NCBI GenBank assembly: GCA_022709365.1
Contig: JAKLIY010000006.1
Coordinates: 1-64,000, forward strand
Direction of reading: 5' to 3'
DNA from: Pseudomonadota bacterium
Lineage (GTDB): Bacteria; Pseudomonadota; Gammaproteobacteria; Competibacterales; Competibacteraceae
Length of the DNA: 64,000 nt
Shown here: piece by piece, positions 1-64,000 of the stretch
How the letters are laid out: every line of letters begins with the position of its first letter
Position numbering within the stretch: position 1 is the stretch's first letter
Made by a program: the position numbers and the translations under genes
Notes under the pieces: model-generated
The model's database searches: none
Told to the model about the DNA's origin: nothing
The model's input: only the letters and a program-made list of their open reading frames with translations

Positions 1-118
1 GGCCTGGCGACCCTAGCGCGCGGGAACCACCCGACCCCATCCCGAACTCGGCCGTGAAACCGCGCCGCGCCTATGATCGTGTGAGAGTACTCATGCTAAA
101 GTCGGTCATCGCCAGGCT
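1..118 (+). rRNA. rrf: 5S ribosomal RNA
   Basis: Bases 2-10 (GCCTGGCGA) pair with 109-117 (TCGCCAGGC) to form the closing helix of 5S rRNA, and the conserved internal stretch ACCCCATCCCGAACTCGG follows at the usual place. The length of about 118 nt is normal. It begins at the window edge, so the rest of the rRNA operon (23S, 16S) would lie to the left and the exact 5' end may be one or two bases outside. Confidence 0.95.
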
Positions 119-126
119 CCTATTCC

Positions 127-163
127 AAAACCCCCTCCCTGTCTCAAGGACGGGGGTTTTTTT
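127..163 (+). terminator. Rho-independent terminator of the rRNA operon
   Basis: A run of five C (131-135) pairs with five G (152-156), with an inner CCT/AGG helix, followed by seven T (157-163). It lies 9 bases after the 5S helix and ends the rRNA transcript. Confidence 0.85.
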
Positions 164-182
164 ATGATCTGAAAAACTCTCG

Positions 183-211
183 TTGTTCCCAATGGGAAAG
201 TTTGTTATAAC
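183..211 (+). promoter_or_regulatory. sigma-70 promoter for rpmB-rpmG
   Basis: TTGTTC (183-188) and TATAAC (206-211) are separated by exactly 17 bases, 51 bases upstream of the rpmB start codon and just after the rRNA terminator. Spacing and position fit a housekeeping promoter for the ribosomal protein pair. Confidence 0.65.
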
Positions 212-261
212 CTCCCCCAAGTAGTGCAAATTCCGGCCTATGCCGGTTGGAGAGAAGTCCG

Positions 262-498
262 ATGTCCAGAGTTTGTCAGGTGACGGGTAAGCGCCCGATC
301 ACCGGAAATAATGTATCTCATGCCAATAATAGAACCCGGCGCTGGTTCCTACCGAACCTGCACGAGCATCGGTTCTGGGTGGAAAGCGAACAGCGTTTTG
401 TCAAGCTGAGGGTATCTACGCACGGTATGCGAATTATCGATAAAAAGGGAATCGACGTCGTTCTTGATGATCTGCGTACCCGTGGCGAGAAAGTTTGA
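262..498 (+). CDS. rpmB: 50S ribosomal protein bL28
   Basis: Large-subunit ribosomal protein of 78 residues, the same length as in E. coli. It opens with [12 protein letters not shown] and carries the [12 protein letters not shown] stretch typical of bL28. The frame is open from a TTG at 247, but the ATG at 262 gives the canonical N-terminus and has a purine-rich GGAGAGAAG just upstream. It is followed after 11 bases by rpmG, as in most Gammaproteobacteria, and both are probably transcribed from the promoter at 183-211. Confidence 0.97.
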
Positions 499-509
499 GG
501 AGCAAAGTC

Positions 510-665
510 ATGCGTGACAAAATTAAACTGGTTTCTACTGCTGGCACCGGGCACTTCTACACGACCACTAAGAACAAACGAACCACACCGGAGAAACTGG
601 AGATGAAAAAATATGATCCGGTGATTCGCAAGCATGTGCCTTATAAGGAAGCCAAAATCAAGTGA
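510..665 (+). CDS. rpmG: 50S ribosomal protein bL33
   Basis: Short basic protein of 51 residues ([20 protein letters not shown]..., ending KEAKIK), the normal size and sequence of bL33. A TGAGGAG ribosome site lies 8-13 bases before the ATG and overlaps the rpmB stop codon. The protein has no zinc-binding CxxC pairs, so it is the C-minus form of bL33. A terminator follows 34 bases after the stop. Confidence 0.96.
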
Positions 666-699
666 AAATATTCGGATCCATTGAATGTGCAAACGATAG

Positions 700-720
700 C
701 CCGCCCGATTTGGCGGGTTT
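700..720 (+). terminator. terminator after rpmBG
   Basis: CCCGCC (700-705), a six-base loop and GGCGGG (712-717) followed by TTT. The T run is short, so its strength is uncertain, but it sits directly between rpmG and the opposing psiE-like gene. Confidence 0.6.
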
Positions 721-759
721 GCCATTTGCGGGGTCTGAAAACCCGCCTGAAATCCGTCG

Positions 760-1242
760 CTATTGTATTTTTTTCGCCACCAGCCAATAGCCGATGCTTA
801 AAGCTAGGATAACTGCAGCGGTTGCCCATATATACTCAGGCTCCAGAGTCTTGTAATCCAGTACGATAACCTTTCGGGCGATTGCCATCAGTGCGGTAGC
901 AAGCACCAGTTTGACATGCAGCACATCATCGCGCAGGTACAACACGATATTGAGAAAAATTTCGATGGCGATCAGAGTTACCATGAACGCGCCGAATGAG
1001 GCCAGAATGTCATTGACGTTGAGTAATCCCACGGGCGACGCTATCACCCGCTGATAAATCACCCAAGCGACGTCGGCGACACTCCACATGATGACCATCG
1101 TCATGAGTACTGCCAGTATTCGAACACAAAAGCGGATGACGACAAGCAGCCAGTGAACGAATGGCTCCTCGCTTTCATTAATATTCAACCCTTCGGCAGT
1201 ATCGTGTTCAGTAGTTAAGGAAGATTCGAGATTTTTGTCCAT
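760..1242 (-). CDS. PsiE-family inner-membrane protein
   Basis: A 160-residue protein with a charged, acidic N-terminus (about 27 residues) and about four hydrophobic segments (roughly 30-56, 80-103, 110-128, 138-157). The pattern and the VLYLRDDVLHVKLVLATALMA region match the phosphate-starvation-inducible PsiE family (PF06146). Members in E. coli are about 136 residues and their biochemical role is unknown. It is transcribed divergently from the ABC operon starting at 1336 and convergently with rpmBG. The family call is firm; nothing in the sequence shows phosphate control here, and no Pho box was recognised. Confidence 0.8.
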   Translation of the reverse strand: MDKNLESSLTTEHDTAEGLNINESEEPFVHWLLVVIRFCVRILAVLMTMVIMWSVADVAWVIYQRVIASPVGLLNVNDILASFGAFMVTLIAIEIFLNIVLYLRDDVLHVKLVLATALMAIARKVIVLDYKTLEPEYIWATAAVILALSIGYWLVAKKIQ

Positions 1243-1335
1243 GGTGGGATCAGCTACAAAATAGTTTAGGCTTGGGTCATGCAGAGATTCTATAATAATG
1301 CCCCCTGCAGGTTAACACTGGTCGAAAATATCGCG

Positions 1336-2271
1336 ATGGCTGAAATCCTGGCACAGGTGGAACGCCTAACCCGCTGCTATGGCGAGATCCGGGCGGTCGA
1401 CGAGGTCAGTTTCACACTTCGACGTGGACAGGCACTGGGATTTCTGGGACCTAACGGTGCGGGTAAATCGACGACGATGCGGATGCTGGCGGGTGTCTTG
1501 GCACCGGATGCCGGACGCATCATCATCGATAGTGTCGATTTGCTGGACCAGCCCGCTCAAGCCAAGCGATCACTCGGTTATCTACCCGAACAGCCGCTGC
1601 TCTATCGGGAAATGACTGTGGATGAACAGTTGCATTATAGCGCCCGCCTGCATGGACTCAGCCGCACGGCCAGTCGCCAGGCAGCTGCGGACATCAAGGA
1701 GCGCTGCGGATTGACCGACGTCAACCGCCGCCTCATTGGTCACTTATCTAAGGGTTATCAACAACGGATCGGTATTGCGCAGGCGGTATTGCACGATCCG
1801 TCTGTGGTGGTGTTGGATGAACCCACGGTAGGTTTGGATCCGCTCCAGTCGCACGAGATCTGCACCCTCATCCGTGAACTGAGCCAGGATCGCGGCGTGA
1901 TTCTCTCCTCGCATCGGCTTTCGGAAGTCCAGGCAATTTGCACCCATGTGCAGATCATGCGGGCCGGGCGGTTAGTCTACGCCAGTTCACTCGCTGATTT
2001 GGAACAACAGCAACAATCCACTCGGTTGCGAATCGGTTTGAAAATGCCACCGCCATTGGCTCGTTTGACGCAACTGCCGGGCGTAGAGCGCGTTGAGGCA
2101 TTGGGCGAAGGGCGTTTTCGCCTCCATCACGCCGCTGATGCCGCGCCGTATCAAGCCTTGGTTGAACGGGCCAGCGCCGAAAACTGGGGGTTGTGGGAAT
2201 TGGCCCCGGAACAAGTCAGTCTGGAGCAAATCTTCGTTTCTTTCATTCTGGAATCTGAGATTGCCGAATGA
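1336..2271 (+). CDS. ABC transporter ATP-binding protein, Gld/ABC-2 type
   Basis: A 311-residue cytoplasmic ATPase with Walker A GPNGAGKST near residue 40, signature LSKGYQQR and Walker B VVVLDEPT, followed by an 80-residue C-terminal extension usual in GldA/CcmA-like ATPases. The frame is open from 1279, but the ATG at 1336 (MAEILAQVERLT) gives the family N-terminus; it has no clear ribosome site. A TATAAT at 1291-1296 could be the -10 box, though no good -35 is present. The stop overlaps the permease start (ATGA), and the next four genes (to mutM) are packed head to tail. Confidence 0.88.
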   Translation: MAEILAQVERLTRCYGEIRAVDEVSFTLRRGQALGFLGPNGAGKSTTMRMLAGVLAPDAGRIIIDSVDLLDQPAQAKRSLGYLPEQPLLYREMTVDEQLHYSARLHGLSRTASRQAAADIKERCGLTDVNRRLIGHLSKGYQQRIGIAQAVLHDPSVVVLDEPTVGLDPLQSHEICTLIRELSQDRGVILSSHRLSEVQAICTHVQIMRAGRLVYASSLADLEQQQQSTRLRIGLKMPPPLARLTQLPGVERVEALGEGRFRLHHAADAAPYQALVERASAENWGLWELAPEQVSLEQIFVSFILESEIAE

Positions 2272-3020
2272 TCGTGGTCATTACTGCTCGCGAGTTGCGC
2301 AACCTATTCCTATCACCGCTGGCTTGGACGTTGCTAGCGGTGGTTCAAGGGCTGCTGGCTTGGATGTTTCTATTGCTGGTGAATGATTTTCGGGAGTTGC
2401 AGGGGCGGTTGGCCAGTCTGGACAATGCCCCGGGCGTGACCGATCTGGTCGCAGCGCCCCTGTTCCGGGTAGCGGCTTGGGTACTGTTACTCCTCATTCC
2501 GCTGTTAACCATGCGACTGTTTAGCGAAGAACGCCGAACCGGTACTCTCGATCTGTTGCTCTCAGCACCGGTGACGATGTCAGAGATCGTGTTGGGTAAA
2601 TATCTCGGAATTTTAGCATTTCTGCTGATAGTGATTGCTCTGATCGCGCTGATGCCTTTGTCGTTGGCGCTGGGCGCGACGCTGGATATTGGCAAACTGC
2701 TGGCGGGTATCCTGGGACTGAGTCTGCTGACCGCTGCGGCTTCAGCGGCTGGCGTCTACCTGTCCACTTTGACCACACAACCGGCGGTGGCCGCCATCGC
2801 GACGATGGGGCTTTTGCTGGCGTTATGGATGATCGATGCCGCTAGTACAGCACCAGGTGTGACAGGTAATCTATTCGGTTACTTTTCCCTGCGACGCCAT
2901 TACGACGCCTTCCTGCTCGGCCTGTTCGACAGTACCGATCTCGTCTACTACCTGCTATTCAGCACGGCGTTCTTGGGGCTGACGATCCGTCGACTCGATG
3001 ATTTGCGTTTGCGGGACTGA
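2268..3020 (+). CDS. ABC-2 type permease, GldF-like
   Basis: A 250-residue polytopic membrane protein with about six hydrophobic segments and the RLFSEERRTGTLDLLLSAPV stretch typical of ABC-2 permeases related to GldF/NosY. It overlaps the ATPase by 4 bases and is followed 3 bases later by the GldG-like gene, so ATPase, permease and auxiliary protein form one complex. The substrate is unknown. Despite the family name, homologues occur widely in non-gliding Proteobacteria, so a gliding role is not implied. Confidence 0.85.
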   Translation: MIVVITARELRNLFLSPLAWTLLAVVQGLLAWMFLLLVNDFRELQGRLASLDNAPGVTDLVAAPLFRVAAWVLLLLIPLLTMRLFSEERRTGTLDLLLSAPVTMSEIVLGKYLGILAFLLIVIALIALMPLSLALGATLDIGKLLAGILGLSLLTAAASAAGVYLSTLTTQPAVAAIATMGLLLALWMIDAASTAPGVTGNLFGYFSLRRHYDAFLLGLFDSTDLVYYLLFSTAFLGLTIRRLDDLRLRD

Positions 3021-3023
3021 TTC

Positions 3024-4382
3024 ATGCGCCTCGATGCTTCCACTCGCCGACGATTATGGCTCCAGCATCTGCTGTTCCTACTGCTGTTTGGCTTGGTGAT
3101 CGGCCTACTGGCCTGGTTGAGCGTCCGCTATCCGATCCAGGTTGACTGGACGGCAAGTGGGCGCAATACGCTGTCAGTCGCCAGTCAGGCGTTGTTAACC
3201 CGTCTGGATAAGCCGATCTGGGTCACTGCCTATGTCCGCGACCGTTCACCGCTGCGTGAGAGCATTGTCCGACTGATTGAGCGTTATCAGCGCTACAAGC
3301 CCAACATCACGCTACATTTCATTAATCCCGATCTACTGCCGGATCAGGTTCGCCAACTCGGCATTAGCGTCGACGGTGAGTTATATGTGGAGTACGGCGA
3401 GCGCGGTGAAAAGCTCCAATATCCTGGTGAACAGGCGCTGACCCAGACCTTGCAGCGCCTGAGCCGCCCCCGGGATCGGGCCGTGGTATTTCTGGATGGT
3501 CACGGCGAGCGCAAGCTACAGGGCGTTGCCAATCATGATTTAGGCGCGTTTGGACGAGAATTGGAGAAAATTGGCATTCAAGCGCGTCCGCTCAATCTGG
3601 TGAAGGAATCGCCGATTTCAGCGGATGTGGCGGCACTAATCATCGCCAGTCCGCAAACGCCGCTGTCGCCGGATGAAATTCGAGCGGTGTTGGACTATGT
3701 GCGGCAAGGCGGTAACCTGCTGTGGTTGTTGGAACCGGATGATCCTGCCGGGTTGCCGGCGTTGGCAGCGTTAGTGGGCATCACCCTGTTACCCGGTGTG
3801 ATCGTGGATGCGGATGCGCCTCGGCTCGGTATCAGCCATCCTGCGTTCATTCCCATCGTTGATTACGGGCCGCATCCCATTACCACGCCTTTACGTTCCC
3901 CCGCCCTGTTGCCTCAAGCCGTCGCGCTGGAGGTTCAGCCCGTTGCCGATTGGCAAGCGGCGGTATTGCTGGAAAGCCAATCGTCGAGCTGGACCGAGAC
4001 CGGTGCGCTGGACGGTCAGCTCCAGTTCGATTCGGACACCACTGAGCGTTCTGGCCCATTGACCGTTGGCGTGGCCTTGTTTCGGCCCAAGCCCGCTGTT
4101 GGAGGCATGGCCCAACAGCGGATTGTGATCATAGGCGATGGCGATTTTCTCTCTAATACCTATTTGGGCAACGGTGCCAATTTGGAACTGGGATTGAATA
4201 TCCTGAACTGGCTGGTGCTTGATGAAGCGTTGATCATGATTCCGCCCAGAGCCGTTCCCGATCCGAACTTGCAGCTTTCCGAAAGTACGCTGGCGTGGCT
4301 GGCGATGGTTTTCCTGGTGATATTACCGGTGGGATTGATGACCAGTGGCTGGCTGATCTGGTTTTATCGGCGACGGCGTTGA
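3024..4382 (+). CDS. GldG-family ABC transporter auxiliary protein
   Basis: A 452-residue protein anchored by an N-terminal membrane helix (about 12-34) and a C-terminal one (about 423-447) with a large periplasmic part between. The QVDWTASGRNTLSVASQALL start and the HGERKLQGV and GGNLLWLLEPDDP stretches match the GldG / ABC_transp_aux family. It lies in the operon with the ATPase and permease. The role is presumably an extracytoplasmic partner of the ABC-2 pump, but the mechanism is not established. Confidence 0.85.
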   Translation: MRLDASTRRRLWLQHLLFLLLFGLVIGLLAWLSVRYPIQVDWTASGRNTLSVASQALLTRLDKPIWVTAYVRDRSPLRESIVRLIERYQRYKPNITLHFINPDLLPDQVRQLGISVDGELYVEYGERGEKLQYPGEQALTQTLQRLSRPRDRAVVFLDGHGERKLQGVANHDLGAFGRELEKIGIQARPLNLVKESPISADVAALIIASPQTPLSPDEIRAVLDYVRQGGNLLWLLEPDDPAGLPALAALVGITLLPGVIVDADAPRLGISHPAFIPIVDYGPHPITTPLRSPALLPQAVALEVQPVADWQAAVLLESQSSSWTETGALDGQLQFDSDTTERSGPLTVGVALFRPKPAVGGMAQQRIVIIGDGDFLSNTYLGNGANLELGLNILNWLVLDEALIMIPPRAVPDPNLQLSESTLAWLAMVFLVILPVGLMTSGWLIWFYRRRR

Positions 4383-4384
4383 TC

Positions 4385-4927
4385 ATGAACGTGCTGATGC
4401 GGCGGCGCTGGATCAATCTGGGCCTGCTGGGTCTGGCGGTCGGACTGGCGGCGCTGACATGGTTCGATCCGGGTAGGGAACTGCCCGTTATTCCGCCACT
4501 ATTGGTAATGGTAGCCACGGACCCGATTGAACGCATCGAAGTGCTGCGTGCCGACCAGGAAGCACTGGCTTTTGAACGACGGGAGGGTCGCTGGCGAATG
4601 ACCGCGCCCCATAGCGGCTGGGCTAATCCGGTCCTGATCAATCGGGTGCTGGAAGTCACTACTGTCCGTTGCCCCCTGCAATATCCCGCTGCTGAACTTG
4701 ATAGGCCAGCGCTGTATCTTGAACCGCCCCGATTGCGGTTGCGGCTGGATGACCGGGAAATTCGTTTTGGCGCGACCACTCCTACTGACGGTCTGCGTTA
4801 TTTGCAAGTCGGCGCTACGGTCCATCTTTGCCCGGACCGCTTGTATCCACTGCTGACCAGCGTCGCCGCTGGTTTTCTGACCTCGACGATTGAATCTCCA
4901 GAGCCTCCTGCACCCAAGGCGGAATGA
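4385..4927 (+). CDS. DUF4340-like membrane-anchored protein
   Basis: A 180-residue protein with one N-terminal helix (about 10-27) and a small periplasmic domain containing DPIERIEVLRADQEALAFER and a WRMTAPHSGWANP segment. That layout is characteristic of the DUF4340 proteins that follow GldG-like genes. The frame extends upstream to 4295 inside the previous gene, but the ATG at 4385, 2 bases after that gene's stop, is the natural start. Its stop overlaps the mutM start (TGATG), so it is translationally coupled to mutM. Confidence 0.75.
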   Translation: MNVLMRRRWINLGLLGLAVGLAALTWFDPGRELPVIPPLLVMVATDPIERIEVLRADQEALAFERREGRWRMTAPHSGWANPVLINRVLEVTTVRCPLQYPAAELDRPALYLEPPRLRLRLDDREIRFGATTPTDGLRYLQVGATVHLCPDRLYPLLTSVAAGFLTSTIESPEPPAPKAE

Positions 4928-5742
4928 TGCCTGAACTGCCTGAAGTTGAAACCGTCCGACGCGGCATCGCCCCGCATGTGACCGGCCAAACAGTCACACA
5001 GGTCATTGTCCGGCAGCCTCGATTACGTTGGTTGGTTCCTGAAGACTTGGCAACGATGTGGCCGGGGCAGACCATCCAGCGCGTTGACCGGCGCGCCAAG
5101 TACCTGTTGCTGCGCAATGAGGTCGGAACCGCGATTTTCCATTTGGGCATGACGGGTCGGTTGCGTATCCTGTCCGCTGATGCGCCCGCAGGGAAGCACG
5201 ATCACGTCGATGTGCTGCTGGCTAACGGGCAATGTCTGCGTTTCAACGACAGTCGCCGCTTCGGTGCGGTGCTATGGACGGCGGAACCTCCGGAACAGCA
5301 TTCTCTGCTCCAGATGCTTGGCCTGGAACCGTTCGATGCGACGTTCTCCGGGGCCTGGCTTCACCAGCGGGCGCAAGGACGGGCGCTGGCGGTCAAACCG
5401 TTCATTATGAACCATCACATCGTGGTCGGTGTGGGCAACATCTACGCCAGTGAAGCGCTGTTTGCCGCCGGGATCAGCCCGCTGCGTCCAGCGGGGCAGG
5501 TGACCTTGGCCGAATATGAACGGCTGACGGAAGCGATTCGGGAAATTTTAGGTGAGGCTATTCGCCAAGGCGGCACGACCCTGCGCGATTTCGTCGGCGG
5601 CGATGGCGAACCCGGCTATTTCCGCCAACAACTCTGCGTCTATGACCGTTACCGGTTACCTTGCCGCGCTTGCGGAGCGTTGATCGACCGTTGCCGGTTA
5701 GGGCAGCGATCAACTTATTATTGCCCGCATTGCCAGCGTTAG
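4927..5742 (+). CDS. mutM: formamidopyrimidine-DNA glycosylase
   Basis: Removes 8-oxoguanine and other oxidised purines and nicks the abasic site. The 271-residue protein has the catalytic N-terminus PELPEVETVRRG (Pro after Met cleavage, Glu), the conserved MTGRLR loop, a helix-two-turn-helix region (NIYASEALFAAGISP) and a C-terminal zinc finger with CRAC and CPHC pairs. The start at 4927 rather than 4924 puts Pro directly after Met, as catalysis requires. It closes the Gld-type operon. Its stop codon overlaps that of the opposing gene at 5739 by 3 bases. Confidence 0.97.
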   Translation: MPELPEVETVRRGIAPHVTGQTVTQVIVRQPRLRWLVPEDLATMWPGQTIQRVDRRAKYLLLRNEVGTAIFHLGMTGRLRILSADAPAGKHDHVDVLLANGQCLRFNDSRRFGAVLWTAEPPEQHSLLQMLGLEPFDATFSGAWLHQRAQGRALAVKPFIMNHHIVVGVGNIYASEALFAAGISPLRPAGQVTLAEYERLTEAIREILGEAIRQGGTTLRDFVGGDGEPGYFRQQLCVYDRYRLPCRACGALIDRCRLGQRSTYYCPHCQR

Positions 5743-7100
5743 CGTGTTTCCAACAGCGCGGGCGGGTTTGTAACAGGAGGCGTCGCCGGAACCGCAGGGG
5801 ATTCTGGCGGAACGGGTGGGGTAGACCCGGCTTGCGATTCAACAATGGGAGTTGGTGCCGGTGAAGTGCCGGACGGCTCAACAGTGGGTGGAATCGACGG
5901 TGCCAGTGAATCGCTGGTCAAAGGCGCGGCTGGGGAAGGTGGCGTCACTGGCTTTCTAATGGTTGGCGTGTAGACCACTGCCACGGCAACGGTGTCTTCA
6001 CCGCTGAAGCGTTTGATAGCCGCCGCCGGGGGGCGTTGTCCATCACGCAAGCTTTGTAACCCAGGGTCGTCTTTAGCCGCCGCTGTCACTAACTCACGGA
6101 TTTGCATGAAGCGACGCACACTCGGTTCGCTGTCATCATAGCCGCTGGCGGCGGTTTGAATCTCGTTTCGGCTGATCTCATCAAGGCCATTTTGCCATCC
6201 CGTATCATCGCCAGTAGCCAGTCCCACAAGCGCTTCAGTCGCATGGGTAGTGGCAATTTTTTCAGCGTCGACACGCAATTTGTCCTGAGCCACTGGATCA
6301 GGATGAGCGCCGACCAGGTTGAGGGCGTAACCCACTAGGGTCAGTTCACCCGTGGCATTCACAACGATCAATCGATGACCGGCTGGCGGAATCAGCCCGG
6401 CCTCAATCTCGGCCAAAATCTGCCGCAGACCCTCCTGAATCGAGGTCGTTTCGATGGCGTTGGCGGTAGGGCGGGTCAGCCGGGTAGCGGTCTTGAGTGT
6501 GGTAACCAGATTCACCTGGATCGAGGGTTTGGCCGCATGGTCTTCAACGGAGTACGCCACAAAGCCGCGCGCCAGAATACGCAACGCCTGTTCCCATTTC
6601 TCCGCGTCATTAGCCGCCAGATTAATCAACGCTAACCGAATTGCATCATCCTGCTCCAGACTTTCGGCGACTTTCCGCCGGGCCTCCGGCGTCAACGCCC
6701 GCAAGCATCCGGCTAACCGAGTGCGGGCCTCAGTGAAGGCCTTGAACCGGGCTTCCTGCCGGGAGCGGCGCAACGCGACCGGATTATCCGAGGCCGAATA
6801 GGGCATATTACCGGTCGCTACCCAGCCGAAACCCGCACTAAACCGGATCATCTGGCAACCCGTAGTGTTTTGGCTGATCGCTGCACTAATGGCGGCCTGA
6901 GCCGTTCTCGCCTGGAGCGCCGGCTCACCGGTTAATTCGTCTTTGACCTTGCGCACCCGGTCAGAACTGCGCGGCGCGGAACGCGGCGCGGTAATCTGCA
7001 ACGGTACCGCGAATTCTTCGGAAGCGGGTTTATTGGCGGGCGCTGGCGGCGTCCACAGCAGTATGCCCAGCATAATCCACAGGTAATATCCGTAGCGCAT
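5739..7100 (-). CDS. secreted protein of unknown function with proline-rich tail
   Basis: Not recognised. About 453 residues. The N-terminus looks like a signal peptide (hydrophobic run WIMLGILLW then PAPANKPA). A soluble body holds two Cys (in TTGCQMIRF and AGCLRALTP). The last 75 or so residues are very rich in Pro, Ser, Thr and Ala and probably disordered. The ATG at 7100 is preferred over the TTG at 7115, since a GGGG sits 9 bases upstream. The body is a periplasmic or surface domain with alternating helix/strand character. It stands alone, convergent with mutM. Confidence 0.6.
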   Translation of the reverse strand: MRYGYYLWIMLGILLWTPPAPANKPASEEFAVPLQITAPRSAPRSSDRVRKVKDELTGEPALQARTAQAAISAAISQNTTGCQMIRFSAGFGWVATGNMPYSASDNPVALRRSRQEARFKAFTEARTRLAGCLRALTPEARRKVAESLEQDDAIRLALINLAANDAEKWEQALRILARGFVAYSVEDHAAKPSIQVNLVTTLKTATRLTRPTANAIETTSIQEGLRQILAEIEAGLIPPAGHRLIVVNATGELTLVGYALNLVGAHPDPVAQDKLRVDAEKIATTHATEALVGLATGDDTGWQNGLDEISRNEIQTAASGYDDSEPSVRRFMQIRELVTAAAKDDPGLQSLRDGQRPPAAAIKRFSGEDTVAVAVVYTPTIRKPVTPPSPAAPLTSDSLAPSIPPTVEPSGTSPAPTPIVESQAGSTPPVPPESPAVPATPPVTNPPALLETR

Positions 7101-7217
7101 AACAGTATTCCCCAAGGTATGGCTGGTCGTCCTGCAAACCGCAGAATCGGGGTAGAAACTTCGTGGTAAAAGAGGCCGACCGCCTAAAGTGCGAAAGATC
7201 GCCAGTTTGGATAGAGT

Positions 7218-8852
7218 CTAGGGGCTATAGCCCGGAATCTGGTTTAAGTCTACCGCATCGATCTGGTCGGGCAGTAAATACTGGCGGGCATAATCCATCC
7301 AGACGCCCTCGCGAACAAAGACATTGAACAGATCGGCGTCGATTTGATGGTCCTGCACCATCCGACCGAGAATGGTGAGCACCTCGCTGAGCATCTTGCC
7401 GGGTTTATAGGGACGATCACGAGCGGTCAGCGCTTCGAATACATCAGCTAGGCAGATGATGCGCGTCGGCAGTGGCAGCGCGGCTTCACTGAGACCCCGG
7501 TGATAGCCACGCCCGTCGAGCCGTTCGTGATGGCATCCGGCATATTCAGGAACATTGCGCAGCGTTGCAGGCCACGGCAGGTTATCCAGCATCCGCATGG
7601 TCAGCGCCACATGTTCTTCAATAATCGTGCGTTCATCGGGGTTGAGCGTACCCCGAGAGATGCACAGATTGCGAATTTCATCTTCAGACAGGAAATCGCA
7701 TTCCTGGCCATCGATGCCGACCCAGCGGCGGGCGGCGATGCGCCGAATCTGTTTTTGGGCGGCGGCGTCCATAAATTCGCCCCCGGTATTATTACGGCGC
7801 ACAAACTCCCGGTCTGCTTCCAGTTCAGCCAGACATTGCGCCAACTGTTGTTCAGCCGTGGAGATTGCTGCCGAATCGCCGCACGCTACTGCCGCCAGTT
7901 TTTCCTTGAGGAATTCGATCTCGGCATCGCGCTTGAGCACCTCGAAACGGGTATCGACCAGGTGAATGCGGTCGAAAATGGTTTCCAGTTTAGTGGCCTT
8001 GTCCACGACGTGTACGGGCGTGGTGATTTTGCCGCAATCATGCAGGAGTCCGGCAATCTTGAGTTCGTACAATTCTTCGGGCGCCGGGCGAAAATCCTTG
8101 AGCAGTCCAAGTTCAGAGCGCTGGGCCGCCTCGGCGATCATCATGGTCAGGATTGGCACCCGTTGGCAGTGCGCGCCGGTGTAGGGGGATTTATGGTCGA
8201 TAGCGGTGTTGATCAGCGCAATCAAGGCTTCGAACAGGTTCTTCAGTTGTTGAATGAGTTGATGATTCGTCAGGGCAATCGCGGCCTGGGAGGCCAGCGA
8301 TTCCGCCAGTTGCCGGTCGGCTGCGGAAAATGTTCGCACCTGCCTGGTTCCTGGATCGAGGGCATTGATGAGCTGAAAGACGCCGATGATATGGTCTTCG
8401 TGATTCTTCATCGGCACGGTCAGGAAAGAGCGGGAGCGGTAGCCGGTTTGCTGATCGAAACGGTGCGTTCCAGAAAAGTCAAAATTTTGCTCGGCATAGG
8501 CATCGTCAATGACCACCGTGGTATCGTTCAGCACGGCGTAGGTCACTACCATACTGGCGTTGGGCTGACCGGTCGCATCGTAGAGCGGGATCGGCGGGAA
8601 CGGAATGAGCGTTCCGGTGGTGCCGCCCATGTGGAGTTGGAGGGAATCGTTGTACAGAACCTCAAAACGCAATTGCTGGTCGTTTTCCTCCAGTCGATAG
8701 AGGGTTCCGCCATCTGCATACAACAGCGTCTTGGCGGCGATGAGGATCGTTTCCAGCAGCTTTGATGTATCCCGTTCTTTGGACAGCGCGATGCCAATGC
8801 GGTTGAGCTGTTCCAAGCGTTGCAGCGGATCGTTGGAATGTGATGGATGCAT
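7218..8852 (-). CDS. GAF domain HD-GYP-type phosphodiesterase
   Basis: Probable cyclic-di-GMP phosphodiesterase with its own sensor. About 544 residues. A GAF domain spans about 30-195. An HD-GYP domain begins near 220, with HD at 271-272 (LLHDCGK) and the second half HHERLDGRGYH at 441-451, where the usual Pro of GYP is His. Between these lies an insert of about 110 residues with a charged, coiled-coil-like stretch. The frame is open to 8993, but the ATG at 8852 has AAGGAG six bases upstream. No transmembrane segment, so it acts in the cytoplasm. It is divergent from potA. Confidence 0.85.
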   Translation of the reverse strand: MHPSHSNDPLQRLEQLNRIGIALSKERDTSKLLETILIAAKTLLYADGGTLYRLEENDQQLRFEVLYNDSLQLHMGGTTGTLIPFPPIPLYDATGQPNASMVVTYAVLNDTTVVIDDAYAEQNFDFSGTHRFDQQTGYRSRSFLTVPMKNHEDHIIGVFQLINALDPGTRQVRTFSAADRQLAESLASQAAIALTNHQLIQQLKNLFEALIALINTAIDHKSPYTGAHCQRVPILTMMIAEAAQRSELGLLKDFRPAPEELYELKIAGLLHDCGKITTPVHVVDKATKLETIFDRIHLVDTRFEVLKRDAEIEFLKEKLAAVACGDSAAISTAEQQLAQCLAELEADREFVRRNNTGGEFMDAAAQKQIRRIAARRWVGIDGQECDFLSEDEIRNLCISRGTLNPDERTIIEEHVALTMRMLDNLPWPATLRNVPEYAGCHHERLDGRGYHRGLSEAALPLPTRIICLADVFEALTARDRPYKPGKMLSEVLTILGRMVQDHQIDADLFNVFVREGVWMDYARQYLLPDQIDAVDLNQIPGYSP

Positions 8853-8900
8853 GGGCGCTCCTTCGGATTCGGGCTGAACTGGGAACAACGAATTTTTTGT

Positions 8901-8906
8901 ATTATA
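8901..8906 (-). promoter_or_regulatory. candidate -10 box for the HD-GYP gene
   Basis: A perfect TATAAT on the minus strand 49 bases upstream of the start at 8852. The -35 region 17 bases further up (ACGATG) is poor, so the promoter may need an activator or be weak. Confidence 0.4.
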
Positions 8907-9013
8907 CCCACGCGATGGTGACCCATCGTGGAGAATGTTGCAGACCGTGGGCTGGCAATCTTGCCGATACCCTATCATCTTGACGTCATCCAATCCCGAC
9001 GCTGTGAAAGTCG

Positions 9014-10123
9014 ATGAGCGAACCTGTTATCGAATTGCGAAATATCTCGAAAACCTACGGTGCAAACACCGTGCTGCACAACGTCGGTTTACAAGTGGAA
9101 TCCGGGGAATTTTTGACTCTGCTGGGACCGTCAGGTTGCGGCAAAACGACGATTTTACGGTTGCTGGCCGGGTTCGAGAAAGCCGACCGCGGTGAAATTT
9201 ATATCGGCGGCCAGGACATGCGAGTGTTGCCGCCCGAGGCGCGCCACGTCAATACCGTCTTTCAGAGCTATGCCCTGTTTCCCCACCTGACGGTCTTTGA
9301 AAATGTGGCGTTTGGTCCCCGCCTGAAGGGCGTTCGGGGCGGGGCCTTGCGTGAACAGGTGGCCGACGTATTGCGCATGGTCAAGCTCGAAGAATTCGCC
9401 CAGCGCAAGCCGGGCCAGTTATCCGGTGGCCAGCAGCAACGGGTAGCCATCGCCCGGGCAGTTATTAACCAGCCACGGGTGTTGTTGCTCGATGAGCCAT
9501 TGAGCGCGCTGGATTACAAGTTGCGCAAGGCCATGCAAATTGAACTCAAGCAATTACAGCGCCGGTTGGGGATCACCTTCATTTTTGTCACCCACGACCA
9601 GGAAGAAGCGCTGTCGATGTCCGACCGGGTGGCGGTGATGAACGCCGGCCGCATCGAGCAGTTGGGCACGCCTCGACAAATCTACGAAACGCCTGATAAT
9701 CTGTTCGTCGCCCGCTTCGTCGGTGAAATCAATACCCTGCAAGGTCAGGTTATTGCTGTTGCCCCGCCCCGCTACGATATTCGGTTACATGACCGGGTAT
9801 TCAACCTCAAGTCGCAATACGCCTTTGCGGTCGGTGACCCGGTCAGTGTGCTGGTTCGCCCTGAAGATTTGCGCATCTGGCGCGAGCATGAGGGCAGTGA
9901 CGAGGAGCGCGCTCATTTATTCCCGGCGGCGGTGGAAGAAGTGGTCTACAAGGGCAGTATGGTGGACTTGATTATCCGCCTGGATCAGGGCGATCTGCTG
10001 TCCACGACCCAGTTTTTCAATGAAGACGACGCCGCCATTATGAATCTGGATTTTCGGGTCGGCGAACGGGTTTTCGTGGACTGGGTACATGACTGGGAAG
10101 TGATTTTGCCCCATGAAGATTAA
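9014..10123 (+). CDS. potA: spermidine/putrescine ABC transporter ATPase
   Basis: Cytoplasmic ATPase of a polyamine-type importer, 369 residues (E. coli PotA 378). It has Walker [10 protein letters not shown] at about 38-46, the Q-loop, signature LSGGQQQR, Walker [13 protein letters not shown], and a C-terminal TOBE domain containing [11 protein letters not shown]. The permease genes potB and potC follow 15 bases downstream. PotA-type ATPases also drive putrescine (PotG) or ferric iron import; the PotB/PotC partners support polyamines. No binding protein gene is near. Confidence 0.88.
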
Positions 10124-10138
10124 GGCGCGGTATCCACT

Positions 10139-10990
10139 GTGAGAATTCGGGAACCCTTTAAACTGATCGCGATTGGCGCGCTCTGGTTCTGGCTGATCGC
10201 TTTTGCGTTGTTACCGAATCTGTTGGTGGCGGTCGCCAGCGTTCTGACCCGGGGTGATAACGAGTTTGTAGTCTTTACGTTGACGCTGTCCAGTTACCGG
10301 CGTTTGCTTGATCCGCTCTATCTGGACGTGTTGCTGGATTCACTGTGGTTGGCGGCGGCCACTACGGCGCTGTGCCTGTTGCTCGGTTATCCGTTTGCCT
10401 ATCTGTTAACCCGGTCGCCGGTCCGTTGGCGGCCTTTGCTGTTGCTGCTGGTCATTGTTCCGTTCTGGACCAGTTCGCTGGTGAGAACCTACGCGATCAT
10501 GATTGTCCTGAAGACTCAGGGTTTGTTAAATCAGACCCTGCTGGGGCTGGGGCTGATTGCTGAACCGTTGGAACTGCTGTACACCGAGTCGGCGGTCATC
10601 CTGGGCATGTTGTATACGCTGTTACCGTTCATGATCCTGCCGTTATACGCCGCGCTGGAGAAGCTGGACCCCCGGTTGATTGAAGCAGCCCGTGATTTAG
10701 GCGCGGGAAAGATCACCATTTTCCTGCGTATCGTCATTCCGCTGACCCTGCCCGGGATCATTGCCGGCAGTCTTTTGACCTTCCTGCCGGGTTTGGGCAT
10801 GTTCTATGTTGCGGATTTGCTGGGTGGAGCCAAGACCCTGCTGGTCGGTAATCTGATCCGCGACCAGTTTCTGTCCGCCCGTGACTGGCCGTTTGGCGCA
10901 GCAGCCAGCGTCTTGTTGACTCTGCTGATGGGGTTGCTGTTGTGGGCTTATTATCTCAGCGCCCGCCGCGCCAACCGGGGATTGCCATGA
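10139..10990 (+). CDS. potB: polyamine ABC transporter permease PotB
   Basis: A 283-residue inner-membrane protein with about six helices and the EAA loop (EAARDLGAGKITIFLRIVIP) that docks the ATPase. It starts at a GTG 15 bases after potA and overlaps potC by 4 bases (ATGA). The sequence WTSSLVRTYA near the middle matches PotB/PotH permeases. Confidence 0.87.
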   Translation: MRIREPFKLIAIGALWFWLIAFALLPNLLVAVASVLTRGDNEFVVFTLTLSSYRRLLDPLYLDVLLDSLWLAAATTALCLLLGYPFAYLLTRSPVRWRPLLLLLVIVPFWTSSLVRTYAIMIVLKTQGLLNQTLLGLGLIAEPLELLYTESAVILGMLYTLLPFMILPLYAALEKLDPRLIEAARDLGAGKITIFLRIVIPLTLPGIIAGSLLTFLPGLGMFYVADLLGGAKTLLVGNLIRDQFLSARDWPFGAAASVLLTLLMGLLLWAYYLSARRANRGLP

Positions 10991-11760
10991 CCGGGAAACG
11001 CCTAGTTCAGGTCGCCTATCTGCTGCTGGTTTATGGATTTTTGTACATCCCGATCGGAGTGCTGATCGTCTATTCCTTCAACGATTCCAAATATTCGCTG
11101 GAATGGCGGGGGATGACCTGGGAGTGGTACGAGACGCTGTTCGATGACCCTGATTTGTTACAGGCGGCGTTGAATTCGGCATGGATCGCGACGCTATCGG
11201 CGACCGCCGCAACCGTCATGGGCACACTGGCGGCCGTAGCGATTTACCGCTATCAATTTTTCGGCAAGCAGTTGCTCAACGCCCTGTTGTTCGTATTGAT
11301 GATGACGCCCGACATCGTCATGGGCATCGCGCTGCTGATCCTGTTCGCCAGCCTCAGTCTGCCGCTGGGGTTCTGGACGTTGCTGTTGGCCCATATCACG
11401 TTCAACATTCCGTTCGTCGTGGTCACTGTGCTCAGCCGGATCAGCGGCTTCGACCGTCATCTGCTGGAAGCCGCCCAGGACTTGGGTGCGACTGAATTCC
11501 AGATTTTTCGGCGAATCGTGCTGCCGTTGTTGATGCCAGCCGTCGTCGCCGGTTGGCTACTTAGCTTCACGCTGTCAATGGATGACGTCATGGTCAGCTT
11601 TTTTGTGACCGGGCCAACCTTTGAAATTCTGCCGCTGAAAATTTATTCCATGGTGCGGCTTGGGGTGACGCCGGAGGTCAATGCTTTATGCACCATCATG
11701 CTGGGCGTCACGCTGATCATGATCCTGATGGCCCAGTTGCTGTTGCGGGAAAAGACCTGA
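10987..11760 (+). CDS. potC: polyamine ABC transporter permease PotC
   Basis: A 257-residue permease with six hydrophobic segments and the EAA motif EAAQDLGATEFQIFRRIVLP. The SLEWRGMTWEWYETLF stretch after the first helix is characteristic of PotC/PotI. The open frame reaches 10942, but the ATG at 10987 overlaps the potB stop and gives the family N-terminus. In E. coli the order is potABCD; here the gene after potC is mlaA, so the periplasmic binding protein must be elsewhere. Confidence 0.88.
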   Translation: MTGKRLVQVAYLLLVYGFLYIPIGVLIVYSFNDSKYSLEWRGMTWEWYETLFDDPDLLQAALNSAWIATLSATAATVMGTLAAVAIYRYQFFGKQLLNALLFVLMMTPDIVMGIALLILFASLSLPLGFWTLLLAHITFNIPFVVVTVLSRISGFDRHLLEAAQDLGATEFQIFRRIVLPLLMPAVVAGWLLSFTLSMDDVMVSFFVTGPTFEILPLKIYSMVRLGVTPEVNALCTIMLGVTLIMILMAQLLLREKT

Positions 11761-11841
11761 ACCTGCCTCATGCGTGACGATTGCGGCTGGGTTAATATGG
11801 TCTACAGCAATCCCGCGTTGATTTTATCGTGGTTGACTCCT

Positions 11842-12582
11842 ATGAACCGATTTTACCGCCGTTTGCTGACAACCCTGGTCGCCGTTATGCTGACCGGGTG
11901 CGCGCCCACCAGCGAACTTTTGAATGACGATCCTGATCCCCTTGAAGGCTACAACCGCGCCATGTTTGCGGTGAACGACGCTGTCGATAAGGCGCTGTTC
12001 AAGCCGGTTGCCCAAGTCTATCAAAAAGCACTCCCCGATCCGGTCATTACCAGCATCGGCAACTTCTTCAGCAACCTGAACGATGTCGTGGTGCTGGTCA
12101 ATGACGTGCTGCAATTTGAATTTCATCAAGCGGCGCAGACCAGTAGCCGGCTGGTTTTTAACACCACTTTTGGCGTGTTGGGCTTGTTCGATGTCGCCAG
12201 TCGCATGGAGCTGCCCAAGAATCGCGCCGATTTCGGTCAAACCCTGGGCCGCTGGGGATTCGGCGAGGGTTATTTCATCGTGCTGCCCTTCCTGGGACCC
12301 AGCACCGTGCGCGACACTTTTGGATTAGTCGGCAATTTCTTCGTCAATCCCGTGACTTGGGCGACGGATTCCGACAGAGTCATGTGGAGCCTCTGGGGCT
12401 TGGAACTCATCAACCGTCGGGCCGGATTGTTGCAAATTGAACGAGCGTTCGCCGATGCCCAGATCGATCCGTACTCGTTCCAGCGCAGCGCCTACCTGCA
12501 ACAGCGGCGCAATCTGGTCTACGACGGCCAACCGCCCCAGCCTGATTTCGATTTTGAAAACCCGGACCATCCGTTGCAATGA
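11842..12582 (+). CDS. mlaA: MlaA (VacJ) phospholipid-transport lipoprotein
   Basis: Outer-membrane lipoprotein that removes misplaced phospholipid from the outer leaflet for return by the Mla system. 246 residues with a lipoprotein signal (LTGC, Cys about residue 19), then DPLEGYNRAMFAVNDAVD and the FGQTLGRWGFGEGYFIVLP block typical of MlaA. A frame extension to 11770 lacks the signal-peptide start; the ATG at 11842 is right. The stop overlaps the acyltransferase start (ATGA). No mlaBCDEF is in view. Confidence 0.92.
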   Translation: MNRFYRRLLTTLVAVMLTGCAPTSELLNDDPDPLEGYNRAMFAVNDAVDKALFKPVAQVYQKALPDPVITSIGNFFSNLNDVVVLVNDVLQFEFHQAAQTSSRLVFNTTFGVLGLFDVASRMELPKNRADFGQTLGRWGFGEGYFIVLPFLGPSTVRDTFGLVGNFFVNPVTWATDSDRVMWSLWGLELINRRAGLLQIERAFADAQIDPYSFQRSAYLQQRRNLVYDGQPPQPDFDFENPDHPLQ

Positions 12583-13466
12583 GTCGGTACTTGATAGGCG
12601 CTTTGTTACGCCTGACCGCCGCCCTGCCGTTATCGTGGGGCCACGCGCTGGGGACGTTTCTGGGTGGACTGTTGTGGTGGATTCCCAATCCGTTGCAGCG
12701 AATCGCCGAGCGTAATCTGGCGTTGTGCTTTCCTGAACAGCCCACGGCTGAACGGAACCGGCTGTTACGCCGAAATTTGATGGAAACCGGCAAGGGTCTG
12801 CTGGAACTGGGTCCCCTCTGGCTCTGGCCCCGCGAGCGGGTGTTGCAACTGATCCAGGGACCGGTGGCCGGCGAGGAGGAACTAGCCGCTGCCGTGAACT
12901 GCAAGCAAGGGGTGATTCTCATTACTCCTCACTTGGGGGCCTGGGAGTTGGCTGGCCTGTACTATTCCAGCCGCTATCCGTTAACCATTCTCTATCGTCC
13001 CAGTCGGCTGGGGCTGGATGCGATCACTCGCCGAGGGCGCGGACGTTTGGGCGGTCAGGTGGTTGCGACCGACGCGGGCGGTTTGCGCGCCTTGTTGATA
13101 GCGCTACGCCGGGGTGAAGTGCTAGGCATTTTGCCCGATCAAGATATCAGCGGCATCGGCGATGGGGAGGGGCTGTTTGCGCCGTTCTTCGGTATGGCCG
13201 CCGGTACGATGACTCTGGTTTCGCGACTGGCGCTGAAACATAACGCACCTGTTTTTCTGACCTGGGCGGAGCGGTTACCACGCGGCCAGGGTTACGTCCT
13301 ACGCCTGCGGGCGTTGCCCGATGTGATCGCTGCTACATCGCTGGAAGAATCGGTGGCGGCCATGAACCAGGGTATTGAAGCGGCGGCTCGTTCGCTGCCC
13401 GCGCAATATTTGTGGGCCTACAAACGATTCAAGACGCGGCCGCCGGGCGAACCTAAACTGTACTGA
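12579..13466 (+). CDS. lipid A biosynthesis acyltransferase (LpxL/HtrB family)
   Basis: Inner-membrane acyltransferase of about 295 residues that adds secondary acyl chains to Kdo2-lipid IVA. It has the catalytic HX4E motif (HLGAWE near residue 118), an N-terminal membrane segment and the LPDQD motif further on. Which acyl position it serves (LpxL, LpxM, or a glycolipid enzyme) cannot be decided here. It is coupled to mlaA by overlapping codons, an outer-membrane lipid pairing. Confidence 0.85.
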   Translation: MSRYLIGALLRLTAALPLSWGHALGTFLGGLLWWIPNPLQRIAERNLALCFPEQPTAERNRLLRRNLMETGKGLLELGPLWLWPRERVLQLIQGPVAGEEELAAAVNCKQGVILITPHLGAWELAGLYYSSRYPLTILYRPSRLGLDAITRRGRGRLGGQVVATDAGGLRALLIALRRGEVLGILPDQDISGIGDGEGLFAPFFGMAAGTMTLVSRLALKHNAPVFLTWAERLPRGQGYVLRLRALPDVIAATSLEESVAAMNQGIEAAARSLPAQYLWAYKRFKTRPPGEPKLY

Positions 13467-13492
13467 ACAATCATGATAAGGGGGGATTCATC

Positions 13493-14383
13493 ATGACCAG
13501 CAAAACTGGATTATCGCGCGTGTTGATGTTCGCTGCCAGCTTCGGTGTCGCCGTTTCCGCGCAGGCCGCTGATCCACCCATCACGATTAGCACGGGCAAG
13601 AGCGGCGGAGGTTACAACACCATCGGCGAGCGGTTGAAAGGCGTACTCGTTGAACAGGATCTGTCGGCGCAGGTCTTGACCAGCGCTGGCTCTATCGAGA
13701 ATCTCACCCGCCTCGCAGATCCCCAAAGTCCAGTCAATGTCGGGCTGACCCAGGCCGACGCTTTGCAGTACTACCTCAAGGAGCATCCCGGCTTCGCTGA
13801 CCAGTTCATCAGTCTCGGGGAGATTGGCAAGGAGTGCGTGTTCATCGTGACCGGCAAGGACAGCGAGATCAAAAGCGACAGTGACTTGCAGCAAAAAGGC
13901 AAGAATTGGCTGATCGCTGTACAGTCGCCCAACAGTGGCGTGGCAGTGACATGGGAATATATGGCCCTGCTGGAACCGGCTTTCAAGAATACGGCACCGG
14001 CCTTTGTCGATGGCGCTGAGGCGCTGTTGCAGATCAAGAGTGGCGGGAAATCGAGCAAGATTCAGGCGGCGATGGTCGTGCAAAAGCCAATGGCTAAATC
14101 CACCGAGATGCAGGTGGTGCTGGAAAATCCCAAGGATTTCCGGCTGATTCCGGTTAAGGACTGGGATTTGAACGACAAACTGCCGGATGGCAGCGCCGTG
14201 TATACTTTTGAAAATGTGACCGTGGCCGAGAAGAAGTGGGGCTTCGATACTGCGGTGGACACCATCTGCACCCGTGGATTGATGCTGGCTAACAAGACCA
14301 AGCTGACTGCCGACCAGCGCACGCGCCTGGCCAAAGTCATGCTGCTGGCTGCCAGTCGGGTGGTCGGGGAGTCCGGCAAGTAA
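13493..14383 (+). CDS. TAXI-type periplasmic solute-binding protein
   Basis: A 296-residue exported protein with a signal peptide ending near AQA-AD and the opening ITISTGKSGGGYNTIGERL, which resembles the TAXI class of TRAP-transporter binding proteins (STGSxGGxY motif). Family members bind small organic acids such as glutamate in the periplasm. The usual membrane subunit (fused DctQM) is absent on both sides, so it is either an orphan with a distant partner or a sensor component. A GGGGGA ribosome site lies 8-13 bases before the ATG. The ligand cannot be inferred. Confidence 0.6.
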   Translation: MTSKTGLSRVLMFAASFGVAVSAQAADPPITISTGKSGGGYNTIGERLKGVLVEQDLSAQVLTSAGSIENLTRLADPQSPVNVGLTQADALQYYLKEHPGFADQFISLGEIGKECVFIVTGKDSEIKSDSDLQQKGKNWLIAVQSPNSGVAVTWEYMALLEPAFKNTAPAFVDGAEALLQIKSGGKSSKIQAAMVVQKPMAKSTEMQVVLENPKDFRLIPVKDWDLNDKLPDGSAVYTFENVTVAEKKWGFDTAVDTICTRGLMLANKTKLTADQRTRLAKVMLLAASRVVGESGK

Positions 14384-14512
14384 CTGCCCATGCAGCATGG
14401 GCGTGTCGTTGTTTAATCAGAAGCGGCGCTTTCGGCCTAATTTTCCGGGAGATGAGCGCATTGCGAACGGTCTGACGGGGGGTATCCACTTCGTGTCAGA
14501 GGAAAAAATGCT

Positions 14513-16228
14513 ATGCCTCATAACATTGCCCTGATTACCACCATTGCCGTCAGCTTGGGACTGGCCTTGGCAATGGGCTTGATTGCCGTTCGTCTCAAGT
14601 TGCCGGCGCTGGTTGGCTACCTGATGGCCGGCGTCATGATTGGCCCGGCCACGCCCGGCTTTGTTGCCAATATCGAACTGTCCAGCCAACTAGCCGAGAT
14701 CGGCGTCATGCTGCTGATGTTTGGTGTCGGGCTGCATTTCTCGCTCGATGATTTGCTGGCGGTTCGCCGCATTGCCGTGCCGGGGGCGATTGCCCAGATT
14801 AGCGTAGCGACCGCGCTTGGGGCGGGAATGGCGATGGGTTGGGGCTGGAGTTTTGGCGCGGGACTGGTTTTTGGGCTGGCGCTCTCAGTAGCCAGTACCG
14901 TAGTACTTCTCAGGGCGCTGGAACAGCATGGCATTCTTCAAACGGTCAATGGTCAGATCGCGGTCGGCTGGTTGGTGGTGGAAGATTTGGCGATGGTGCT
15001 GGTGTTAGTGGTATTGCCGCCATTATCCGGCTGGCTGGGTGGTGCGAGCAGTCACGCTGAACCCGCCGCCGATGGCGATTTACTGAAAACGCTCCTGATC
15101 ACCCTCGGCGAGATTTCACTGTTTATCGCCCTGATGTTGTTCGTCGGGCGCCGCATTCTGCCGTGGCTGCTGTGGCAGGTCGCCGGCTCCGGTTCCCGCG
15201 AGCTATTTACGTTAGCGGTGATTGCAGTGGCGGTGGGCATTGCCTACGGCTCGGCCGAACTGTTTGGTGTCTCCTTCGCGTTGGGGGCGTTTTTTGCCGG
15301 CATGGTGTTGAGGGAATCTCCGCTGAGTCATCGAGCCGCGCAGGAGTCGTTGCCGTTCCGGGACGCTTTTTCCGTGCTGTTCTTCGTCTCGGTCGGCATG
15401 TTGTTCGATCCGCGAGTCGTGATACAACAACCGCTTCCCTTGCTCGGCGTGGTGGCGATTATCGTGGTCGGAAAGTCCTTGGCGGCATTGCTGCTAGTGC
15501 TGGCCTTGCGCTATCCGCTCAATACCGCGCTGACGGTCGCCGTCAGCCTCGCGCAAATTGGCGAGTTCTCATTTATTCTGGCGGGATTGGGGGTTGCGCT
15601 GGGCATTCTGCCGCGTGAGGGTCAAAGCCTGATCCTGGCCGGGGCGATCCTTTCGATAGCCATTAATCCTTTTGTTTTTCAACTCGTTGAACCAGTACAA
15701 GCCTGGATTCGCTCCCGTTCCCGGTTGGCCCGCGCCTTAGAGCGTCCAGCGGATCCCTTGGCAGAATTGCCGATGACCGTCGAATCGCATCAGGTAACAG
15801 GCCATGTCTTGCTGGTGGGCTATGGCCGCGTGGGCCGACGCATCGGCGAGGCGCTGACCGAACAGCGATTGCCGCTGGTCGTGGCTGAACAGAATCGGGA
15901 TCGGGTCGAGCAACTGCGCGAACGCGGCATTCATGCCGTCGCCGGTGATGCCTCGATCCCGGCCGTCCTGATTCAGGCGCATGTGGCCCGTGCCGGGGTG
16001 CTGGTGATTGCAACCCCCGACACCGTGCGCGTGCGCCGCATGATCGAAATCGCCCGTGCGCTCAATCCCGACATCAAAACGCTGGTTCGCACTCATAGCG
16101 AAGAAGAAGCGGCGTTATTGCGGAAGGAGCAGGTGGGGACGGTGTTTTTGGGCGAGCAGGAGCTGGCGCTCAGCATGATCCGTCATGTGCTGGAGCACGT
16201 CGCAATCAGGCAGGGTGAACATGCTTGA
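14513..16228 (+). CDS. ybaL: Kef/YbaL-type monovalent cation:proton antiporter with NAD-binding domain
   Basis: A 571-residue CPA2-family protein. About 12 membrane helices (residues 1-390) form the Na+/H+ exchanger fold, followed by a cytosolic TrkA-N/RCK nucleotide-binding domain beginning GHVLLVGYGRVGRRIG near residue 423. YbaL of E. coli is close in length and layout (about 558). It probably exchanges K+ for H+ under nucleotide control. No KefF/KefG-type partner is present. It converges on waaA with 12 bases between stop codons. Confidence 0.85.
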   Translation: MPHNIALITTIAVSLGLALAMGLIAVRLKLPALVGYLMAGVMIGPATPGFVANIELSSQLAEIGVMLLMFGVGLHFSLDDLLAVRRIAVPGAIAQISVATALGAGMAMGWGWSFGAGLVFGLALSVASTVVLLRALEQHGILQTVNGQIAVGWLVVEDLAMVLVLVVLPPLSGWLGGASSHAEPAADGDLLKTLLITLGEISLFIALMLFVGRRILPWLLWQVAGSGSRELFTLAVIAVAVGIAYGSAELFGVSFALGAFFAGMVLRESPLSHRAAQESLPFRDAFSVLFFVSVGMLFDPRVVIQQPLPLLGVVAIIVVGKSLAALLLVLALRYPLNTALTVAVSLAQIGEFSFILAGLGVALGILPREGQSLILAGAILSIAINPFVFQLVEPVQAWIRSRSRLARALERPADPLAELPMTVESHQVTGHVLLVGYGRVGRRIGEALTEQRLPLVVAEQNRDRVEQLRERGIHAVAGDASIPAVLIQAHVARAGVLVIATPDTVRVRRMIEIARALNPDIKTLVRTHSEEEAALLRKEQVGTVFLGEQELALSMIRHVLEHVAIRQGEHA

Positions 16229-16240
16229 ATGGCCGGGATT

Positions 16241-17497
16241 TCAGAGCTGCATTTCGATACAACGCAATAATGTCGTCAGCGCACCGCGCTGGCGCTCCAC
16301 CACTGCCTGTCCACGCTGTCCAGCATTCCGACGCCGTTCGGGATCGGCCAGCCATCGATCAACGGCTGTCGCCAGTTCCGCCGCATTCGTCACTTGCACA
16401 GCGGCTTTCGCGTCCAGTAATCGTTCACCCGCCTCGGTGAAATTGAACATATGCGGGCCGAATAGTACCGGCAAACCGAGCAGGGCCGGCTCCAGCACGT
16501 TATGCCCGCCGGTGGGAACCAGACTACCGCCGACAAAAGCCAGATCGGCAGCGGCGTAGAACAGCAGCAACTCACCCATGCTGTCGCCGAGAAAAACGGC
16601 GGTTTCCGGGCCACAGGGTTGCCGGTCGCTGCGCCGGACAACGTTGAAACCCCGTTGCTGACAGAGCGCCGCGACGCCGTCAAAGCGTTCCGGGTGGCGC
16701 GGCACGAGGAGGAGCAACAGGTCCGGCCAGTGAGTGCGCAGTTGGGCGAATGCTTCCAGAATTTGCTCGTCCTCGCCGGCATGAGTGCTGGCGGCGATCC
16801 ACACCGGACGGTTCTCGCTGAGCCGTTCACACCGCAAAGTCCGTCCTTGTTCCAGCAGTTCGTCCGGCAATTTCAGGTCATATTTGAGATTGCCGACCAC
16901 CTCGACCCGTGGCGCGCCCAGCGCCCGAAACCGTTCTGCGTCCGCCTCGGCTTGAGCGGCGATCAGGGTGACATCCTCCAGAATCGAGCGCGTCAATCCG
17001 CGAATCCGTGCGTAGCCCCGCGCCGAGCGTTCCGACAACCGGGCGTTAGCGATGAGAACGGGGATTCTGGCGACTGCGCATTGCCGCAATAGATTCGGCC
17101 ACAACTCGGTTTCCATAATAATGGCGATGCGGGGTCGGGCCTTGCGCAGAAACTGTGTTACGGGGCCGGGCAGATCATAGGGCGCGTAGACATGCAAAAT
17201 CCGGTCGCCCAGCGCCTCCTGCACTTGGCGAGAACCGGTGAGTGTGGTCGTCGTTACCAGTAGCGGTTGCTCAGGATGCCGATCCAGCAGCGCCCGGATC
17301 AGCGGCAATGCGGCGCGGACTTCGCCCACCGACACCGCATGAATCCACAGGCAACCGGGTTCCGGCAGAGAGGCGATCCATCCCAGGCGCTCGCGCCAGC
17401 GCTGACGATGCTCCGGATCGCGGCGACCGCGCCAGTACAGCCGCAACAGCGCCAGCGGCAACAGCAGATAGAGCAGACCGGTATAGATCAAGCGCAT
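16241..17497 (-). CDS. waaA: 3-deoxy-D-manno-octulosonic acid (Kdo) transferase
   Basis: Transfers Kdo from CMP-Kdo to lipid IVA at the inner membrane. 418 residues (E. coli 425). One N-terminal membrane anchor, the HAVSVGEVRAALPLI motif with the catalytic Glu, the METELWPNLL motif, then a GT-B C-terminal domain with GGHNVLEPALLG. The open frame runs to 17743 inside the cysZ-like gene, but the ATG at 17497 shares its A with the TAA stop of that gene, giving coupled translation. Confidence 0.94.
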   Translation of the reverse strand: MRLIYTGLLYLLLPLALLRLYWRGRRDPEHRQRWRERLGWIASLPEPGCLWIHAVSVGEVRAALPLIRALLDRHPEQPLLVTTTTLTGSRQVQEALGDRILHVYAPYDLPGPVTQFLRKARPRIAIIMETELWPNLLRQCAVARIPVLIANARLSERSARGYARIRGLTRSILEDVTLIAAQAEADAERFRALGAPRVEVVGNLKYDLKLPDELLEQGRTLRCERLSENRPVWIAASTHAGEDEQILEAFAQLRTHWPDLLLLLVPRHPERFDGVAALCQQRGFNVVRRSDRQPCGPETAVFLGDSMGELLLFYAAADLAFVGGSLVPTGGHNVLEPALLGLPVLFGPHMFNFTEAGERLLDAKAAVQVTNAAELATAVDRWLADPERRRNAGQRGQAVVERQRGALTTLLRCIEMQL

Positions 17498-18237
17498 TAC
17501 CGGATGCCTGACGCCGGTATTTCCCGCGCCCACATCAGCGTCGCGCCGATCACCGCCGCCGGCATGGCCAGAAAGTTCACGATCGGAATCAGCGTCAGCA
17601 GCAAAACCATGCCGCCGAAACCCAGTGTCAGCGGCCAATGCTGACGCAGCAACCGGCGCTGATCCCGGAACGACAGGCCCCGGTTGGCCAGCGGGTAATC
17701 CGCATATTCCAGCGCCAGCATCCAGGCGCTGAACAGCACCCACAACACCGGCGCGGCGACGTTGACCACCGGCACGAATGACAGCAACAGCAGTGGAATC
17801 GCCCAGCCGATGAAGTACAGCAGCCGGTTCAGTCCTGCCAGCGGACTCAGGATCAGCTCCTTCCAGTTCAGATCAGTAGCAGGTCGGGGTGTATTTCCGG
17901 GCTGGGCCAACCGTTCGACCTGTTCCGCCAGTAGACTGTTGAACGGTGCGGCCAACAGGTTCGCCACGACTGAGAAGCTGTAGAACAGCGCGATCAGCAC
18001 GGTCAGGGCAAAGATCGGCCAAATCAGCCAATGCAGCCAGTCCAGCCAGGTCGGCAGCCAGCCTTGCAGGACTTGATCAAAGTATTCGAACTGGCCGTAA
18101 GTCCACCAGATACCGGTGCCGAACAGCACGATATTGATTAGCAGCGGCAGCGCTACAAAGCGGCCCAGGCCATTTTTGGGGAGCCAGCGCAGGCCAGTGA
18201 GGGCATAGCCCGCGCCTTTCATTGAGGAAGCACTCAT
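17497..18237 (-). CDS. cysZ: CysZ-like membrane protein (EI24 family)
   Basis: A 246-residue polytopic membrane protein with hydrophobic helices near 25-45, 65-90, 135-185 and 200-230. The length matches E. coli CysZ (253), a sulfate uptake protein. The LNRLLYFIGWAIPLLLLSFVP region and N-terminal GAGYALTGLRWL fit the family. The ATG at 18237 is chosen; a second ATG at 18222 would also give a plausible N-terminus. No other cys gene is nearby, and the pairing with waaA is unusual, so the sulfate role is inferred from family only. Confidence 0.78.
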   Translation of the reverse strand: MSASSMKGAGYALTGLRWLPKNGLGRFVALPLLINIVLFGTGIWWTYGQFEYFDQVLQGWLPTWLDWLHWLIWPIFALTVLIALFYSFSVVANLLAAPFNSLLAEQVERLAQPGNTPRPATDLNWKELILSPLAGLNRLLYFIGWAIPLLLLSFVPVVNVAAPVLWVLFSAWMLALEYADYPLANRGLSFRDQRRLLRQHWPLTLGFGGMVLLLTLIPIVNFLAMPAAVIGATLMWAREIPASGIR

Positions 18238-18456
18238 CAGTTTCGGGAACCTTCGCCGGTAAGCGCCGGCATTCGTTTCAAAACGCGGCAATCTACGTTA
18301 CTATTTTCCGCTAACCAAACGTCGCCTTAACCGAGCGGCGTCCCATTATAAGACTTGGCGCTGCGGTCTCGAATTCTGAATAGCTAAATGGCGCCGCGGT
18401 GCCGGGCCGGGTTTTTTCCGTCACCACCAACAACATCATCATTGAGGAGCATTAGC

Positions 18457-19437
18457 ATGAAAACCCCTGTTCGCGTCGTGATCACCGGTGCCGCTGGCAA
18501 CATCGGCTATGCCATGGCCTTCCGCATCGCTTCCGGCACCATGCTCGGTCCCGACCAACCGGTGATTCTGCAACTGCTGGAAATTACCCCGGCACTGCAA
18601 GCTTTGCAGGGCGTAGTGATGGAGCTGAACGACTGCGCGTTCCCGTTACTGGCGGGCGTCATCGCTACCGACGATCTGAAAACTGCCTTCACCGACGCTA
18701 ATTTCGCCATGCTGGTCGGCGCCCGCCCGCGCGGTCCCGGCATGGAGCGCAAGGACCTGCTGACCGCCAACGGCGCTATCTTCGGGCCACAGGGCCGGGC
18801 GATCAATGACTACGCCGCCGCCGATGTGCGGGTATTGGTGGTCGGCAACCCCGCCAACACCAACTCCCTGATTGCCGCCTGCAACGCCCCGGATCGGGAT
18901 CGCCGTCAGTTCCACGCCATGACCCGGCTGGATCATAACCGCGCCCTGAGTCAGTTGGCCGAGAAGACCGGCTCGCATGTTAACGACATCAAGAAGATGA
19001 CCATCTGGGGCAACCATTCCTCAACCCAGTACCCCGACATCAGCCAATGCACCGTGAAGGGCAAGGCGGCGACCGCGCTGGTCGACCAGGGTTGGTACCG
19101 CGATACCTTCATTCCTGACGTGCAGCAGCGCGGCGCGGCCATCATCAAGGCCCGTGGCGCGTCCTCAGCGGCGTCCGCCGCGTCCTCGGCGATTGATCAT
19201 ATGCGCGATTGGGCGCTGGGTACCCCGGATGGCGACTGGGTCAGCATGTCCGTCCCATCGGATGGTTCCTACGGCATCGGCGAAGGCGTGATTTACTCCT
19301 ATCCGTGCGTCTGCAAGAACGGCAACTACGAGATCGTGCAGGGTTTGCCGGTCGACGATTTCAGCCGCGAGAAGATGAAGGCGACGGAGCAGGAGCTGCG
19401 TGAAGAACGCGCCAGCGTCGAGGATTTGTTGAAGTAA
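18457..19437 (+). CDS. mdh: malate dehydrogenase, type 2 (NAD-dependent)
   Basis: Interconverts malate and oxaloacetate in the TCA cycle. 326 residues, opening with the NAD-binding [19 protein letters not shown]. This N-terminus and length identify the LDH-like type-2 MDH (as in Thermus and Burkholderia) rather than the 312-residue E. coli form. Catalytic His lies in [12 protein letters not shown] and substrate Arg in [16 protein letters not shown] and [16 protein letters not shown] ribosome site sits 8 bases before the ATG at 18457. Confidence 0.95.
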
Positions 19438-19565
19438 TCGGTGTCCCGCCGTCTTCGGATGATTTCGGAGGTGGCGGGCAGGAAATTTCCCAGTCAGCGA
19501 CTAAACTATATTTTCGCGATAACCATAACGTCGCATAACTACCGAAGCCTTGAGGATGCAATCGC

Positions 19566-21458
19566 ATGAATTACGAAGAATTCCATCGCTGGTCCATTGA
19601 CGATCCCGAAGGTTTCTGGGGCGAACAGGCCCAGTTGATCCACTGGAACAAGCCGCCGCAGAAAATCCGTGACTACAGCAAGCCGCCGTTTTGCAAATGG
19701 TTTGTTGGCGGTGAAACCAATCTCTGCTACAACGCGGTGGACCGGCATCTGGCCGACCGCGCCGATCAGCGGGCGCTGATCTACATCTCGACGGAAACCG
19801 ACGAGACCAAGATTTACACCTACGCCGAATTGCACCGCGAAGTGAACCGCTTTGCGGCAGTACTGCAATCGCTGGGCGTCGGGAAAGGCGACCGGGTCAT
19901 CATCTACATGCCGATGATCGCTGAAGCGGCGTTCGCCATTCTGGCCTGCGCCCGGATCGGCGCGATTCACTCGGTGGTATTCGGCGGATTTGCGGCCTAC
20001 AACCTGGCGGTGCGCATCGACGACGCCAAACCCAAGGTCATGGTTACCTCCGACGCCGGTATGCGCGGCGGCAAGGCGGTGCCCTACAAGCACCTGGTCG
20101 ATGAGTCCTGCAATCTGTCCAAATTCCCGCCGGAAAAAGTGGTGATCTGCAATCGGGGTCTGGACAAGGGCCTGACGCTGGTGGAAGGCCGCGATCTGGA
20201 CTACGCAACCCTGCGCGCCCAGCACATCGACGCCGAGGTGCCGATCACTTGGCTGGAATCCAACGAGCCGAGCTACATCCTCTACACTTCCGGCACGACC
20301 GGCATTCCCAAGGGTGTCCAGCGCGATGTCGGCGGTTACGCGGTGGCGCTGGCCTCGACCATGAAGCATCTCTACCACATCAATCCCGGCGAGACCATGT
20401 TCGCCACCTCCGATATCGGCTGGGTGGTGGGTCACTCCTACATCGTCTACGCACCGTTGATCCACGGCTGCCCCACGATTTTCTACGAGGGTCTGCCGAT
20501 CCGCCCGGATCCCGGCATCTGGTGGAAGATCGTCAATGAATATAAAGTCCGGTCGATGTTCTCGTCGCCGACGGCGGTGCGCGTCCTGAAAGGGCAGGAC
20601 CAGAAGTACATGACGATGCACGACGTGTCCTGCCTGCGCTACCTGTTCCTGGCCGGTGAGCCGCTGGACGAGCCGACCTCGCGGTGGATCACCGACGCAC
20701 TGAAAATTCCGGTCATCGACCACTACTGGCAAACCGAGACCGGCTGGCCGATGCTGTCCTATCTGCCGGGCGTCGATCTCAAGCCGAACCGCTTTGGTTC
20801 GCCGGGGTTCCCGGTTTACGGCTACAACATCCGCGTCATCAGCGAAGGCACCGGCGAGGAAGTGCCGCGCGGCGAAAAGGGCGTGCTGGTCGTGGAGCCG
20901 CCGCTGCCGCCGGGCTGCCTGAGCACGGTGTGGGGCGATGACCGGCGCTTCGTCCAGAGCTATTTCACCAGCTTCAAGGAGATGCTGTACACCTCCTCCG
21001 ACTGGGCGGTGCGCGATGAGGATGGCTATTTCTTCATCCTGGGCCGCACGGATGACGTGATCAATGTCGCGGGCCATCGCTTGGGCACCCGTGAGATTGA
21101 GGAAGCGATCCAGGCGCATCCGGCGGTCGCTGAGGTCGCAGTGATCGGCGTGGCCGACAAGGTCAAGGGCCAGGTGCCGGTCGGCTTCTGTCGGCTGAAG
21201 GATCCGACGCAACTGGACGCGCCGGGCGCCACCGAGCGGATGGAAAAAGAAATCATTGCCAAGGTGCAGGAACTACTCGGCGCAGTGGCCAAGCCGCATA
21301 ACGTCCACTTCGTCAGCTCCCTGCCCAAGACCCGCTCTGGCAAGTTGTTGCGGCGTTCGATCCAGGCGCTGGCTGAAGGCCGCGACCCGGGCGATTTGTC
21401 TACTTTGGATGATCCGAACTCGCTGGAAGAAGTGCGGCGGGCAGTGGAGCATCACTAA
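19566..21458 (+). CDS. prpE: propionate-CoA ligase
   Basis: Activates propionate to propionyl-CoA via an acyl-adenylate. 630 residues. The adenylation motif YTSGTTGIPKGVQRDVGG (residues about 239-256) has the QRD form of PrpE, where acetyl-CoA synthetase has a different sequence. The N-terminus (DPEGFWGEQAQLIHWNKPPQ) is also PrpE-like. The conserved C-terminal lysine is in PKTRSGKLLRR, a site usually controlled by acylation. It follows mdh by 128 bases; no prpBCD cluster is present, so methylcitrate genes must be elsewhere. Some acetate activity is usual in this family. Confidence 0.9.
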   Translation: MNYEEFHRWSIDDPEGFWGEQAQLIHWNKPPQKIRDYSKPPFCKWFVGGETNLCYNAVDRHLADRADQRALIYISTETDETKIYTYAELHREVNRFAAVLQSLGVGKGDRVIIYMPMIAEAAFAILACARIGAIHSVVFGGFAAYNLAVRIDDAKPKVMVTSDAGMRGGKAVPYKHLVDESCNLSKFPPEKVVICNRGLDKGLTLVEGRDLDYATLRAQHIDAEVPITWLESNEPSYILYTSGTTGIPKGVQRDVGGYAVALASTMKHLYHINPGETMFATSDIGWVVGHSYIVYAPLIHGCPTIFYEGLPIRPDPGIWWKIVNEYKVRSMFSSPTAVRVLKGQDQKYMTMHDVSCLRYLFLAGEPLDEPTSRWITDALKIPVIDHYWQTETGWPMLSYLPGVDLKPNRFGSPGFPVYGYNIRVISEGTGEEVPRGEKGVLVVEPPLPPGCLSTVWGDDRRFVQSYFTSFKEMLYTSSDWAVRDEDGYFFILGRTDDVINVAGHRLGTREIEEAIQAHPAVAEVAVIGVADKVKGQVPVGFCRLKDPTQLDAPGATERMEKEIIAKVQELLGAVAKPHNVHFVSSLPKTRSGKLLRRSIQALAEGRDPGDLSTLDDPNSLEEVRRAVEHH

Positions 21459-21530
21459 GTTCAACCCTTCTTCCCGCCAGGCGGTATGACGCCTCGGGAT
21501 GGAAGTGAATATGTGGCGCATTTAGAGCAA

Positions 21531-21560
21531 TCCCTTCCCCAATCGGGGAAGGGATTTTTT
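21531..21560 (+). terminator. Rho-independent terminator after prpE
   Basis: A perfect 10-bp stem (TCCCTTCCCC / GGGGAAGGGA) with a 4-base loop, followed by six T. It separates prpE from trpG. Confidence 0.92.
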
Positions 21561-21678
21561 GTAAGCGGCCTACAAAAACCAACTCTTTGAACTGTATATC
21601 TATGGAGTCAGCTTCTAGCCGGCTTAATAGGCTAAAAAAATCGGGAAAAATTATTTTTATCAAAAGGATAATTTTGAA

Positions 21679-22260
21679 ATGCTGTTGATGATCGACAACT
21701 ACGACTCCTTCACTTACAACCTGGTGCAATATTTCGGCGAACTGGGCGAAGAGGTATGGGTGTATCGCAACGACCAAATTACTCTGGAACAGCTCGCCGA
21801 GCTGCAACCGGAGCGCCTGGTCCTTTCACCGGGTCCCTGCACGCCCAATGAGGCGGGGGTGTCGTTGGCCACTGTTGAACGCTTCGCCGGCCACTTTCCC
21901 ATTCTCGGGGTTTGCCTCGGCCATCAGAGCATCGGCCAGGCTTTCGGCGGGCGCATCGTCCGCGCTGGCCAGGTCATGCATGGCAAAACTTCCGAGGTTT
22001 ACCATACCGGCCAGGGCGTGTTCACTGGACTACCGAATCCTTTTACTGTGGTGCGTTATCATTCTCTGGTTATCGACAAAACAACCCTCCCGGACAGCCT
22101 GAGCATCACTGCTTGGACCCAAACCCCGGATGGCGACCTCGACGAAATCATGGGGGTGCGCCACAAAACTCTGCCGGTGGAAGGCGTACAATTTCACCCC
22201 GAATCGATTCTGACTGAACACGGCCACGCCCTGTTGCGCAATTTTCTGACCCGGCACTGA
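21679..22260 (+). CDS. trpG: anthranilate synthase component II (glutamine amidotransferase)
   Basis: Supplies ammonia from glutamine for anthranilate synthesis, possibly also for p-aminobenzoate (PabA). 193 residues, with the [19 protein letters not shown]-terminus, nucleophilic Cys in [15 protein letters not shown] and the His/Glu pair in [10 protein letters not shown]. An AAGGATAA ribosome site precedes the ATG. It starts the trpGDC operon; trpE is absent from the window. The AT-rich 116-base leader holds no recognisable Trp-rich leader peptide or attenuator. Confidence 0.95.
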
Positions 22261-22281
22261 ATCGCCCCGGAGAACGTTCTC

Positions 22282-23316
22282 ATGTCCATTACTCCCCAGG
22301 AAGCCCTGCAACGCACCATCGAGCATCGCGAAATTTTCTACGATGAAATGCTGTCGCTGATGCGGCAAATCATGGCTGGCGATATTTCCCCAGTGATGAC
22401 CGCCGCCATCCTGACCGGCCTGCGGGTGAAAAAGGAAACGATTGGCGAAATTACCGCTGCTGCGACGGTGATGCGTGACTTGTCCACCAAAGTTCACATT
22501 CCCCCGCCGCACGAGCATTTTGTGGACATCGTTGGCACCGGCGGCGATGGCTCGCACACCTTCAATATCTCCACGACCAGCATGTTTGTCGCTGCTGCTG
22601 CTGGCGCTCGCGTCGCCAAGCATGGCAATCGCAGCGTGTCCTCCAAATCGGGCAGCGCCGACGGCTTGGAGGCGCTGGGCGCGCGCATCGATCTGAACCC
22701 GGAGCAGGTGGCCGAATGCATTGAAACGACCGGCATCGGCTTCATGTTCGCGCCGAATCACCATACGGCGATGAAAAATGTCGCCCCGGTGCGCCGCGAA
22801 ATGGGGGTGCGCACCATTTTCAATATTCTCGGCCCACTGACCAATCCCGCTGGCGCGCCGCATCAGCTTCTGGGCGTCTTCCATCCCGATCTGGTCGGCA
22901 TCCTGGTGCGGGTCATGCAGCGCTTGGGCGCGCAACACGTTCTCGTGGTGTGGGGCAAGGATGGCATGGATGAAATCTCGCTGGGCGCGGCCACGCTGGT
23001 CGGCGAACTCAAGAACGGCGAGATTATGGAATACGAAATCCACCCCGAGGATTTTGGATTAGCGATGGTGTCCAATCGCAGCCTCCGGGTTGAGAACGCG
23101 GAACAGTCCAAAGCCCTGATGCTGGCGGCGCTGGACAACCATCCGGGCGCGGCCCGCGACATCGTCGCCTTCAACGCTGGCGCGGCGCTGTATGCGGCTA
23201 ACATCAGCGCCTCCATCGACGATGGCATCTGGCTGGCGCGGGATGTTCTGGCCAATGGTGCAGCGCGAGCCAAGCTCGATGAATTTGTGCGTTGCACCCA
23301 GAAATTGGCCTCATGA
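22282..23316 (+). CDS. trpD: anthranilate phosphoribosyltransferase
   Basis: Joins anthranilate and PRPP in the second step of tryptophan synthesis. 344 residues, with the PRPP-binding [14 protein letters not shown] and the [15 protein letters not shown] stretch. The ribosome site GGAGAA lies inside a perfect 12-base palindrome (22270-22281) that touches the ATG. The stop codon overlaps the trpC start (ATGA). Confidence 0.97.
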
Positions 23317-24161
23317 GCGACGTATCCGACATTCTGCAAAAAATCCTGGCTCGCAAGGTTGCGGAAGTCACTGAGCGCAGCGCGCAACTGGGCCTGCCGG
23401 AATTGCGTCGCCGGGTTGAAGATTTGCCGCCGCCGCGCCCGTTCCGGGAGCGCATCGAACAAACCATCGCCCAGGGTCGGCCCGCGGTGATCGCTGAAAT
23501 CAAGCGCGCCTCGCCGAGTAAGGGTTTGTTGCGCGATCCGTTCCTGCCGGCAGACATCGCCCGCAGTTATGCCGGCGCCGGTGCCGTTGGTCTATCCGTG
23601 CTGACCGACCACGATTTTTTCCAGGGCCATGAGGACTACTTAAAGGAGGCGCGGGCGGCTTGCACCTTGCCGGTGTTGCGCAAGGACTTCATCATCGACC
23701 CGTATCAGGTCTACGAGGCGCGACTGATCGGCGCTGACTGCATCTTGCTGATTGTAGCGGCGCTGGAAGATGCCGCATTGCGAGTTCTGGCGCAACTCGC
23801 GGCGGATTTGCAGATGGACGTGCTGGTTGAAGTCCACGATGCCGGGGAACTGGACCGGGCGTTGCGGATTAATGCGCCGCTGATTGGGGTTAACAACCGC
23901 AATTTGCGCACGTTCGCCACCCGGCTGGAGACGACGCTGAATCTGTTAGCACAGCTTCCTGAAGGTTGCACCGTGGTCACGGAAAGCGGGATTCATACGC
24001 CGGACGATGTAGCGCTGATGCGTCAACACGGCGTTCACGCCTTTCTGGTCGGTGAAGCGTTCATGCGCGCCCCGGATCCGGGGGCGAAACTGGCGGAATT
24101 GTTTGGCCACCCCTCACCCCCAACCCCTCTCCCACAAGGGGAGAGGGGGACTTTATCATGA
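23313..24161 (+). CDS. trpC: indole-3-glycerol phosphate synthase with repeat-derived C-terminal tail
   Basis: Closes the indole ring in tryptophan synthesis; monofunctional, not fused to TrpF. 282 residues. The [14 protein letters not shown] motif, [14 protein letters not shown] and the [10 protein letters not shown] block are all present. The catalytic fold ends near AELFG, and the last 17 or so residues ([17 protein letters not shown]) are encoded by a copy of the CCCCTCTCC palindromic repeat, so the gene has been extended by it. The ATG at 23313 overlaps the trpD stop; the longer frame to 23292 is not needed. Confidence 0.96.
24108..24150. repeat. dispersed CCCCTCTCC palindromic repeat, copy 1
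   Basis: CCCCTCTCCC (24124-24133), a short loop and GGGGAGAGGGG (24138-24148), preceded by the CCCCTCACCCC lead-in. It lies inside the 3' end of trpC and supplies its last codons. Related copies are at 57689-57740 and 59831-59870. Confidence 0.85.
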
Positions 24162-24175
24162 TCTGAGGATTCGAA

Positions 24176-24616
24176 ATGAAAACCCGCATTGTCTGGCTGG
24201 AAGACATGACCTACGTCGCGCAATCACCCAGCGGTCATGCCTTGGTCATCGATGGGCCACCGGAATTGGGCGGTCACAACCTCGGGCCGCGGCCGATGGA
24301 AATGCTGCTGATGGGCATGGGCGGCTGCACGGCGATTGATGTCGTTAACATTCTGCGCAAGGCCCGGCAGGATCTGCGTGGTTGTGAAATCGAAATTGCC
24401 GCCGAACGGGCGGATAGCGATCCCAAGGTGTTTACGCAGATTCATGTACACTTTATTCTCACCGGCCAGGGTCTCAGCACCAAACATATTGAACGTGCTA
24501 TCCACCTGTCGGCGGAAAAATACTGCTCAGCTTCGATCATGCTGGGGCAGACCGCCAAGATTACCCACACTTTTGAAATTCGCGATGACCACCCCCCGGT
24601 TCTACCATCGGCTTAA
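24176..24616 (+). CDS. yhfA: OsmC family protein, YhfA-like
   Basis: A 146-residue cytosolic protein of the OsmC/Ohr fold. Its two conserved cysteines, C51 ([10 protein letters not shown]) and C117 ([11 protein letters not shown]), are the redox pair used for peroxide reduction in the family. The sequence is closest to E. coli YhfA, whose substrate is unknown. GAGGATT precedes the ATG. Its TAA overlaps the TAA of coq7 on the other strand (palindromic TTAA), so the two genes run tail to tail with no gap. Confidence 0.87.
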
Positions 24617-25257
24617 ATCCAGTAAGTTGTTCCGGTCATCACCTTGGCGACGCCCTTCATCAAGGCGCGAACCGGCAGTGGCAACCGGGCGCCGCCGGCC
24701 TCCAGCGCATGGGTAGCGTGGCGGGCCTCGTCTTCCTTCATCTGCTCCAGAATCGCCCGGCTGGGCAGATCCTGGGCGGGCAGGCGGTTCAAATGCGTAT
24801 TCAGATGTTCGACCACCTGATGCTCCGTCTCTGCCACGAAGCCCAGACTCCAGCGATCTCCGACCCGCCCCGCTGCCGCGCCGATAACCAATGCGCCAGC
24901 ATAGAACAGTGGGTTGAGGACGCTGGGATAGCTGCCTAATTCTTTCAGCCGCTGCTGACACCAGGCCAGATGGTCATTTTCCTCGATACTGGCTTGCTCC
25001 ATGCGGTCGCGCACCTTATCCAGCCGTGCGGTCAGCGCCTGGCCCTGATACAGCGCCTGGGCGCACACTTCGCCGGTATGATTGACGCGCATCAGCCGCC
25101 CCGCCTCCTGCTGTTCTACCGGCTGCAACTCGGCGGCGGGCGCGCTGGCAGCGGGATTAGGCCGGCCGGTGGTGACCGGTTGCCCGAAAATCGTGCGGAG
25201 CGCCTGATCAACATGGATCAGCAGGGTATCAACCGGGGTATAGTAACGGGTTGTCAT
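24613..25257 (-). CDS. coq7: Coq7-type demethoxyubiquinone hydroxylase
   Basis: Di-iron monooxygenase that makes the last hydroxylation in ubiquinone synthesis, the alternative to UbiF. 214 residues, with the family's Glu/His ligands in [31 protein letters not shown] and [11 protein letters not shown] and the typical MTGTTYWI end. The ATG at 25257 gives the conserved start; the frame is open to 25311. It is divergent from the ferredoxin at 25291 with 33 bases between them. Confidence 0.93.
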
Positions 25258-25290
25258 GGGCGGAAACTCGAAGCCGGGGGAAAATATAAC

Positions 25291-25599
25291 GTGTCCTATT
25301 ATCGCCATCATGTCTTTTTTTGCACCAATCTACGCGACGACGGCTCGCCATGTTGCCAGCAATACGACGCACAGGAGGCGCGCGACTATGTCAAGCAGCG
25401 CGTCAAGGCATTGGGTCCGGCTATTCCGCACAAGGTGCGCATCAATAATGCCGGTTGCCTGGATCGCTGCGCCGAAGGACCAACCATTGTCATCTATCCC
25501 GAGGCCGTCTGGTACACCTATGTGGATCATGCTGATCTGGACGAAATCATTGACGAGCATCTAGTCAACGGTCGTGTAGTGGAACGGCTGCGCATCTAA
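25291..25599 (+). CDS. thioredoxin-like [2Fe-2S] ferredoxin
   Basis: A 102-residue protein of the thioredoxin-like 2Fe-2S ferredoxin family (related to NuoE and the Shethna-type protein). Candidate cluster ligands are C11, C21 or C22, C56 and C60 (NAGCLDRC). It starts at a GTG giving the common [13 protein letters not shown]-terminus, with GGGGG upstream. The reading frame is open far to the left only because it runs through antisense coq7. Its physiological partner is unknown. Confidence 0.88.
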
Positions 25600-25634
25600 C
25601 TTTGTTCTACTACCACTGACCACCGAACAGCCCC

Positions 25635-25663
25635 TTGTCAAACCCCCGTCGCTTGGGTACGAT
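25635..25663 (+). promoter_or_regulatory. sigma-70 promoter for rplM-rpsI
   Basis: TTGTCA (25635-25640) and TACGAT (25658-25663) with a 17-base spacer, 45 bases before the rplM ATG. Confidence 0.7.
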
Positions 25664-25708
25664 ACGCGACTTTCCCAGCGGATACGGATTTTGCGGAGTG
25701 ATGTCAGA

Positions 25709-26137
25709 ATGAAAACTTTCAGCGCCAAGCCGGCCGAGGTCAAGCGCGACTGGTATGTGATCGACGCCACGGACAAGGTTCTGGGTCGGCTGTCATCGGA
25801 AATCGCCCACCGCTTACGGGGCAAACACAAGCCCGAATACACTCCGCATGTCGATACCGGCGACTATATCATTGTGGTCAATGCCGAGAAAGTTCGGACG
25901 ACCGGGCGCAAAATCAGCGACAAGATGTATCATCGGGTGACCGGCTACATCGGCAACCTGAAATCCATCTCGCTGGACAAGATGTTGCAGCAGACGCCGG
26001 AGCGGGTTATTCAGATCGCCGTCAAGGGGATGTTGCCCAAAAACCCGCTGGGCCGGGCGATGTTCCGCAAGCTGAAGGTTTACGCTGGCGCTGAGCATCA
26101 GCATGTCGCGCAGCAGCCTCAGCCGCTGGACCTGTGA
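25709..26137 (+). CDS. rplM: 50S ribosomal protein uL13
   Basis: 142 residues, the same length as the E. coli protein. It starts [19 protein letters not shown] and has [21 protein letters not shown] near the C-terminus. The frame is open from 25691, but the ATG at 25709 gives the canonical start. TTGCGGAGTGA upstream provides the ribosome site. It is followed by rpsI 33 bases later, the standard pair. Confidence 0.98.
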
Positions 26138-26170
26138 TCGGCTGACGTATTTACCGGAACGGAACAAGCA

Positions 26171-26563
26171 ATGATCGAAAATCAGCATTACGGCACTGGG
26201 CGGCGTAAGACCGCTACGGCGCGAGTTTTCCTGCGGCGCGGAGCCGGTAATATCACCGTCAACCAACGCCCTCTGAACGAATATTTCGGCCGTCAAACGT
26301 CTTGCATGGTCGTGAATCAGGCCATGGAAGCCGTCGATCTCAAGGATAAGTTCGATATTTACGTCACCGTCAAGGGCGGTGGCATGACTGGCCAGGCCGG
26401 CGCGATTCGCCATGGCATCACCCGGGCGTTGATCGAATACGATGAGAGCCTGCGCGCTCCGTTGCGCAAGGCGGGTTTTGTGACCCGCGACGCCCGCGAG
26501 GTGGAACGCAAGAAAGTGGGCCTGCGCAAGGCCCGGCGTGCGACGCAGTACTCCAAGCGTTAA
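26171..26563 (+). CDS. rpsI: 30S ribosomal protein uS9
   Basis: 130 residues, the normal length, with the [18 protein letters not shown] start and the basic C-terminal tail ending SKR that reaches the ribosomal P site. Co-transcribed with rplM; no terminator is visible before the tRNA gene 10 bases after the stop, so the tRNA is probably processed from the same transcript. Confidence 0.98.
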
Positions 26564-26573
26564 TCTGGCTTTT

Positions 26574-26647
26574 TGGGGGATCGTCTAGCGGCAGGACTAC
26601 GGACTCTGACTCCGTCAACCTAGGTTCGAATCCTAGTCCCCCAGCCA
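26574..26647 (+). tRNA. tRNA-Gln (anticodon CUG)
   Basis: Acceptor arm TGGGGGA (26574-26580) pairs with TCCCCCA (26637-26643); the anticodon stem ACGGA/TCCGT encloses the loop CTCTGAC, giving anticodon CTG; the T arm has GGTTCGAATCC. The CCA end is encoded (26645-26647). It sits between rpsI and a strong terminator. Confidence 0.96.
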
Positions 26648-26657
26648 AACGAGTCAG

Positions 26658-26682
26658 CCCACCTCTGAAAGGTGGGTTTTTT
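26658..26682 (+). terminator. terminator of the rplM-rpsI-tRNA transcript
   Basis: CCCACCT (26658-26664) and AGGTGGG (26670-26676) with a short loop, followed by six T. Confidence 0.9.
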
Positions 26683-26754
26683 GTTGTAAAAAATATAAAA
26701 AGTTGTTTTTTTGACTATAACCAGAAAAATTTGTGTTTTTTTTGAAAATATCAG

Positions 26755-26783
26755 TTGCATTTTCGCTCCTGAGTGCGTATAAA
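26755..26783 (+). promoter_or_regulatory. promoter of porin gene 1
   Basis: TTGCAT (26755-26760), 17-base spacer, TATAAA (26778-26783), in a very AT-rich 170-base intergenic region 67 bases upstream of the porin start. Architecture matches the second porin promoter at 28085-28113. Confidence 0.75.
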
Positions 26784-26811
26784 TCTCTTTAACGAATTGT
26801 AAGCGCCCTTT

Positions 26812-26829
26812 TGTTGTGTCGATACAACA
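26812..26829 (+). promoter_or_regulatory. inverted repeat in the leader of porin gene 1
   Basis: TGTTGT, six bases, ACAACA: a perfect 6-bp inverted repeat between the promoter and the AGGAG ribosome site. It could be an operator or a small mRNA stem-loop; no similar one is present before the second porin. Confidence 0.4.
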
Positions 26830-26849
26830 TAAACCTAGGAGTTTAATGT

Positions 26850-27968
26850 ATGAAAAAGTCTACTCTTGCGCTGGCTGTCGCCGCTGCGCTGGCTGGTTTT
26901 GGCACGGTTGCCCACGCTGATACCACTTTGTACGGCTCCGCCCGGGTGTCCGTCGATTATGATGAGTACAACTCCGACTATGCGCGGGGTCCTAATGGTG
27001 GACTGATACGGCTCAGAGCCGGTACTGACGCTTGGGATATGTACAACAACGCTTCCCGGCTGGGCGTGCGGGGTGAGGAAGACCTGGGCGGCGGTCTGAG
27101 TGCTATCTACCAGTATGAATTCGGCGTAGACGTCACTGAGGGGGGCAACTTCAACAACAACCGTCCGAAGTGGGTGGGACTGAAAGGTTCCAGTTGGGGT
27201 TCGATCACCGCCGGCACGCAGTGGACGCCGTACTACAACGTGGTTGGTGTGGGCGATATCTTCAACAGCAGCAAGGTGTTTGACAACACGACCTACCTCG
27301 GTAACAGTTTCGGGCTGCGCATGGACAACAGCCTGATCTACACCAGCCCGAACTGGAGCGGCTTCAGCGCCCAGGCGATGCTGGTGATGAATGGCTCCTG
27401 CGGGACCAGCGATCCACAGACGCCCTCTGAACTGTGCAAAACAAATCCCGATAACAAGTTACCTGGTAACCTGAGCGATAGCGTAGACCTGTGGAACATC
27501 GCAGCGACCTACAAGAACGGCCCGTTCTTCGCCGGCGTCACTTACATGGCGCTGGAAGGTGATGATTTTAGCGATTTCATTACTGCGCCCACTTACGACG
27601 GCGATCAGTGGGGTCTGGCGTTCGGTTATAACTCGGGTCCCTTTGCCGTCACCCTCGCCTATGAAGATGGTGATGTGAATACCCTGAACTTCGGTAAAAC
27701 CCAAAACTTTTACCTGACCGGTCAGTACACCTTTGGTAATAACATCATTCGGGGTTCGTATGGCTACAGCAGCCCCGATGATGGTCAGTACATCTTTGCG
27801 GATGGGACCAGGTTGGTCCAAAGCGACATGAACAACTTCGCCTTGGGCTATCAGTACAACTTCAGCAAGCGTACCCGGACTTGGGTTGAGTGGAAGCTTA
27901 ATGATGTTGACTCCGATTTAGTGGGTGATCGGCAGGTGGTCTCCATCGGCACCCGCCACGACTTCTAA
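26850..27968 (+). CDS. outer-membrane porin 1
   Basis: A 372-residue trimeric-porin type protein (Gram-negative porin, Porin_4 class as in Burkholderia/Neisseria). Signal peptide MKKSTLALAVAAALAG...AHA, then DTTLYGSARVSVDYDEYN and many alternating beta strands, ending in the C-terminal Phe (GTRHDF) needed for outer-membrane assembly. The SRLGVRGEEDLGGGLSAIYQ block is the family hallmark. Paralogous to the gene at 28219. AGGAG precedes the ATG at 26850; another ATG four bases earlier is out of frame. Confidence 0.93.
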   Translation: MKKSTLALAVAAALAGFGTVAHADTTLYGSARVSVDYDEYNSDYARGPNGGLIRLRAGTDAWDMYNNASRLGVRGEEDLGGGLSAIYQYEFGVDVTEGGNFNNNRPKWVGLKGSSWGSITAGTQWTPYYNVVGVGDIFNSSKVFDNTTYLGNSFGLRMDNSLIYTSPNWSGFSAQAMLVMNGSCGTSDPQTPSELCKTNPDNKLPGNLSDSVDLWNIAATYKNGPFFAGVTYMALEGDDFSDFITAPTYDGDQWGLAFGYNSGPFAVTLAYEDGDVNTLNFGKTQNFYLTGQYTFGNNIIRGSYGYSSPDDGQYIFADGTRLVQSDMNNFALGYQYNFSKRTRTWVEWKLNDVDSDLVGDRQVVSIGTRHDF

Positions 27969-27998
27969 TTCTCTTTAGGTTTGAAGTCTGCTTTGATC

Positions 27999-28022
27999 AA
28001 CGGACGCCTTCGGGCGTCCGTT
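27999..28022. terminator. hairpin between the porin genes
   Basis: A perfect 10-bp stem AACGGACGCC / GGCGTCCGTT closed by a TTCG tetraloop, 31 bases after the first porin stop. It lacks a T run, so it may stabilise the mRNA 3' end or terminate only partly. Confidence 0.6.
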
Positions 28023-28084
28023 GGCGTTTCTGGGTTCAAAAGTTGCTTTAATACAAAAAAGTTGTATTTTTCACAAATTAGTAG

Positions 28085-28113
28085 TTGCTTTTTTACCGCA
28101 ATAACGATATAAA
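28085..28113 (+). promoter_or_regulatory. promoter of porin gene 2
   Basis: TTGCTT (28085-28090), 17-base spacer, TATAAA (28108-28113), 105 bases upstream of the ATG. The first porin has nearly the same boxes and the same spacing. Three AGTTG motifs (28041, 28060, 28083) lie in and above it. Confidence 0.75.
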
Positions 28114-28218
28114 GTTCTCCAAGGGTTCTTCGAGACGGCTTTCCCATCAAAACCTGACTTGATCGGAAAACGAATTTCGAAGCGTTAATCGGTTTATAGA
28201 CCACTTGGAAATCACGTC

Positions 28219-29325
28219 ATGAAAAAGTCTGTTCTCGCTCTGGCGGTCGCCGCCGCTCTTGCTGCTCCACTGGCTGCTCAGGCCGATACGATTCTGTACG
28301 GTTCGGCGCGGGTGTCGGTCGACTACAACGACGAAGACACCAACGATCCATTTAATGGTGATGGCAACTGGGATGTCGTCAATAACGACTCGCGCTTGGG
28401 TGTTCAAGGCGTCGAGGATTTGGGTGGTGGCCTGAGCGCCGTTTACCAGTATGAGTTTGGTGTGGACGTGACTGAAGGCGGCAACTTCGAGAGCAACCGT
28501 CCGAAGTTTGTGGGCCTCAAGGGAGGCTTTGGCACGGTGACTTTGGGCACCCAAGAAACACCCTATTACCATGTGGCGGGCGTGACTGACATCTTTAACA
28601 GTGCCAAGTCGTTTGGCCGTACTGCGTGGTTAGGTGGTTCGTTTAACGGTTTCGAGATTGATGCTTCCGGAAACACATCGCGGGGTCTCGGTTCGCTGAC
28701 CCGATTGGAAAACAGCCTCTATTACAGCACACCCGACTTTAATGGCTTTAGCGGCGAAGCCATGCTGGTCATGAATGGCGCCCAGAATGACACCGAGGGC
28801 TACTCGAACAACATTGATATCTGGAACATCGCCGCCAAGTACAGCAATGGACCGTTCTTTGCGGGTGCCAGCTATATCGCGCTGGACGGCGACAGCAATG
28901 TGTCTCTCGGTGATGGTTTTGCCGTTGACCTCGACTTGGATCAATGGAATATCGGTCTCGGCTACTCGTCAGGACCGTTCAGCGTGGGCTTTATCTATGA
29001 GCAGGGCAAGCTCAATGTGTTCGGCTTGTCCAACACGATCACATTTGATGGCGTTCGTTTGCTTAGCAACGACAACGCGAACAACTGGTACCTGACCGGC
29101 GAATACCGGTTTGGCAATAACACAATACGCGGTGCCTACGGGCAACTGGATACCAAGCTCGACGTTCCCGGGTTCGACGACAAGATCGACAATTACCTAG
29201 TCGGCTACCAGTATGACTTTAGCAAGCGCACTCGCGTTTGGATTGAGTACATCGGGCGTAGTGCCAATGATATTGAATTCGGAGATGCTGATGCTGTGTC
29301 CATCGGTACTCGCGTCGACTTCTAA
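28219..29325 (+). CDS. outer-membrane porin 2
   Basis: A 368-residue paralogue of the porin at 26850: near-identical signal peptide (MKKSVLALAVAAALAAPLAAQA), the same ILYGSARVSVDYN opening and SRLGVQGVEDLGGGLSAVYQ block, the EFGVDVTEGGNF segment, and C-terminal GTRVDF. Differences concentrate in the central loops (VSLGDGFAVDLDLDQ region), which set pore selectivity in this family. It has its own promoter and its own terminator, so the two can be expressed independently. Only a weak GGAA precedes the ATG. Confidence 0.93.
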   Translation: MKKSVLALAVAAALAAPLAAQADTILYGSARVSVDYNDEDTNDPFNGDGNWDVVNNDSRLGVQGVEDLGGGLSAVYQYEFGVDVTEGGNFESNRPKFVGLKGGFGTVTLGTQETPYYHVAGVTDIFNSAKSFGRTAWLGGSFNGFEIDASGNTSRGLGSLTRLENSLYYSTPDFNGFSGEAMLVMNGAQNDTEGYSNNIDIWNIAAKYSNGPFFAGASYIALDGDSNVSLGDGFAVDLDLDQWNIGLGYSSGPFSVGFIYEQGKLNVFGLSNTITFDGVRLLSNDNANNWYLTGEYRFGNNTIRGAYGQLDTKLDVPGFDDKIDNYLVGYQYDFSKRTRVWIEYIGRSANDIEFGDADAVSIGTRVDF

Positions 29326-29353
29326 TCAGCCTGAACAACAGGCGTAAGGGCAG

Positions 29354-29388
29354 ACGGGCGCGGCCTTCGGGTCAGCGCCCGTTTTTTT
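29354..29388 (+). terminator. terminator of porin gene 2
   Basis: ACGGGCGC (29354-29361) pairs with GCGCCCGT (29375-29382) and is followed by a run of T to 29388. Confidence 0.88.
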
Positions 29389-29402
29389 ATGCCCGCGCTG
29401 CG

Positions 29403-30062
29403 TCAGGCCTGGATCGTTTGCACTCCATCCGCCGTCCCCAGCAGCAACACATCCGCCGGACGTTGGGCAAACAACCCGACAGTCACGATGCCCGCGATAT
29501 GGTTGAGTTCCGCCTCCAGCTTGGTCGGTTCCAGGATTTGCAGGTTGTAGACATCCAGGATCAGGTTGCCGTTATCCGTGATAAAGTTCTCCCGCAGCAC
29601 TGGCTGACCGCCACGCTTGAGCAACTCGCGCCCCACATAGCTGCGCGCCATCGGGATCACCTCGACCGGCAAGGGAAACGCCCCCAACACGTCGACCCGT
29701 TTGGACTGGTCAGCGATACAGACAAATTGTTCACTGGCAGCGGCGATGATTTTTTCACGGGTCAGTGCGCCACCGCCCCCCTTGATCATCTGCAACTGGT
29801 GGTTCACTTCATCCGCACCATCCACATACAGCGGCAACGGCCCGGCGGCGTTCAAATCCAGCACGGGAATCTTGCAAGCCTTTAACCGCTCCGTGGTCAT
29901 CGCCGAACTGGATACGGCACCCTCAATCCGGTGCTTGATACGCGACAGAGCATCAATAAAATAGTTGACCGTCGAACCGGTGCCGACGCCTACCACGGTA
30001 TTTTCTTCAACGTACTTTAGAGCCGCTTCGGCGGCGCGTTGCTTCATCTCATCGCTGGACAT
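29403..30062 (-). CDS. rpiA: ribose-5-phosphate isomerase A
   Basis: Interconverts ribose 5-phosphate and ribulose 5-phosphate in the pentose phosphate pathway. 219 residues, as in E. coli, with the phosphate loop [13 protein letters not shown], the catalytic DGADEVN and [12 protein letters not shown]. It is divergent from ilvA with 34 bases between starts, so promoters would overlap the start regions. Confidence 0.97.
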
Positions 30063-30096
30063 AGCGGTGTTCTCCTCTTAGCCTTCCAAACTTATT

Positions 30097-31617
30097 ATGC
30101 ACGACTACATCAAAAAGATTCTCACTGCCCGCGTCTATGATGTCGCCATCGAATCGCCACTGGATGTGATGAACCGTCTGTCGCGGCGCTTGAACAACCG
30201 GGTGTTGCTCAAACGCGAAGACTTGCAGCCGGTGTTCTCCTTCAAACTGCGCGGCGCTTATAACAAGATCGCCGGTCTGCCGCGTGACGTGCTGGAAAAA
30301 GGCGTGATTTGCGCCTCCGCCGGCAACCATGCCCAGGGCGTTGCTCTGGCTGCCCAACGGCTCGGCGCGAAAGCCACTATCGTCATGCCGCGCACCACAC
30401 CGGCGATCAAAATTCAGGCGGTGCGTGATCGGGGTGGCAAAATCGTGCTGTTCGGCGATACCTATGACGAGGCTTATCAACACGCCCGGCAACTGGAAGC
30501 GGAAAAGGGCTTGACCTTTATCCATCCCTATGACGATCCAGAGGTTATTGCTGGCAATGGCACTATCGGCATGGAAATTCTGCGCCAGCACCCGGACCCG
30601 ATTGAAGCCATCTTTATTGCGGTCGGTGGCGGCGGTCTGATCGCCGGGGTAGCGACTTACGTCAAGTTCCTGCGGCCCGACATCAAAATCATCGGTGTGG
30701 AACCGAACGATGCGGCGTCCATGCATGAAGCGCTCAAACAGGGACACCGGGTAACGCTGGATCAGGTGGGACTTTTTGCCGATGGTGTCGCGGTCAGGCA
30801 GGTCGGCGAGGAAACGTTCCGGCTGGCCCAGCAACTGGTCGATGACGTGATTGTGGTGTCCACTGACGAAATTTGCGCCGCCACCAAGGATATTTTTGAC
30901 GATACCCGCTCTATTGCTGAACCAGCGGGCGCGTTGGGCATTGCTGGCCTGAAAAAATATGTGGAACGCACCAACGTCACCGGCGCATTGCTCATCGCGC
31001 TTAACTGCGGCGCGAATATCAATTTTGACCGGCTGCGGCATGTGGCGGAACGGGCTGAACTGGGTGAACGGCGCGAGGCCCTGCTGGCGGTGACGATTCC
31101 CGAACAGCCCGGCAGCTTCCGCAAGTTTTGCCAAACCATCGGTAAGCGGGCCGTCACCGAGTTCAACTATCGTTACGCCGACTCCCGGCAGGCGCAGGTC
31201 TTCGCGGGCATCCAACTCAGCGAGGGTGAGGAGGAAAAGCAGCGGATCATCGACGTTCTCCGCGAACACGGTTATCCGGTGATTGATATGAGCGACAACG
31301 AAATGGCCAAACTGCATGTGCGCTACATGGTGGGCGGTCATGCGCCGGGCCTTCACGATGAGATTCTCTATCGGTTCGAGTTCCCGGAACGACCCGGTGC
31401 CCTGCTGAAGTTTTTGACCGGCATGGCCCATGGCTGGAATATCAGCCTGTTTCACTATCGCAACCACGGTTCGGATTATGGCCGAGTACTGGTCGGCATC
31501 CAGGTGCCGGAAGCGGAACGGTCAAAGTTCCTGCAGTACATCCACGAACTCGGCTATCCGTTCTGCGAAGAGACCGACAACCCGGTCTATCGGCTGTTTC
31601 TGGATGGGCGGAATTAA
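30097..31617 (+). CDS. ilvA: threonine ammonia-lyase, biosynthetic
   Basis: PLP enzyme that makes 2-oxobutanoate from threonine, first step to isoleucine. 506 residues (E. coli 514). PLP lysine is K50 in FSFKLRGAYNK, and the GGGGLIAG glycine loop binds the phosphate. Two C-terminal ACT-like regulatory domains (residues about 325-500) indicate the isoleucine-inhibited form. The TAA overlaps that of fau on the opposite strand. Confidence 0.97.
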   Translation: MHDYIKKILTARVYDVAIESPLDVMNRLSRRLNNRVLLKREDLQPVFSFKLRGAYNKIAGLPRDVLEKGVICASAGNHAQGVALAAQRLGAKATIVMPRTTPAIKIQAVRDRGGKIVLFGDTYDEAYQHARQLEAEKGLTFIHPYDDPEVIAGNGTIGMEILRQHPDPIEAIFIAVGGGGLIAGVATYVKFLRPDIKIIGVEPNDAASMHEALKQGHRVTLDQVGLFADGVAVRQVGEETFRLAQQLVDDVIVVSTDEICAATKDIFDDTRSIAEPAGALGIAGLKKYVERTNVTGALLIALNCGANINFDRLRHVAERAELGERREALLAVTIPEQPGSFRKFCQTIGKRAVTEFNYRYADSRQAQVFAGIQLSEGEEEKQRIIDVLREHGYPVIDMSDNEMAKLHVRYMVGGHAPGLHDEILYRFEFPERPGALLKFLTGMAHGWNISLFHYRNHGSDYGRVLVGIQVPEAERSKFLQYIHELGYPFCEETDNPVYRLFLDGRN

Positions 31618-32222
31618 CCCGGCGACTCTGCGAAAACGCGCCAGGTTTTCTCGGTCACTGCCGCATACAGAGGGATATCCCACGGTTGCCGAATCAGCAC
31701 CTCGACCCGCTGGAATTCATAAGCCAACCCAATCAATCGGGGTCGGTGACCTGACCTAGCCGGGTCACGCAGAAATGCGAAGCTGCGGTCGTAAAATCCC
31801 CCGCCCATGCCCAGGCGCGTCCCGGTCAAGTCAAAGGCAACCAGCGGCGTCAGCACCAGATCGAGCGCTGACGGTGGTAACCATTCGGCTGGAGAAACCT
31901 CGGGTTCGGGAATTTGGAAGCGATTGCGGCGTAGCGGCGCGTTCGGTCGATAAGGCGCGAACTGGAGCGCATCGCCGGCCAGCACCGGGAGATAAACCGC
32001 TTTGTCCATCGCCCAAGCGTGCTCTAGCAGCGGCGCTGGGTTCAATTCGCCGCGACAGGCCCAGTAACCGGCCACGGTCGACGCTTCAAGGAATTCAACA
32101 GCTTCCATCAATCGATGTGCTACCACTAACGCCGCCACCTGCTGCTCGGCGACAGACAGAAGCAGACGCTGGGCGCGTAGTTGTTGACGAAGCGCGTCAA
32201 GAAGTGAGGTTGGTGATTTCAC
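31614..32222 (-). CDS. fau: 5-formyltetrahydrofolate cyclo-ligase
   Basis: Converts 5-formyl-THF to methenyl-THF with ATP. 202 residues, with GRL-type core DLTGTRLGMGGGFYDRSF and the PLVAFD motif. It begins at a GTG directly at the end of the U tract of the 6S RNA terminator and has no ribosome site upstream, so translation may start differently or a start further inside may be used. The zapA-6S-fau order is conserved in Gammaproteobacteria, and fau is normally read through from 6S RNA. Confidence 0.9.
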   Translation of the reverse strand: MKSPTSLLDALRQQLRAQRLLLSVAEQQVAALVVAHRLMEAVEFLEASTVAGYWACRGELNPAPLLEHAWAMDKAVYLPVLAGDALQFAPYRPNAPLRRNRFQIPEPEVSPAEWLPPSALDLVLTPLVAFDLTGTRLGMGGGFYDRSFAFLRDPARSGHRPRLIGLAYEFQRVEVLIRQPWDIPLYAAVTEKTWRVFAESPG

Positions 32223-32252
32223 GAAAAATAAAGGCGATGCCTAAGCACCGCC
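32223..32252 (-). terminator. terminator of 6S RNA
   Basis: On the minus strand GGCGGTGC, loop TTAG, GCATCGCC, then TTTATTTTT. The eight-pair stem ends and its T tract runs right up to the GTG start of fau. Confidence 0.8.
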
Positions 32253-32264
32253 CTCTAAAAGGGG

Positions 32265-32460
32265 ACGCTCTCCGCCTGTGCCGTCTCGGACTTTGCCCTT
32301 GAACCGTGTGGTTCAAGTGGGGAGCAGAGTGGCGTATCAGGCTTTCCGCAACGAGGCGGACATGCACACCCACGCCAGCGACCATGCTTCCCGGGTATAA
32401 TCAATTAGGATCAAGGGGTTACCCAGTCCACTACTCGAACACTGCAGAGAACGCCCGAAC
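32265..32460 (-). ncRNA. ssrS: 6S RNA
   Basis: 6S RNA binds sigma-70 RNA polymerase in stationary phase and mimics an open promoter. On the minus strand the region begins near TTCTCTGCAGTGTTCG and ends near GGCGGAGAGCG, whose TCTC/GAGA parts close the long hairpin. Inside it carries the conserved CTTGAACC...GGTTCAAGGGCA hairpin found in E. coli 6S. Location between zapA and fau on the same strand is diagnostic. Exact ends are estimated. Confidence 0.85.
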
Positions 32461-32486
32461 TTAATTTATTTATTGAACATGCGCAG

Positions 32487-32492
32487 ATTATA
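32487..32492 (-). promoter_or_regulatory. -10 box of the 6S RNA promoter
   Basis: A perfect TATAAT on the minus strand about 30 bases upstream of the conserved 6S 5' end, just downstream of the zapA stop. The -35 region is weak. Confidence 0.6.
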
Positions 32493-32512
32493 AACCAATC
32501 CATGTTGCCTTG

Positions 32513-32803
32513 CTAAAGAACCTCATCCACTTTGTGCAATAAATCCTGGACCTGATGGCTGATGATCGCGTCGATGTCCGCTGCATGGCGTTGCTGGCGC
32601 AGCAGCTCATGACTGAGATTGAGCGCAGCCATCACCGCCACCGCTTCCAGATTCAGGTGTTTACCGTGATCACGAATCTTGCTCATTCGGTCATTCAGAT
32701 GGTGGGCAGCTTCCAGCAAGTCATCCCGCTCAGCGGGTTGGCAGGTAAACCGGTATTGATAACCGATCAACTGTATGGTAACGCTGTGGGTTTCCTGGCT
32801 CAC
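32513..32803 (-). CDS. zapA: cell division protein ZapA
   Basis: Cross-links FtsZ filaments at mid-cell. 96 residues, with the N-terminal beta region VTIQLIGYQYRFTCQP and a C-terminal helix (LNLEAVAVMAALNLSHELL) forming the coiled coil. It overlaps the preceding small gene by 4 bases (ATGA), and 6S RNA follows on the same strand. Confidence 0.93.
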   Translation of the reverse strand: MSQETHSVTIQLIGYQYRFTCQPAERDDLLEAAHHLNDRMSKIRDHGKHLNLEAVAVMAALNLSHELLRQQRHAADIDAIISHQVQDLLHKVDEVL

Positions 32804-33078
32804 GAGTCTTGCTCCAGATCTCTCAGACGCACGACCATGGCGTCGATGCGCGCACGGGACTGCTCACTTTTCTCGCGCAGGGCGTCGCGCTCAGCCTGTA
32901 AAACCGAGGTCTGCTCGTGTAGCTCCCGGTTTTCCTGAGCGAGTTGTCCGCAAAGCTGCACTAGCCGTTCGACCCGTTCGGCCAGCAGCGCCAGATCGGT
33001 CATGGCGGTTTCAGATCGACTGTCAAAATCACTCAATTCAACCGGTGCGATATTTTCGTTCAAGTTTTCATTATCCAT
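32800..33078 (-). CDS. ZapB-like coiled-coil protein (TIGR02449 type)
   Basis: A small protein dominated by a continuous coiled coil (ALLAERVERLVQLC to the C-terminus), matching the TIGR02449 family that precedes zapA in many Gammaproteobacteria. The longest frame gives 92 residues from an ATG at 33078. The family is nearer 65-70 residues, which would match an internal ATG at 33003; neither start has a good ribosome site. A division role is inferred from ZapB-like shape and coupling to zapA. Confidence 0.8.
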   Translation of the reverse strand: MDNENLNENIAPVELSDFDSRSETAMTDLALLAERVERLVQLCGQLAQENRELHEQTSVLQAERDALREKSEQSRARIDAMVVRLRDLEQDS

Positions 33079-33196
33079 GAAAATACTATAGAGCGTTTAT
33101 TCCAACGGGGTCAATTCCACAGTGCCTTTGGAACCCAGTCAGGGGATGCTAGGATGACCTGTCAATGCGCTATCTGTTATGGTTCCGGAGTATTCC

Positions 33197-33754
33197 ATGT
33201 CCGCTCATGCCCCATCCCTGTTTGAACGTTTGCAGCCGTTGCTGGACCCGCTCGACCCCGCTGAATTGCACGGGCTATTGTGCAGCCTGTTATGTCTCGA
33301 CGCGGATTTGGATCGTGACCGGTGGCTGGACTACGCTCGTGAGGCGTTGGCGGATGGCGGCGAATGGTCTGAGCTGGTGGCTGACCTGTTAGCGAAACTG
33401 CTGGAATTCGGCACCGCCCAGATGAATGCGCCCGACTGGCCGGTGACTCCATTGCTCCCTGATGACGATGCGCCCCTGCGGCAACGGGTTGATGCGCTTA
33501 GCCACTGGTGTCATGGCCTGTTGTACGGACTGGGGCTGGGTGAGGTGGAACTACGTGGCGTCCTGTCCGGGGAAAGCTGGGAATTTTTGGACGACGTGAC
33601 GGATATTGCCCAAATCGGTTTCGACACGGATGAAGCCGGCGAGACCGATGAAACCGCCTATACGGAAGTGGTCGAATATCTGCGGGTCGGTCTGCTGATG
33701 ATTCAGCAGGATATTCAGCAATCGACTGCATCCTCTTCTCCCCGCCTACACTAA
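33197..33754 (+). CDS. ygfB: UPF0149 family protein YgfB
   Basis: 185 residues, acidic, with the family features HGLLCSLLC near the start and WCHGLLYGLGLG in the middle. The ATG at 33197 has GGAG 7 bases upstream; the frame opens earlier at 33179. YgfB has been linked to regulation in Pseudomonas, but its biochemical role is not settled. It is divergent from the zapA pair and precedes pepP, as in E. coli. Confidence 0.9.
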   Translation: MSAHAPSLFERLQPLLDPLDPAELHGLLCSLLCLDADLDRDRWLDYAREALADGGEWSELVADLLAKLLEFGTAQMNAPDWPVTPLLPDDDAPLRQRVDALSHWCHGLLYGLGLGEVELRGVLSGESWEFLDDVTDIAQIGFDTDEAGETDETAYTEVVEYLRVGLLMIQQDIQQSTASSSPRLH

Positions 33755-33772
33755 ATGTTGGAACTTTCGCCC

Positions 33773-35134
33773 ATGCTCGCCCGTGCTATCCCTTCAGCGG
33801 TTTTCGCCCGCCGCCGCCGTGCATTAATGGAGTCCATGGGGCCGGATTCGGTCGCCCTGCTGCCCGCCGCGCCGTCCGTGCCTCGCAATCGGGATATCCA
33901 CTATCCTTACCGTCAGGATAGCGACTTTTATTACTTGACCGGCTTCCCGGAACCGGAAGCGCTGGCCGTACTGATTCCCGGTGCTGAACAGGAGTTTCTG
34001 CTGTTCTGCCGTGATCGCGATCCGCAGATGGAAATCTGGCATGGTCGCCGGGCGGGTACACAGGGCGCGATGGAACGCTACGGCGCGGCTAACGCCTATC
34101 CTATGGCTGATCTGGATAAAATTTTGTTGCCACTGCTGGAAAATCGGGAACGGGTGTTTTACGCCATGGGCTACTGCCCGGATTTTGACCAGCAGGTGAT
34201 GGGCTGGATCAATCAGACCCGCGCCAAGGCGCGAACGGGCGTGCGAGCGCCGGCGACGTTTATCGCTCTGGAGCATCTCTTACACCCCATGCGCCTGCGC
34301 AAGGAACCCGAGGAAATCGCGGTGATGCGCGAATCCGCCCGGATCGCCTGCGAAGCCCACTGCCGGGCGATGCAGACTTGCCGACCGGGGATGATGGAAT
34401 ACCAGATTGAGGCCGAAATTTTCCACACCTTCATGAGCTATGGCGCAGGCTGGTCCTATCCGGCTATTGTTGCGGGCGGCGATAACAGTTGCATCCTGCA
34501 TTACACGGAAAATAATGCGGAATTGCATGATGGCGACGTGCTGCTGATCGATGCTGGCGCGGAATTGGATGGTTACGCTTCCGACATTACCCGCACCTTT
34601 CCGGTCAATGGCCGCTTTTCCGGGGAACAGCGGGCGATCTACGAACTGGTGTTAGCAGCGCAGCAAGCCGCCATTGACCAGGTTCGGCCCGGTCGCCATT
34701 TCAACGAACCGCATGATGCCGCAGTCCGCACGCTGACCGAGGGATTGGTCACGTTGGGATTGTTGCCGGGTGATGTCGACGAGTTAATCAAGGCGGAACA
34801 GTACAAAGCGTTCTATATGCACCGCACCGGTCACTGGCTGGGCATGGATGTGCATGATGTCGGCGATTACAAGACGGGCGAAGACTGGCGGGTGTTTGAA
34901 CCGGGTATGGTAACGACGATTGAACCGGGTTTGTACATTCCGGTGGGCGGTAAGGTCATCGATGCGGGCTGGGCGCGGTTGGGAATTCAGCTTGAAACCG
35001 AGGTTGATGAGCGCTGGCAGCGGATCGGCGTCCGCATTGAAGATGACGTTCTGGTTACGGCTGGGGAACCGGAAGTACTCACCGCTGCCGCGCCCAAGGC
35101 GGTGGATGATATTGAGGCTTTAATGAGGCGCTAA
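33773..35134 (+). CDS. pepP: Xaa-Pro aminopeptidase P
   Basis: Manganese aminopeptidase that removes an N-terminal residue before proline. About 453 residues (E. coli 441). Metal ligands lie in IDAGAELDGYASDITRTFP (two Asp), HRTGHWLGMDVHD (His), TTIEPGLYI and GVRIEDDVLV (two Glu). The ATG at 33773 is preferred to the one at 33755, which follows the ygfB stop directly without a ribosome site. The next gene, ubiH, starts 3 bases after the stop. Confidence 0.95.
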   Translation: MLARAIPSAVFARRRRALMESMGPDSVALLPAAPSVPRNRDIHYPYRQDSDFYYLTGFPEPEALAVLIPGAEQEFLLFCRDRDPQMEIWHGRRAGTQGAMERYGAANAYPMADLDKILLPLLENRERVFYAMGYCPDFDQQVMGWINQTRAKARTGVRAPATFIALEHLLHPMRLRKEPEEIAVMRESARIACEAHCRAMQTCRPGMMEYQIEAEIFHTFMSYGAGWSYPAIVAGGDNSCILHYTENNAELHDGDVLLIDAGAELDGYASDITRTFPVNGRFSGEQRAIYELVLAAQQAAIDQVRPGRHFNEPHDAAVRTLTEGLVTLGLLPGDVDELIKAEQYKAFYMHRTGHWLGMDVHDVGDYKTGEDWRVFEPGMVTTIEPGLYIPVGGKVIDAGWARLGIQLETEVDERWQRIGVRIEDDVLVTAGEPEVLTAAAPKAVDDIEALMRR

Positions 35135-35137
35135 AGG

Positions 35138-36364
35138 ATGACTCAACCCGACTATGATCTTCTGATCATCGGTGGTGGCTTGGTGGGGGCTAGTTTGGCC
35201 TGTGCGCTGGACAGTCTGGAACTGCGCATTGGCTTGGTCGAAGCCGCACCGCTGACCGTGAGCGCGCATCCCAGTTACGATGACCGCACGCTGGCCCTGG
35301 CTCAGGGAACCCGGCGCATTTTCCAGACGCTAGGTCTGTGGGAAGCGCTGGCCGCGACCGCGACGCCGATTCAGCGCATTCATATTTCGGAACGCGGCAG
35401 TCCCGGTTTCGCCCATCTCGATAGCCGTGAAGAGAGTGTGGAAGCGTTGGGCTATGTGGCTGAGGCGCGGCAGGTCGGCGCGGCGCTGTTGACGAAGTTG
35501 CCGAACCTGCGCGGTGTGGAACTGTTATGTCCGGCGCGGCTGGAAACGGTCGTTATTGAACCGGAAGCGGCTTGCGCCACGATCCGCCTGGGCGATAACG
35601 ATACTGTCAAACTCCGCACCCGGTTGCTGGTCGCGGCGGATGGCGCGCAATCGCCGGTGCGGGAACAACTGGGCATCGCCGCCTTGCGTTGGGATTATGG
35701 TCAACAGGCGGTCATCGCTAACGTGACGCCGACCCTGCCTCATCAAAATGTCGCCTACGAGCGCTTTACCCAGGACGGGCCGGTGGCGTTGCTGCCGATG
35801 AGCGAGAACCGTTGCGCAGTCGTTTGCACGGTCAACGAGACTGACGCCGTAGCGGTCATGGCCTTGGACGATGCCGGATTCGTGGCCCTGTTAAAGGAAC
35901 GTTTCGGCGACCGGCTCGGCCTGTTTCAGCGGGTCGGTCGCCGGCAAGCGTATCCGCTGTTCCTGCTGAAAGCCCGCGAACATGCCCGTCAGCGGGTTGC
36001 CATCATCGGCAACGCCGCCCATACCCTGCATCCCATTGCTGGCCAAGGCTTCAATCTTGGCATCCGCGATGTAGCAGCGCTGGCGGAAGTAGTGACTCAA
36101 GGGTGGCGTAGCGGCGAGGACATCGGTGATTTGCGGGTGCTGAACCGTTACGCCGACTGGCGACGCTGGGATCAACGACAGACCATTGCGTTCACCGATG
36201 CCTTGAACCGACTGTTCGCCAATCCGCTGTGGCCGGTGCGCGTCGCTCGCAATCTGGGCCTGCTGGCGTTCGATAGATTGCCGCCGATTAAGCATGAGTT
36301 TGCTCGCCAAACTATGGGGCTGCATGGACGCTTGCCGAAACTGGCGCGAGGGCTGGCTTTATGA
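35138..36364 (+). CDS. ubiH: 2-octaprenyl-6-methoxyphenol hydroxylase
   Basis: FAD monooxygenase of aerobic ubiquinone synthesis. 408 residues, with the dinucleotide fold IIGGGLVGASLACAL, the DG motif VAADGAQSPVRE and the second FAD motif GNAAHTLHPIAGQGFNLGIRD. Location in pepP-ubiH-ubiI matches E. coli. The stop overlaps the next start (ATGA). Confidence 0.93.
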   Translation: MTQPDYDLLIIGGGLVGASLACALDSLELRIGLVEAAPLTVSAHPSYDDRTLALAQGTRRIFQTLGLWEALAATATPIQRIHISERGSPGFAHLDSREESVEALGYVAEARQVGAALLTKLPNLRGVELLCPARLETVVIEPEAACATIRLGDNDTVKLRTRLLVAADGAQSPVREQLGIAALRWDYGQQAVIANVTPTLPHQNVAYERFTQDGPVALLPMSENRCAVVCTVNETDAVAVMALDDAGFVALLKERFGDRLGLFQRVGRRQAYPLFLLKAREHARQRVAIIGNAAHTLHPIAGQGFNLGIRDVAALAEVVTQGWRSGEDIGDLRVLNRYADWRRWDQRQTIAFTDALNRLFANPLWPVRVARNLGLLAFDRLPPIKHEFARQTMGLHGRLPKLARGLAL

Positions 36365-37578
36365 ACACTGATTACGACCTCATCATTGCCGGTGGCGGCA
36401 TGGTGGGCGCGGCGCTGGCCGGCGCGTTGGGCGAGACGGATTTACGCATCGCCCTGCTGGAAGGCGCAGCGCTGGATCATCTTCGTCCGGGCGATGAACC
36501 CGATCTCCGGGTATCCGCCATCCATCGCGCTTCGCAACGCATTTTCGCCGCCATCGGCGCTTGGGATGGGATGACAGCTTGGCGGGTCAGCCCGTTCCGG
36601 GATATGCGCGTCTGGGACGCTGCGGGTTTCGGGCAGATCCATTTTGACAGCGCCGACCTTGGCGAACCCCTGCTGGGCTGGATCATTGAAAACCGGGTGA
36701 TTCAATACGCCCTGCTGGAACGGGTGCGGCAATTATCGACAGTCGATCTGCTGTGCCCGGCGACGCTGGACACAGCGCAACCGTTGGCGGAAACCGGCTG
36801 GCGGGTGCGTTTGCATGATGGGCGTGAATTGACCACCCGGCTGCTGGTGGGCGCAGATGGCGCACTGTCCAAAGTTCGGCAACTGGCCGACATCGACACC
36901 CACGGCTGGAATTACGATCAAAAAGCGGTGGTCGGCCATGTCCGCACCGCGAAACCTCATCAGGAAACCGCTTGGCAGCGCTTCTTGCCGACGGGACCGC
37001 TGGCCTTCCTGCCGCTGCATGATGGACGCTGCTCTATCGTCTGGTCCACAACGCCGGAACAGGCCGATGCCTTGCTAACTCTGAATGAATCCGCCTTCGC
37101 CGAGGCGCTGGCGGATGCCTTCGACCAACGGTTGGGATCGATCATCGAGGTCGGGCCGCGCGGCGCGTTTCCACTCCGTCTGCAACATGCCCACGCCTAC
37201 GTTAAACCGGGCCTGGCGCTGATCGGCGACGCCGCCCATGTGGTGCATCCCCTGGCCGGCCAGGGGGTCAATCTGGGTTTGCTGGATGCCGCCACGCTGG
37301 CCGAAGTGATTCTGGACGCTTTGGCCGCCGGTCAGGATTTCGCCTCATTCAAAACGCTGCGCCGCTACGAACGCTGGCGCAAGGGCGACAATCTGTTGAT
37401 GCTGGGGGTGATGGACGGTTTCAAACGACTCTTCGGCAATCCGTTGCCGCCGGTGCGCCTGCTGCGTAACGTCGGCTTGAATCTGACCGATACCATCGGG
37501 CCGCTCAAGAATCTCATTGCCCGCCGGGCGATGGGACTGGAGGGCGATTTGCCACGGCTGGCGCGGGCGGCGGGCTGA
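36361..37578 (+). CDS. ubiI: ubiquinone biosynthesis FAD hydroxylase, UbiI (VisC) type
   Basis: A second flavin monooxygenase of 405 residues, paralogous to UbiH, with IIAGGGMVGAALAGAL, VGADGALSKVRQ and GDAAHVVHPLAGQGVNLGLLDA. By position it is UbiI, the C5-hydroxylase, but UbiF-like or broader UbiL/UbiM specificity cannot be excluded by reading alone. With coq7 and ubiH the window would cover all three ring hydroxylations. Confidence 0.88.
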   Translation: MNTDYDLIIAGGGMVGAALAGALGETDLRIALLEGAALDHLRPGDEPDLRVSAIHRASQRIFAAIGAWDGMTAWRVSPFRDMRVWDAAGFGQIHFDSADLGEPLLGWIIENRVIQYALLERVRQLSTVDLLCPATLDTAQPLAETGWRVRLHDGRELTTRLLVGADGALSKVRQLADIDTHGWNYDQKAVVGHVRTAKPHQETAWQRFLPTGPLAFLPLHDGRCSIVWSTTPEQADALLTLNESAFAEALADAFDQRLGSIIEVGPRGAFPLRLQHAHAYVKPGLALIGDAAHVVHPLAGQGVNLGLLDAATLAEVILDALAAGQDFASFKTLRRYERWRKGDNLLMLGVMDGFKRLFGNPLPPVRLLRNVGLNLTDTIGPLKNLIARRAMGLEGDLPRLARAAG

Positions 37579-37579
37579 A

Positions 37580-38332
37580 GTGACCGAATCCGCCGTCATC
37601 CTCGTTCAAGACCTCAGCAAGCACTACGGTTCGGTGCGGGCCGTAGACGGAATCAGTTTCACTGTTGCTCGCGGCGCGACCTGTGCCCTGCTGGGCGGCA
37701 ATGGCGCCGGCAAGACCACGACGATCGCCATGCTGTTGGGCCTGCTGCTGCCAACGAGCGGCCAGATTGATATTCTCGGCGAAGAAGTGCCGCGCCACCG
37801 TCAGCGGGTGCTGCCCCGCATGAACTTCTCCTCGCCCTATGTCGATCTGCCGCAACGGCTGACCGTGGCGGAAAACCTGACTGTTTACGCCCGGCTGTAT
37901 GGGGTGCGCCGCGTCGCTGAACGATTAGCCGTATTGGGCCGGGATTTGGACATTGCCGCCTTTTTTCAGCGTCCCTACGGCAGCCTGTCCGCAGGCCAGA
38001 AAACCCGCGTGGCGCTGGCCAAGGCGTTGTTGAACGAGCCGGAAATCCTGCTGCTGGACGAGCCGACTGCCTCGCTGGATCCTGACACCGCCGACCGGAT
38101 GCGCAGCATTCTGACCGACTACCAGCGGCAAAGCGGCGCGACCTTGTTGCTGGCCTCGCACAATATGAGCGAAGTCGAACGGCTGTGTGATCAAGTGATC
38201 ATGTTGCGGGCCGGCCAAATTGTCGCTACAGGCACGCCGCGTGAACTCATTCACCGCTACGGGCGCAAGGATATGGAAGAAGTGTTCCTCGACATCGCCC
38301 GGGGGATTCAAAGCGGCGAGGTTCTCGAATGA
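37580..38332 (+). CDS. ABC transporter ATP-binding protein (ABC-2 exporter)
   Basis: A 250-residue ATPase with Walker A GGNGAGKTTT, signature SLSAGQKTR and Walker B ILLLDEPTASLD. It starts at a GTG one base after the ubiI stop (frame is open further up inside ubiI) and overlaps the permease gene by 4 bases. The C-terminal RKDMEEVFLDIARG resembles the ends of Nod/YadG-type exporters. Substrate unknown. Confidence 0.85.
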   Translation: MTESAVILVQDLSKHYGSVRAVDGISFTVARGATCALLGGNGAGKTTTIAMLLGLLLPTSGQIDILGEEVPRHRQRVLPRMNFSSPYVDLPQRLTVAENLTVYARLYGVRRVAERLAVLGRDLDIAAFFQRPYGSLSAGQKTRVALAKALLNEPEILLLDEPTASLDPDTADRMRSILTDYQRQSGATLLLASHNMSEVERLCDQVIMLRAGQIVATGTPRELIHRYGRKDMEEVFLDIARGIQSGEVLE

Positions 38333-39129
38333 ACGGTATTTCTCTGTATCGCATTGGCGCGTTAGCATTGCGCTATCTCTACCTGTTGCGCAGCTCCCGA
38401 ATTCGCATCATCGAACTGGCCTATTGGCCGACTGTGCAGATGATTCTGTGGGGCTTCATCACCCAGTATTTGATGACCCATAGCAGCGTGTTGCATCAGG
38501 CGGCGGGATTATTGCTGTCGGGCGTCTTGCTGTGGGATGTGCTGTTTCGCAGCCAGTTGGGGCTGTCCGTGGTGTTCTTTGAGGAAATGCACGCCCGCAA
38601 TCTGGCGCAGTTGCTGATCAGCCCGTTGCAACCGATTGAGCTGATCATCGCGCTGATGTTGATCAGTCTGGTGCGCACGCTGATCGGCGTCGGCATTGCA
38701 ATGCTGCTGGCGATTCCGTTCTACGGTTTCAACTTGTTCATGCTGGGGCCGCCGTTGATCGGCTTTTTTCTCAACCTGCTGCTGATGGGCTGGGCGATTG
38801 GCTTATTGGTATCGGCGCTGGTGTTGCGCTACGGGATGGGTGCGGAGAGCATTGCCTGGGCGGCGATTTTTGCGCTGGCTCCTCTCTGCGGTATCTATTA
38901 TCCCGTCGCTACCCTACCTGTCTGGCTGCAACTACTGGCCTGGACCCTGCCGGCCAGTTATGTGTTCGAGGGGATGCGGGCGGTGTTGCTGGATCACACC
39001 TTCCGGCTGGATTATCTGCTCTATGCGTTGCTGTTGAACGTCGGCTATCTTGGCTTGGGCATTGGCGTGTTCCTAGCCACGATCCACAAAGCGCGGGAAC
39101 GGGGATCGCTGTTGCAGTCGGGGGAATAG
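38329..39129 (+). CDS. ABC-2 type permease
   Basis: A 266-residue membrane protein with about six hydrophobic helices, forming a two-gene exporter with the preceding ATPase. The features PLQPIELIIALMLISLVRT and LAPLCGIYYPVATLPVWLQ are typical of ABC-2 permeases such as YadH/NodJ. It converges on modC with only 3 bases between. Confidence 0.85.
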   Translation: MNGISLYRIGALALRYLYLLRSSRIRIIELAYWPTVQMILWGFITQYLMTHSSVLHQAAGLLLSGVLLWDVLFRSQLGLSVVFFEEMHARNLAQLLISPLQPIELIIALMLISLVRTLIGVGIAMLLAIPFYGFNLFMLGPPLIGFFLNLLLMGWAIGLLVSALVLRYGMGAESIAWAAIFALAPLCGIYYPVATLPVWLQLLAWTLPASYVFEGMRAVLLDHTFRLDYLLYALLLNVGYLGLGIGVFLATIHKARERGSLLQSGE

Positions 39130-39132
39130 TTC

Positions 39133-40224
39133 TCATCCGAGCAGCGCTACTGCCTTGATTTGCGCCCACATCGGTTTGCCGGGCGTCACGCCCAGATGAT
39201 CGAGAGAGCGGCGGGTGATGCGGGCGATGATGGGCGTCCCGCCAGCGTCCAGCCGGACCAGGACATGCGCTGGCGTGTCAGCGTCGGCTACTTCCATGAC
39301 AGTCGCCGGTAACAGGTTACTGATACTGGTGCCTTCAGCGCGGGTCAGGGTCAGACTGACATCGCGGGCATGAACGCGAAAACGCAGTCGGCGGCCAATC
39401 GTTTCCGGGCGGCGGGCAACAACCACGCTGCCCCCCGGAAAATCCAGCCGGGTCAGGTGATAGGCTTCGTCGTGATCCGCCACCACTGCCTCGATCACCA
39501 CGCCCGCATCTTCGGTAAAGGCGGTCGGCAAATCCAGCCGCGCCAGGGTCTCGCGCAGACCGCCGGTAACGATGACGCGACCTTCAGCCAGCAGCACGAC
39601 CTGATCCGCCAGCCGTGCGACTTCATCGGGCGAGTGGCTGACATAGCACACCGGAATTTCCAACTCGTCGTGTAGGCGTTCCAGATAGGGCAGAATTTCA
39701 TTTTTGCGTTTCAAATCCAGCGCCGCCAATGGCTCATCCATCAGCAACAATTCAGGACTGGTCGCGAGCGCACGGGCGATGGCGACCCGCTGGCGCTCGC
39801 CCCCGGACAGCCGGTCGGGCATCCGGCCGAGCAGATGGCCGATGCCCAGTAATTCCACGGCATGATCCAGCGAAACCTTATGCCCGCTGTTCACTCGCTT
39901 GCGCCCGTAATCCAGATTCTTCCGCACCGACAGATGCGGAAACAGGCTGGCTTCCTGAAAAACGTAGCCAATGGGCCGCTGATAAGTGGGCAGAAAAACG
40001 CCGCGTTCACTGTCCTGCCAGATTTCACCTTTGAAATGCAGGAACCCGTTACTGTTTCGTTCCAATCCAGCCAGGCAGCGCAACAGGGTGGTCTTACCCG
40101 AACCGGAATGCCCGAACAGCGCAGTCACGCCGCGACCGGGCAGATCGAGATCGACGTCCAGAGTAAATCCCGGCCAGATGACTTGAAACTGGGCATGAAT
40201 CGCCGGTAGCACCATCATTTCCAT
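39133..40224 (-). CDS. modC: molybdate ABC transporter ATPase
   Basis: Energises molybdate import. 363 residues, with Walker [11 protein letters not shown], signature RLSGGERQR, Walker [13 protein letters not shown], and a C-terminal MOP/TOBE domain ([16 protein letters not shown]) that senses molybdate. Its ATG at 40224 overlaps the modB stop; ATG codons at 40218 and 40215 are also possible starts. Last gene of modABC. Confidence 0.93.
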
Positions 40225-40910
40225 GATGTGGCTGCCTTGCGGGAATAAAGGCCCAGCAGCACCAGGAAACTGAACAGCAACATGCCGCCGGCCAATATGT
40301 GGGCCTCAGTGTATTCCAGCGCCTCGACATGGTCGTAGATGGCGACCGACACGACGCGGGTCTTTTCGGGAATGTTGCCGCCGATCATCAGCACCACGCC
40401 GAATTCACCGACCGTGTGAGCGAAGCCGAGAATGGCTGCGGTAATGAAACCGGGTTTGGCCAGCGGCAAAACGACAGTGAAAAACGTATCCCATGGACTG
40501 GCGCGCAGGGTCGCGGCGACTTCCAGGGGTCGAGGGCCAATCGCCTCGAAAGCGTTCTGCACCGGTTGCACCACAAAGGGCAGCGAGTAGAAGACCGAGG
40601 CGACGACCAGACCTGGAAAGGTAAAGGGCAGCAGCCCGATGCCAAGCCATTGGGTGAACTGGCCGACGGGGCCATAGGGTCCCATCGCCACCAGCAGATA
40701 GAAGCCCAGCACGGTCGGCGGCAGCACCAGCGGCAGCGCCACGACCGCTCCCACCACGCCCTTCCATTTTGAGCGGGTGCGCGCCAGCCACCAAGCAATC
40801 GGCGTACCCACAAACATCAGGATCACCGTCACCACGCTGGCCAATCTGAAGGTGAGCCAGACAGCGGCCCAGTCCGCATTACCCAGGGCGGGATGGAATT
40901 CGCCGAACAC
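40215..40910 (-). CDS. modB: molybdate ABC transporter permease
   Basis: 231 residues with five to six helices and the ATPase-docking sequence [17 protein letters not shown]; the [20 protein letters not shown] stretch is the hallmark of ModB. It lies 4 bases after modA and overlaps modC, so the three genes are one transcript. No modE regulator or ModE box was recognised. Confidence 0.93.
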
Positions 40911-40914
40911 GGCG

Positions 40915-41700
40915 CTATTTCTCCAACTGCTCGCCGGGCAGGACGAAACCGTAGTGGATCATGATGGCGCGGGCCTCCGGCTTGCCCATAAAGTCGGCAA
41001 AGGCGGCAGCCAGCGGATTGTCCGCCGCTCGCCGGGTAATGATAAAGCCCTGTTCCAGCGGCTCATGCAGGCGGTCGTCGATGAGATGGTAACCCCCCGC
41101 CTTGGCGAGCGTCGGATTGAGCGCCAGAGCCAAGGCGATAATGCCAACCTCGGCATTGCCAGTCTGGATGAACTGGGCGGTTTGAGCAATGTTCTCCCCC
41201 TGCACCAGCCGGTCCTGCAACTGATCCCAGATGCCCGCCGAGCGCAGGGCCTCCTCGGCACGCTTACCATAGGGAGCATGGCGCGGGTTGGCGATGGCGA
41301 TTTTGCCGATCTCTGGAGCGGTGAGATCCTTGAGCGTCATCTTGCTCGCGTCGCGGACGTTGCTCCAGAGTACGATTCGACCGATGGCATAAGGTCGAAC
41401 CGGACCCGCCGCCAGACCCATTTCCGCCAGCGTGCGCGGGAAGGCGATGTCGGCTGAAAAATACAGATCGAAGGGGGCGCCCTGCTGGATCTGGGTGTTG
41501 AACTTACCGGAGGAGCCGAAGATGACATCGATCTTGTCGTCTGGATGGGTCTTGCGGAAGGCGTTGACGATCTCCTCCATGGCAAACTTGAGATCGGCGG
41601 CGGCGGCGATGGTCAGGTTGCCCGCCGCAAAGACGGGAACCAGCGCCACCCAGGCCAGCAAGAGCGCTGGAATAGTCAAATAACGGCAGATGGCGCGCAT
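40915..41700 (-). CDS. modA: molybdate-binding periplasmic protein
   Basis: 261-residue binding protein with a signal peptide ([20 protein letters not shown]) and the ligand-site opening [17 protein letters not shown] and [16 protein letters not shown]. The ATG at 41700 has TGAGGAAG upstream; the frame is open to 41781. It supplies molybdate to ModBC, implying molybdoenzymes such as nitrate reductase or formate dehydrogenase elsewhere in the genome. Confidence 0.93.
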
Positions 41701-41713
41701 GGCTTTTTCTTCC

Positions 41714-42571
41714 TCAGGCTTTTCGATGTTCAGTGAGCGTTTCCCCCAGTGCGGCCAGTGCGCCCTTCCCCATCGCCCCATAAACCGGCTCCAGCGTCTC
41801 CAGCAGCGATGTTTCCCCGCGCCAGAACGGAAACGGCCCCAGTCGTTGCAACAGGGCGGCAGATGGGGTCGGCGCGATCAACGGACCCGTGACAGTCTCC
41901 GGCAGTGGCGACATGGTCCAGAAGGCTAACGGATCCTCGGGCAGCGGTTCCGGTTCCGCCGGCGGCCAACCGTCATCATTGCCCGCTACTTCCCCCAGTT
42001 GCGCCAGCAGCGCCTCGCGCTCCATGCCGCGCAGCTTGAACATCAGAAAAGGGTCCCGATCAAACGCTTCGCCGAGCAGGTAATAAACCGCGGCGATGTG
42101 CTTGCAGGGATTCGACCAGTCCGGGCAGGAACAATCGGTTTCCAGGTCGCCGTGCTTTTTGGGAAACAGCGACAGGTTTTGCTCCTCAAACAGTTCCTCA
42201 ATATCGGTCGGCATTTCGCCGGCCAGCAGCTTGGCGCTGAACCGCGCTTCCGCCGCCATCGCCGCCGTCAGTTTTCGCCAGTTCGCCGCGCTGAGCGGCT
42301 TGAGCTGAATACTGACTTTATAGGGGGTAGACCGCGAACCTTGCACCTTGGCCTTGACCTCGCCGGGCGCAATCTGGATGTCCAGCACTTGACCTTGACG
42401 GGCGTAGCTGCGGCCCCGCCCCAGCCGGGCGCCGATATCGAAACTTTCCAAAACCGCAATCCAGCGCTTGGCCCACCAGCGGTTGGCGAACGCCCCGCGC
42501 TGACTCTGCGCTTTGATGCCGCCGCTGACCTGAACAGGCCGGCTCGGCGGGAAATAGTCGTAGTAGCCCAT
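41714..42571 (-). CDS. SWIM zinc-finger protein
   Basis: A 285-residue protein with a SWIM-type zinc finger CxCx6CxH (C147, C149, C156, H158; DCSCPDWSNPCKH). The N-terminal WWAKRWIAVLES stretch is common to bacterial SWIM proteins found beside SNF2 ATPases. It begins 3 bases after the SNF2 gene and is therefore co-transcribed with it. Family knowledge suggests DNA or protein binding. Function is unknown. Confidence 0.85.
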   Translation of the reverse strand: MGYYDYFPPSRPVQVSGGIKAQSQRGAFANRWWAKRWIAVLESFDIGARLGRGRSYARQGQVLDIQIAPGEVKAKVQGSRSTPYKVSIQLKPLSAANWRKLTAAMAAEARFSAKLLAGEMPTDIEELFEEQNLSLFPKKHGDLETDCSCPDWSNPCKHIAAVYYLLGEAFDRDPFLMFKLRGMEREALLAQLGEVAGNDDGWPPAEPEPLPEDPLAFWTMSPLPETVTGPLIAPTPSAALLQRLGPFPFWRGETSLLETLEPVYGAMGKGALAALGETLTEHRKA

Positions 42572-42574
42572 GCT

Positions 42575-45500
42575 TCAATCCTCCACCGCTTCAGTGCGCA
42601 ACCGGAACAGGTTCTTTAATTCATCGGTAGACAGTTCGGTAATCCAGCCTTCGCCGCTGCCCACGATCTGCTCCGCCAGGGTTCGTTTGCGCTCGATCAA
42701 TTCATCAATCCGCTCCTCCACCGTTCCCAGGCAGACAAATTTATGCACTTCCACCTGCCGGGTCTGGCCGATGCGAAAAGCGCGGTCAGTGGCCTGATTC
42801 TCCACTGCCGGGTTCCACCAGCGGTCGAAATGGAATACGTGGTTGGCGCGAGTCAGATTCAATCCCGTACCGCCGGCCTTGATGGAGAGAATGAACACCG
42901 GCGGCCCGGATGACTCATTCTGAAACCGCTCCACCATCCGGTCGCGCTGGGTCTTGGACAAGCCGCCGTGCAGGAACAGCACCTCCCGGCCCAACTGCTC
43001 GCGCAGGTAGCTTTGCAGTAAATGCCCCATTTCGGCGAATTGGGTGAATACCAGGGTTCGCTCGTCCATGGTCTGAATCTCTTCGAGCATTTCCGTCAGC
43101 CGCGCCAGCTTGCCGGAACGTCCCGGCACCGGGGAATGATCGGCCAGGAATTGCGCGGGATGGTTGCAGATCTGCTTGAGCCGCAGCAGCGTACTCAGAA
43201 TCAGCCCGCGCCGGCTCATGCCCTCCGCGCCTTCCAGAACCGCTTCGGCCTGTTGCACCACCGCGGCGTAGAGACTGGCCTGTTCCCTGGTCAACGTGCA
43301 GTAGACCTTCATTTCCAGTTTGTCCGGCAAGTCCTGAATAATCGCCCGGTCAGTCTTCAACCGGCGCAGCACGAAGGGGCCGGTCAATCGTTGCAGACGC
43401 TTCATGGTGTCGGTGTCGCGCTGGACTTGTACCGGGATAAAGAACTCCTGCCGAAAGCGGTTGGCGGAACCGAGAAAACCGGGATTAAGAAAGTCCTGAA
43501 TCGACCAGAGATCACCCACATTATTTTCTACCGGGGTGCCGGTCAGCGCGATGCGTCGTTCCGCCCGCAACGCCCGCGCCGCTTTGGCCTGTTTGGTCGC
43601 GGCGTTCTTGATATTTTGCGCCTCATCCAGAATCACCGCCGACCATTCGACGCCTTGCAACAGCGGTAAATCCCGGTGCAAGAGTCCGTAGCTGGACAGC
43701 ACCATGGCGTGAGATTGCGCTTGGGCAATGAACGCCGCGCTTTTTTCCCGCCCGATGCCGTGATGAATCATGACGGGCAGTTGCGGCGTGAAGCGGGAGG
43801 ATTCCTTGTACCAGTTGCCGACCACCGAGGTCGGACAAATCAGCAACGCGGGACGGGTTTCGCCGGCCTCGCGGAGCCGTTGCAAAAGCGCCAGGGTCTG
43901 CACGGTCTTGCCCAGCCCCATGTCGTCGGCCAGACACGCGCCCAGCCCCCAGCGGGTCAAAAATTCCAGCCAGGCATAGCCGCGCACCTGATAGGGCCGG
44001 AGCGTACCGGTCAATCCCGGCGGCGGTTCCAAAGGCGCGATGGATTCGCCCGCTGCCAGCCCGGCCAGCAACTCGCCCAACGGACCATCGGCTTCAACAT
44101 GGTTCACTTCCAAACCGCTGGCTTTTTCCGCCCCCAACGCCAACCGCAACAGTTCGTGGCCGGTAAATGTGTCCTTCCCGCGCTTTTGCAACGCGAGCGC
44201 CGCCTGGATTTCCGCCGCCGACAGTTGCACCCACTGGCCGCGCACCCGCACCAGCGGAGCCTTCAATCTCGCCAGCGCCAGCAGTTCCCTGGGCGTCAGA
44301 CCGGTTTCGCCCAGTACGATTTCCCAATGCACATCCAGCACCCGATCCAGCGTCATGCCGGCCTTGGATTCAAAGCGGGTCTTGGCCTGGGCGCGGGTCG
44401 CCAGCTTGACGCGGCGTTTGCCGGTCCAACTGGCCGGCAGCATCACTCCAAAACCGTTCTGCTCCAGCAGCGTCGCTTCTTCGCCCAGAAAGTGGAAAGC
44501 GCCATCCGTATCCAGCGCATAACCGACCGGCGCGGCATCCTTCAGACTCTCTTCAATGGCCGGACACAGCGACGCGGCCTGACCGAGCGCCGCGAGCAAA
44601 CCCTCCCGCACTTTCGGCCCCAGCGCTTTCAGAGCCGTCTCGGTTCCACGTTGCGGTTTCCACACGATCTCGGCGGGAGCCAGCAAGCTTGGATCCTCGC
44701 GAGCCTGGAGCAGGTAATGAATGCGCCACTCGGTTTGGGCGTCAGGGAAAAATAAATCGTCCCAGTCCTCCGCTGCGCCTTCATCGTCCATTCCCGGCTC
44801 CTCCAGGCGGAAGCAGAGGCGGAATGGGGCGTTGATCAGTCGTAGGAAAGGCCGTTGCCAGTCGCGGATTTGCTGGGCCAAGCGCTGGCTTTCGGCCCGG
44901 GTCAATTTTGGCTTTCCTTCCGGTTGCCGCAGAGCTTGCATCCATTCTTCGTGGAGATTGAATCCGCTGGTTTCTGCGCGTTTGATCACCGGGAGCGGCG
45001 CGGACTGACGCACCAGCCCGTCAACGATCCAGGCCAGAAAGGTTCGTAACACGTCACGCGGCGCGGTGACGGGCGGAAGGCGAACATCCGGGCCGACAGC
45101 GCGGGCGGCGGGCGGCATCGCACGGGCTAAACGTTCCAGCCGCCCGCCATCCTCGCCCAGAAAGATCGGGGTCCAGCAGGTCCGGTATTCGCCCTGCCGT
45201 TCCACCAGATCGGGCAAGACCTGCCGGCGAAAGGCCAGACCGCCCGCTAAATGCAGCGCCGCACTCCAGTAGCGCAGATCATCGCCGACCGCCACACCGG
45301 GCATGAGGGCCGTGCCATCCTGAACCGTAGCCAGCAGCGTGATGGCGTCGGCAGCGCACAACGTCAGCGTGGGAAGCTGCCAGGCGGCCAGCGTGGGCGC
45401 TTTGCGGGATTTGGGCGGATCGGCGACCAGTGGCGAAGAGGGTAAGGGCGCATCACCCTGGGTGGGCAACCAGAACCAGGGTTCATCCATCACCCGCTGG

Positions 45501-45679
45501 TCAGACTGAAACCGGAGTCCCGCCTCGGCCAGACGTTCGCGCAGGACCGCTACCGGGGTGCGATAGGGAGAGAATTTGACCAGAGAGTGAGATTTTGGCG
45601 CATCCTCCGCGAGCGCCGATTCGCCCCAGACCTGCAAGCAGTCTTCATCAAACGCAGCGTGTAGCACCAGCATCGGCAT
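42575..45679 (-). CDS. SNF2-family ATP-dependent helicase-like protein
   Basis: A 1034-residue Swi2/Snf2 ATPase. A long N-terminal region (1-550) includes the SNF2-associated domain; motif I is DMGLGKT (586-592), motif II DEAQ (685-688), and the C-terminal lobe ends with [22 protein letters not shown]. Such proteins translocate on duplex DNA and remodel complexes (as RapA does on RNA polymerase); many occur in defence or repair loci. It pairs with the SWIM gene, and is divergent from adk with 107 bases between. The start could be at 45679 or 45673. Confidence 0.9.
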
Positions 45680-45786
45680 CCATCCCCGGTTGAGTCATTT
45701 CAGGCATTCTGGATTATCATTGATCAGTGGTCAGTGACCGTGAACGATGTTGATTGATAACTTTACTCATAACCGAGGAAAACTTC

Positions 45787-46434
45787 ATGCGATTGATTCT
45801 GTTGGGCGCCCCGGGCGCAGGCAAGGGTACGGTGGCCAAGCTGTTGACCCAGGTGGACGGCTCGGTGCAAATTTCTACCGGCGACATCCTGCGCGGCGCA
45901 GTGCAGGCCGGCACCGCACTCGGCAAAAAGGCGGAAGCCTTTATGAAAGCCGGCGATCTGGTGCCCGATGACCTGATCATGGGCATCATGGAAACGCGCT
46001 TGCAGGAACCGGATTGCGCCAAGGGCTTTTTGCTGGATGGCTTCCCGCGCACCATTCCCCAGGCCGAGGCGCTCAAGGCGCTATTGGCCAAGCTGGGCAT
46101 CAAGCTGGACGTGGTGGCGAATATCGAAGTCCCCCGCCAGGAAATCCTCAACCGCCTCACCACTCGCCGCACCTGCGTGAATACCGAGTGTCAGGCGATC
46201 TACAACGTCCGCAGCCAGCCGCCCAAAGTCGAGGGGGTGTGCGACAAATGCGGCAGTCCCATCGTACAGCGCGATGATGAAACCGAGGAAGCCATCAGCA
46301 AGCGGCTCGATACCTACGACGAGAAAACCTCTCCGCTGATCGAGTTCTACCGTAAGGAAGGGTTGTTGCTGGTGGTGGACTCCCCCAGCAGCGAGGGCGT
46401 AGTCGCTGCGATCACGGCACGAGTCAGCGGCTGA
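45787..46434 (+). CDS. adk: adenylate kinase with zinc-type lid
   Basis: Makes 2 ADP from AMP and ATP. 215 residues, with P-loop GAPGAGKGT (7-15), AMP-site ISTGDILR and DGFPRT. The lid carries four cysteines, C130, C135, C152 and C155, as in zinc-binding adenylate kinases of Gram-positive bacteria and some Proteobacteria; E. coli Adk lacks them. The first pair is spaced by four residues rather than two. GAGGAAAA precedes the ATG at 45787. Confidence 0.96.
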   Translation: MRLILLGAPGAGKGTVAKLLTQVDGSVQISTGDILRGAVQAGTALGKKAEAFMKAGDLVPDDLIMGIMETRLQEPDCAKGFLLDGFPRTIPQAEALKALLAKLGIKLDVVANIEVPRQEILNRLTTRRTCVNTECQAIYNVRSQPPKVEGVCDKCGSPIVQRDDETEEAISKRLDTYDEKTSPLIEFYRKEGLLLVVDSPSSEGVVAAITARVSG

Positions 46435-46497
46435 TTGTGCAAAATCCCTCCGATCTCCGGGCAATGGGGATCGGGGATCGACTGAATTTCTAATCGT

Positions 46498-46672
46498 AAC
46501 TACTCAGCGCTCCCCGTCTGAATCACGGATTCACCGGATGACACAGATTTCACGGATGAAAACCTGCCGTGCAATCCGTTAATCTGTTAATCCGTGATTC
46601 AGACATGAACTATTCCTGTCTAGCTCCCTGGCTTTGGCATGGGCACGAGATTCAAAGGGGTGCTGAGTAGTT
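46498..46672. mobile_element. nested inverted-repeat element, MITE-like
   Basis: In the 311-base gap between adk and the methyltransferase gene two inverted repeats are nested. The outer pair is AACTACTCAGCGCTCCCC (46498-46515) against GGGGTGCTGAGTAGTT (46657-46672), imperfect by a two-base deletion. The inner pair is a perfect 16-bp repeat, 46516-46531 against 46589-46604. There is no ORF. Size and layout suggest a miniature transposable element or folded repeat. No target duplication was identified with certainty. Confidence 0.6.
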
Positions 46673-46745
46673 CCTTTGATCAAAGCTGACATTGCCGAAA
46701 CAGGCGTGATCTTCTTGTGCCGCACTTAAATCAGGGAATCCCTTC

Positions 46746-49700
46746 ATGCCGCTGGCTACCATGCCCTTTGTTTCCCTGCTGACCGCCTTCGCCGCCGATT
46801 TGACGGCTAAATTCGCCACGCCTCTGCATTTTAACCCCGAAGATCAGTTGAAAGCGCCGATGTTGACCCTGTTGAAGGGGACAGCGGCGGCGCTGGGGCT
46901 GACCGTGGAAGTGCTGACCGAGGTGCAGGATCGCGAGCGTTCCGGGCGGCCGGATATCGGCGTGGTCGCGCAGGCGCTGTTGGCTGGATATGTGGAATTG
47001 AAAGCGCCAGGTAAAGGCGCTGATCCAGCCCAATTCAAAGCGCAGGATCGGGCGCAGTGGGAGAAATTCCGCGACCTGCCGAACCTGATCTATACCGACG
47101 GCCATCAGTGGGCGTTGTATCGCAATGGCGAACGGGTCGGGCGGCTGATTCGACTGGCGGGCGATGTAACGACGGAGGGTGCCAAGGCAGTCAGTGAAGC
47201 TGATGCGGCAGCGGTGTTGGCGCTGTTGCGGGATTTTCTGTTCTGGCAGCCGACGGCCCCGGCGACGCCTCGCGCTTTGGCCGAAACCCTGGCCCCATTG
47301 TGTCGGTTACTGCGCGCCGAGGTGCTGGTGGCGGTGCAGAATCCCGATTCCGGTCTGGCCTCGCTGGCGGTGGACTGGCGGCATTACTTGTTTCCCGACG
47401 CCGATGATGCGCAGTTCGCCGATGCCTACGCGCAAACCTTGACCTATGCGCTGTTGCTGGCCCGCTGGTCCGGCGCGGTGGAATTGTCCACCACGCAGGC
47501 GACGAAAACCCTGCGTCCGCAACACGGCTTGCTGGCTGAGGCGCTGAAAATCCTGGCCGATGAGCAGGCGCGGACCGAGATCGAAACGCCGGCCAAGGTG
47601 CTGGAGCGGGTGATTGGCGCAGTGGACCCGGCGGCGCTGGCGAGTCAGTGGGTGGGCGGCGACCCCTGGTTGTATTTCTATGAGGATTTTCTGGCGGTCT
47701 ATGACCCGAAAATGCGCAAGGATCGCGGCGTTTACTACACGCCGGTTCCGGTCGTCCGGGCGCAAATTGCGCTCATCGGCGAACTGCTGGAAAGCCGGTT
47801 CCATGCGGAATTTTCCTTTGTCGATCCGAACGTGGTCACGCTCGATCCAGCGGCGGGCACCGGCACCTACATTCTTGCAGCGCTGGATCATGCGTTGGAA
47901 CGGGTGGCGGCGACCCAAGGGCCAGGAATGCGGGCGCAGGCGGCGACGATTGGGGCGCGTAATCTCCATGCGTTTGAGATTCTGGTGGGGCCGTATGCGG
48001 TCGCCCATTTACGGTTGAGTCAGCGCGTGTTGGCGGAAGGCGGAACCCTGCCCGCAGACGGCGCGCACGTTTATCTCACCGATACCCTGGAGCCACCGAC
48101 ATCCACGCCGCCGGGACATTTGCCGTTAGCGTATCGGGCGTTGGGTGAGGAACATCGGCGAGCGCAGAAGGTGAAGGCCGACACGGCGGTTCTGGTGTGT
48201 CTAGGCAATCCGCCGTATGACCGGCAAGTATTGGACGCCGGGAATCACGGGCAAACGCGCAAGGGTGGCTGGATTCGTTATGGCGACGCGCATCAAGAAG
48301 GCGCGGGTTTGCTCAAGGATTTTATCGCGCCGTTGAATGCGCTCGGTTTGGGCGTTCACGCCAAGAATCTCTACAACGATTACGTCTATTTCTGGCGCTG
48401 GGCGTTGTGGAAAGTGTTTGAGAGCCAGTCCGGGCCGGGCGTCATCGGTTTTATTACCGCTTCTTCCTATTTGGCGGGTCCGGGATTCGCCGGAATGCGT
48501 CAACTCATGCGCCGGACGCTCGATGAACTGTGGATCATTGATCTGGAAGGCGACAATCTGGGGGCGCGGAAAACCGAGAACGTGTTTGCGATTCAAACCC
48601 CGGTGGCTATTGCCATTGGCGTTCGTTATGCCGAGCCGCAACCGGACACGCCAGCGACCGTGCGTTATACCCGCGTTGAAGGTTCGCAAACCGCTAAATT
48701 GGAGCGGTTGAGTCAGGTGCGATGCTTTGCTGATTTGCCGTGGAAAGAGGGGCCGACGGATTGGAACTTGCCCTTTTTACCGGTGACCGGCAGCGTTTAT
48801 TTCCGTTGGCCGTTAGTGACGGATATTTTCCCGTGGCAGGAAAACGGGGTGCAGTTCAAACGCAGTTGGCCGATTGGCGAAACGGTCGAAGTGCTGGAAC
48901 AACGCTGGCGGGCATTGTTGATGGCCAAAGACCGTAAGGCCGCATTTAAGGAAACCCGCGACCGTAAAATCACCGGCAGCTATCCCAGCGTGGGCGATAA
49001 AGAGACCCGCTTAACACCATTGGTCCGTCTTGAACCCAACGCGCCCATGCCTGAGCTTAGCCGCTATGCTTTTCGCAGCTTTGACCGGAGGCTCGCCATC
49101 CTGGATAACCGCTTATGCGACCGGATACGCCCTGATCTGTACTACTCCTATGCCTATCGTAGTTTTGATCGGCGGTTTGCCTTGTTTGATAACCGACTCA
49201 GCGATTATCTGCGTCCAAGCCTGCATCGCGCTTACGGCGACCAGCAGATTTTCATGACCAGTCTGCTGACGGCTGTTTTGGGAGAAGGCCCAGCGGCAGT
49301 CGCTACAGCACTCATTCCTGATTTGCACCATTTCTGCAATCGAGGCGCAAAGGATGTGATTCCCCTTTGGCGGGATACCGCCGCGACGCAGGCCAATATC
49401 ACGAGCGGCCTGTTAGAGTTTCTAAGCGAACGCTATCCTCCCACTCCAGATCTTCCCCGCACGGGGGGAGGGAGTCTTTGCCCTGAAGACCTGTTTGCCT
49501 ACGCTTACGCTCTGCTGGCGACGCCCAACTACGTCAAGACTTTCTGGGATGAATTGGCGTTGCCCGGCCCACGTTTGCCATTAACCCAGGACGCCGCGTT
49601 ATTTGCCGAAGGCGCGGCGCTGGGTCGGCGGTTAATCTGGCTACACACCTACGGCGAACGCTTTGTTCCGCTAGGTGAAAAAGCGGGCCGCATTCCGTCG

Positions 49701-50135
49701 GGCGTGGCCCGTTGCCAAATTGGAACCCCCGCAGACCCAGCGGGCTATCCCGACCGCTTCCATTACGATCCCGCGACTCAGGAACTGCATATCGGCAAAG
49801 GCGTATTTGCCCCGGTGCGGCGCGAAGTCTGGAGTTTCAGCCTGTCCGGCTTCGAGGTGGTGAAATCCTGGCTGGCCTATCGAATGCGCGACCGCTCCGG
49901 CAAGAAATCCTCGCCGCTGGACGACATTCGCCCGGAGCGCTGGATTTTCGACGGGGAGCTGCTAAACCTGTTGTGGGTGCTGGATCACACCGTCGATTTA
50001 CAACCGACGCTGGCGGCGCTGCTGGAAAAAGTGCTGGCCAGTGAGTTGTTCACGGCGGCGGAATTGCCCCAACCGGATGAGGCGCAACGCCGGGCCATAG
50101 TGGAAAAAGCGGAGAAAACGGAGTTGTTTAATTGA
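46746..50135 (+). CDS. single-chain restriction-modification enzyme, ISP-like C-terminus
   Basis: A 1129-residue protein combining restriction and N6-adenine methylation. A PD-(D/E)XK-like nuclease lies near the N-terminus (PD at 69-70, E84-L-K86). The methyltransferase has motif I DPAAGTGTYIL (367-377) and motif IV NPPY (488-491). The C-terminal region (WLAYRMRDRSGKKSSPL) matches the specificity domain of Type ISP enzymes. Helicase motifs, present in true ISP enzymes, are missing, so the layout is Type IIG/IIL-like. No separate methylase or specificity gene is near. Residues 774-829 contain a tandem duplication. Recognition site unknown. Confidence 0.8.
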   Translation: MPLATMPFVSLLTAFAADLTAKFATPLHFNPEDQLKAPMLTLLKGTAAALGLTVEVLTEVQDRERSGRPDIGVVAQALLAGYVELKAPGKGADPAQFKAQDRAQWEKFRDLPNLIYTDGHQWALYRNGERVGRLIRLAGDVTTEGAKAVSEADAAAVLALLRDFLFWQPTAPATPRALAETLAPLCRLLRAEVLVAVQNPDSGLASLAVDWRHYLFPDADDAQFADAYAQTLTYALLLARWSGAVELSTTQATKTLRPQHGLLAEALKILADEQARTEIETPAKVLERVIGAVDPAALASQWVGGDPWLYFYEDFLAVYDPKMRKDRGVYYTPVPVVRAQIALIGELLESRFHAEFSFVDPNVVTLDPAAGTGTYILAALDHALERVAATQGPGMRAQAATIGARNLHAFEILVGPYAVAHLRLSQRVLAEGGTLPADGAHVYLTDTLEPPTSTPPGHLPLAYRALGEEHRRAQKVKADTAVLVCLGNPPYDRQVLDAGNHGQTRKGGWIRYGDAHQEGAGLLKDFIAPLNALGLGVHAKNLYNDYVYFWRWALWKVFESQSGPGVIGFITASSYLAGPGFAGMRQLMRRTLDELWIIDLEGDNLGARKTENVFAIQTPVAIAIGVRYAEPQPDTPATVRYTRVEGSQTAKLERLSQVRCFADLPWKEGPTDWNLPFLPVTGSVYFRWPLVTDIFPWQENGVQFKRSWPIGETVEVLEQRWRALLMAKDRKAAFKETRDRKITGSYPSVGDKETRLTPLVRLEPNAPMPELSRYAFRSFDRRLAILDNRLCDRIRPDLYYSYAYRSFDRRFALFDNRLSDYLRPSLHRAYGDQQIFMTSLLTAVLGEGPAAVATALIPDLHHFCNRGAKDVIPLWRDTAATQANITSGLLEFLSERYPPTPDLPRTGGGSLCPEDLFAYAYALLATPNYVKTFWDELALPGPRLPLTQDAALFAEGAALGRRLIWLHTYGERFVPLGEKAGRIPSGVARCQIGTPADPAGYPDRFHYDPATQELHIGKGVFAPVRREVWSFSLSGFEVVKSWLAYRMRDRSGKKSSPLDDIRPERWIFDGELLNLLWVLDHTVDLQPTLAALLEKVLASELFTAAELPQPDEAQRRAIVEKAEKTELFN
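49065..49232 (+). repeat. 28-codon tandem duplication inside the restriction-modification gene
   Basis: Codons from 49065 (YAFRSFDRRLAILDNRL...) and from 49149 (YAYRSFDRRFALFDNRL...) are two 28-residue units in direct tandem, with about 17 of 28 residues identical. DNA has diverged more than the protein, so the duplication is not recent. The unit resembles the FD.R segment of the methyltransferase target-recognition region. Confidence 0.75.
49436..49480. repeat. possible degenerate palindromic repeat inside the coding region
   Basis: TCCCC (49454-49458), loop GCAC, GGGGGGA (49463-49469), flanked by CTCCC and GGGAG arms. It encodes an in-frame Pro/Gly-rich insert (PPTPDLPRTGGGS) and resembles the CCCCTCTCC repeat family elsewhere in the window, but is weakly conserved. 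Confidence 0.35.
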
Positions 50136-50168
50136 CATCCTCCCTAGCCTAAAGACCGGGGATTCCTC
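50134..50168. mobile_element. IS200/IS605 end-like remnant
   Basis: Directly after the stop codon stands GACATCCTCCC...TAAAG..CCGGGGATTCC, which resembles the subterminal hairpin commonly found at the end of IS605/IS1341-type elements that carry tnpB. No tnpA or tnpB is present, so this would be a decayed end or a non-autonomous derivative. The resemblance is from memory of such elements, not from a search. Confidence 0.45.
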
Positions 50169-50205
50169 TGTAGAGCGTATGCTTGAATTTTAAGGCCAGC
50201 AGACC

Positions 50206-51255
50206 ATGGCATTCCGTTTCCTGAAATCCTTTTTGACTGCACCCGCCGGTCCGCCGGGCAAATATGCCGATGCCGTGATCGAAGCGGCCATCGAGCGGGT
50301 AGTAGACGGCACCGATCCGCGCCTGCGTGCGGTGAGCCGCTACCGTCATAAGTTGTGGGACGCCGTGGCGCATTCAGTCAAGTATACGGTGACGCTGATG
50401 AATCGCCTGCCGCCGCCCGTCGATGCCAGTCATCGCCACTTCACCAGCACCCCTCTGTTGCGTGCTGCATTCGTTTCTCCCGATCATCTCCGCGAGACGC
50501 TGAGTTTCAGCAAGCACATGCACGACTATCAATACCAGAATCCCGGGTTGCTGCCGGCGGAACTGTACGGACTGCTGAGCATGGAACGGGTTGAAAAAAC
50601 GGTGCTGGGCATCGAGCGGCAAGGCGACATGATCCGCCGCGATGTCCCCCAAACGACCGTCAACTTCCGTAATCACCACTTCACCTTTCCTGCCGAGAGC
50701 GAGCAAGGGACTCGCCAGGAATTGACCAAACGGGCGTTTGACTCACTGATCGAAACGGCGTTGATGCAACTGACCGATACCCGCATCCGCCGGCAGGAGC
50801 TGGAACAACAACAACGTCAGCTCCTGCAGAAAAAAGCCAGCGCCATGCAATCGGGGCAGATGGGACTCGGGCCACTGTTAGCGTCGACTCCGCTGAATCA
50901 GGCCGACGCCTCGACGCTTGAACGGCAATTGTTCGATATTCAGGAGGAACTGAAGCAGATTCGCGCCGATTCAGCGACCATCGAACATTTGCTGCAGCGG
51001 GTCATCGCGACGTTGAGCAAACCGGAAAAGCATCTACGGCTGGAGCGGATCGCGCTCACCCTGGATCACATGAACATCAAGGCATCGCCTGATTCGCCCC
51101 AGGTGGTTAACGCGCTGACGTTTGATGAAGTTCTTTTAGGCAAGGACGGCCACATGACCCTGCTGCTGGTGCGCTTCCCCAGTAGCGAACTGTTGCCGCA
51201 GCCGGACTTTTTCCAGGAAGCCCGGAAATTGCTGACGCCACGGTTGATGACGTAA
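50206..51255 (+). CDS. hypothetical protein with long coiled coil
   Basis: Not recognised. 349 residues, no signal peptide or membrane helix. N-terminal helical part (1-170) with RYRHKLWDAVAHSVKYTV and MHDYQYQNPGLL; the middle (about 175-275) is predicted coiled coil rich in Gln, Glu and Leu (RIRRQELEQQQRQLLQ). The C-terminal 60 residues look beta-rich (LTFDEVLLGKDGHMTLLLVRF). It follows the restriction-modification gene by 70 bases and is convergent with nfi. The start at 50206 lacks a strong ribosome site. Confidence 0.6.
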   Translation: MAFRFLKSFLTAPAGPPGKYADAVIEAAIERVVDGTDPRLRAVSRYRHKLWDAVAHSVKYTVTLMNRLPPPVDASHRHFTSTPLLRAAFVSPDHLRETLSFSKHMHDYQYQNPGLLPAELYGLLSMERVEKTVLGIERQGDMIRRDVPQTTVNFRNHHFTFPAESEQGTRQELTKRAFDSLIETALMQLTDTRIRRQELEQQQRQLLQKKASAMQSGQMGLGPLLASTPLNQADASTLERQLFDIQEELKQIRADSATIEHLLQRVIATLSKPEKHLRLERIALTLDHMNIKASPDSPQVVNALTFDEVLLGKDGHMTLLLVRFPSSELLPQPDFFQEARKLLTPRLMT

Positions 51256-51267
51256 ATCTGCCCGTAT

Positions 51268-51927
51268 TCAGCCCGACGCCAGCCGATGAGCATGGCGGGT
51301 CGTTTCCGGCAGCCGGTAGCGGGTGCAGCAGGCCATGACATATTGAATCGCTGTAGCCAGGCTAATGCGGTGGCCGGGCGAAATGTAGAGCGGTTTAACA
51401 CCGGGCCGGGTGCGCAACACCGCGCCAATCACCTCATCCTCCACTCGCAGCGGCGTCCACGCCCCGCGCTGATTCAGCGGTTCCTCGTGCATCCCGCACA
51501 GCCGGGTCTTGGCGACGCCGATTGAGGGAATATCCACCAACAGCCCAAGATGGCTGGCTATACCAAACCGGCGTGGATGGGCGATGCCTTGGCCATCGCA
51601 CAGCAGCAAGTCCGGCAGTTCCGACAACTGCTCCAGCGCCTCCAGCACCGCCGGCAATTCGCGAAACGACAGCAGGCCCGGTATATAGGGAAACGTCGTC
51701 GGGCGACGGGCGATAGCGGTTTCCAGCAGTTCCAGTCCGGGATAACCCAACACCGCCACCGCCGCCCGAGTCACGGTTCCCCCTGCTTCGAAACCGACAT
51801 CCACTCCCGCAACCCGCTGCACTAATCCCAGCCGGTCATCGAGAATCAGTTGCGTGCGCAACTCCCGCTGCAAGGCGATGGCCTCAGTGGAACTCAGATT
51901 CCAGGGATGCAGGACATGTAATTTCAT
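51268..51927 (-). CDS. nfi: endonuclease V
   Basis: Nicks DNA 3' to deoxyinosine and other deaminated bases. 219 residues (E. coli 223), with the catalytic Asp in RVAGVDVGF, Glu in [10 protein letters not shown] and Asp in [22 protein letters not shown], plus the GVAKTRL motif. It is divergent from hisG. Confidence 0.95.
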
Positions 51928-52004
51928 ATGATCAGTTTATTCACTGGCCCGGCATGGTTAAACTGGTAACCCTTTTTCGCCACCCCGATTCCGGATTCAT
52001 CACC

Positions 52005-52877
52005 ATGCGGCAACTCAAACTTGGCATCCCCAAGGGCAGTCTGGAAAGCTCCACCATCGCGCTGTTCGGCCAGGCCGGTTGGACGATCAGTCCGCACAGC
52101 CGTAACTACTTTCCCACCATCAACGATCCTGAAATCGGTTGCGCGCTGGTTCGCTCCCAGGAAATGGCTCCCTATGTCGCCCAGGGTACGCTGGACGCCG
52201 GTCTGACCGGGCTGGACTGGATCATGGAAACGGAAGCCGATGTAGTGGAAATCGCCGAACTCAGCTACTCGAAAAGTTCCGACCAGCCGGCCCGCTGGGT
52301 GCTGATTGTACACGGTGACTCGCCGATCAATGCGCTGGAAGATTTGGCTGGCAAACGCATCGCTACCGAACTGGTCGGCTTCACCCGTCGCACCCTGGCG
52401 GAGCGCGGCATCGCCGCCACCGTAGAATTCTCCTGGGGCGCCACCGAAGCCAAGGTCGTCGAAGGTCTGGTCGATGCCGCGGTGGAAATCACTGAAACCG
52501 GTAGCACCATCCGCGCCCATGGGCTGCGCATCGTCTGCGACTTGCTGCACACCACCACCCGCCTGATCGCTAACCGCGCCGCGCTGGATGATCCCTGGAA
52601 AAAAGCCAAGATCGAGCAAATCGCCCTCCTGATCCGCGCCGCGCTGGCCGCCCGCCATAAGGTCGCGCTGAAAATGAATGTCCCGGCAGCGCAACTGGAG
52701 CAGGTGGTGCGTCTGTTGCCCAGCCTGCACGCGCCAACAGTCAGCCATCTCTATGACCGTGACTGGCTGGCGCTGGAAACAGTGGTGGACAGTGATCGAG
52801 TGCGCGATCTGCTACCCCGCCTGATTGCTGCCGGCGCTCAGGGGATTCTGGAATATGATCTAAAAAAAATGGTCTAA
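52005..52877 (+). CDS. hisG: ATP phosphoribosyltransferase, long form
   Basis: First enzyme of histidine synthesis. 290 residues with a C-terminal PII-like regulatory domain (about 215-285), the long HisG that works without HisZ. The opening MRQLKLGIPKGSLE and the EITETGSTIRAHGL phosphate-binding stretch are typical. The frame runs from 51954, but the ATG at 52005 gives the conserved start. It stands apart from other his biosynthesis genes. Confidence 0.93.
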   Translation: MRQLKLGIPKGSLESSTIALFGQAGWTISPHSRNYFPTINDPEIGCALVRSQEMAPYVAQGTLDAGLTGLDWIMETEADVVEIAELSYSKSSDQPARWVLIVHGDSPINALEDLAGKRIATELVGFTRRTLAERGIAATVEFSWGATEAKVVEGLVDAAVEITETGSTIRAHGLRIVCDLLHTTTRLIANRAALDDPWKKAKIEQIALLIRAALAARHKVALKMNVPAAQLEQVVRLLPSLHAPTVSHLYDRDWLALETVVDSDRVRDLLPRLIAAGAQGILEYDLKKMV

Positions 52878-53017
52878 TTGTTCCAAATCCGGTGAATACA
52901 TTGCCCGCCCCCCCCAAATATCGCTAAACTTCATTCATCAAACTCGACATTGCGTCGGGTTCATTCCATGAATCCTTGTCCCCGTTTCGCTTACCCCGAA
53001 TTTACCCGGAGTCCTGC

Positions 53018-53449
53018 ATGGCTGTTGAACGCACCCTGTCCATCATTAAGCCTGGCGCTGTCGCCAAGAACCTCATCGGCAAGATCATCACGCGCTTCGA
53101 GGAAGAGGGTTTGCAGATCATCGCTGCCCGGATGATCCATCTGACCCCGGAGCAGGCTCAAGCCTTTTACGCGGTTCATCGTGAGCGCCCGTTCTACCCC
53201 GAACTGGTGGCTTATATGACGGAAAGCCCGATCATCGCCCTCGTGCTGGAAGGCGAGAACGCCATCGCCAGAAACCGCGATCTGATGGGTGCGACCGACC
53301 CGAGCAAAGCTATGCCCGGCACGATTCGCGGCGACTTCGCCAAAAGCATTACCCGCAACACCGTCCACGGCTCTGATGCCCCGGAAACTGCCGCCACCGA
53401 AATCGCCTTCTTTTTCAGCCAGGCGGACCTCTGTCCGCGCGCCTGCTGA
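53018..53449 (+). CDS. ndk: nucleoside diphosphate kinase
   Basis: Balances nucleoside triphosphate pools. 143 residues, the usual length, with active-site His in [11 protein letters not shown] and the [19 protein letters not shown]-terminus. A GGAG lies 7 bases before the ATG at 53018. The stop directly abuts the rlmN start. Confidence 0.97.
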
Positions 53450-54574
53450 ATGATTGATAGCCCAGCGCTTGTCATGGCCGTAACCGCTAGCAAGATCAAT
53501 CTGCTCGATCTGGATCGCCGCGATCTGGAAGCGTTCTTCGTCGCGCTGGGCGAAAAACCCTTCCGCGCCACCCAGGTTATGAAGTGGATTTACCATGAGC
53601 GGGTCATCGACTTCGCCACCATGACCAATCTGAGCAAAGCGCTGCGGGAACGACTGGCCGACTGCGCCGAAATTCGTTTGCCCGAGGTAGCCCTCGATCA
53701 AGCCTCCCGCGATGGCTCCCACAAATGGCTGATTCGGCTGGACAGCGGCAACTGCATCGAAACGGTGTTCATCCCCGAACCGGATCGCGGCACCTTGTGC
53801 GTCTCCTCGCAAATTGGCTGCCCGCTCGACTGCTCGTTCTGCGCCACCGCCCAACAGGGTTTCAATCGCAATCTCACGGTCGCCGAAATCATCGGCCAAG
53901 TCTGGCAGGCCAGCCGGTTGCTGGGCGAACGGCGCAACGGCGACCGAATCATCACCAATATCGTGCTGATGGGCATGGGCGAGCCGTTGCTGAACTTCGC
54001 TAACGTGGTGAAAGCAACCGACCTGATGCAGGATGATCTGGCGTTCGGCATTTCCAGGCGCCGGGTTACGCTCAGCACCGCCGGCGTGGTCCCGGCGCTC
54101 TATCGGCTGCGGGAGGTCTCCGAAGTCAGTCTGGCGGTTTCCCTGCACGCGCCGACCGATGAGTTGCGCAACGAACTGGTGCCGCTGAATCGCAAATATC
54201 CACTGGCCGAACTGTTGGCAGCTTGTAAAAACTACATCGTGGACAAACCGCACCGCCGCATCACCTGGGAATATGTGCTGCTGGCGGGGGTCAACGATTC
54301 TGAGCAACACGCCCGGGCGCTGGCGGCGTTGATCCGCGACATCCCGTCCAAAGTCAACCTGATTCCGTTCAACCCGTTTCCGAATACCCGCTACCAGCGC
54401 TCCAGCCCGGACGTCATCGACCGCTTCCATGCAGTGCTCATGGCCCATGATCTGACGGTCGTGACGCGCAAGACCCGGGGCGACGACATCGCCGCCGCCT
54501 GCGGTCAACTCGCTGGGCAGGTTCAAGCCCGTGGCCGCCGGCTGGGACGCTCCGCGCCCCTTGCGGTCGCTTAA
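53450..54574 (+). CDS. rlmN: 23S rRNA / tRNA adenine-C2 methyltransferase
   Basis: Radical SAM enzyme that methylates A2503 of 23S rRNA and A37 of some tRNAs. About 374 residues (E. coli 384). The CxxxCxxC cluster motif is in [16 protein letters not shown], and the second catalytic Cys is in [13 protein letters not shown]. The start at 53450 follows the ndk stop with no gap; an ATG at 53474 is an alternative. Confidence 0.95.
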
Positions 54575-54585
54575 GCGAGAACCTC

Positions 54586-55347
54586 ATGCGACTATCGCAA
54601 ATCTCTCCGTTCCTCTTGTTCCTGACCCTGCTGCTGGGCGCTTGCGCCAGCACCCAGGAACGGGAATTCAATGACAATGTCGCCGAGGCCAATTTCAAAC
54701 TGGGCATTGGCTACATGCAATCCGGCCATTTCGAAGTTGCCACGGAAAAGCTGCTCAAGGCGCTACAATTCAAGGATAATTACCCGGAAGCCCATAACGC
54801 CATCGGCGTACTTTACGAGGAAATCCGCGAGTATGGCCCGGCTGGAACCCATTATAAAAAGGCCATCGACCTGAAACCTGACTACACCCTGGCGAGGCTG
54901 AACTATGCGCGGTTCCTGTGTCTGCGTGAACCGGTGCGCACCGCCGAAGGCGAAAGTGAATTCCAGAAGATCATCACTGATCCCGCCAACGCTGGCGCCA
55001 GCGCCTCCGATGGCTACACCGGTCTGGCCCTGTGCGCCCGCCAGCGCAATGATCCAGACCAGGCGGAGACCTGGCTGCGCAAGGCGCTGGAGATCAATCC
55101 CAACAATACCAGCGCCCTGCTTGAAATGGCCCGACTCAGCCAGACGCAGGGGAAGACCCTGCAGGCCCGCGCTTTCCTGCAACGCTACCACAGCCAAACC
55201 CGTCCCACGTTGCAAAGCCTGTGGCTGGGCATCACCATTGAATCTTCTAAGGACGGTGATCCGCTGCTGCATCGGGACTATAAGGCGGTCCTGGTTGCGC
55301 AGTTCCCGAATTCTGATGAAGCCCGTCGCCTGAAACAGCCGGAATAA
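54586..55347 (+). CDS. pilF: type IV pilus biogenesis lipoprotein PilF/PilW
   Basis: Outer-membrane lipoprotein that assembles the PilQ secretin. 253 residues, with a lipoprotein signal (LLLGAC, Cys 20) and about five TPR units (residues 35-215). Position between rlmN and rodZ is the classic Pseudomonas order. The organism therefore probably makes type IV pili. Confidence 0.93.
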   Translation: MRLSQISPFLLFLTLLLGACASTQEREFNDNVAEANFKLGIGYMQSGHFEVATEKLLKALQFKDNYPEAHNAIGVLYEEIREYGPAGTHYKKAIDLKPDYTLARLNYARFLCLREPVRTAEGESEFQKIITDPANAGASASDGYTGLALCARQRNDPDQAETWLRKALEINPNNTSALLEMARLSQTQGKTLQARAFLQRYHSQTRPTLQSLWLGITIESSKDGDPLLHRDYKAVLVAQFPNSDEARRLKQPE

Positions 55348-55350
55348 ATC

Positions 55351-56382
55351 ATGTCCAACGAGATCGCTACCGATTTCACCCCCGAAACCCCCAGTGCCCA
55401 CGCTGAATCGTTGGGTGCCTGGTTCGCCCAGGTTCGCACCCGCTACGGCCTCGAACTCCGCGAAGCGGCCCGGCATCTCATGCTCAATCCCACGATCGTG
55501 CAAGCCATCGAGGCCGATGATTTCGCCCGGCTGGGACCGCCGGTGTTCGTGCGCGGCTATCTCAGCCGCTACGCCCGTTTGCTGGACATGCCGGATCATG
55601 AGGTGCTGGAGCGTTTCCGGCAGCAAACCCATGTCAGCCAGGAACCGCCGCCGCTGCAAGTCGTACATCCGCTGCGTCGTCAGACCCGGGCGCGTGATTT
55701 GCGCGGCTTGGTTTATCTGGCGTTGCTGGTCGGCGTCGGCTGGACCGCTATCCAGCATCTGCCTGATCTGGATCCAAGCCGCTTGGCCGGGCTGTGGTCG
55801 AATGATCAACCCAATAAGGGGAGCCAGACCGACCGCGATCTGACGAATGCCACGGCTCAGACTCAATATCCGTTCCAGTCCCCATCGGCGGAAACGGCAG
55901 CTCCCGCACCGGCTACATCGCTCGCCAGTGGAACGTCCCCGGCCACTCCTTCATCCGAATCCGCCCTGGCGGCAGTCGCCACTCCGGTGTCGGCTCCGCC
56001 CTCAGTGGTCTTCACGGCTTCGCCCGATCCCGCGCCGATGTTGTCGGTGTCCGGAGTCCCAACCACCACGGACTCATCGGCACCCTTCGTCGTGCGGGCC
56101 AGTGATCCCGCTGCGGTGACTGGCGAAAACGGCGAGGCTAAGCTGCTGTTGGAATTCAGCAACGATTGCTGGGTGGAAATCAAAGATGCCCAGGGCAACG
56201 TGCTGACCAGTGGTTTGATGAAGGCCAATACGACGCACACCTTATCTGGCCCTGCCCCCTTCAAGGTTACGCTGGGCAATGCGCCTGCCGCCCGCATCGT
56301 TCTGGACGACCGATTGGTTGATACCACGATCTATGTCCCCCGGCGCGGCACCGTCAGCCGCTTTACCCTGGATCGTGAATAA
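55351..56382 (+). CDS. rodZ: cytoskeleton protein RodZ
   Basis: Links MreB to the membrane for rod shape. 343 residues: N-terminal helix-turn-helix (about 20-85, [19 protein letters not shown]), membrane helix (about 113-132), a Pro/Ser/Ala-rich periplasmic linker, and the C-terminal DUF4115 domain ([18 protein letters not shown]). It begins 3 bases after pilF and is followed 4 bases later by hisS; ispG, which usually sits between, is missing. Confidence 0.95.
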
Positions 56383-56386
56383 TCCC

Positions 56387-57673
56387 ATGGCCAAGCCGTT
56401 CCAAGCCATCCGGGGCATGAACGATATCCTGCCCGCCGAATCGGCCTTGTGGCAGGCGCTGGAAACCACTGCTCGCGAGGTGCTTGCTGCCTATAGCTAT
56501 CAGGAAATTCGCTTGCCGCTGGTGGAGAAAACTGAGTTGTTCGCTCGCTCTATCGGCGAAGTCACCGACATTGTCGAAAAGGAAATGTATACCTTCGATG
56601 ATCGCAATGGCGAGAGCCTGACCTTGCGCCCCGAAGGCACCGCCGGTTGTGTCCGCGCCAGCATTGAACATGGTCTGCTGCACAACCAGATCCAGCGGCT
56701 GTGGTATATCGGCCCGATGTTTCGTTACGAAAAACCGCAGAGGGGCCGTTACCGCCAGTTTCACCAGATCGGCGCTGAAGCTTACGGCATGGTGGGTCCT
56801 GACATCGATGCCGAACTGATCAGTCTGACTGCCCGGCTGTGGCGGCGGTTGGGCATTCGCGAGGTGACCCTGCAACTCAATTCACTCGGTTCCAGCGCGG
56901 CCCGCGCCGCCTACCGGGAACAACTGGTCGCCTATTTCACCACGCGCCAGGGCGAACTCGATGAGGATAGCCAGCGGCGGTTGCAGACCAATCCCCTGCG
57001 GATTCTGGACAGCAAGAATCCCGCAATGCAGCCGGTGATCGCGGAAGCGCCCTCGCTGCTGGATCATCTTGACGCGGAATCCCAGGCGCATTTCGCCGCG
57101 TTGCAGGATTTGCTGGATCGTGCAGGCATTGCTTATGACATCAATCCCCGGCTGGTGCGGGGACTGGATTACTACAGCCAGACGGTTTTTGAATGGGTTA
57201 CTAACACGCTCGGCGCGCAAGGCACCCTCTGCGCGGGCGGTCGTTACGACGGACTGATTGAACAGCTTGGCGGATCGGCGACGGGCGGCATCGGGTTCGC
57301 CATGGGCTTGGAGCGACTGGTCGCCATGCTAGCTGCGGCCGGCCGGTCGGGCGCTGATTCGGTCCCCCACGCCTACCTGATCGCGGTCGGTGACGCCGCG
57401 CAACGAACGGTGTTGGCGCTCGCTGAACGGCTGCGCGACGCCGGGCCGGCGTTGCGGTTGCGAATGAACTGTGGTGGCGGTGGATTCAAGGCCCAGTTCC
57501 GCCGTGCGGATCACAGCGGCGCACAGTTCGCGCTGATCCTCGGCGAGGACGAGGTCAATGCGGGTACGGTCGCGATCAAGCCATTGCGCGACGCCCAAAG
57601 CCCACAAATCACCCTGCCACAGGACCAGGTTGCCGCCTGGTTGTGCGTGGCGGCGCTGAGCAAAGTTTCCTGA
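56387..57673 (+). CDS. hisS: histidyl-tRNA synthetase
   Basis: Class II synthetase of 428 residues (E. coli 424), with motif 2 ([16 protein letters not shown]), the histidine motifs LVRGLDYY and GGRYDGL and motif 3 (GFAMGLERL). The ATG at 56387 gives the [16 protein letters not shown] start; the frame extends into rodZ. A palindromic repeat follows. Confidence 0.97.
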
Positions 57674-57688
57674 GACTTTTCACCCTGG

Positions 57689-57740
57689 CCTCACCCTGAA
57701 CCCCTCACCCTGAACCCCTCTCCCTCAAGGAGAGAGGGGA
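57689..57740. repeat. dispersed CCCCTCTCC palindromic repeat, copy 2
   Basis: A 14-base unit CCTCACCCTGAACC occurs twice in tandem (57689-57702, 57703-57716) and leads into CCTCTCC...GGAGAGAGGGG. It fills the gap between hisS and yfgM. Confidence 0.85.
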
Positions 57741-57762
57741 GTTAGTTGGAGAAGACAAGCTG

Positions 57763-58668
57763 ATGGAGCAATACACCGACGACGAACGTGTCGAAGATCT
57801 GAAAAAATGGTGGCAGGAGAACGGCGTTAGCATCATCGTCGGCATCGCGCTTGGCGTCGCTGCGATCTTCGGCTGGCGCTACTGGGTCTCCCACCGCGAC
57901 GCCCAGGCGAACCAGGCATCACTGGCTTATGACGCCTTTATCGAAGCCGTCGAAAAGCCGGACACGGATCAGGCCCGTCAGCGGGGTCAGGGATTGCTAG
58001 CCGATTTCCCTAATTCCGCCTATGCCGCGCTGGCGACGCTGCGGCTGGCCAAACTGGCGGTGGACAATGGCGATCAGGCGACGGCCATTCAGCAATTGCA
58101 GTGGGTCATCGATCACGCCAAACTGGCTGAACTCCAGGATATCGCCCGGCTGCGGCTAGCGCGGGTGTTCTTCGCCGCCGGCCAGTTGACCGAAGCGGAA
58201 AAGCTGTTAGCGCACGTGAACACCGCCAGCTTGACCGCCGAACGCGAGGAGCTGCGGGGTGATCTTGCTCTGGCTGGCAACGACCCCGCCAAGGCACGAA
58301 CCGCCTATGCCCAAGCACTGGCGGCCGGTGGCGCCAGCCCGTTGTTGCGAATCAAACTCGACAATCTGGCCGTGCCGACTGCCGACACAGTGATCGCCGC
58401 ACCGGTTCCACCACTGGCTGAACCCGCTACCGTAACGGTTCCTCCACCCGTTCCTGACGCGCCATCGGAAGCACCCGCCGAGACGCTATCGGCTCCCGAA
58501 GCGCCCGCCGAGACACCACCTGTTACTGCTTCCGAAACGCCGGCCGCCGAGGCTTCCGAAACGCCGGCCAAGGTTCCTGAAGCAGCGCCGGACGATGCCG
58601 CTCCAACTGCGCCAGCCGAACCGGTTCCGGTCTCCCCTGCTCCCCCTGCATCAGGTCCGCCGTCATGA
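57763..58668 (+). CDS. yfgM: YfgM-like membrane-anchored chaperone partner with extended tail
   Basis: Ancillary SecYEG / periplasmic chaperone protein. 301 residues against 206 in E. coli. A cytosolic N-terminus (DDERVEDLKKWWQENG), one membrane helix (about 22-42), then a TPR-like domain to about residue 205. The final 95 residues are a Pro/Ala/Glu-rich tail with irregular repeats (APAET, SETPA), probably disordered. A GGAGAAG lies upstream, next to the palindromic repeat. It overlaps bamB by 4 bases. Confidence 0.9.
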   Translation: MEQYTDDERVEDLKKWWQENGVSIIVGIALGVAAIFGWRYWVSHRDAQANQASLAYDAFIEAVEKPDTDQARQRGQGLLADFPNSAYAALATLRLAKLAVDNGDQATAIQQLQWVIDHAKLAELQDIARLRLARVFFAAGQLTEAEKLLAHVNTASLTAEREELRGDLALAGNDPAKARTAYAQALAAGGASPLLRIKLDNLAVPTADTVIAAPVPPLAEPATVTVPPPVPDAPSEAPAETLSAPEAPAETPPVTASETPAAEASETPAKVPEAAPDDAAPTAPAEPVPVSPAPPASGPPS

Positions 58669-59825
58669 TCCGACGCACTACTCCTTTGCTCATTCTGATG
58701 CTGATCGCGGGTTGTAGCACGATTGGTGGCTGGTTCGGCGGCTCCGACAACTCGACTCCCCCCGCTGAACTGAAACCCATCGACCAGCCGATCAGCATCC
58801 AGCAACTCTGGGAAACCCGAGTGGGCGCCGGTGCCGACGACCAGTTCATCCGCCTGATTCCTGCCCTGACCGATGGACGGGTCTACGCCGCCAGTCATGA
58901 TGGCATGGTCGTTGCTATGGACGCCCTCAGCGGACAGCGACTGTGGGAAGTCGCCACTCAATTGCCGATCTCCGGCGGCGTCGGCGTCAGCGACGATGGC
59001 TTGGTCCTGGTCGGAACCCGCAAGGGTGAGGTTATCGCGCTGCGCCAGAACGACGGTCAGGAAGCCTGGCGCGCCCGGGTTTCCAGCGAAGTACTAGCGC
59101 CCCCGCGCGCCGCCAGTGGCATCGTGGTCGTGCGCACCATCGATGGCAAATTTACCGGCTTCGACAGCCGTTCCGGGGAGCAGCGCTGGACGTACACCTA
59201 TGCCATGCCCGCCCTCAGCCTGCGCGGCAACGCCCCGCCGCTAATGACTCGTGAGTTGATGATCGCCGGACTCGACAGCGGCAAACTGTTAGTGTTGTCC
59301 TTGGCTAAGGGGTTACCGCTGACCGAGAAAACCATCGCCGCGCCGCACGGCCGTACCGAGATCGAACGGCTGATCGATATCGACTCGGAACCTAAAGCCT
59401 TCGGCGACACCCTGTATCTGGCCGCCTATCATGGCAACGTAGCCGCGATTAACATGCGCGACGGCAATCTGGTCTGGAGTCGGGATCTGTCCAGCCACGC
59501 CGGACTGGACGTAGACGCCCGGCAGGTCTACGTCAGCGATGACACCGACGCCGTATTAGCTCTGGATCGCGCCGCTGGCGGGACGTTCTGGAAACAGCCG
59601 GAAATGACTGGACGCCGGCTGTCCGCTCCGGCGGCAACGACCGATCATGTGGTCGTCGGCGACTTCGAAGGGTATTTACACTGGTTGCGCAAGGAGGATG
59701 GCCGGATCGTCGGCCGGATTCGCGCGACCAATAAAGCCATCATCGCGCCACCGATCGTCGCCGGCGACATCGTGTTCGTTCAGGGCCAGGGCGGTTCGCT
59801 CGGGGCTTTCCGCGCCGGCGGCTGA
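58665..59825 (+). CDS. bamB: outer membrane protein assembly factor BamB
   Basis: Lipoprotein of the BAM complex. 386 residues, lipobox LIAGC (Cys 17), then an eight-bladed beta propeller with repeated W/G-rich strands (LWEVATQLPISGG, AWRARVSSEVLAPP). In other Gammaproteobacteria der follows; here priA does, after a repeat copy. Confidence 0.94.
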   Translation: MIRRTTPLLILMLIAGCSTIGGWFGGSDNSTPPAELKPIDQPISIQQLWETRVGAGADDQFIRLIPALTDGRVYAASHDGMVVAMDALSGQRLWEVATQLPISGGVGVSDDGLVLVGTRKGEVIALRQNDGQEAWRARVSSEVLAPPRAASGIVVVRTIDGKFTGFDSRSGEQRWTYTYAMPALSLRGNAPPLMTRELMIAGLDSGKLLVLSLAKGLPLTEKTIAAPHGRTEIERLIDIDSEPKAFGDTLYLAAYHGNVAAINMRDGNLVWSRDLSSHAGLDVDARQVYVSDDTDAVLALDRAAGGTFWKQPEMTGRRLSAPAATTDHVVVGDFEGYLHWLRKEDGRIVGRIRATNKAIIAPPIVAGDIVFVQGQGGSLGAFRAGG

Positions 59826-59830
59826 ATCGC

Positions 59831-59870
59831 CTCTCCTCTTGACCCCTCTCCCTGCCGGTGAGAGGGGAGT
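59831..59870. repeat. dispersed CCCCTCTCC palindromic repeat, copy 3
   Basis: CCCCTCTC (59843-59850) and GAGAGGGG (59860-59867) between bamB and priA. The purine arm ends 14 bases before the priA TTG start and may serve as its ribosome site. Confidence 0.8.
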
Positions 59871-59881
59871 GAGCCACACGC

Positions 59882-62077
59882 TTGATTCTGCGCATTGCGG
59901 TTCCCTCGCGCCTGTACCGGACCTTCGACTACCTGCCCCCGCCGGATTGCGATCCTGCAACTCTGCAACCGGGCATGCGGGTCCAGGTTCCTTTCGGGCG
60001 ACAACAGGTCGTTGGCTTCCTAGTGGAACTCGGCGCTGACACGGCGCTGGATATCGCCAGCCTGCGACCCGCGCTGGCGGTTCTCGACACCGAAGCGCTG
60101 CTGCCGCCGGATGTGCTGGCGCTGATCCAGTGGGCGCAGCGCTACTACCACCACCCGCCCGGCGAGGTGTTCACAACCGCCTTGCCGGTCCTGTTGCGCC
60201 AGGGCGAACCCGCTATCGCGCCTGCCTCTACCCCACTATGGCGTATCACCGCCGCTGGCCGGGCCGCACTCGCTGACGACAGTCTGCGCCGCGCCCCGGT
60301 GCAGTGGCGGATGCTGGACTATCTGGCGCAGTGCCCGGAAGGCGCTGAACCGGAAACCCTGCGTCCGGTCGTCAGCCACAGCGCCGCCACCCTGCGCACG
60401 TTACGGGACAAGGGCTGGGCGGAACAGAGCGCGGCCCTGGAAGGCGCTACTGCTTTTGCTCCTCACCCGCCGCCGGCGCTGAACGTGGCGCAGGCAGAGG
60501 CGGTCGCCGCAATGATCGCCGCGCTGGGCCGGTTTCAGGTGTTTCTGCTGGAAGGCGTTACCGGCAGCGGTAAAACCGAGGTTTACCTGCAAGTGATCGA
60601 AGCCGCGCTGGCCCAAGGCCGGCAAGCGCTGGTACTCACCCCGGAAATTGGCCTGACCCCGCAGTTGCTGGCCCGGTTCCGCGAACGGTTGCCGGGACCG
60701 CTGGCCGTGTCGCACTCCGGTCTCAGTGATGAAGAGCGGCTCAAGGCCTGGCTGATGGCCCGCGAGGGTCGCGCCCGAGTGGTGGTCGGCACCCGCTCCG
60801 CGGTCTTTGCGCCGCTGCAAGCGCCGGGCATTCTGATCATCGATGAAGAACACGATCCGTCTTTCAAGCAGCAGGACGGCTTTCGCTACCACGCCCGCGA
60901 TCTGGCCATTGTCCGGGGTCAGCAACTGGGCATCCCGGTCGTGCTCGGTTCCGCAACCCCGGCGCTGGAAAGCTGCCACAACGCCCAGCGCGGACGCTAC
61001 CAGTTGTTGTCCCTGCCGGAACGGGTGGGCGGTGGCGCGGAACCCCCGATTCATATTCTGGACGTGCGCCGTCAGCCGATGCGCGAGGGCCTGTCGCTGC
61101 CGTTGCTGGAACGCATCCGTGCCCATCTGGATCGGGATGAGCAAGTGCTGCTGTTTCTCAATCGGCGTGGGTTTTCCCCTGTTCTGCTCTGTCATGAATG
61201 CGGCTGGATCAGCCAATGTCGGCATTGCGACGCCCGCATGACCTTGCATCTGCGCCGCCAGCGCCTGATCTGCCACCATTGCGGCGATCAACGGGCGGTT
61301 GATACGGCCTGTCCGCAATGCGGCAGTGTGGATCTGCGCGGTCTGGGCCAGGGCACTGAACGGCTGGAAACCGCCCTCTGCCAGGAATTTCCCGAGGTCG
61401 GCCTCACCCGCATGGACCGTGACAGCACTCGCCGGCGTGGCAGTCTGGAAACTCTGCTGGCGGATATTCACACGGGTGGCCGTCGCTTGTTGATCGGCAC
61501 CCAGATGCTGGCCAAGGGTCATCACTTTCCCGATGTGACCCTAGTGGGCATTATCGACGCCGACCAGGGACTCTACGGCATTGACTTCCGTTCCAGTGAA
61601 CGAATGGCGCAACTGATCCTGCAAGTCGCCGGGCGGGCCGGGCGGGCGGAAAAACCGGGGACGGTGATCATACAGACCCATCATCCCGACCATCCTCTGC
61701 TCCGTACCCTGGTCTCGCGGGGCTATCCGGCCTTCGCTGCGGAAGCGCTGGCCGAACGACAAGCGGCTTTGTTGCCGCCCTTTGCCCACCAGGCCCTGCT
61801 GCGGGCTGAGGCGGTCGACCCGGAACGAGCGACCGCCTTTTTGAATGCCGCCCGAGCGTTGGCCGAACCGTTGGCGGACGGATTGGAAGTCCTGGGGCCG
61901 GCTCCCGCGCCGATGGAGCGCCGCGCCGGCCGTTATCGGGCGCATCTGCTGATGCAGGCCACACAACGCCAGGATTTACACCGCTTTCTCCATCGCTGGA
62001 CCGCGCTGTTATGGGCGGATCGCCAGGATCGCCAAGTGCGCTGGTCGCTGGACGTGGATCCGCTGGAGCTTTATTGA
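59882..62077 (+). CDS. priA: primosomal protein N' (replication restart helicase)
   Basis: Restarts stalled replication forks. 731 residues (E. coli 732). Walker A GVTGSGKTEVY, DEEHDPSFKQ box, and zinc ligands in CHECG, CRHC, CHHCG and CPQCG. It starts at a TTG (59882); no ATG/GTG start is available before residue 34, and the N-terminus ILRIAVPSRLYRTFDY fits the family. Located beside a repeat that supplies purines upstream. Confidence 0.95.
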   Translation: MILRIAVPSRLYRTFDYLPPPDCDPATLQPGMRVQVPFGRQQVVGFLVELGADTALDIASLRPALAVLDTEALLPPDVLALIQWAQRYYHHPPGEVFTTALPVLLRQGEPAIAPASTPLWRITAAGRAALADDSLRRAPVQWRMLDYLAQCPEGAEPETLRPVVSHSAATLRTLRDKGWAEQSAALEGATAFAPHPPPALNVAQAEAVAAMIAALGRFQVFLLEGVTGSGKTEVYLQVIEAALAQGRQALVLTPEIGLTPQLLARFRERLPGPLAVSHSGLSDEERLKAWLMAREGRARVVVGTRSAVFAPLQAPGILIIDEEHDPSFKQQDGFRYHARDLAIVRGQQLGIPVVLGSATPALESCHNAQRGRYQLLSLPERVGGGAEPPIHILDVRRQPMREGLSLPLLERIRAHLDRDEQVLLFLNRRGFSPVLLCHECGWISQCRHCDARMTLHLRRQRLICHHCGDQRAVDTACPQCGSVDLRGLGQGTERLETALCQEFPEVGLTRMDRDSTRRRGSLETLLADIHTGGRRLLIGTQMLAKGHHFPDVTLVGIIDADQGLYGIDFRSSERMAQLILQVAGRAGRAEKPGTVIIQTHHPDHPLLRTLVSRGYPAFAAEALAERQAALLPPFAHQALLRAEAVDPERATAFLNAARALAEPLADGLEVLGPAPAPMERRAGRYRAHLLMQATQRQDLHRFLHRWTALLWADRQDRQVRWSLDVDPLELY

Positions 62078-62300
62078 GCAGTTTGCCGCACTTTAACCGC
62101 TCGTCGGCTGATCGCTGACTGTAATTGTTTCAAGCCATTAAAAAATAAGTGAACCGCAACACCTTTACTTGACGCCGGATAAAGCTAGAATTTAAGGGCT
62201 TGCGGCGCCTTTCGGCTATCAGGCAAGCCTCTAAGGGATGGATTACAGTCCACTCAGGGGCGTCCGCCGTTCCACCCACCACCACCTATGGGATATAACG

Positions 62301-62609
62301 ATGCAACAAGACCTGGTGCGCGCGATAAAAAGTAACCCTAAATACCACGAACTGGTGTCTAAAAGAGCCAAGTTCGCCTGGATCCTGGCGATCCTCATGC
62401 TGTTGATCTACTATGGCTTTATTCTGATCATCGCCTTCAACAAAGAGTTTCTTTCCCAACACCTGTGGGAAGGCTCTATTACCACGGTGGGCATTCCCGT
62501 TGGCTTGGGCGTGATCATTAGTGCCTTTATCCTGACCGGCATCTACGTCTTCCGCGCCAATTCCGAATTCGACCGCCTAACCGCCGAAATCAAGGAGGAG
62601 GTGCTATGA
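62301..62609 (+). CDS. yjcH: DUF485 membrane protein YjcH
   Basis: 102 residues with two membrane helices (about 27-47 and 61-85), the small partner that nearly always precedes actP. The frame is open from 62238; the ATG at 62301 gives the conserved [15 protein letters not shown]-type start. Its stop overlaps the actP start (ATGA), and a GGAGGAGG lies just inside its 3' end as the actP ribosome site. Confidence 0.92.
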
Positions 62610-64000
62610 GACTCTGGCAAAATGCATTGACGGCTATTGTCCTGAGCCTCGTTGCCGGCGCAGCGCTGGCCGCCGGTGATATGGGCGAAGTGAAGAAGCA
62701 AGCGGTTAACATCCCTGCTATCGTCATGTTCCTGGCCTTCGTCGCGGGCACCCTGGGCATCACTTACTGGGCCGCGCAGCGCACCAAGACCGCCAAGGAC
62801 TTCTATTCTGCCGGCGGCGGCATCACCGGCTTCCAGAACGGCTTGGCCATCGCCGGCGACTACATGTCCGCTGCGTCGTTCCTGGGTATTTCCGGCCTGG
62901 TGTTCATCAACGGCTATGACGGCCTGATCTACTCAGTCGGCTGGCTGGTCGGCTGGCCGATCATCATGTTCCTGATGGCTGAACAGCTCCGCAACCTCGG
63001 CAAATACACCTACGCCGATGTGGTGTCCTACCGCTTCCAGCGGGTGCCGATGCGCACCATGGCCGCTACCGGCTCGCTGGTGGTGGTGGTGCTGTACCTG
63101 ATCGGCCAGATGGTGGGCGCGGGCAAGCTGATCCAGGTGCTGTTCGGTCTGGACTACATCTATGCGGTGACGATCGTCGGCGTTCTGATCATCCTGTACG
63201 TCACCTTCGGCGGAATGCTGGCAACCACCTGGGTGCAGATTATCAAGGCCTGCCTGTTGTTGGGCGGTGCCACGTTCATCGCGTTCGGTGCTTTGCATGT
63301 CGCCACCGAGGGCTCCTGGAGTCCAGAGGCGCTGTTCCGCAAGGCGACTGAAATTCATGCCAAGAAAGATGCCCTCATGCGGCCCGGTGTCTTGGTGACC
63401 AGCCCCATTGAAGCCATCTCGTTGGGCTTGGCGCTGATGTTTGGCACCGCCGGCCTGCCGCATATTCTGATGCGGTTCTTCACCGTGCCGAACGCCACCG
63501 AAGCCCGTAAATCGGTCTTCTACGCCACCGGCTTCATCGGCTATTTCTACATCCTGACCTTCCTGATCGGTTTCGGCGCCATCGTGCTGCTGATGCCGGA
63601 GACTTCAGGCTACATGGTGACCGATCCGAAGACCGGCGCACTGGCGCTCAAGGGCGGCCAGAACATGGCAGCGGTGCAGTTAGCGTCGGCGGTAGGCGGT
63701 AACCTGTTGCTCGGTTTCATCTCGGCGGTCGCCTTCGCCACCATTCTGGCCGTGGTCTCCGGTCTAACCCTGGCCGGCGCTTCAGCGATCTCGCATGACC
63801 TGTACGCCAACGTGTGGGCGCACGGCAATGTCGACGAACAGCAGGAAGTGCGGGTTTCCAAAATGGCGACCGTGGTGCTGGGCATTATCGCCATCCTGCT
63901 GGGCATCGCCTTCGAGCAACAGAACGTTGCCTACCTGGTCGGCCTGACCTTCGCGGTAGCGGCCAGCGCCAACTTCCCGATCCTGATCATGTCGATCTAC
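62606..64000 (+). CDS. actP: cation/acetate symporter, truncated by the window edge
   Basis: Sodium:solute symporter family permease for acetate and related monocarboxylates. 465 codons are present without a stop; E. coli ActP has 549, so roughly the last 85-110 residues lie outside. An N-terminal signal-like segment, then [20 protein letters not shown] and the [13 protein letters not shown] sodium-site motif confirm ActP. Translated together with yjcH. Its neighbourhood (prpE elsewhere in the window) fits uptake of short fatty acids. Confidence 0.95.

Follow-up and report, generated by a model that had tools for sequence, protein, structure and literature searches.

Between an adenylate kinase gene and a type IIG restriction-modification gene, the window (the whole 64,000-nucleotide stretch of Competibacteraceae DNA analysed here) carries a composite element in which one inverted repeat lies inside another (Table 1). 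The inner inverted repeat pairs 19 nt at 95% complementarity (46516-46534/46586-46604), its outer 16 bp perfectly (46516-46531/46589-46604), and its arm, GTCTGAATCACGGATT, is made of 9-11-bp units. The outer inverted repeat pairs 16 nt at 88% (46498-46513/46657-46672), and its arm begins two bases before the start given in the initial annotation (46496-46513/46657-46674). The nested layout described in that annotation, and its observation that the element holds no ORF, are both borne out; the element has no coding capacity. The restriction-modification gene starts 71 bp past the outer repeat.

Table 1. Coordinates of the composite element, its parts and the neighbouring genes in the window.
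Feature	Position	Strand	Support
Composite element: outer inverted repeat, nested inner palindrome and right tail of ~57 bp	46496..46674	+	
Left outer terminal repeat, GTAACTACTCAGC	46496..46508	+	
Right outer terminal repeat, GCTGAGTAGTTCC; consensus GCTGAGTAGTYAC	46662..46674	-	
Inner 89-bp palindrome, the gene-less form of the GxxExxY-associated inverted repeat	46516..46604	.	
Left arm of inner palindrome: terminus GTCTGAATC, then four 9-11-bp units, CACGGATT, ACCGGATG, ACACAGATT and TCACGGATG	46516..46558	+	
Right arm of inner palindrome: inverted copy, end AATCCGTGATTCAGAC	46566..46604	-	
Right tail of outer element, ATGAACTATTCC...GGCACGAGATTCAAAGGGG, kept across composite copies	46605..46661	+	
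adk (adenylate kinase, PF00406), left neighbour	45787..46434	+	
Type IIG restriction-modification gene, right neighbour, outside the element	46746..50135	+	PADLOC PDLC03631, 1190 bits; PF18135

Folded as single-stranded DNA, the interval 46490-46680 reaches -43.9 kcal/mol, against -19.8 +/- 3.1 for shuffled sequences (z -7.8; 0 of 200 shuffles equally stable). The suggestion that the element carries the promoter of the downstream gene did not hold: there is no sigma-70-like site in 46400-46800, and the window copy shows neither a promoter nor a terminator signature; we therefore reject either role. We also reject a structured RNA, as no credible Rfam family lies near the element and the RNAalifold covariation term of the palindrome alignment is about zero. 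The arms hardly vary, which accounts for that value, so that the palindromy rests on the sequence itself and not on covariation.

A search of the window's own genome (4.16 Mb, 141 contigs) with the interval gave 46 BLAST matches, both orientations counted, with E values down to 1e-39. Because a palindrome matches both strands, these represent about 15-20 loci, a copy number that rests on BLAST matches. The multiple copies anticipated in the initial annotation thus exist, and five loci carry the outer sequence. The right tail of the outer element is found at C98, C24, C56, C65 and C104, and composite copies, with the inner palindrome in either orientation inside the outer element, at C24, C56, C65, C104 and C55. 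The inner palindrome occurs at least six times without the GTAACTACTCAGC outer repeat or with a different one (C59, C84, C35, C87 and two at C49), and among 30 genomes we found no outer sequence without the inner palindrome. The shared junctions fit a single nesting event with amplification of both layers after it. The outer layer at the window locus is a separate repeat; the inner palindrome lies inside this second, unrelated repeat with GTAACTACTCAGC ends, and both would then have multiplied together. Matches to the element occur in 9 of 59 relatives, with none on plasmids and none in E. coli. At C84:24190, at C35:34167 and at the contig ends C59 and C87, inner palindromes are enclosed by outer inverted repeats of another kind, CCTGTAAATTTTCCYGTGA ... 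TCACAGGAAAATTTACAGG (L016, L023 and L014/L015; C84 and C35 judged by eye).

For several copies the history of the site can be followed by joining the flanks and searching relatives with the joined sequence. In G005 the matches ran without a break through the C24 and C55 sites, and in G001, G002, G003 and G006 through the C65 site; those copies are therefore absent from those relatives, although exact breakpoints are uncertain because the flanking intergenic DNA has diverged. Multiple copies, together with matching sites that lack them, make this a dispersed element that has been gained, in agreement with the insertion proposed in the initial annotation. The argument rests on the C24, C65 and C55 copies, since the adk site in G005 is not a clean empty site: the element is absent there, but other DNA is present, along with short stretches resembling a remnant of the restriction gene. 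Candidate 8-bp target duplications flank only two composite copies (AAGGTTAC/AAGGTTGC and AAAAATTT/AAAAATTT) and are not confirmed by the empty sites; most composites, the window copy included, show none. The short stretches downstream of adk in G005 (L124) look like the beginning of the type IIG restriction gene in the window, as would be left by loss of the gene at that site.

The only PF13366 gene of the genome, C49:60771-61115, sits between two longer palindromes of the window type, at 60637-60753 and 61157-61273. Its product is a 126-aa GxxExxY protein (TIGR04256; PF13366, 127.6 bits) of the PD-(D/E)XK nuclease fold. The relative G029 has the same palindrome-gene-palindrome arrangement, and it shares an identical GxxExxY gene with a Candidatus Contendobacter record (L295). 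The inner palindrome of the window is the gene-less counterpart of the inverted repeats that frame GxxExxY genes, a relationship that was out of sight of the initial annotation. Among the 59 relatives, in what is a small sample, a PF13366 gene is present in 5 of the 9 with the palindrome and in 6 of the 50 without it (p 0.008). Four genomes, G019, G023, G009 and G024, have palindromes of the window type but no PF13366 gene; either the gene was lost from them, or palindromes have another driver or do not always need the gene. The C49:60637-61273 unit (L021, L060) stands between apparent type I restriction genes, as it does in G029, and at C49 the TGA stop codon of the upstream modification gene falls within the GTCTGA of the arm.

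Residues D72, E82, K84 and Q96 of the protein are conserved, and the presumed catalytic D72, E82 and K84 are invariant in 20 diverse members. An AlphaFold2 model (pLDDT 92) is confidently of the PD-(D/E)XK type; its best fold match is the Cas4-like protein SSO0001 (Z 10.9, 101 residues, rmsd 4.3), while archaeal Holliday-junction resolvases score Z 6-8 (Hjc 7.6), below the reliable range and where chance matches occur. By modelled fold and D...ExK motif the protein is a member of the PD-(D/E)XK superfamily with predicted nuclease activity. It has no sequence relative in the PDB, no PADLOC defence match and no phage copies.

Framing by inverted repeats extends across the gene family. At 54 PF13366 loci from the class and phylum concerned, the strongest inverted repeat formed between opposite flanks has a median score of 45, against 18 for mismatched flanks; a few of these loci have mis-set gene coordinates, with stops in the translation, which can only weaken the contrast. 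The arm sequences vary by locus (ACCACGGAGGCACGGAGG, ACGCAAAGGCGCAAAGG, AACCACGAAATACACGAAG, CCGCAGATTACGCAGATT, CACGGATT) and repeat a Y-R-C-R-R-A-K core, with units spaced 8-10 bp apart in 101 pairs where 5 are expected. Close relatives of the genome's own GxxExxY protein (65-92% identity; the 80 best of 573 matches) belong to Bacteroidota, Cyanobacteriota, Chloroflexota, Spirochaetota, Poribacteria, Calditrichota and others. A correctly oriented GTCTGAAYC lies within ~220 bp on at least one flank at 59 of 75 close-relative loci, compared with 23 of 259 control windows not matched for base composition (Fisher p 1e-31), and on both flanks at 29 of 75, compared with 1 of 259 of the same windows (Fisher p 3e-20). 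At these loci the flanking inverted-repeat score is 40 or more in 32% of cases and in 0% of shifted windows. Full hairpins stand on either side of the gene in, for example, an Oscillatoriales genome (L309) and a Spirochaete (L316).

The arms also vary with the protein that they accompany. On a tree of 97 proteins, arm class requires 17 changes, against 42.5 when shuffled (0 of 200 shuffles), and the GAG/AAG and GAT arm groups part at 100/93 support although phyla are mixed. Two genomes, G122 and G005, hold several GxxExxY genes that fall into different classes, and every gene is accompanied by the arm of its class. Near-copies and close relatives inflate the clustering of arm classes, which makes the deep split and the within-genome cases the stronger part of this evidence. 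Arm sequence thus goes with the protein lineage and not with the host, the pattern that recognition of the arms by GxxExxY would produce.

Arms are dispersed within genomes as well. When arms from 13 genomes were searched back against those genomes, we found 111 matches in G122, 77 in G103, 62 in G051 and 23 in G376, and among the matches listed nearly all were to the genome's own arms. Many of the dispersed arms form inverted pairs 140-290 bp apart with no gene between them. Most of the G122 hairpins that we inspected are nested, with an outer pair of the CACGAAGG type and an inner pair of the CCGCAGATT or ACAGGATT type, and thus nesting is not peculiar to the window; each of these three arm types is also found around GxxExxY genes of G122. 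Despite near-identical arms, most G122 copies have innermost loops that are unrelated to one another, and the solo hairpins of G122 and G103 show no target duplication above chance. Unrelated loops without such duplications are not what simple transposition of whole copies predicts.

The window element probably belongs, in our judgement, to a two-part system made up of an arm-framed GxxExxY gene and dispersed palindromes with the same arms, and is a non-autonomous copy that lacks the gene. Repeat and gene together look like a mobile system of a kind not described before, present in many bacterial phyla. The data above establish the association, the cognate pairing and the mobility. As for how it might operate, the repeated units suggest that several protein copies could bind side by side on an arm that GxxExxY would recognise. 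The protein may then cut the palindrome, perhaps extruded as a cruciform, and repair of the break would copy, move or invert the DNA bounded by the arms. The resemblance to resolvases makes cruciform cutting attractive, although as evidence it is weak. We advance more tentatively, as a possibility that we rate somewhat short of probable, that GxxExxY is the engine of a widespread and undescribed class of mobile elements. A lone PD-(D/E)XK nuclease, with no transposase or integrase, would spread palindromes through their iterated arms by cruciform or hairpin cutting and break repair, and nesting would result where GxxExxY proteins of different types share a genome and target each other's hairpins.

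We weighed three other explanations of the same observations. The palindromes may spread by some other means, whether an unrelated transposase or replication slippage with gene conversion, while GxxExxY merely hitch-hikes inside or between them. Such a passenger would sit well with palindromes that persist in genomes without the gene, with the unrelated loops of G122 and with eight Y1-transposase (PF01797) matches in the window's own genome; yet the contigs with those matches carry no inner copy, and a passenger's arms are not expected to follow the protein tree independently of host or to be conserved across phyla along with the gene. We consider this account unlikely. A RAYT partner in particular was rejected, as PF01797 genes are present but on other contigs. 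We regard as rather improbable an ordinary MITE, in which a DDE transposase encoded elsewhere would move a non-autonomous insertion sequence bounded by the GTAACTACTCAGC repeats, with the inner palindrome as its filling. Composite copies do share ends and tail as copies of one unit would, two of them have 8-bp duplication candidates, and matching sites in G005 lack composites. Against this, most composites, the window copy among them, have no duplication, a scan of the genome for the outer-end motif found no GTAACTACTCAGC-ended transposase gene, and the inner palindromes that lack the GTAACTACTCAGC repeat, or have another in its place, are hard to reconcile with mere filling. The initial annotation's MITE or foldback repeat therefore stands as a dispersed, gained repeat but not as a classical MITE with target duplications.

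It is also conceivable, though very unlikely in our view, that the arms serve as operators or as sites of RNA processing. In that case GxxExxY would be a toxin, a defence nuclease or an RNA-processing nuclease under its own control by way of the palindromes, and the copies scattered elsewhere would mark regulated genes or act as terminators. Iterated units resemble binding sites for multimers, the hairpins are strong, and copies lie near gene ends (as judged by open reading frames only). This reading is weakened by the window copy, with its lack of promoter and terminator signatures, and by the absence of compensatory pairing support in the alignment, of an Rfam family and of a defence match for the protein.

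Among known systems, REPINs are reported to be non-autonomous elements that RAYTs (REP-associated tyrosine transposases) duplicate (PMC8049555), and here too a gene and its cognate short palindromes occur with tens of gene-less inverted pairs dispersed in the same genome. The partner here, however, is a PF13366 protein of PD-(D/E)XK fold where theirs is a Y1/HUH tyrosine transposase, the arms are 30-45 bp long and composed of iterated 9-11-bp units, and the GxxExxY gene recurs in different phyla at 65-92% identity, in contrast to the vertical inheritance described for RAYTs. REP palindromes have a GTAG or CGTC tag at their foot (tags as named in PMC3733652); the arm here starts with GTCTGAATC and has no such tag. 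The system works like REPIN/RAYT but is not a member, because it has neither a Y1 transposase as partner nor the tags; a REPIN/RAYT-like partnership in which a PD-(D/E)XK nuclease replaces the Y1 transposase is the best reading. As in MITEs, the element has terminal inverted repeats, no coding capacity and multiple copies, and, as with insertion sequences, inverted repeats frame a gene whose gene-less relatives are dispersed and absent at matching sites; the differences are that the scan for the outer-end motif turned up no DDE transposase, that target duplications are not convincing, that the G122 loops are unrelated and that the arms are iterated and nested. In the intervening sequence of Coxiella 23S rRNA, which is sporadic and has no known transposase, a terminal inverted repeat with a 28-bp stem encloses a small ORF (PMC4990558). 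This sequence shares with our units the small ORF within an inverted repeat but is located in rRNA and removed by RNase III, and its ORF encodes S23p, of another protein family; PF05635 (S23) had no match in the window's genome, and control genomes gave none either. The Rpn (YhgA-like) recombination-promoting nucleases are a nuclease family linked with DNA mobilisation (PMC5350276), but belong to a different Pfam family, PF04754.

We found no description of such a system in the open-access literature, which, with the collections of proteins, RNAs and structures that we searched, is the measure of novelty used here. Genes annotated as GxxExxY are common in many phyla and have had no assigned function; cognate arms give the family a testable role. 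Many unexplained hairpins, and spurious reading frames close to the ends of genes, may owe their origin to arms that seed gene-less palindromes. Should the nuclease spread palindromes on its own, it would provide a route for moving DNA outside the DDE, HUH, serine and tyrosine enzymes.

The settings of individual GxxExxY units vary. In two genomes of different families (L107 in G103 and L110 in G051) a unit occupies the same place, between apparent trpE and trpG genes, and others lie between apparent nuoE and nuoF (L087) and annotated fabD and fabG (L294), in the same direction as the operon. At L094 (G011) an arm, GTCTGAACCGCAGATTGACGC..., is repeated head to tail several times beside the GxxExxY gene. 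On a Gemmatirosa plasmid (L290) the gene stands between two hairpins of GGACTGAAGAA units, an arm unlike those of the other classes.
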